IMG/VR virus record: IMGVR_UViG_3300008735_000128
Coordinates: 1-20,123 of that record
Length of the DNA stretch: 20,123 nt
Reading direction: 5' to 3' (one strand)
Source: a virus
In this document: positions 1 through 20,123 of the stretch, piece by piece
Numbering within the stretch: the first letter of the stretch is position 1
Layout of the letters: each line of letters opens with the position of its first letter
The notes under the pieces: generated by a model
What the model was told of the DNA's origin: nothing
The model's database searches: none
What the model saw: the letters and a program-made list of their open reading frames with translations, nothing else
Position numbers and translations under genes: made by a program

Positions 1-138
1 ATATTGGATATGGTGAGCATTACAATCAGTATGCTGACAGATAATACAAGGATTAGAAGCTACCCATTTTAGGTACTTTTTGTCTTTGATTCTTAGTTCC
101 TTGACCTCTGATAGTGTTACGCACTTTCGTGTAGCCAT
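1..138 (-). CDS. N-terminal part of an HNH/DUF968-type nuclease (runs off left edge)
   Basis: This frame is open from an ATG at 138 to the window edge and gives 46 residues. After a basic leader comes K-Y-L-K-W-V, then P-C-I-I-C about residues 30-34, and A-H-H-I at 41-44. A 'YLxWV...PCxxC...HHI' pattern is typical of small phage HNH-type nucleases of the DUF968 kind, where the cysteines bind zinc and the histidines begin the active site. The rest of the domain lies outside the window. It overlaps the 3' end of the upstream helix-turn-helix gene by 86 nt in another frame, which is long for a phage, and no clear Shine-Dalgarno precedes the ATG. The coding pattern is distinctive, but the call rests on a short fragment. 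Confidence 0.55.
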   Translation of the reverse strand, partial: MATRKCVTLSEVKELRIKDKKYLKWVASNPCIICQHTDCNAHHIQY

Positions 139-553
139 AATATATTGAAAGTCTAGCAAGACCTTCGTGAACTTTGTTAGATGCTTTACGTTCAGATAAT
201 TCAAACATATATGCTATCTCAATAATGCCATAGTTAAACCAACAAAATAACTTCATTATTTTTGCTGACTCTTTACCTATCTCATCATCACAATCTTTAA
301 CTGCAAGTGCAGCACCAATTGATGATGCTATAAAATCTGTATTGGAACCATCTATTCGTTCTTTAAGAACATTACCAGTACCACCACCCATAAGTTCACA
401 CATTAATCTATAACGTGAACCTGCCTCATACTGTTCCATAGATATGAGTTTTCGGTGGTACATATACATTAGTCTAGATTCTCTAATGTTTAACCATACT
501 TTTTTCTTATCTCGTATGGTAGAGATTAACTCAGGTTTTTCTATTAGACGCAT
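53..553 (-). CDS. helix-turn-helix DNA-binding protein, possible phage transcription regulator
   Basis: The 166-residue protein has a mixed helical N-terminus (A-G-S-R-Y-R around residues 45-50) and a G-G-G-T-G segment near 56-60. A helix-turn-helix-like stretch follows at about 108-138 (G-I-I-E-I-A-Y-M-F-E-L-S-E-R-K-A), ending in L-A-R-L-S-I-Y-Y-G. That ending, a sigma-4-like helix pair followed by 'L..L...YG', recalls ArpU/RinA-like late regulators and the DUF6456 family of alphaproteobacteria. A DNA-binding role is inferred from this pattern only. The start overlaps the end of the DnaA-like gene by 23 nt, and the end overlaps the HNH gene. The three probably form one leftward operon. A small terminase subunit is an alternative I cannot exclude. 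Confidence 0.5.
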   Translation of the reverse strand: MRLIEKPELISTIRDKKKVWLNIRESRLMYMYHRKLISMEQYEAGSRYRLMCELMGGGTGNVLKERIDGSNTDFIASSIGAALAVKDCDDEIGKESAKIMKLFCWFNYGIIEIAYMFELSERKASNKVHEGLARLSIYYGYTKVRNTIRGQGTKNQRQKVPKMGSF

Positions 554-839
554 TCTGTATATTATAAGATTCTAATGCTTTATCAACAAAGGATTTGAAA
601 GAAGCATTTCTATTATATAAACCAAAAAGACGATGAACTCTATTCCTTTTACAGGAATGGAGACGAGCAATAAGGCTCTTGCTCCCATACACTTGTGTAG
701 GGTGCAATAGCCATGATAATAAAATAGATAAATTATATATTTTATATTGCCTACTACTTTTTATAGTAATTTTACCTTTTAACATATTAAGAGGTATGTT
801 ATAAGAATTACTAATAAACTTTTGAACATTAATAACCAT
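531..839 (-). CDS. DnaA domain IV-like DNA-binding protein
   Basis: From the ATG at 839 the product is 102 residues. It opens with N-V-Q-K-F-I, a Y-N-I-P segment and a M-L-K-G-K turn. A helix with I-Y-N-L-S-I-L-L-S-W-L-L follows, then a helix-turn-helix (S-L-I-A-R-L-H-S-C-K-R-N-R-V-H-R-L-F) and a final amphipathic helix. This follows the order of DnaA domain IV, which opens with an N-I-Q-K-type helix and reads DnaA boxes. There is no AAA+ domain, so it would bind DNA without ATPase activity, as a replication or regulatory factor. The frame is open further upstream (ATG at 875), but that would run into the divergent exonuclease gene. The homology begins right after 839, so the shorter start is preferred. 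No good Shine-Dalgarno is visible. Confidence 0.5.
   Translation of the reverse strand: MVINVQKFISNSYNIPLNMLKGKITIKSSRQYKIYNLSILLSWLLHPTQVYGSKSLIARLHSCKRNRVHRLFGLYNRNASFKSFVDKALESYNIQNASNRKT
779..805 (+). promoter_or_regulatory. candidate sigma70-type promoter with extended -10
   Basis: TTAACA (779-784) is followed by TG-T-TATAAG (797-805), giving an extended -10 with five of six consensus bases. The spacer is 15 nt, shorter than ideal, but an extended -10 tolerates this. It lies about 45 nt upstream of the first plus-strand gene, inside the divergent DnaA-like gene. In such AT-rich DNA a chance match is possible. Confidence 0.3.
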
Positions 840-845
840 AAGGAG
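840..845 (+). promoter_or_regulatory. Shine-Dalgarno that sets the start of the exonuclease gene
   Basis: AAGGAG lies six bases before the ATG at 852. It favours that start over the in-frame ATG at 822. It fills half of the 12-nt gap between the two divergent start codons (839 and 852). Confidence 0.75.
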
Positions 846-851
846 ATAATT

Positions 852-1643
852 ATGTTGAAAATAATCGAGCATCATTCAGCTTCAGCTGGAAATACATTTT
901 TGGATTGTCCACAAATTTGGATCATAGAAAAATTATATGGATTCAAAACAGAGGAAAATGCAAGAATAAAAATGGGTAATGCTGCTGAGGAGGCAGCTCA
1001 TCATGCATTAATAAATCAAATCACTAATGAAAATAATATAGCAAAAGATGCTAAGATTCAATATGTAAACAAATATCAAGGTTTACAAACAGATGATGAA
1101 TATGAATGGACAGCTAAAATAGCAAATACATTTGTTAAAGAATTAAAACAATATGGTAAATTAATTAATTATCAAAAAGAATATAATGGTAATTATGAAG
1201 GATTAAAATTACCTATAGTTGCAAAAACAGACTTTGAATTCAACGATTATATTGTTGATACCAAAGCAACTGCTAAAATTTGGAGATACAAACAAACTAA
1301 AGCAGAAGAAAAAAGAGGACAAAAGGGTAGAATTATGCCTACAAAACATCCTAAACTTGATCATTTAAGACAGCAATTTTTATATCGTGAACTATTCAAT
1401 AAAGAATGTTTACTTTTATATGCATCTGCTTGGGATAATCATACTGCAGATTTAGGTGATCATATAGGACATTTAGAAGTATTAATTCAGACCTTCAAAT
1501 CAATAGAACATATTTTAGAAATTGCTAATACAAAAGAAGATGTTGTTCGAATGTTTCCTTTGACCTTTGACAGCTGGAGATGGTCATGGTCGATAGGTGC
1601 TGAAGAATTTGCAAGAAAAGTATGGTCAGATGCATGGAAATAG
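852..1643 (+). CDS. PD-(D/E)XK nuclease, RecB/Cas4-like phage exonuclease
   Basis: The 263-residue protein carries the RecB-type nuclease motifs in order. These are G-N-A-A-E-E-A-A-H at about 42-50, K-T-D (Asp127), V-D-T-K (Asp136, Lys138) and H-L-R-Q-Q-F-L-Y (171-178). The length is usual for phage PD-(D/E)XK exonucleases used in recombination, replication-fork processing or degradation of host DNA. The early 'SASAGNTFLDCP' region resembles the N-terminal substrate-binding strand of these enzymes. No cysteine cluster is visible, so it is not an iron-sulphur Cas4. The next gene is SSB-like, a common pairing for single-strand processing. The start is set by the AAGGAG at 840-845. The molecular class is well supported, but the biological role is inferred. 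Confidence 0.82.
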   Translation: MLKIIEHHSASAGNTFLDCPQIWIIEKLYGFKTEENARIKMGNAAEEAAHHALINQITNENNIAKDAKIQYVNKYQGLQTDDEYEWTAKIANTFVKELKQYGKLINYQKEYNGNYEGLKLPIVAKTDFEFNDYIVDTKATAKIWRYKQTKAEEKRGQKGRIMPTKHPKLDHLRQQFLYRELFNKECLLLYASAWDNHTADLGDHIGHLEVLIQTFKSIEHILEIANTKEDVVRMFPLTFDSWRWSWSIGAEEFARKVWSDAWK

Positions 1644-1701
1644 GATATAAATCATGCAACGATTTGGACAAATAATAAAACAAATAAACAAGAGGAACAA
1701 A

Positions 1702-2205
1702 ATGGAAACACAAACATTTGAATGCTCATTTAAACGTGCATTTGAAAAAGATAATGGTGGTGTAACTGTATACGTTACTAAAGATGATGGTACAGATATG
1801 ACCATATATGGTGAGGCTTTAGGTACTTCAAGATGGCAATCAGGTGCCAGATTAAAGATAGCAGCACAACCAGTTAGAACAAGTAAGAATGGTAAACAAT
1901 ACCAAACTGCTAGTTCAATTGAATTACTTGATGGTGAAGTTGCAGTACCTAGTGGTAATATGGTAAGTCCACAAGGAGTTAAAACTGTTAGAGATTTAAG
2001 TGCTCAATGGAAAGAGAAATACAGATTAACTATGAGTAACTTATTAGCTGCAGCAATTCAGTCAGGTAAATTTACATCAGGTACTGTAACAAGTTCTAAT
2101 GGTGATATGTGGTATACATTTGAAATGATTGATGATGCAGTACGTAAAATTCTACAAGCTAAAATGGATAGCGTAGAAGATTTACCTGCAGATGCACCAT
2201 TTTAA
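1702..2205 (+). CDS. single-stranded DNA-binding protein (SSB-like)
   Basis: The start chosen is the ATG at 1702, preceded by AGAGGA at 1691-1696. A longer frame from 1654 has no such site. The product is 167 residues. The first 75 or so look like an OB fold: a strand-rich stretch with T-I-Y-G-E-A-L-G, then R-L-K-I-A-A-Q-P-V-R, K-N-G-K-Q-Y-Q-T-A-S-S-I and E-L-L-D-G. The C-terminus ends D-L-P-A-D-A-P-F, close to the acidic '..DxPF' tip by which SSBs recruit partner enzymes. The segment between is helical and not typical of bacterial SSB. It directly follows the exonuclease. A phage SSB is the best reading from the OB-like pattern and the tail. Confidence 0.6.
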   Translation: METQTFECSFKRAFEKDNGGVTVYVTKDDGTDMTIYGEALGTSRWQSGARLKIAAQPVRTSKNGKQYQTASSIELLDGEVAVPSGNMVSPQGVKTVRDLSAQWKEKYRLTMSNLLAAAIQSGKFTSGTVTSSNGDMWYTFEMIDDAVRKILQAKMDSVEDLPADAPF

Positions 2206-2237
2206 CAATTTCATATTATCTCCCTCGATAAGTGAAA

Positions 2238-2264
2238 CGCTGGGTAGTCAATGATTACCCAGTG
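2238..2264 (+). promoter_or_regulatory. 9-bp hairpin carrying the next start codon in its loop
   Basis: The bases 2238-2246 pair with 2256-2264: CTGGGTA with TACCCAG, plus an outer C-G pair and a G-T wobble. The loop is nine bases (2247-2255) and contains the ATG at 2251. The stem is GC-rich by local standards and no T-run follows, so a classical terminator is unlikely. It may stabilise or end the SSB message, or gate translation of the zinc-ribbon frame. Confidence 0.5.
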
Positions 2265-2442
2265 TAAAAATTGTAATAATTTAGCAATAATAAAAGTAAG
2301 CAAAGATTTTTATCTTTGTGCTGAATGCGAATTAAAAAGGATAAGATATCATGATAGAATTACTAATGTTACTATTTGTACCAGGAGAAGTAAATCCACA
2401 AAAATTAGGAATGCAATATATTCTAAAAGAAAAATTTGTTGA
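2251..2442 (+). CDS. small zinc-ribbon protein
   Basis: The frame encodes 63 residues. Residues 5-26 have C-x2-C, a short beta-like stretch (K-D-F-Y-L), then C-A-E-C, a zinc-ribbon of the type common in small phage proteins. The last 30 or so residues overlap the next gene by 92 nt and look like out-of-frame sequence (basic, no pattern), so the functional part is probably the first 35 residues. The start codon sits in the loop of the hairpin at 2238-2264 and has no clear Shine-Dalgarno. The four-cysteine ribbon is the only real support. The function is unknown. Confidence 0.45.
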   Translation: MITQCKNCNNLAIIKVSKDFYLCAECELKRIRYHDRITNVTICTRRSKSTKIRNAIYSKRKIC

Positions 2443-2581
2443 TTATAAAACTTGTCAAGAATATGTAGAAGAAAATTTATATTTTAGAAAAGATAAAGAT
2501 GTTGGTATTTTTTATAAAATAGATACTAAAGAGTATCAAGTTATGTTAACATATTGTAAACCTATAAAGGAAGATGAATGA
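2351..2581 (+). CDS. small protein with hydrophobic N-terminus and two cysteines
   Basis: The product is 76 residues and starts with M-I-E-L-L-M-L-L-F-V-P-G, a very short hydrophobic segment that could act as a signal or anchor. Two lone cysteines follow (35 and 69), then an acidic tail. AAGGA at about 2337-2341 lies some ten bases before the ATG and supports this start. The plan (short hydrophobic start, T-C-Q-E-Y near the middle, C-K near the end) recurs in two genes of the lysis block at 5205-5420 and 7850-8092. A disulphide-linked periplasmic protein is possible. I do not recognise a named family. The stop overlaps the next start (ATGA). Confidence 0.6.
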   Translation: MIELLMLLFVPGEVNPQKLGMQYILKEKFVDYKTCQEYVEENLYFRKDKDVGIFYKIDTKEYQVMLTYCKPIKEDE

Positions 2582-2673
2582 ATTGGAAAGATTTTTTACA
2601 TTGGTACCCTATGACTATTGTTGTTCCTATAATATTAATCCTAATTTTATTAGGAGCATTTGGAATAATATGA
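2578..2673 (+). CDS. 31-residue single-pass membrane microprotein
   Basis: ATG at 2578-2580 overlaps the preceding TGA in an ATGA. The frame gives 31 residues: a short aromatic head (N-W-K-D-F-L-H-W-Y-P) and one membrane span of about 18 residues (T-I-V-V-P-I-I-L-I-L-I-L-L), ending G-A-F-G-I-I. The tight coupling on both sides and the clean transmembrane segment support a real gene. Its role is unknown. Such peptides in phages may alter the host membrane or act as holin-like factors, but nothing here shows which. Confidence 0.55.
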   Translation: MNWKDFLHWYPMTIVVPIILILILLGAFGII

Positions 2674-2674
2674 A

Positions 2675-2836
2675 ATGGATTACTTACAGTTTAAAGTAGA
2701 GTTAGAAATGATGGGTATTAGTACGTTTGAAAATGATGTATTAGTATTAAAATTATATAAACTATATTTAAAGGAGGATAAAAATGATTACAGAAAAGCG
2801 ATTGGAAGATGCCTTAAAATTCCTATCGGAGACTGA
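2675..2836 (+). CDS. 53-residue hypothetical protein
   Basis: ATG at 2675 lies one base after the preceding stop. The product is 53 residues: an acidic-amphipathic N-terminus (M-D-Y-L-Q-F-K-V-E-L-E-M-M-G-I), a F-E-N-D-V-L-V-L-K-L-Y-K-L-Y helix and a basic tail. The last 53 nt overlap the next gene in another frame. The strong Shine-Dalgarno of that next gene lies inside this one. No family is recognised. The regular helical pattern and exact packing between neighbours are the evidence. Confidence 0.45.
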   Translation: MDYLQFKVELEMMGISTFENDVLVLKLYKLYLKEDKNDYRKAIGRCLKIPIGD

Positions 2837-3113
2837 TGAACAAAACGCAGAAGCAAATGCTAATGTTAAGTATCTGGATAGATTACTTAAAAGAAAGAAA
2901 GCATTATATATCACTGGTGAACACAGTCTTAAAAGCATATCTGCCAAAGAACAAGCATTCTATGCAAGCGATACTTATAAGAATGCTGTTGAAGAACTAT
3001 TTCAAGCAGAAGTTAAAGCAAGTACGCTTGAGAATAAGAGAGATAAAGAAGGTCTTATAATAGATCTGTTTAGAACTTTAGAAGCTAGTAGACGTAAAAA
3101 TAATGTTGTATAA
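2784..3113 (+). CDS. conserved phage coiled-coil protein of unknown function
   Basis: The product is 109 residues, almost all helical and highly charged. It opens T-E-K-R-L-E-D-A-L-K-F-L-S-E-T-D, has a L-D-R-L-L-K-R-K-K-A segment near 31-40, a A-F-Y-A-S-D-T-Y-K-N stretch near 58-67, and ends with L-E-N-K-R-D...L-F-R-T-L-E-A-S-R-R-K. This recalls a small family seen near nuclease and SSB genes in alphaproteobacterial and marine phages, whose role I do not know. AAAGGAGG lies just before the ATG, the strongest ribosome site of the plus operon, so it is probably made in quantity. Confidence 0.7.
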   Translation: MITEKRLEDALKFLSETDEQNAEANANVKYLDRLLKRKKALYITGEHSLKSISAKEQAFYASDTYKNAVEELFQAEVKASTLENKRDKEGLIIDLFRTLEASRRKNNVV

Positions 3114-3294
3114 ATTTAGAAGATGGGTCTATGTACCTTGTGTAACAGAAGTATTTATTGTTGCTGAATCAGATCAAGAAGCAATAAAATCTATGGAAAA
3201 TATAGATCCTAAATCTTTATCTTTTGAGGAGTGTCCTATGACTCACTTAAGATCTACTTATGAAGTAGTAAAATCTGATGTCAAAAAGTCCTGA
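3103..3294 (+). CDS. 63-residue hypothetical protein
   Basis: This small protein begins in the last codons of the preceding gene (11-nt overlap). It has a basic aromatic start (L-Y-K-F-R-R-W-V-Y-V-P), a strand V-T-E-V-F-I-V-A-E-S, then A-I-K-S-M-E and a polar tail. The layout, a strand followed by 'AESDQEAIKSMEN', resembles small phage proteins in which A-x-x-x-x-E-A-I forms a helix after a beta-strand. I know no function for it. Confidence 0.5.
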   Translation: MLYKFRRWVYVPCVTEVFIVAESDQEAIKSMENIDPKSLSFEECPMTHLRSTYEVVKSDVKKS

Positions 3295-3595
3295 ACTAAA
3301 ATTGTTCAGGGCGATTATTACTCAAGCAATTGAGGATGCTATGTATAATGGATTACATAAATATAAAATTATTGATAAAAGAGAAGCTATTGCTTGGCTT
3401 ACAAGTAATTCTAATGACTTTAAAATGATATGTCATTTTGCTGATATAAATTCAGAGTATGCATCTACTAAGTTTGCAAAAGCTATGAAACTTGATATAT
3501 ATAACTTAACTGATACACAACATAAAGTTATTCAGAATAGGTCAGATAGACCACATAAAGAGAAAAACTATAGATTAACATTTAATGACACATAA
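3278..3595 (+). CDS. conserved phage protein of unknown function
   Basis: The product is 105 residues and starts 17 nt inside the previous gene. It has L-K-L-F-R-A-I-I-T-Q-A-I-E-D-A near 8-22, K-R-E-A-I-A-W-L near 34-41 and F-K-M-I-C-H-F-A-D-I-N near 48-58, followed by a basic tail. This order (a helix ending Q-A-x-E-D-A, then E-A-x-x-W-L, then F-x-x-x-C-x-x-A) recalls a short protein seen in many proteobacterial phages, with no role that I know. It may bind DNA, given the helical build and basic end. Confidence 0.6.
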   Translation: MSKSPELKLFRAIITQAIEDAMYNGLHKYKIIDKREAIAWLTSNSNDFKMICHFADINSEYASTKFAKAMKLDIYNLTDTQHKVIQNRSDRPHKEKNYRLTFNDT

Positions 3596-3824
3596 GGATA
3601 TATTCAAAGATATGACATACGAATCACTTAATAAACAAGTAGATGGAACACATTATAAAAATATGAAAGTGCAACCTGCACATTTTATTAATGAAAATAA
3701 ACTTCTATTTGCAGAAGGTAACGCAATAAAGTATATATGTAGGCATCATCTTAAAGGTAAAAAGAAAGATATAGAGAAGGCTATACATTACTTAGAAATG
3801 ATATTAGAAAGAGATTACTCATGA
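3585..3824 (+). CDS. DUF3310 family protein (nucleotide kinase-associated phage protein)
   Basis: The 79 residues carry the DUF3310 signature: H-Y at 23-24, Q-P at 30-31, G-N-A-I-K-Y-I-C-R at 45-53, then K-G-K-K-K-D-I-E-K-A and Y-L. The family is widespread in phages as a stand-alone domain or fused to other domains. It is sometimes labelled nucleotide-kinase-like, but its biochemistry is not settled to my knowledge. The start used overlaps the previous gene by 11 nt. A second in-frame ATG at 3612 has AAGGA 13 bases ahead and would keep the domain. The stop overlaps the next start (ATGA). Confidence 0.85.
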   Translation: MTHKDIFKDMTYESLNKQVDGTHYKNMKVQPAHFINENKLLFAEGNAIKYICRHHLKGKKKDIEKAIHYLEMILERDYS

Positions 3825-4498
3825 GTCATTATAGTGATTTAAATAAAGAGAATAAAGAACTTAAAATCTATAGACCATTTGGTCCTTCAATTGGTCATTG
3901 TAAATTACCACAAGAACTCATTAATGATTTTAATAAAGACTGTGAACATATTATGGATCATGAAGTTAAGAAAAAAACTCATGATTTTTCTGATGAACTT
4001 GTTGGTAATGTTAAGCAAGAATTAGTTATCTCACCTGAAACATTTTCTAAATGGGGTGCTTACTTTGGTAAGTTAATGGATGCTTATATAGAAGCACATC
4101 CTGAGAACCACAAAGAATTACAGAAGATAATATTCAAATCTGGATGGTATGTTCGTACATTTGCTGGTGATTTTAACCCAGCTCATTATCATACTAATTG
4201 TCATGTGTCTTGTGTAGGTTATTTAAAACTACCTGATGACATTGAAGAAGAATGGAAGAAAGAAGATAATGATCATTATCCATCTGCTGGTGGTATTGAA
4301 ATGCAATATGGACAAGTCCATTTGTTCTCAAATAATACTGTAAGGATTAGACCAAAGGTTGGTGATTATTATATCTTTCCTTGGTGGATGTACCACATGG
4401 TATATCCTTTTAGATCAAAGGGAGAACGTAGATCTTTTAGTTTTAATGTATATGGTAAACCAAAAGAAGATCCTAAACCTAGGGAACTAATTCTATAG
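3821..4498 (+). CDS. 2-oxoglutarate/Fe(II)-dependent oxygenase-like protein
   Basis: The product is 225 residues. The C-terminal half matches the phage 2OG-Fe(II) oxygenase fold: A-H-Y-H at 121-124 (iron-ligand region), a beta-strand V-S-C-V-G-Y-L-K-L-P, G-D-Y-Y-I-F-P-W-W-M-Y-H (His192, distal iron ligand) and R-R-S-F-S-F-N at 203-209 (2OG-binding arginine). This order is that of the putative 2OG-Fe(II) oxygenases common in marine phages. The substrate is not shown; DNA bases, protein or a small metabolite are all possible. The N-terminal 100 residues are helical and not recognised. It is the last plus-strand gene, and its 3' end is overlapped in antisense by the gene at 4479-4607. Confidence 0.78.
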   Translation: MSHYSDLNKENKELKIYRPFGPSIGHCKLPQELINDFNKDCEHIMDHEVKKKTHDFSDELVGNVKQELVISPETFSKWGAYFGKLMDAYIEAHPENHKELQKIIFKSGWYVRTFAGDFNPAHYHTNCHVSCVGYLKLPDDIEEEWKKEDNDHYPSAGGIEMQYGQVHLFSNNTVRIRPKVGDYYIFPWWMYHMVYPFRSKGERRSFSFNVYGKPKEDPKPRELIL

Positions 4499-4607
4499 AG
4501 TTATCTCTATTCTTTCTCTTATATCTTTTCTTACTTTTAATAATTCTGTATCTAAAGAGTCTTAACTGTCTAGCAATAGGGTTACGTTTCTTATTACGTT
4601 TCTGCAC
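4479..4607 (-). CDS. 42-residue basic ArfA-like protein
   Basis: A GTG start at 4607 (second option: none in frame) gives 42 residues, very rich in Lys and Arg. The pattern K-R-N-P-I-A-R-Q-L-R, then F-R-Y-R-I-I-K-S-K-K, then Y-K-R-K-N matches a type of tiny phage protein with 'RNPxAxxLR..FRxRxVxxKKxYxRK'. It also resembles the ribosome-rescue factor ArfA, which has N-A-I-E-A-L-L, F-R-Q-R-V-E-K-N-K-K and Y-M-R-K in the same order. The KGKGS segment of ArfA is missing. The start overlaps the lipoprotein gene by 14 nt, and the last 20 nt lie antisense to the oxygenase gene. The frame is open with clear composition. The ribosome-rescue role is inferred only. Confidence 0.5.
   Translation of the reverse strand: MQKRNKKRNPIARQLRLFRYRIIKSKKRYKRKNRDNSIELVP
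4495..4515 (+). terminator. weak intrinsic terminator candidate of the plus operon
   Basis: ATAGAG (4495-4500) and CTCTAT (4505-4510) form a perfect 6-bp stem with a TTAT loop, starting within the stop codon of the oxygenase gene. A T-rich tract TCTTT follows. The stem is AT-rich and hence weak. The location, at the end of the plus operon and facing the opposing late genes, favours it. Confidence 0.4.
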
Positions 4608-4773
4608 ACTTCTTCTTTCCCCATTTCCAAGTTTGAGTAATAGATTTCTTTTCTTGTAGTTTATCGTTCTTACTATCTGTTTCTGTTACTCCTATTTCAA
4701 CAGTAGTTTTGTCAGGACATACACTGTTACATCCAACTAAAAGAAGGAAGATTAAAAGTAAATATATCCTCAT
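4594..4773 (-). CDS. small lipoprotein, outer-membrane spanin candidate
   Basis: The 59-residue product has a signal peptide of about 14 residues (I-Y-L-L-L-I-F-L-L-L) ending in the lipobox L-V-G-C, so Cys15 would be lipidated. A short mature part follows, polar and lysine-rich, with three further pieces: V-C-P-D, I-T-Q-T-W-K-W and a late cysteine. Asn follows Cys15, so sorting to the outer membrane is allowed. The gene starts one base after the stop of a membrane-anchored coiled-coil gene. A single-pass protein followed at once by a small lipoprotein is the layout of two-component spanins, which fuse the membranes in the last step of lysis. The lipoprotein is certain from sequence; the spanin role is inferred. 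Confidence 0.65.
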   Translation of the reverse strand: MRIYLLLIFLLLVGCNSVCPDKTTVEIGVTETDSKNDKLQEKKSITQTWKWGKKKCAET

Positions 4774-4774
4774 T

Positions 4775-4954
4775 TCAGTTCTTCTTATTCTTTACCTTCT
4801 TAAGAACCTTATTCATTTTTTTATGTAAAACTTTTTGATCTTGTTGGATCTTCATTACTTCAGATTTAAGATCCCAAGTAGCATGTAAGTTCCAACCAAT
4901 AAGCGAAACTAAAGCTATCAAAGCAAGTCCTACAATTTTATCTTTTATATCCAT
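4775..4954 (-). CDS. membrane-anchored coiled-coil protein, inner-membrane spanin candidate
   Basis: The 59-residue product has one membrane span at about residues 7-22 (I-V-G-L-A-L-I-A-L-V-S-L-I-G-W). A charged helical tail follows (L-K-S-E-V-M-K-I-Q-Q-D-Q-K-V-L) with a lysine-rich end. The ATG shares one base with the previous stop (TAATG). N-terminal anchor plus periplasmic coiled coil is the form of an i-spanin (Rz), and the lipoprotein gene comes right after. It is shorter than typical Rz (about 150 residues). The A-G/G-W after the span resembles the protein encoded just upstream at 4954-5208, so the two may be paralogues. Confidence 0.6.
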   Translation of the reverse strand: MDIKDKIVGLALIALVSLIGWNLHATWDLKSEVMKIQQDQKVLHKKMNKVLKKVKNKKN

Positions 4955-5208
4955 TAGTTATAATTATATCCTGTTGAGGGTTGATTATCTAAAACTTCAA
5001 ATAGTTTTTTATGTTGGTCCATAATTTCTTTATCTGAATCCATCATTTTATCTACTTGATCTTCTAGTTTTAAAACTTGTGCTTGAAGTGTATGTACTTT
5101 ATCTTCATGTACTGCTTGGATAGTAGATAATTCAAATGTACGAGAAAGACTCCAACCAGCTAAAGCTAATAAAATTCCTACCAACATTGTCATTAATTTT
5201 TCTATCAT
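4954..5208 (-). CDS. single-pass membrane coiled-coil protein
   Basis: The 84-residue product has a membrane span at about 5-20 (L-M-T-M-L-V-G-I-L-L-A-L-A-G-W-S) and then a long heptad-patterned helix (L-Q-A-Q-V-L-K-L-E-D-Q-V-D-K-M). It ends in an acidic region and a short loop with an aromatic end. The form is like that of phage Rz-type or other lysis-block anchors, with the coil in the periplasm. It shares 4 nt with the previous gene and 1 nt with the next. It may pair with the other coiled-coil anchors in this block. No specific family is recognised. Confidence 0.6.
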   Translation of the reverse strand: MIEKLMTMLVGILLALAGWSLSRTFELSTIQAVHEDKVHTLQAQVLKLEDQVDKMMDSDKEIMDQHKKLFEVLDNQPSTGYNYN

Positions 5209-5420
5209 TCTAATATCAATGAAGTAATTTTCTTCTCTCCCATATAGATTTCTATATTAGCTTTTGATTTAATACATTTATAAGTAACTCTATCGCTAGG
5301 TTTTTTATCTCTCATGGCAATTCTTTTTGCTTTAAGACATTGACTTAAACTAGGTTGAATACGATGTTCCTTAATTTCATGATCCCAAATTAATAAAAGT
5401 GCAAAAACTGTTTCTATCAT
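5205..5420 (-). CDS. small secreted two-cysteine protein
   Basis: The 71-residue product has a short hydrophobic start (V-F-A-L-L-L-I-W), then H-E-I-K-E-H-R, S-L-S-Q-C-L-K-A-K-R-I-A (Cys28) and V-T-Y-K-C-I-K-S-K-A (Cys49), ending in strand-like I-E-I-Y-M and I-T-S-L-I-L-E. A 'CLxxKRxA ... YxCxxxxA' layout recalls short proteins common in marine phages. The cysteines may form a disulphide if exported. ATGA overlaps on both sides show tight translational coupling. Function unknown. Confidence 0.6.
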   Translation of the reverse strand: MIETVFALLLIWDHEIKEHRIQPSLSQCLKAKRIAMRDKKPSDRVTYKCIKSKANIEIYMGEKKITSLILE

Positions 5421-5812
5421 TGATGATTACCATTCTTTCTAATTTTATCTTTTAATTTTTCAATATCTTCTAGAGCTTTTTCCATTTGCTTAGATAAAAA
5501 TTCTATATTAACTTTATTGTGCATACCACCTTCTAATTGTTTAGTATGTTGTTCTATTTGTCCTGCCATGTGTTCTATTAACATAAATTGTTCTGAATCA
5601 GCTGGCAGAGAGCCAAGTTCGCCTCTCGGCCACTTGATTCTAAAATCAGTATTCTTTTCTAAATCGCTAGTCATAAGTTTGTAATTTGTTTCAATATTAT
5701 TTAATCTTTCAATAATACCAAAATATGCCCATACACCTACAGCAACTGCTGCCAATATTGACAGTAAGTTACGCATAGGCATACTTATAGCTGTGTTATC
5801 TGATACTTTCAT
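5417..5812 (-). CDS. conserved marine-phage membrane protein with coiled-coil tail
   Basis: The 131-residue product has a membrane span at about 16-33 (L-L-S-I-L-A-A-V-A-V-G-V-W-A-Y-F-G) following the phrase I-S-M-P-M-R-N. Next comes an amphipathic helix, a D-F-R-I-K-W-P-R-G-E-L-G-S-L-P-A-D block near 57-73, S-E-Q-F-M-L-I-E-H, and a C-terminal helix E-K-A-L-E-D-I-E-K-L-K-D-K. The W-P-R-G-E-L-G-S-L-P-A-D block is a motif I recall from a small protein widespread in marine phages; its function is not known to me. The anchor-plus-coil build fits the other members of this block. Confidence 0.7.
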   Translation of the reverse strand: MKVSDNTAISMPMRNLLSILAAVAVGVWAYFGIIERLNNIETNYKLMTSDLEKNTDFRIKWPRGELGSLPADSEQFMLIEHMAGQIEQHTKQLEGGMHNKVNIEFLSKQMEKALEDIEKLKDKIRKNGNHQ

Positions 5813-5994
5813 TTATGTTCCTTATCCCAGAAAGGCAGCATATGCCCAGAATTCTTATAACATTTAATACAAGCGTGTTCTTTGCTTGCAAAGGTAACGA
5901 ATGCTTCTGTATTAATGATTTCTTTTTGGCACCATTTACATGGACCAACTATGTATTCTTTATTCTGGTTTTTTTTCCACTGTTTTTTTAGCAT
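5809..5994 (-). CDS. zinc-ribbon protein
   Basis: The preferred start is the ATG at 5994, with an AGAAG-type site ahead; an in-frame ATG at 6018 has none. The product is 61 residues, with a basic head, then V-G-P-C-K-W-C-Q-K-E-I, a strand A-F-V-T-F-A-S-K, and A-C-I-K-C-Y-K. The two C-x2-C pairs about 20 apart form a zinc ribbon of a kind seen in small marine-phage proteins. It overlaps the previous coding region by 35 nt and the next by 4. Function unknown; it is the only likely cytoplasmic metal-binding protein among the membrane genes. Confidence 0.6.
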   Translation of the reverse strand: MLKKQWKKNQNKEYIVGPCKWCQKEIINTEAFVTFASKEHACIKCYKNSGHMLPFWDKEHK

Positions 5995-6175
5995 CTTTGA
6001 TTTCTTCTTGAGCTTCATCTAAATCTTGAGCAGTATACTCAAGTTTCTGTAAAGATCTTTTAAGTGCTGCATCTTTAGATTTGCAAGCATCTTCTAATTC
6101 TGAAATCTGTGCTTTAAGAGTACGTACTTGTTCTTTGTACTCATTAATAATATCCTGGAAATCGGCTTTATCCAT
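5960..6175 (-). CDS. coiled-coil protein
   Basis: The 71-residue product is helical throughout, with heptads from about residue 15 to 60 (V-R-T-L-K-A-Q-I-S-E-L-E, then L-Q-K-L-E-Y-T-A-Q-D-L-D-E-A). There is no membrane span and no signal. Its ATG directly follows the stop of the holin-like gene. It could be the soluble partner of one of the anchored coils of this block, or a phage-specific scaffold. No family is recognised. Confidence 0.55.
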   Translation of the reverse strand: MDKADFQDIINEYKEQVRTLKAQISELEDACKSKDAALKRSLQKLEYTAQDLDEAQEEIKDAKKTVEKKPE

Positions 6176-6556
6176 CTACTTAGGTTTACGCATTATATCA
6201 GCACCCTTTAAACCATAAATAGCTGAAACTATTCCTATAAATATAGCTTGATACCAATAAGGTAGCTGCTTAAAATATTCAAAAAACATATCTAATCTAG
6301 CACGTATCTCAGGATCGTCAGTGAAAATAGAGTACACCAATACAAGGATAGGCAAAGATACGAGAACAAGAACAAATTCGTCTTTCCAACCTTTATCATT
6401 ACTCTCAATAACTTTCGCTTTATATTCAATTTCACCTCTTGCCATCTTCTCAGCGTGCATTGATTGTGCATCTGACATTAGCATCTTTGTTCTTTGTTTA
6501 TTTTTGTAAATGTGTCCTGCTGTTTTAAGACCCATTGATAATATATTCAACCACAT
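6176..6556 (-). CDS. holin of the gene-transfer-agent type (GTA_holin_3TM-like)
   Basis: The 126-residue product has a charged helical N-terminus and W-K-D-E at 57-60. A membrane span follows at 61-78 (F-V-L-V-L-V-S-L-P-I-L-V-L-V-Y), then an amphipathic linker, L-P-Y-W-Y at 98-102 and a second span at about 102-118 (I-F-I-G-I-V-S-A-I-Y-G-L-K-G). The 'WKDE-hydrophobic-P ... LPxWY ... GLKG' layout matches the short holins of alphaproteobacterial gene transfer agents. A holin opens the inner membrane for the muralytic enzyme. AAAGGA precedes the start. The muralytic gene lies two genes upstream in the same direction. Confidence 0.68.
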   Translation of the reverse strand: MWLNILSMGLKTAGHIYKNKQRTKMLMSDAQSMHAEKMARGEIEYKAKVIESNDKGWKDEFVLVLVSLPILVLVYSIFTDDPEIRARLDMFFEYFKQLPYWYQAIFIGIVSAIYGLKGADIMRKPK

Positions 6557-6557
6557 A

Positions 6558-6710
6558 TTAATCCTTTCTTAAAGTATAGATAAAGCCTGTTCGACTACCT
6601 TGGTAGCGAATCCATTTATGTTTACTCCATCTTTTGTTCCATGCGTATACATGAATTCTAGCACTCCAGCGTTCTAAGATGCTGAAGAACCAGTCGGATA
6701 TCCTTCCCAT
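6558..6710 (-). CDS. 50-residue basic aromatic protein nested at the muralytic gene end
   Basis: The ATG at 6710 opens a 50-residue frame that uses the last 37 nt of the muralytic gene in a different frame and fills the gap up to the holin, whose ATG starts one base after its stop. The product is rich in Trp, Arg and Lys (D-W-F-F-S-I-L-E-R-W-S-A-R, then N-K-R-W-S-K-H-K-W-I-R-Y) and ends with T-G-F-I-Y-T-L-R-K-D. The fit between neighbours and the coherent composition support it. A membrane-surface or nucleic-acid-binding role would suit the charge, but no family is recognised. Confidence 0.5.
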   Translation of the reverse strand: MGRISDWFFSILERWSARIHVYAWNKRWSKHKWIRYQGSRTGFIYTLRKD

Positions 6711-7120
6711 GCTCTATACATTCCTTCCACCAACAACTCATCGTTATAAGGTTGTTTTCCATTCTCCATACGAATAATTGATTTTACAAGTGGTAAGTAA
6801 TGCTCGATACTGTTATCGAGTTTATCCATAGGATTTACGTTTATTTCTTTACACACAAAATCTATGTAAGCATTAGTATCATTTTCAGAGGGTGGTGCCC
6901 ATCTGGATATAATGTCGTCTACGCTAGTTCTTTTGTGAGTAAATCTATATGTTAAAAGTATTTTCATTAAAGCTCTGATACCCATTACAGCTTCGTCAAA
7001 AATACAAAAAACTGGATCAGATTGCTCTGATGCCAGTCCATCCCATTCAGTACCAAGTTTGATATTGCCTGGGTTCTTATTTCTTATACCTCTAGGTAAT
7101 TTTTCTGTTCCATCTGCCAT
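6674..7120 (-). CDS. putative muralytic enzyme (phage P5/transglycosylase-like)
   Basis: The 148-residue product begins with the signature L-P-R-G-I-R-N-K-N-P-G-N-I (8-20), then E-W-D-G-L-A, D-P-V-F-C-I-F-D near 36-43, M-G-I-R-A-L, and R-W-A-P-P-S-E-N-D-T near 68-77. 'RGIRNxNPGNI ... GIRAL ... WAPPxENDT' is typical of phage proteins annotated as structural protein P5 or as lytic transglycosylase-like enzymes. The catalytic glutamate is not certain by eye. No signal peptide is present, so release would need the holin encoded downstream. An endolysin is likely; a virion-borne muramidase is the alternative. The start overlaps the phosphoesterase gene by 29 nt. Confidence 0.65.
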   Translation of the reverse strand: MADGTEKLPRGIRNKNPGNIKLGTEWDGLASEQSDPVFCIFDEAVMGIRALMKILLTYRFTHKRTSVDDIISRWAPPSENDTNAYIDFVCKEINVNPMDKLDNSIEHYLPLVKSIIRMENGKQPYNDELLVEGMYRAWEGYPTGSSAS

Positions 7121-7796
7121 TGTCTTTTAAAACCATTGGGATTAATTTAGGCAATCCATCAATGATAACTCCTGTTCCTATTACTGGTCTACACTTCTGA
7201 AGTTTATTATATTCAAAAGCTAAACTTTTCATGTTAATTAAACATCCAACTTGCATACCCCAAAGTAGTTCATTGGGATTACTCCAATAATCTATTTTGA
7301 ACTGTGTGTGATAATGTCCTTGAACAGTACACATACCATATTGTTGTGCTACTTTTAGAACATCTTTATATTTACCATGGCAGAAGTAAATTTTTTGACC
7401 ATTGGATGCTTTTAAAATCAAATCTTCATGCCACGTCCAACCTTTTCCCACACCTAACATCTTATTATAAGATTGAAATACTTCGTGAGGCAAACCATAT
7501 CTAGTTGCTTTTCTAAATACTAAACTACCATGGTTACTATCCATAATGTATTGTTTAGGAAATAGTTTTTCTAAGTTTTTAAAAAACTCTCTAGCAACTT
7601 GAAGTTCATGACTAGGTGAGTAAAGCCCAGGGTGAGAATCATGGAAGGATATTGAGTGCCAATCCATTTCATCACCTATGTTCACTACTGTGTCAGGCTT
7701 ATACTTTTTCTTTATTGCTGTTAAAAAGTCAAGCGTATCTATATGGTGATAGGGTGCGTGTTGATCGCTTATAACAAGTATTGATTTACTTAGCAT
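7092..7796 (-). CDS. calcineurin-like metallophosphoesterase
   Basis: The 234-residue product has the metallophosphoesterase motifs in order: S-D-Q-H (Asp11, His13), N-I-G-D (Gly41, Asp42), D-S-N-H-G (Asn88, His89), C-H-G (His140) and Q-G-H-Y-H (Gly160, His161, His163). These bind a two-metal centre that hydrolyses phosphoesters. Phage members are found among lysis or tail genes. The substrate (nucleotide, nucleic acid or protein phosphate) cannot be read from sequence. No Shine-Dalgarno is seen before the ATG at 7796, and the first ATG of the frame is used. It sits between the secreted-protein genes and the muralytic gene. Confidence 0.85.
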   Translation of the reverse strand: MLSKSILVISDQHAPYHHIDTLDFLTAIKKKYKPDTVVNIGDEMDWHSISFHDSHPGLYSPSHELQVAREFFKNLEKLFPKQYIMDSNHGSLVFRKATRYGLPHEVFQSYNKMLGVGKGWTWHEDLILKASNGQKIYFCHGKYKDVLKVAQQYGMCTVQGHYHTQFKIDYWSNPNELLWGMQVGCLINMKSLAFEYNKLQKCRPVIGTGVIIDGLPKLIPMVLKDNGRWNRKIT

Positions 7797-7849
7797 ATAT
7801 ACGCTTTTACAATTATTCGGTGAATAAGTCTACCAACTAAGGTACAACT

Positions 7850-8092
7850 TTATGCCTCTATTTTAGGCTTTGCTTTAGGTAATATTATTTCTGTTTCTTT
7901 ACAAACAAATCTTATATAGATTTTATGTTTGTTAATTTCTTCTTTACCAATTTCTTTAGATTTTTTTAAAGACTCAGCATAACCTGCATTTAGACAGTCA
8001 TATATACTATCATATTTGTCAGGCATTGGATGAGGTGGCATACATTCTCCTGCCATCAGAGAACATATAATCATCAGCAATGTATACTTCAT
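7850..8092 (-). CDS. small secreted cysteine protein
   Basis: The 80-residue product starts with a clear hydrophobic segment (Y-T-L-L-M-I-I-C-S-L-M-A-G) that reads as a signal peptide. Y-D-C-L-N-A-G-Y-A-E (Cys33), a charged middle and F-V-C-K-E-T (Cys64) follow. The M-A-G-E-C sequence at 13-17 is close to a lipobox, though E at -1 makes lipidation unlikely. The plan 'hydrophobic start, CLxAG, xVCKxT' recurs in the proteins at 5205-5420 and 2351-2581. It shares one base with the XhlA-like gene upstream. The 53-nt gap after it (7797-7849) holds only short AT-rich inverted repeats. Confidence 0.6.
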   Translation of the reverse strand: MKYTLLMIICSLMAGECMPPHPMPDKYDSIYDCLNAGYAESLKKSKEIGKEEINKHKIYIRFVCKETEIILPKAKPKIEA

Positions 8093-8292
8093 TACAAATG
8101 TTTAGTAACTAATACTAATACCTGTCCTAATACACCTAAACCAATTGCAGTAATAATCCATTGAATTCTATCAATGCTTTTCTGTATATGTTTAAGGTGA
8201 TTATTTTCTATGTTATCTATTCTCTGATTAATAAGATCTATAGATCCATATATTTTAAGAATTTCTTCTCTGTTTTCTGTATGTCTAGACAT
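8092..8292 (-). CDS. XhlA-like membrane protein (holin-associated candidate)
   Basis: The 66-residue product has a heptad-rich N-terminus (I-D-L-I-N-Q-R-I-D-N-I-E-N-N-H, then I-Q-K-S-I-D-R-I) and one C-terminal membrane span of about 18 residues (W-I-I-T-A-I-G-L-G-V-L-G-Q-V-L-V-L-V) with a short basic end. Coiled coil followed by C-terminal anchor is the XhlA form, a holin-associated membrane protein. It is the first gene of the lysis block and would add to, or modulate, the main holin downstream. Function rests on shape only. Confidence 0.55.
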   Translation of the reverse strand: MSRHTENREEILKIYGSIDLINQRIDNIENNHLKHIQKSIDRIQWIITAIGLGVLGQVLVLVTKHL

Positions 8293-8294
8293 AA

Positions 8295-11200
8295 TTAAAA
8301 TAACGTTTCGTAAGGAGACCTTACTAACCCTTTCGTTTTATATTGTGTATAACGTGGTCCTTGGTATCTAGGATGACCACTTTGTCCTAGCACAAAATCT
8401 ACTGCAGTGTCCCAAGCAAGATCAGCACTTAAGCCATCTCGTTCTAAACCTTCAGCAATATTTTGTGATGCTGTTTGTAGCCAGATTGGTAAGAATCTCT
8501 TACCTATTTGACCCCCTATTTTTAAGCCTTTCTCAATAGCTTCATCATCTTTCTTAGTGATGTTTGGACTCCATTTAGTAGTCAAGTATTTCTTATTAGT
8601 TAATACTTCTATTGTTACTCTAGGTAATGCTCCAATCTTTTTAAGACCTGTAGATTGTGGAGCTGTTATCCAATGGAAAGGTTCCATTAACTGTTTAGAG
8701 AAAGTAAGAACTTCACCATTCCCTAAGTCAATTCTAGTTGGATCTGTATTTTCCAAAATAGAGTGTCCACTAAACGCATAGTTTAATGCTGATCCTGCTG
8801 CTGCATATATTACTGCAGCTCTAAGGAAATAATACTGATATAATCTACGTAAGTTTGGATCTTTCTCAAACGCAGGTAATGACTTAGCAATAATTCTAAT
8901 ATTAGATATTGTCCAGTCAGGTGCAAACATAAGTAGCTGCATATATCCTCTAGATCCTGGTCTAAAGGTAGTTTGCATCATACTCTTAAGCCAAGGAGTT
9001 TGTATCTTATTAGCTACTGTTGCCCAATCTTGTCCACCAAAAGCATCATTAGCAAACTGTGCTGCTCTTTGTGCTTTTCTATGTATAATAGCTTGAGTGT
9101 CTCCTGGTTGTACTGTTTTATTTAATGCTGTAAGAAATGTATTAAGTTTAGCATGAGTAAATACTCTATCCCAAGTAATTCTATCAAACCACTTAAATAC
9201 TTTTTCAACCTTTTCTGCAGGTGAAACACCAAAGTGTCTTTTCCAAAACTTATCTATAGAAGTTCTTTGTAGTCCACTAAAATTGTAATAAAATCTATCA
9301 AAACCTATATCTTCAGGTGTACTTATTTGTACCCCAGATCCTCTAGCAAATTGGACTACATCTTTATAACCATTTCTTTCTAAAATTTCTAAAGCATGAG
9401 GAAACTCAGCTCTATACTTAGCAGGGTTATCAATAAAACTTTGTAATTCTTGTTTTGATCTAGGGTTAATTACTCTACCAATAGTTCTTAATTTATGTCC
9501 AGCAAAGATCATGCTTTCTACTAAAGCACCAGCATGGAAGAATGAAAATCCTACTGCTAGTCTTTTCATCATTAAGTTAGTAGTAAAGAGTGCAGACATT
9601 AATGCTTGTTCGTCTTTAGCATCAAATACCATTCTTAAAGATTTTTCCATACCTCTATGTACGTATGGCATACCAAATTTATTTTCAAAATAAGGATGAT
9701 CAAACTTAATGTAGTCTTGACCTATAGGTGTTGTTTTAACATTTCTAACAAGTAAAGGTTTACCACCAATATTAGATCTTTCTAAGTTACTTATTAAAGC
9801 TCTTGTTGATAATGCTTTGCCTGCAGCATGAGTATATATTTTAATAAGTTCTGTTGGATCTTCATATTCAGGTTTAATTTTATAACCTTTTTGTAATCCT
9901 CTATTAATATCTCCAAACATACCTCTTTTTCCAAATTGGAACGTAGGTGATACACCAGTTATAGCTTTATCAAATTCTTTAACAAATTTAAAAGGTTGTT
10001 CTGCTGGATTATAATGTTTCCAAAGTAAAGGTAAATAATTAGCTCTTTTAGAACTAAATAAACCTAAACCTTTTTCTCCAAAGGTAGAACCGAAATCATC
10101 AAATATTTTTTCAATAGCTTTAGCTGCTTGTAATTCAGCTTTGCTTAATTGATCTGCACTAATAGGTTTAAATTTTGGATTATAAACTTCAGGTGGTCTT
10201 AATGTTTTAGGATCTACTTTGGCTCTAGTTATATAATAAAATACTTTAGGTCTTGAATCTATAGCATCAGGAATCATTAACTTAATAGCATTAGATAATT
10301 CATGTCCTGAAGAATTAAGTTTAACAGAATTTAATTTCATGGCATCTAAACCAGCTTCTACATTTTCTGCTGCTAGATCCATTTCTTTGGATGTAGTTTT
10401 TAATCTTCTAGTTAATAATTTTCCTGCACCATAAACAGCTAAACCTGCTGCAGCTCCTTTAGCAGTTGCTAAAACTTTATCATCATCTGCTGTAAGGAAT
10501 TGTGCAACTCCTCCGATTGCTGCTAATGAACCTGCTACTTTTAAAGAATTAGCAATAGCCATATCTTTAGCATTTTCATTAAGAGTTCTAAGAGCTGAAG
10601 TCATATCTGCTTTTAAAGCATCAAACTTTTCAGGACTTGCAGCATCTTTAGCGTTTACTTTAAGATCTTCTACAATATCATCTATTGATCTATAAATACC
10701 ATCTTTGTATTCAATCATTTTCTCAGGATTATTTTGGTACTTTTGATAAGTTTTATTCTGAATATTTATTATTCTTTGCTTATTCATATTGGTAGCTTTT
10801 TGTATTAAAGCACCAGTACCTGCAAATCCTACTGAGATTAAAGCTCCTGCTGTAGCTCCAATAGTAGTTTCTATTGTAGTTCTTTTAGGATCTAATTTTG
10901 CATCCTCAGATAATTGCCATACAGATGAGAATACTAATGGTGTTGCAAGAGTAGCTGTAGCACCTACTTTTAGATCTGACATAGCTTGAGCTTTTTTAGA
11001 TGCTCTTGCTACTTTAGTTAATTGTAAATTTTTTGCTGATTTAAGTCTAATAGCATTAACAACTCCTCTACCTAATCTATGCCAACCAAGAGGCATAAAT
11101 AATAACCAAGGATCTGCCATTAACATATTAGCAAGTTCAGCACCAAAGAGTTTGGGATTCTTTTTAATCATATTCCCAACTTCTTTAAAGTCTATAGACA

Positions 11201-11513
11201 TTGGTCCTTCATCTAATAAGTAACCAAATCTTTGAAGTTTTCTTTCAGCTTCTTGATAGATTGGAGTTCCTTTTAAATTAGGATTATTACGTATATATTC
11301 TAATGCTTCTTGTGCTTGTTTCTTCTTAGTGTTTCCAGTCATCCATTGATAGAGAGATGCTGGTAAGGATTCTTCCAACATAAGATGATAAGGATTTCTA
11401 AGAGACTGAAAAAAACCTGGAGTTTTATCTTGTACTGGATCTTTTAATCCATCAGGTATTTGTCTAATAGGATCTCTTAGTCTTGGATCATTAAGATTAA
11501 GATCGTTAGCCAT
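8295..11513 (-). CDS. large virion protein, putative ejection/internal protein (1072 residues)
   Basis: The largest gene of the window. Low-complexity-free and mostly helical, it has a proline-rich N-terminus, hydrophobic segments at about 133-142, 183-198, 218-236 and near 330-360, and a C-terminal region at 863-912. The last contains F-A-P-D-W-T-I-S-N-I-R and a hydrophobic helix (R-A-A-V-I-Y-A-A-A-G-S-A-L-N-Y). The C-terminal 'APDWT..NxR' plus hydrophobic helix resembles the LPD38-type domain of phage large polyvalent proteins. Size, hydrophobic helices and place beside tail genes suggest an internal protein ejected with DNA, like gp16 of T7. No lysozyme or transglycosylase motif is evident to me. 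Confidence 0.6.
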   Translation of the reverse strand: MANDLNLNDPRLRDPIRQIPDGLKDPVQDKTPGFFQSLRNPYHLMLEESLPASLYQWMTGNTKKKQAQEALEYIRNNPNLKGTPIYQEAERKLQRFGYLLDEGPMSIDFKEVGNMIKKNPKLFGAELANMLMADPWLLFMPLGWHRLGRGVVNAIRLKSAKNLQLTKVARASKKAQAMSDLKVGATATLATPLVFSSVWQLSEDAKLDPKRTTIETTIGATAGALISVGFAGTGALIQKATNMNKQRIINIQNKTYQKYQNNPEKMIEYKDGIYRSIDDIVEDLKVNAKDAASPEKFDALKADMTSALRTLNENAKDMAIANSLKVAGSLAAIGGVAQFLTADDDKVLATAKGAAAGLAVYGAGKLLTRRLKTTSKEMDLAAENVEAGLDAMKLNSVKLNSSGHELSNAIKLMIPDAIDSRPKVFYYITRAKVDPKTLRPPEVYNPKFKPISADQLSKAELQAAKAIEKIFDDFGSTFGEKGLGLFSSKRANYLPLLWKHYNPAEQPFKFVKEFDKAITGVSPTFQFGKRGMFGDINRGLQKGYKIKPEYEDPTELIKIYTHAAGKALSTRALISNLERSNIGGKPLLVRNVKTTPIGQDYIKFDHPYFENKFGMPYVHRGMEKSLRMVFDAKDEQALMSALFTTNLMMKRLAVGFSFFHAGALVESMIFAGHKLRTIGRVINPRSKQELQSFIDNPAKYRAEFPHALEILERNGYKDVVQFARGSGVQISTPEDIGFDRFYYNFSGLQRTSIDKFWKRHFGVSPAEKVEKVFKWFDRITWDRVFTHAKLNTFLTALNKTVQPGDTQAIIHRKAQRAAQFANDAFGGQDWATVANKIQTPWLKSMMQTTFRPGSRGYMQLLMFAPDWTISNIRIIAKSLPAFEKDPNLRRLYQYYFLRAAVIYAAAGSALNYAFSGHSILENTDPTRIDLGNGEVLTFSKQLMEPFHWITAPQSTGLKKIGALPRVTIEVLTNKKYLTTKWSPNITKKDDEAIEKGLKIGGQIGKRFLPIWLQTASQNIAEGLERDGLSADLAWDTAVDFVLGQSGHPRYQGPRYTQYKTKGLVRSPYETLF

Positions 11514-12004
11514 TATCTTCTATTTCTAGGTGGGAATCCTAATTGTCTTGCTTCTGCATCAGATAATTTTTCTCTAAATTTACTTTTCTGACTGCCAAAT
11601 CTTCTTTTACCTACATTAAATTTAGTAAGTGCTTTTGTTTCAGCTCTTAAACCAAATGCTCTAGCTGTCTTTAATGCTTGAGTTTCTGCTTTAATAACTC
11701 TACCTTTAATAGGTCTATTAGAACCTTTGGTAAATAATGTTAAAGATCTTGCTCTAACTCTTTGTAAACTTGTTTTTAATTTTCTATCATGAATAAATCT
11801 ACCTATTGATTCAGCTTTATCTTGTTTAGCAAATGTAGGAGCATGAAATATTTTATGTTTTGGATTAAACTGTGGAGCATTTAATTTAATATTCCAAGTA
11901 AGTTCTGTTGGTATCTTTTCTTGTTTAGGTACACCTTGAGCCTTAAACTTTTTAATTTTTCCACCTTTTGCAGCAAATTGTGCTAAAAGTTTTGCTATTG
12001 TCAT
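11513..12004 (-). CDS. basic virion-associated protein
   Basis: The 163-residue product is very basic, with lysine and arginine throughout (K-G-G-K-I-K-K-F-K, R-V-R-A-R-S-L, K-R-R-F-G-S-Q-K-S-K-F-R) and an R-R end. It has no cysteines and no membrane span. The stop shares a base with the start of the large protein, and AGGAAA precedes the ATG. A DNA-associated or ejected virion protein would fit the charge and the place between two larger virion genes. No family is recognised. Confidence 0.5.
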   Translation of the reverse strand: MTIAKLLAQFAAKGGKIKKFKAQGVPKQEKIPTELTWNIKLNAPQFNPKHKIFHAPTFAKQDKAESIGRFIHDRKLKTSLQRVRARSLTLFTKGSNRPIKGRVIKAETQALKTARAFGLRAETKALTKFNVGKRRFGSQKSKFREKLSDAEARQLGFPPRNRR

Positions 12005-12012
12005 GTAATTTC

Positions 12013-13287
12013 CTATTCGAAATATTCTGGAAATCTAGATCTAAGAATCTTTTCAGCTCTAACTCTAGATACTTTTTGTAATTGTGGGTTTGATGCTAAT
12101 AACATAGCATAAATTTGTGAATCATCATTAGATAGTACGTTACCATCTGATCTAGGTATTATTACTTCTGGTCCTTCTTCTCCTACAACATAAGGTTTAC
12201 CAGCTTGAACTGGACCTCCTTGTGCTCTTGGTTCTATAGTTTGATGTGATATATCGTAACCTAATATATTTAATCCACCTACTTTATTAATTTCTCCACT
12301 ATCAATCATTTGTTGAATGATTTTTTTGTATAATCTACTTCCTACTTCAATATTTTTTCCAGAATTTTTAGCTGCTTCTTTCATTGAAGTAACTTTTGCT
12401 TGAACTTTAAAAACAATATCTTCAACAGCTTGTTCATATTTTTCAGACTGATTTCCTGGTAATAATCTTCTAAGTTGTGGTGCAGATATATTAAATGATT
12501 TACTAAGAATATCTTTAATTTTATCCATTTGTGGTGCAGTAGCTTCTATAACATCACCAGCATTTGCTTTAAGTCTATCTTTATAATGTTCAGATATTTT
12601 AGCTGACTTAACAAAATTATCTAAAATACCTTGGTTAATAGTTTTACCATTAGCTGATGATTGCATTAATGCTAAACCTAAAGTAAACGCAGGGTTAGCC
12701 ATAAGTCCATCCATGCCACCTTTATCTTTCCATGATGCTTTAGCATCAGCAAAAGAAATACCTGTAAGTTTTTCTAATGTACCTATATCTTTTTCATTTA
12801 TTGGACTATTTCTGTTTTTTAATGCTGCTACTAAACCATGATCAACTTGACCTGTTTCATAACCTGCAACTAATTTTTTTTTTTCATTTTCTGAAAGACT
12901 TTTATTTTTAAATTCAGGAAATATTGTATTAATTTTTTCATCTAATTTTTTAGCAGCCCATTTTGTGCTTTTATGAAAAGTTTCAAAACCTTTTTCTAGA
13001 TGCTTCATGGCTAAAGATGAATGTACACCTGTTCTTTTAGTAGGTCCACCTGTAGCAGGATCAAAAACTTTTTCACCTTGGAAGTATTGTGCACCAGCTT
13101 CTTGAGCTTGGTCTATTGCACCACCAGCATATTTTAAACTTTTATCTACAAGACCTGTTTCAGTTCTACGCATAGTCTCTTGACCTGGTTGGACAGATTG
13201 TTTTTGACCAAATAATATATCTTTACCTCTATCTTCATAGCGTGAATAATTTCTTTTCCATTCATCCCATGTATCTAATAATCCCAT
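12013..13287 (-). CDS. virion protein with tape-measure-like C-terminal motif
   Basis: The 424-residue product is helical and lysine-rich. Residues 357-379 hold G-G-P-V-Q-A-G-K-P-Y-V-V-G-E-E-G-P-E, the 'GGPVxAGxPYxVGExGPE' loop common near the ends of phage tail tape measures and some internal virion proteins. A D-x-S-Q-I-Y-A-M-L-L helix follows. Two G-A-x-x-A-L-type stretches and no signal peptide are seen. At 424 residues it is too short to be a typical long-tail ruler, so a structural or ejected protein of a short tail is more likely. AAGGA lies about nine bases ahead of the ATG. The gene shares one base with the previous stop. Confidence 0.55.
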   Translation of the reverse strand: MGLLDTWDEWKRNYSRYEDRGKDILFGQKQSVQPGQETMRRTETGLVDKSLKYAGGAIDQAQEAGAQYFQGEKVFDPATGGPTKRTGVHSSLAMKHLEKGFETFHKSTKWAAKKLDEKINTIFPEFKNKSLSENEKKKLVAGYETGQVDHGLVAALKNRNSPINEKDIGTLEKLTGISFADAKASWKDKGGMDGLMANPAFTLGLALMQSSANGKTINQGILDNFVKSAKISEHYKDRLKANAGDVIEATAPQMDKIKDILSKSFNISAPQLRRLLPGNQSEKYEQAVEDIVFKVQAKVTSMKEAAKNSGKNIEVGSRLYKKIIQQMIDSGEINKVGGLNILGYDISHQTIEPRAQGGPVQAGKPYVVGEEGPEVIIPRSDGNVLSNDDSQIYAMLLASNPQLQKVSRVRAEKILRSRFPEYFE

Positions 13288-14207
13288 TATAATATTCCTT
13301 TATTTAAACTGTTTTCTTTTAGCCAATTATAAAATGGACTTTTATTAACAGCTAATTGTCCTATAGCACTTGTATTGCCTAGTATTGTTTGTTGTTTTGA
13401 TTTAGCATCAGCAAGAGCTGTACTAAAACTAAATGGATTTGAACCTGTAGTATTAGTATTTCCTAAATTTGTGTACCATTGTGATGCTGAATAAGTTCCT
13501 GAAGTTGTTTGTGTATTACTTTGTTCTGAAATTAATCCTGGTGCATCAGGTGCAGCAGTATTCATTAAATCTCTTTCACCAATATCATTACCTCGATGAT
13601 CGGTAATTTTTCCTGTTCCAGAATTCCAATTCCAACCTTTATTTTTTGCCCATTCACCTATATTTTGACCTGCTCCCCATAAAAAACTTAAAGTTGGAGA
13701 CCATTTAATTAAGGCAGGAGCATTTTTCATATGCTCTGATAAAGTTAAATCTCTACGTTGTAATTGTCCTGTATTCTCATTAACTTTATATCTTCCTTCT
13801 TCAAACTCACCAGTACGATTTCCATCTTTATCAAAAACTTCTTGAGTTAATCCTAGACTTATTGCTTGAGCTTTAGTTAATGCTTTGTTGCCATAATAGT
13901 CTAATTTTTGACCATCATCAGTATAACCTCTTTCTATTTCACGATCTGAATAAGGATCACGTGCAGCTATACCTACTGTAGAAGTATCTGCTCTTGGAGA
14001 TGTGTTAGCTTGTTGAAAACCAGGATCAACTTGTCCTTCTCCATATCCATAACTTGGTCCATCTCCACCACCTGGACTAAATGATCTATCTGATATTTGA
14101 GTATCTGCGTGTGTACTTATACCTTTTTCTGTAGAGTATGCTGCTTCTGCTCCAGAAACTTGCATATCTCCACCACCATCAGAACTTGATCCTCCTCCTC
14201 CTGACAT
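13287..14207 (-). CDS. glycine/serine-rich virion protein
   Basis: The 306-residue product opens with G-G-G-G-S-S-S-D-G-G-G-D, and is polar, rich in Gly, Ser, Asn and Thr over the first 100 and the last 100 residues. The middle has a helical portion (L-S-E-H-M-K-N-A-P-A-L-I-K-W). No catalytic motif is seen. A disordered glycine-rich end recurs in the upstream gene at 14314-15045, so the two may share a partner in the particle. AAGGAG before the ATG lies on the stop codon of the microprotein gene at 14216-14314. Confidence 0.5.
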   Translation of the reverse strand: MSGGGGSSSDGGGDMQVSGAEAAYSTEKGISTHADTQISDRSFSPGGGDGPSYGYGEGQVDPGFQQANTSPRADTSTVGIAARDPYSDREIERGYTDDGQKLDYYGNKALTKAQAISLGLTQEVFDKDGNRTGEFEEGRYKVNENTGQLQRRDLTLSEHMKNAPALIKWSPTLSFLWGAGQNIGEWAKNKGWNWNSGTGKITDHRGNDIGERDLMNTAAPDAPGLISEQSNTQTTSGTYSASQWYTNLGNTNTTGSNPFSFSTALADAKSKQQTILGNTSAIGQLAVNKSPFYNWLKENSLNKGIL

Positions 14208-14215
14208 TTAACTCC

Positions 14216-14314
14216 TTATATAATTATTGCTATAACTAAAATAACTCCTGCAGCTATCACAACTTTTTTGTGATCTCTCCAGTAGTGTTGTAGTTCGTGT
14301 ATGATTTTATCCAT
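14216..14314 (-). CDS. 32-residue single-pass membrane microprotein among the tail genes
   Basis: ATG at 14314 shares its first base with the previous stop (TAATG). The stop at 14216-14218 overlaps the AAGGAG of the next gene. The product has a charged amphipathic head (D-K-I-I-H-E-L-Q-H-Y-W-R-D-H-K-K) and a membrane span (V-V-I-A-A-G-V-I-L-V-I-A-I-I-I). The exact packing and the strong span make it a good gene despite its size. The location within the virion-protein cluster is odd for a membrane peptide. It may be ejected, form part of a channel or act as a lysis factor. Function unknown. Confidence 0.6.
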   Translation of the reverse strand: MDKIIHELQHYWRDHKKVVIAAGVILVIAIII

Positions 14315-15045
14315 TATAATAATCCTCCTAATAATCCAAAACCACCACCGATTGCAGCTCCCATGCCTGGCATACCAAACATAGATCCTAATGCAGCTCC
14401 AGACATTGCTCCACCTGCAGCCATACCCATAGTATTACCACGTGGTGCTTGTGTTTGTTGTTGTGAAATAGGCATACCAAAACCAATAGGTGCAACAGTA
14501 TTATAGTATTGTTGCAACGCCATCTGTGGTCCTAATTGTTGTTGTGCTTGTATATCTTCTAATTGTCCTCCAACAGCTGTTAAACTAGGTACTCTTTGTG
14601 CTGTTGATAACTGTCTACCTCTTTCTCTTTCTAACTGTTGAAAGGCATAAGGTAATGCTTTGTTAGCAACCTGTCCTGTAACAGTAGCTTGAGAGAGAGG
14701 GCTTCCTGGTGTTCTACCAGCTCCACTAAACTGACCAGCAACATTAGAATATATATCAGTAGCAGCTTGTCCTATCAAAGGAGATAAGAAAGGATTAGTG
14801 TACTGACCCTGTATAGTGCCTAATATTTGTTGGTTTGCAGCATTAGCAATTTGTTCTTGTGCAGCTAATCCTTGCATAGTTTGTGTTGTTGGAGCAACGT
14901 AACCAGCTCCTGCTGGTCCTTGTCCATATATTGTACCAGCTTCAGATAAAATCTGACCTAATGCTGGTTCTGCTGGTCCATAAGGTTGTGTAGTTGTAGT
15001 TTGTGTACCACCTCCACCTCCTGAACTTCCTCCTCCAAATGACAT
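14314..15045 (-). CDS. glycine-rich tail/ejection protein with glycine-zipper end
   Basis: The 243-residue product begins with a poly-glycine/serine head (F-G-G-G-S-S-G-G-G-G-G-T-Q-T-T-T), followed by P-Y-G-P-A-E-P-A-L. A helical Gln- and Ala-rich middle comes next (L-A-A-Q-E-Q-I-A-N-A-A-N-Q-Q), and then a C-terminal stretch from about 205 that is almost only Gly, Ala, Met, Phe and Leu (A-A-G-G-A-M-S-G-A-A-L-G-S, ending G-L-L-G-G-L-L). The start 'GGG..TQTT..P' is typical of short phage tail proteins located beside internal virion proteins. The end is a glycine-zipper-like membrane-active segment. AAGGAG precedes the ATG. A role in DNA entry is inferred. Confidence 0.55.
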   Translation of the reverse strand: MSFGGGSSGGGGGTQTTTTQPYGPAEPALGQILSEAGTIYGQGPAGAGYVAPTTQTMQGLAAQEQIANAANQQILGTIQGQYTNPFLSPLIGQAATDIYSNVAGQFSGAGRTPGSPLSQATVTGQVANKALPYAFQQLERERGRQLSTAQRVPSLTAVGGQLEDIQAQQQLGPQMALQQYYNTVAPIGFGMPISQQQTQAPRGNTMGMAAGGAMSGAALGSMFGMPGMGAAIGGGFGLLGGLL

Positions 15046-15046
15046 A

Positions 15047-15484
15047 TTATTTTTTCTCCTTTTTCTTTTTTTCTAATAGAACATGACTCTCTGTATAACC
15101 AAAGGGTTTAAGAATTTTCTTCCACCCTGGTCTTGCTACTAATTCTAGTAGATCACATTTGTTTAGCCACGCAAAATCTTCTATGTGTTTTATTAAATGT
15201 TGCCACTTTTCACGATGTCTACCTGTCATAATTTTGATATTAAGACAACGTTGTAATGGTCTTTGTATTATTTCTGTTACTACTAATCCATAATACTTGG
15301 ATTCCTTTGCAGCATCTTTATCCCATAGGATCCATAACTGCATCTTTTCTTCATTGATCCATTTCTTAATATGGTCTGCTAAAGCATAACCATTGGATCT
15401 ATTTAAAGAGTTAGCGATGTCTGTTTTTACTACACCCCAAACTTCGTTAACGCTTTTAGTCGGAACGTATATTAATTCGATCAT
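15047..15484 (-). CDS. GNAT-like protein
   Basis: The 145-residue product has the secondary-structure order of the GNAT fold: a helix (A-L-A-D-H-I-K-K-W-I), strands (L-W-I-L-W-D and Y-G-L-V-V-T-E-I), C-L-N-I-K-I-M-T-G-R-H-R-E-K-W near 80-94 where the CoA-binding loop should be, helix, then L-E-L-V-A-R-P-G-W-K-K-I-L-K-P-F-G-Y near 114-131 with a basic end. The 'AR.GW.K.L...GY' end is common in such phage proteins. The canonical Q/R-x-x-G-x-G/A loop is not clear, so activity is uncertain. It sits between tail genes, a place where phages often carry one. The target is unknown. Confidence 0.55.
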   Translation of the reverse strand: MIELIYVPTKSVNEVWGVVKTDIANSLNRSNGYALADHIKKWINEEKMQLWILWDKDAAKESKYYGLVVTEIIQRPLQRCLNIKIMTGRHREKWQHLIKHIEDFAWLNKCDLLELVARPGWKKILKPFGYTESHVLLEKKKKEKK

Positions 15485-15807
15485 GTTACTGACATATATG
15501 ATATACCAAAATGAACTGAATCTGAACTACTAACTGTAGCTTTTAAAGCATCAGATGCCTCTAAAACTAGAGGTACTGATAGTATTTCTACTGCTGTATT
15601 AGCAGCAAGAGTTTGTGTTTTTAATATTGTATACTCAGCACTAGCTGAATTATCTGCTACATCAAATGATAATGTCGGTGTATTACTTGTATTATTAGTA
15701 GCTCTTATAGACTTTATAATCAAAGTCTCATCTGATCCTGCAGTTAATAATGCAGTTTCACTACTTGTTGCTAATGCAACTCCTTTAAATTTGTAACTAT
15801 TTGCCAT
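15481..15807 (-). CDS. small beta-rich virion-associated protein
   Basis: The 108-residue product is rich in Ser, Thr, Ala and Val with regular strands (F-K-G-V-A-L-A-T-S, L-I-I-K-S-I-R-A-T-N, L-S-F-D-V-A-D, A-V-E-I-L-S-V-P-L-V-L). S-D-S-V-H-F-G-I-S-Y ends it. It has no Cys and no signal. A beta-sandwich of this size in a tail cluster may decorate the particle or act as an adaptor. The start is preceded by the chaperone-like gene at one base, and the stop overlaps the GNAT-like gene by 4 nt. The family is not recognised by name. Confidence 0.55.
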   Translation of the reverse strand: MANSYKFKGVALATSSETALLTAGSDETLIIKSIRATNNTSNTPTLSFDVADNSASAEYTILKTQTLAANTAVEILSVPLVLEASDALKATVSSSDSVHFGISYMSVT

Positions 15808-15808
15808 A

Positions 15809-16087
15809 TCATTTTGGGTACTTAGCTTTTACAGCTTTTATTGCTTCATAGAAAGCAAAATATTTCTGCTTTAATTCTGCGTTTTCATCAATAGAATGCC
15901 AAAGCATATCCAACTGATCCCCAATTTGAGGATAAGCTAGTTTCCTTTTAGCCACATAAGGCTTTGGTTCTGTCTTAACTTCTTTAGCTTTCTTTGCTGC
16001 ATGAGCTGCTTCATTAGCATCCCATTCAGATTCTTCAGCACTTGTAAAAGGTACTTTTATTCCATTGATTAAATGATGTCTTGCCAT
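15809..16087 (-). CDS. tail-fibre chaperone-like protein, copy 1
   Basis: The 92-residue product has a short start (H-L-I-N-G-I-K-V-P-F-T), then an alanine- and lysine-rich helix (E-W-D-A-N-E-A-A-H-A-A-K-K-A-K-E), Y-P-Q-I-G-D-Q-L-D-M-L-W-H near 52-64 and a final A-V-K-A-K-Y-P-K. 'YPxxxDQLDxxxH ... KxKYPK' is a signature of small proteins next to fibre genes in marine phages, thought to be assembly chaperones. The plan is repeated at 17942-18220. AAGGAG precedes the start. It lies right after the adhesin array. Confidence 0.6.
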   Translation of the reverse strand: MARHHLINGIKVPFTSAEESEWDANEAAHAAKKAKEVKTEPKPYVAKRKLAYPQIGDQLDMLWHSIDENAELKQKYFAFYEAIKAVKAKYPK

Positions 16088-16096
16088 GTTTTCTCC

Positions 16097-16717
16097 TTAG
16101 TTAATTCCATATAAACAAATATCTCCAGCATCTATGTTGCCACTATCCATTTTGAATTGTATTTCGTCTATTGCACTTGTGGTATTAAAGTAACCACTAA
16201 TGTAACCAACTAAACTTTGATTGTCATCTGAAGAAAGATTAGTTGTTGCTATAAAATGCTTTACAAATGTTGTTGATGATGGATTAAATAAATGTAAATA
16301 ACCAGATGCAGATTGATCATTATCATTACCAAAATCAAAAGTAACAGCTTGGAAACTTGTGCTTTGTGCTAAATCATAAGCTGTCATATAACCAAGAGCT
16401 GTTTCACTATCATCTTCAGCATGTCTTGCTCTAAATGCAGTTGAGGTAATAGTTTCATTGTATCCTGAACCTCCAGCAGCATTTCCTTGAAAAGTTAAAC
16501 GCTTTCCATCTGTTTGACCATGAATATTATTAAAAGTAAACAAGTATTCCTTGTAAGTATCATCAAGAACAACATCGCTTGTTCCATCAACAAAGGATAT
16601 AGTTGCAGATGATGAGGCAGTTTGTTTTTTAATAAACCTCATTTCTCCTAAAGCTGATATGCTTCCAAAGGTTGTCGCTGATCTTACACCTCTATTATTT
16701 AATTTAACTATGCTCAT
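16097..16717 (-). CDS. adhesin-type tail protein, paralogue A
   Basis: The 206-residue product shares a plan with the two genes upstream. An N-terminal attachment part of about 30 residues is followed by Q-T-A-S-S-S-A-T-I-S-F near 32-42, G-T-S-D-V-V-L-D-D-T-Y, G-S-G-Y-N-E-T-I-T-S-T-A-F, G-N-D-N-D-Q, F-N-P-S-S-T-T-F-V-K-H-F and an end with Q-F-K-M-D-S-G-N-I-D-A-G-D-I-C-L-Y-G-I. The body is all strand, of lectin-like or jelly-roll type. It is likely a receptor-binding tip. It has the same body as its neighbours but differs most in surface segments. The start shares a base with the paralogue upstream, and AAGGAT precedes it. Confidence 0.65.
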   Translation of the reverse strand: MSIVKLNNRGVRSATTFGSISALGEMRFIKKQTASSSATISFVDGTSDVVLDDTYKEYLFTFNNIHGQTDGKRLTFQGNAAGGSGYNETITSTAFRARHAEDDSETALGYMTAYDLAQSTSFQAVTFDFGNDNDQSASGYLHLFNPSSTTFVKHFIATTNLSSDDNQSLVGYISGYFNTTSAIDEIQFKMDSGNIDAGDICLYGIN

Positions 16718-17346
16718 TAACTATCCTTAATTCCATAGAGTTTGATTGTGCCACTATCTATGTTGCCTGAAAGCATTTTAAACTGAACTCTTGTAAGAGC
16801 TGTTGTTGTATTAAAATATCCTGCTGCGTAAAAATCAGCAGCATAATCACTAGCATGAGAAGCACTTGATCTGCATATAAAATGCTTAACAAAAGTAGAT
16901 GATGATGGATTAAATATATGCAAATATCCACTAGCAGCTTGGTCATTGTCGTTTCCAACAGTTCCACCAGCAGTTAGTTTTTGAAATGCTGTGCCTTGTG
17001 CCTGATCTTCTCCTGTTACATAGCCAAGTCCAGCATCACTACCTGCTTCGTCTGCATAAGCTCTAAAAGTTGAAGAAGTACAAGCTATATTATAGCTAGT
17101 ATTAGTTCCTGTATCTACCTGAAATGCAAATTGTGTATTATTAGTTGCTGGATGAATATTTATAAATTTAAAAACATAAATTGGATAGGTGCTATCAAAA
17201 ACTACATCTGATGTTCCATTAAGAAAATCAATAGTAGAACTTGATGATGCTGTTTGTTCTTTAATTAAAGTCATAGCACCAGTAGGTAAGCTAGAAGCTG
17301 CTGTAATAGCACTTAAACTATTGTTGTTGTATTTAACTAATGCCAT
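16717..17346 (-). CDS. adhesin-type tail protein, paralogue B
   Basis: The 209-residue product has the same order as paralogue A. It has A-L-V-K-Y-N-N-N-S-L-S-A-I-T, Q-T-A-S-S-S-S-T-I-D-F, G-T-S-D-V-V-F-D-S-T-Y, N-I-H-P-A-T-N, N-D-N-D-Q-A-A-S-G-Y-L-H-I-F, F-N-P-S-S-S-T-F-V-K-H-F and Q-F-K-M-L-S-G-N-I-D-S-G-T-I-K-L-Y-G-I. The 'NIHPAT' and 'GNDxDQ' blocks also occur in paralogue C. Loops between the blocks differ. Likely one of several interchangeable receptor-binding tips. Confidence 0.65.
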   Translation of the reverse strand: MALVKYNNNSLSAITAASSLPTGAMTLIKEQTASSSSTIDFLNGTSDVVFDSTYPIYVFKFINIHPATNNTQFAFQVDTGTNTSYNIACTSSTFRAYADEAGSDAGLGYVTGEDQAQGTAFQKLTAGGTVGNDNDQAASGYLHIFNPSSSTFVKHFICRSSASHASDYAADFYAAGYFNTTTALTRVQFKMLSGNIDSGTIKLYGIKDS

Positions 17347-17938
17347 ATAATTTTATAACTCCACTATCTATATTGCCTGATGACATTTTAAATTGTATTT
17401 CGGTTATTGCTGAAGTCGTATTAATGTAACCAGCATGAAACCTGTGAATAGTAAAATCTGAATTTTGTGCAACATTACTTTCTGCCATAAAATGCTTAAC
17501 AAAAGTTGTGCTGCTAGGTGCAAAAAGATGTAAAGTTCCATTCATATTTTGATCGGCATCATTTCCTAAAGTGTTTGATATAAATTGAAAAGCTGTACCT
17601 TGTGCTTGATCTTCTGCTGCGTCATAACCTACTGCTGTAGTATCTCCAGCCTCATTATGATGTGCACCAAAAGCTGTGCTTGTAATAGTTTCATTATATC
17701 CTGAACCTCCACTAGCATTTGCTTGGAATGAAAATCTTTCTCCATCAGCAGATGGATGAATATCATAAAACTTAAAAACATACTCATCATAGGTATCATC
17801 AATATTACTTGTAAAAGAAATTGTAGCTGAACTTGATGCAGTCTGCGTTTCTAATAAAGTCATAGCACCACCAGAAATTGCTGATGGTAAAGCTGTAATC
17901 GCAGTCAAGGATTGATTATTGGCTACTTTGATTGCCAT
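17333..17938 (-). CDS. adhesin-type tail protein, paralogue C
   Basis: The 201-residue product has A-I-K-V-A-N-N-Q-S-L-T-A-I-T, Q-T-A-S-S-S-A-T-I-S-F, F-Y-D-I-H-P-S-A-D, G-S-G-Y-N-E-T-I-T-S-T-A-F, G-N-D-A-D-Q-N-M-N, F-A-P-S-S-T-T-F-V-K-H-F and Q-F-K-M-S-S-G-N-I-D-S-G-V-I-K-L-Y-G-I. The last 14 nt overlap paralogue B. AAAGGAG precedes its ATG. It has fewer residues between the first two blocks than A and B (the G-T-S-D-V-V block is missing). Same likely role as its neighbours. Confidence 0.65.
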   Translation of the reverse strand: MAIKVANNQSLTAITALPSAISGGAMTLLETQTASSSATISFTSNIDDTYDEYVFKFYDIHPSADGERFSFQANASGGSGYNETITSTAFGAHHNEAGDTTAVGYDAAEDQAQGTAFQFISNTLGNDADQNMNGTLHLFAPSSTTFVKHFMAESNVAQNSDFTIHRFHAGYINTTSAITEIQFKMSSGNIDSGVIKLYGIS

Positions 17939-17941
17939 TGA

Positions 17942-18220
17942 TTACTCCTTTGGATATTTGTCTTTAGTTACTTTAATAGTAGCTTTCCAACCATCAATTC
18001 CATTGTGATAGATGTCGTCTAATTGATCTTCAATAGTTGGATATTCGTTTTCTCTTTTATATTTATATTCATTTGGATCAACCCAAGCATTTACATCTGT
18101 CCAATTAATATTTACTTCATCTCCATTAACATCTGTTGCAACTATAGTTTCTTGTGTATCGCCACTTATATTTATTACCGATACATGAATTGCTCTTATT
18201 GCTTTATGTAAATCTGCCAT
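17942..18220 (-). CDS. tail-fibre chaperone-like protein, copy 2
   Basis: The 92-residue product has an N-terminal region with strands (A-I-H-V-S-V-I-N-I-S-G, E-T-I-V-A-T-D-V-N-G-D-E) and the end E-Y-P-T-I-E-D-Q-L-D-D-I-Y-H-N-G, T-K-D-K-Y-P-K-E. The final third is the same design as copy 1 (Y-P-x-I-x-D-Q-L-D-x-x-x-H ... K-Y-P-K), while the first two thirds differ. It lies between the fibre gene and paralogue C, as expected for an assembly factor serving either. GGAGGT stands 12 bases ahead of the start. Confidence 0.6.
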   Translation of the reverse strand: MADLHKAIRAIHVSVINISGDTQETIVATDVNGDEVNINWTDVNAWVDPNEYKYKRENEYPTIEDQLDDIYHNGIDGWKATIKVTKDKYPKE

Positions 18221-19101
18221 TATGCTAATACCTCCATCAAAGTTATTGTTGATGCTGTGTTTCCACCATTTGCGTCAATAGTTGCTGGTCTGCCTATATA
18301 AGCAGTACCACCTTCTGTCCACCATTGTACTTGATAAGTAACTTCTGATGTTGAAGATGGAGAATCTAAATAATTCATATTGTTTGACATTAATGAATAA
18401 CCAGCTCTAATATGTGTAGCTGTCATCGCTGTTTCATGTCCAGTAGCCGCATCTCCTATATATGATGCAGTATTTCCACCAGTAAGTTTAAAGTGAACTC
18501 TATAATATTGATTTGTATGACTGGTTGTTAAACTAACTAAAATAAGTATTTTACTTGATGTTGCTGATGGTGTTATAGCTGCAACTACTCCTGTTAAATT
18601 TGTTGCTGTAGTAGATGTTGTACTAACAGTAGAAGTTAAAGTTGTACTAACAACTTGTCCAATTTTTCCTCCACCTTTAATTAAACTGTAATCAATTCTT
18701 TTTAAAGTTCCAGCATCTGAAACCAAGAACTCATCAGTATCTGCTGGTGTACTTGCTAAAGCAGTTTCTCCAGAAATAATGTCTTGTGCTAATTTTGCAT
18801 TGGTTACAGTTCCATCGCTTGGTGTTCCAAGATCAAGAACATTACCTAACAAGATTACAAAGTCTATTACATCACCTGTTGCTAAGTTTGATGCAAAAGT
18901 AAGCGTTGAACCAGATACTGTAAATGAAGTTACTGGTGATTGTAAAATTCCATTAAGTGAAACCAACATATGATTTGCACTTTCAGGAACTACATTTGTT
19001 GAGCTTACTTGTAATGTGTATGCTGCTTGTCCATTAACAACAGTAATTGCATCACACTTTTGAAAGTTTCCTACTATTGGTTCTTTTCCTATATATGCCA
19101 T
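18220..19101 (-). CDS. tail fibre protein
   Basis: The 293-residue product has three parts. Residues 1-90 are a strand-rich attachment domain beginning A-Y-I-G-K-E-P-I-V-G-N-F and containing G-Q-A-A-Y-T-L, V-S-L-N-G-I-L-Q and F-V-I-L-L-G-N. Residues 96-142 are a linker that is nearly repeated in the upstream adhesin. Residues 146-293 are a beta-rich head with S-K-I-L-I-L-V-S-L, Y-R-V-H-F-K-L-T-G-G, Y-Q-V-Q-W-W and a final T-I-T-L-M-E-V. A fibre that begins 'AYIGKEP' is common in marine phages. AGGAG precedes the ATG. Function: a stem with a host-contact tip. Confidence 0.65.
   Translation of the reverse strand: MAYIGKEPIVGNFQKCDAITVVNGQAAYTLQVSSTNVVPESANHMLVSLNGILQSPVTSFTVSGSTLTFASNLATGDVIDFVILLGNVLDLGTPSDGTVTNAKLAQDIISGETALASTPADTDEFLVSDAGTLKRIDYSLIKGGGKIGQVVSTTLTSTVSTTSTTATNLTGVVAAITPSATSSKILILVSLTTSHTNQYYRVHFKLTGGNTASYIGDAATGHETAMTATHIRAGYSLMSNNMNYLDSPSSTSEVTYQVQWWTEGGTAYIGRPATIDANGGNTASTITLMEVLA
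18676..18816 (-). repeat. shared linker module, copy in the fibre gene
   Basis: This 47-codon segment encodes residues 96-142 of the fibre protein. It matches the segment at 19947-20087 in 36 of 47 residues by eye. Its start is D-G-T-V-T-N-A-K-L-A-Q-D and its end is L-K-R-I-D-Y-S-L-I-K. Confidence 0.75.
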
Positions 19102-19104
19102 AAA

Positions 19105-19401
19105 TTATTCTCCTGGTTTTGTTGGAAATTCTTTTGCGTTTATTTTTTCAACAGTATCTAATCCAGATGGTAAATCTCTTAATGCAGTTCTATAAGTTTT
19201 CCAATCATCACTCATAGTTACATCGGAGTTAGCCATCCAATCAGTTGCTTTTAGTAGATTGTTTCTTCGTTGTCTTAAATCTTCTAAAGCTCTATTTAAA
19301 GCACCATTATTCCAATTAGTATCTTTTGTATTTAATGCAGTTATTTCTTCAGCTGTTAATTCAACTCTAACTCCATTTTTTATTCTATGTGTATATGTCA
19401 T
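19105..19401 (-). CDS. phage tail assembly chaperone-like protein (Phage_tail_APC type)
   Basis: The 98-residue product has V-E-L-T-A-E-E-I-T-A-L near 10-20 and the family pattern L-R-Q-R-R-N-N-L-L-K-A-T-D-W near 43-56, then W-K-T-Y-R-T-A-L-R-D-L near 68-78, ending E-F-P-T-K-P. 'RRxxLLxxTDW....DDWxxYRxALRDxP' is the mark of a tail assembly chaperone family. These help fold or join fibres and are usually found beside them. It lies between the two fibre-type genes with end-to-end spacing. Confidence 0.75.
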   Translation of the reverse strand: MTYTHRIKNGVRVELTAEEITALNTKDTNWNNGALNRALEDLRQRRNNLLKATDWMANSDVTMSDDWKTYRTALRDLPSGLDTVEKINAKEFPTKPGE

Positions 19402-20123
19402 TATTGATTAATCCCAAATAAAGTAAATTTTCCAGTAGCAATATTCCCACTAGACATTGTAAATCTAACGCAGTCTGCTGCTGATAATATGTTACCAGCA
19501 ACTCTAGTAGCAAAAATTCTATTGGCGTATGAATAAACATTGCAATAAATATCATAGATACCATCGTTACTACCTTGTCCAAGTTCAGTAAAATATGCTC
19601 TCAGCATTCCACCTTTACCTTCGTTAGCGTCATTATTTAAGTTAGAATTTATATTTTGATCTGCTGTTGAATTATCTAAAGAACTAACAGCAGACATTCC
19701 ACCACCTTCACTATCATCACCAGCATCATTATTATAATCATAAGCAAAAACAGAAGTTTTGTTTGCAGCATAAGTTGAACCATCTGTTCCAAAATTTACT
19801 TCAAAAGAAACATTATCTGTAGCTGGTCTAATGTTGCTTCCTATTATGCAATACATGGAATAAGTTGAAGCTATGTCATCAAAATCTACTGATGATGAAG
19901 AACTTGCTGTTACTGTTGATCCTATTTTAACCCAACCTGGAGATGCTTTAATATGCGAATAATCCATTCGTTTTAAAGTACCAGCGTCAGATATTAATAA
20001 TTCATCTGTGTCTGCTGGTTCTGCACCTAAAGCTGTATCTGCTGAAATTATATCTTGTGCTAGTTTAGCATTTGTAATTATTCCATCTGCTACATCAGAA
20101 CTTGTTAAAGGTGCTGCTGTAGG
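19401..20123 (-). CDS. fibre/adhesin protein, partial, runs off right edge
   Basis: The frame is open from the right edge to the stop at 19401 (240 visible residues). An internal Met at 19967 can be mistaken for the start. The upstream 52 codons match the linker of the neighbouring fibre, so the true start lies beyond 20123. From about residue 62 it has V-T-A-S-S-S-S-S-V-D-F, N-I-R-P-A-T-D-N, T-A-D-Q-N-I-N and an end F-T-M-S-S-G-N-I-A-T-G-K-F-T-L-F-G-I. This is the plan of the A/B/C paralogues but with different inner loops. So one protein joins a fibre-type stem to an adhesin-type head. Confidence 0.7.
   Translation of the reverse strand, partial: PTAAPLTSSDVADGIITNAKLAQDIISADTALGAEPADTDELLISDAGTLKRMDYSHIKASPGWVKIGSTVTASSSSSVDFDDIASTYSMYCIIGSNIRPATDNVSFEVNFGTDGSTYAANKTSVFAYDYNNDAGDDSEGGGMSAVSSLDNSTADQNINSNLNNDANEGKGGMLRAYFTELGQGSNDGIYDIYCNVYSYANRIFATRVAGNILSAADCVRFTMSSGNIATGKFTLFGINQ
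19947..20087 (-). repeat. shared linker module, copy in the partial adhesin gene
   Basis: This segment encodes D-G-I-I-T-N-A-K-L-A-Q-D through L-K-R-M-D-Y-S-H-I-K and aligns without gaps with the copy at 18676-18816. The rest of the two genes downstream of it is unrelated, which marks the end of the module. Confidence 0.75.

What the first reader, a model, noticed from the sequence alone, without database searches (positions are those of the whole stretch)
18676..20087. Same linker, different head: stem-and-head module swap
Two genes share a 47-residue linker (36 of 47 identical) at 18676-18816 and 19947-20087. After it, one continues into a long beta-rich head, the other into an adhesin head of the A/B/C type. 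The join is sharp. The linker DNA is similar enough to act as a recombination point for exchanging heads between fibres.
Basis: seen in the sequence. Interest (0 to 1): 0.6.

Follow-up and report, generated by a model that had tools for sequence, protein, structure and literature searches.

The report
Phage adhesin heads swapped at linker
In viruses that infect the abundant ocean bacterium SAR11, a short conserved connector in the fibre proteins marks the place where whole receptor-binding heads, apparently with the matching half of a small helper protein, have been exchanged between viruses many times, which explains how their host-recognition region can vary so much.

Summary
The window is a fragment of an HTVC010P-type Pelagibacter (SAR11) phage, and two adjacent adhesin genes share a 47-aa linker (36/47 identical) followed by unrelated heads. 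A 99.96% identical contig completes the right-hand gene: its N-terminus shares only MAYIGKxP with the fibre, so the stems differ as well. Between the two copies in this genome there is no DNA-level trace of recombination (72% nt, longest exact run 10 bp, synonymous sites saturated), so that part of the reading fails. Between phages, head exchange at the linker is strongly supported. In 94 linker genes, residues before the linker core follow the N-terminal anchor and residues after it follow the head. DNA identity falls from ~95% to ~75% inside the linker and to background in the head. Head family is nearly independent of anchor phylogeny, and all four large head families occur behind several anchors. 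The window's fibre shares its 90-nt core (27/29 same codons) with a gene bearing another head. The N-half of the small downstream ORF travels with the head; its tail is shared between head families. Cultured HTVC035P and HTVC203P show different heads on the same N-termini at all four adhesin genes. The hypervariable locus was known; the joints and cassette appear undescribed.

The parts
20088..20123 (-). Gene 1 (slot 1), end of its N-terminal anchor; the anchor start MAYIGKSP lies outside the window and is read from L005:4980-
   Evidence: L005 is 99.96% identical over 2277 bp and extends the gene to 247 aa
20037..20087 (-). Gene 1 linker, 5' part (follows anchor type)
19947..20036 (-). Gene 1 linker core (TALGAEPADTDELLISDAGTLKRMDYSHIK), universal joint
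   Evidence: predicted beta-hairpin 48-53/56-61
19404..19946 (-). Gene 1 head, family hc0 (phrog_14820, same as A/B/C genes)
19105..19401 (-). Small ORF after gene 1, Phage_tail_APC (PF16778), tail fibre assembly type
   Evidence: PF16778 E=7.3e-11
18817..19101 (-). Gene 2 (slot 2) N-terminal anchor, 'long' type MAYIGKEPIVGNFQ... (about 95 aa)
   Evidence: phrog_18673 tail fibre
18766..18816 (-). Gene 2 linker, 5' part (follows anchor type)
18676..18765 (-). Gene 2 linker core (TALASTPADTDEFLVSDAGTLKRIDYSLIK), universal joint; 96% nt identical to the core of L053 fibre, which carries another head
   Evidence: predicted beta-hairpin 124-129/132-137
18223..18675 (-). Gene 2 head, family hc1 (GKIGQVV type), predicted TNF/C1q-like fold as in trimeric lectins
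   Evidence: Foldseek to TNF-like lectins 9ib7 and BC2L-C 2wq4
18065..18220 (-). Small ORF after gene 2, N-terminal half: co-varies with head family
17942..18064 (-). Small ORF after gene 2, C-terminal tail (..DQLDDIYHNGIDGWKATIK..): shared across head families; second joint, homology to relatives resumes about here
16097..17938 (-). Three tandem head-only adhesin genes A/B/C (17333-17938, 16717-17346, 16097-16717), two with NNxSLSAIT-type anchors, hc0-type heads, no linker
   Evidence: phrog_14820 E 1e-82 to 1e-86

Best explanation
The linker is the joint of a modular adhesin system in pelagiphages. Each adhesin is an anchor (several types, mostly fixed to a genomic slot), a 5' linker that belongs to the anchor, a near-universal 30-aa core (predicted beta-hairpin and short turn), and an exchangeable receptor-binding head. 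Heads have been replaced many times by recombination between co-infecting phages; the crossovers visible today lie at the upstream edge of the core, inside it, or at its end. A second boundary lies downstream, in the conserved tail of the small assembly-type ORF or at the start of the next adhesin gene, so the usual unit of exchange is head plus N-half of the small ORF. Shown: module boundaries, DNA breakpoints, repeated replacement, co-variation of head and small-ORF N-half. Inferred: homologous or homeologous exchange as the DNA mechanism (a phage-encoded nuclease may help), the chaperone role of the small ORF, and host-range change as the selective benefit. The two linkers in this one genome are old paralogues held alike by protein constraint, not current recombination partners.
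For: Column-wise association: positions -24 to -8 follow anchor type (z mostly 8-24), positions beyond +24 follow head family (z mostly 5-13), the 30 positions between largely follow neither. 154 same-anchor pairs: DNA identity ~0.95 in the 5' linker, ~0.75 in the core, ~0.35 in the head; changepoints cluster at -12..-1 and +16..+26; a set not selected on the linker (24 pairs chosen on the anchor alone) gives codon identity 0.83 / 0.81 / 0.66 / 0.56 against ~0.53 expected. BLAST blocks from the window: 37/37 slot-1 blocks end in the linker; 77/77 slot-2 blocks end between the last ~50 bp of the anchor and ~40 bp past the linker; homology resumes in the small-ORF tail or next gene. On the ML tree of 35 anchors head family needs 11 changes, shuffled mean 12.3. 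All four large head families occur behind several anchors; L094/L096 heads 87% aa, 90% nt identical behind unrelated anchors. The window fibre core shares 27/29 codons with L053, 5' linker 60%, head 29%, P=1.7e-6, passes Bonferroni over 2584 pairs. Small-ORF N-half identity 0.39-0.47 for same head vs 0.18 for different head, irrespective of anchor; head x ORF-type association 0/2000 shuffles. HTVC035P vs HTVC203P: four adhesins, same N-termini, different heads.
Against: The core still differs by ~25% nt in most same-anchor pairs, so many crossovers lie upstream of it and the core's sharing between head families is largely protein-level. Only 2 of 2584 cross-context pairs pass Bonferroni for core DNA identity, though 27 have p<0.001 against 2.6 expected; pairs are not independent. 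Loci were fetched by similarity to the window's own proteins, so anchors and linker are enriched by design. No recombination was observed directly, and no phenotype links head to host. Only one of the small-ORF families has a significant chaperone match (PF16778); the other has a sub-threshold XkdW hit.
Confidence: 0.82

Rival explanations
1. The linker is conserved only because it is structurally needed (a trimeric beta collar that accepts any head). Illegitimate recombination strikes anywhere and selection keeps only junctions that preserve the collar; the DNA of the linker plays no part.
For: The two window copies are synonymously saturated; core is mostly invariant in protein but ~75% in DNA across same-anchor pairs; AF2 predicts a folded beta-hairpin there.
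Against: Excess of cross-context pairs with near-identical core DNA (27 at p<0.001, 2.6 expected), including the window's own fibre with L053, and exact runs up to 65 bp between genes with different anchors.
Confidence: 0.35
2. Heads are not exchanged but diverge very fast under arms-race selection behind a slowly evolving stem.
For: Some same-slot heads within one family are related at 30-50%.
Against: The same slot carries heads of families with no detectable similarity, the downstream ORF changes type with the head, and near-identical heads sit behind unrelated anchors (L094/L096).
Confidence: 0.04
3. A dedicated switching device (site-specific inversion, diversity-generating retroelement or homing endonuclease) makes the exchanges.
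For: Such devices act on phage fibre genes elsewhere (general knowledge), and nuclease genes can sit at exchange boundaries (title and abstract of PMC10448857).
Against: Both linkers lie in the same orientation, so inversion between them is excluded; no recombinase, reverse transcriptase or homing nuclease was found among the window ORFs scanned. The rest of the genome (HTVC010P has 34.9 kb) is not in the window.
Confidence: 0.05
4. The two genes of this phage exchange heads with each other through their linkers.
For: Same orientation, 1.27 kb apart, 72% nt identical; head families occur in both slots across phages.
Against: Synonymous saturation, longest exact run 10 bp, no concerted evolution in 25 within-genome pairs.
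Confidence: 0.06

Closest known systems
Metaviromic islands / hypervariable host-recognition region of HTVC010P-type pelagiphages (Mizuno 2014 PMC3909814; Buchholz 2023 PMC10504331)
   Same: Same phage group; N-terminus of fibre and of C1q-type proteins recruits metagenome reads while the C-terminal domain does not; XkdW and tail fibre assembly genes listed in the islands
   Different: The passages read describe under-recruitment and variability; no linker joint, breakpoints, reuse of heads in different slots or co-moving half ORF were found in them
Modular receptor-binding proteins of T7-like and Klebsiella phages (conserved N-terminal anchor, exchanged C-terminal specificity module; e.g. PMC8262889, abstract)
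   Same: Anchor plus exchangeable head, horizontal transfer of heads
   Different: Here small TNF/C1q-like or other beta-rich heads, several tandem slots per genome, one 30-aa core shared by several anchors and head families; no depolymerase detected in the heads
Fibre plus cognate assembly chaperone pairs (T4 gp37/gp38, Tfa family from general knowledge; PF16778 Phage_tail_APC by test)
   Same: Small gene directly after the fibre, partner-specific portion co-varies with the head
   Different: The head-specific part is the N-terminal half, and the C-terminal tail is a separate, interchangeable module
TNF-like trimeric lectins (PLTL, PDB 9ib7; BC2L-C N-domain, PDB 2wq4)
   Same: Predicted fold of the slot-2 head (TM to target about 0.7-0.8)
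   Different: About 13% sequence identity; sugar binding of the phage head not tested

Membership tests
HTVC010P-type pelagiphage (proposed Ubiqueviridae) | Homologous adhesin locus with similar gene order to HTVC010P-type isolates | tested here: met
   HTVC010P is the best DNA match over 15000-20123 (49% covered, 68% identity); all 14 matching records are marine phages, 10 of them Pelagibacter. Whole-genome criteria could not be tested on a 20-kb fragment.
Modular phage receptor-binding protein | Conserved N-terminal anchor with non-homologous exchangeable C-terminal head | tested here: met
Modular phage receptor-binding protein | Head binds a host receptor and sets host range | not testable with these tools
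   Only indirect: HTVC035P and HTVC203P share anchors, differ in heads and are recorded on different hosts
TNF/C1q-like head | Jelly-roll fold of the TNF superfamily | tested here: met
   By prediction only, slot-2 head: Foldseek prob 1.00, E 9.5e-7, TM to target 0.77, rmsd 2.8 A. Slot-1 head: no specific match.
Fibre assembly chaperone | Match to a chaperone family | tested here: inconclusive
   Gene-1 ORF PF16778 E=7.3e-11; the other ORF family only XkdW E=0.007, below cut-off
Fibre assembly chaperone | Specific portion co-varies with head | tested here: met
Diversity-generating retroelement / invertible fibre segment | Reverse transcriptase with template repeat, or invertase with inverted repeats | tested here: not met
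   Linkers are in direct orientation; no such gene among the window ORFs scanned; the rest of the genome is unavailable

The most novel reading that the evidence does not exclude
Pelagiphages share a pool of adhesin cassettes, each made of a head and the head-specific half of its assembly factor, which plug into any of several anchors in any of about four tandem slots through two short conserved joints, the linker core upstream and the assembly-factor tail downstream. The same core occurs in isolates of differing genome size (HTVC010P, 026P, 106P, 115P), so the joint would be a common standard for SAR11 phages.
Probability: 0.5. Interest if true: 0.68.

Novelty: new variant of a known kind. 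Interest (0 to 1): 0.52.

Why it matters
Pelagiphages are among the most abundant viruses in the sea and their host-recognition genes are hypervariable, mostly annotated 'hypothetical protein' and hard to compare. Knowing the joints gives a rule for cutting these proteins into anchor, head and helper, lets heads be catalogued across slots and phages, and makes it testable which head decides which SAR11 strain is infected. The co-movement of head and half of a small ORF also suggests a partner for each head family.

Tried and rejected
Recombination between the two copies of this genome: rejected by synonymous saturation. Concerted evolution of the two slots: no sign. Rapid divergence without exchange: rejected. 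Inversion, retroelement or homing nuclease as driver: nothing found in the window. Fold search with the slot-1 gene model gave only generic low-scoring beta proteins (pLDDT 67). In one search the printed 'mid-level identity' was a wrong column; the correct profile is. The pair set was selected on a similar 5' linker, which inflates that part; one search repeats it selected on the anchor alone. Blocks shorter than 100 bp were left out.

Full report
The window and the observation. The window is the whole of a 20,123-bp linear virus record. Its 15000-20123 part matches Pelagibacter phages best, HTVC010P first. On the minus strand a row of adhesin genes alternates with small ORFs: gene 1 (19401-20123, cut by the window end), APC-type ORF (19105-19401), gene 2, the 'fibre' (18220-19101), small ORF (17942-18220), three tandem adhesins A/B/C (16097-17938) and a further small ORF (15809-16087). 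The shared linker is at the stated coordinates, 36/47 residues identical, DNA 102/141, third positions 23/47, longest exact run 10 bp.

The missing part. Contig IMGVR 3300009370_000601 (L005) is 99.96% identical to the window over 2277 bp and continues beyond its end. The full right-hand gene has 247 residues and begins MAYIGKSPTAAPLTSSDVADG before the linker; the fibre begins MAYIGKEPIVGNFQ and has about 80 further residues before its linker. Only MAYIGKxP is common.

Within this genome the linker is held by protein constraint. At the 36 same-amino-acid sites the two genes use the same codon 19 times; codon usage predicts 20.0 (P=0.70). Twenty-five within-genome pairs of adhesins with different anchors give 0.544 observed against 0.551 expected in the core. 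There is no sign of recent exchange or gene conversion between the two slots of one phage.

Between phages the linker is where heads change. From two scans of viral contigs 103 distinct linker-bearing proteins were extracted. Anchors fall into five types: short; short DLDP (as in HTVC010P); PLPAETF (about 90 aa); long (about 94 aa, or up to 114 with extra short repeats); and a giant type of about 655 aa. Heads fall into four large families (hc0 phrog_14820-like, 52; hc1 GKIGQVV, 21; hc2 NTPAF, 12; hc3 ITEADQWRL, 9) and a few small ones; all four large families occur behind more than one anchor type. Column-wise association over 79 proteins shows anchor-dependence up to position -8, head-dependence beyond about +24, and a core of 30 positions that largely follows neither (0 is the A of ADTDE).

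Breakpoints in DNA. In 154 same-anchor pairs with unalignable heads, identity is about 0.95 in the 5' linker, 0.75 in the core and 0.35 (background) in the head, with changepoints at -12..-1 and +16..+26. That set was selected on a similar 5' linker; chosen on the anchor alone, 24 pairs of long anchors give codon identity at same-amino-acid sites of 0.83 (anchor), 0.81 (5' linker), 0.66 (core) and 0.56 (head), expected 0.51-0.56. In BLAST blocks from the window joined to L005, all 37 slot-1 blocks end in the linker, and all 77 slot-2 blocks end between the last ~50 bp of the anchor and ~40 bp past the linker; none goes deeper into the head. The window's fibre is 0.93-0.96 identical in the anchor to L048, L017 and L044, with heads at 0.32-0.37. 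Its core shares 27 of 29 codons with L053, whose 5' linker (0.60) and head (0.29) differ, P=1.7e-6, one of two pairs passing Bonferroni over 2584; 27 pairs reach p<0.001 where 2.6 are expected. Exact DNA runs of up to 65 bp in the core link genes with different anchors. L094 and L096 carry heads 87% aa, 90% nt identical behind unrelated anchors. A maximum-likelihood tree of 35 long anchors needs 11 head-family changes (minimum 3), shuffled mean 12.3, as low in 26 of 200 shuffles: head family is nearly free of anchor ancestry.

The unit of exchange appears larger than the head. The small ORF after each adhesin falls into two families. Its N-terminal part follows the head family (identity 0.39 with different anchors and 0.47 with the same anchor when heads match, 0.18 when heads differ) and the association of head with ORF type survives shuffling within anchors (0 of 2000). 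Its C-terminal tails are shared across head families at 83-92% DNA identity over about 100 bp. In slot 2, homology to relatives resumes mostly at REF 7060-7190, which is window about 18064-17934: the tail of the small ORF or the next gene. The likely cassette in slot 2 is window 18675 down to about 18065; in slot 1 it runs from 19946 to within the APC ORF or to the start of gene 2.

Cultured phages. HTVC035P (recorded host HTCC1062) and HTVC203P (FZCC0015) have the same order of four adhesins. Slot 2 shares 127 N-terminal residues at 90% or more, slot 1 153, the other two 28 and 21; every head differs, and two of the three small ORFs compared differ in keeping with the head. HTVC010P itself has an hc1 head in slot 1, the family that the window carries in slot 2. 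In the phage collection the linker was found only in Pelagibacter phages, eight records.

Structure. AlphaFold2 models (pLDDT 67 and 73) predict a beta-hairpin with a short helix in the core of both proteins. The slot-2 head matches TNF-like lectins (9ib7, 2wq4; TM to target about 0.7-0.8); the slot-1 head has no specific match. An hc2 head has a sub-threshold TNF match in Pfam, in line with the C1q domains reported for such phages (PMC3909814). The models are monomers from shallow alignments, so trimer geometry is inference.

Prior knowledge. Mizuno et al. (PMC3909814) showed for HTVC010P-like phages that N-termini of the fibre and of C1q-type proteins recruit and C-termini do not, and listed XkdW and fibre assembly genes in variable islands. 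Buchholz et al. (PMC10504331) describe a hypervariable region as conserved in HTVC010P-type phages. Modular receptor-binding proteins with exchanged heads are well known. What seems new is the specific joint, its two edges, the reuse of head families in different slots, and the co-moving half ORF; the literature search covered open-access papers only.

Mechanism and limits. A PD-(D/E)XK-type nuclease at 822-1643 (PHROG exonuclease E=3.5e-4, Pfam below cut-off) could support exchange between diverged sequences, but this is inference. Two readings remain open: crossovers guided by short DNA identity in the linker, or random crossovers with selection keeping the structural collar. The excess of identical cores favours some role for DNA identity; the 25% divergence of most cores favours the second. 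Both may act. Loci were gathered by similarity to the window's own proteins, so the frequency of linker use among all pelagiphage adhesins is not estimated here.

Noticed in passing
L003 about 7489-8124 (minus strand), HTVC010P: The slot-1 adhesin of HTVC010P (TTG start, short anchor, linker, hc1 head) is not annotated over its N-terminus and linker in the RefSeq record; only a C-terminal ORF is annotated.
   Followed up: partly
window 16097-17938: Three tandem adhesins with the hc0-type head on a different anchor and no linker; in HTVC035P/203P a similar anchor (MAIIKPNNNT) carries an hc0-like head in one phage and an hc1-like head in the other, so a second kind of joint exists.
   Followed up: partly
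L147:4980-5321 (HTVC203P gp36): Small ORF that looks like an hc1-type N-half fused to an APC-type tail, a natural chimera of the two assembly-factor families.
   Followed up: partly
L005:2514-4589: Upstream 691-aa fibre (TTG start) ends in a distant version of the linker (NADRLVVNDNGTMVQVALSDIK), suggesting the core is an old fibre motif.
   Followed up: no
window 8295-11513: 1072-aa protein, probably an internal virion protein by position, with no PHROG or Pfam match.
   Followed up: no
window 3821-4498 and 7092-7796: 2OG-Fe(II) oxygenase and metallophosphoesterase genes.
   Followed up: no
L053:260-1231 versus window 18220-19101: Same anchor and same core DNA but a different 17-codon 5' linker and a different head: the 5' linker itself seems to be a further exchangeable block.
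   Followed up: partly
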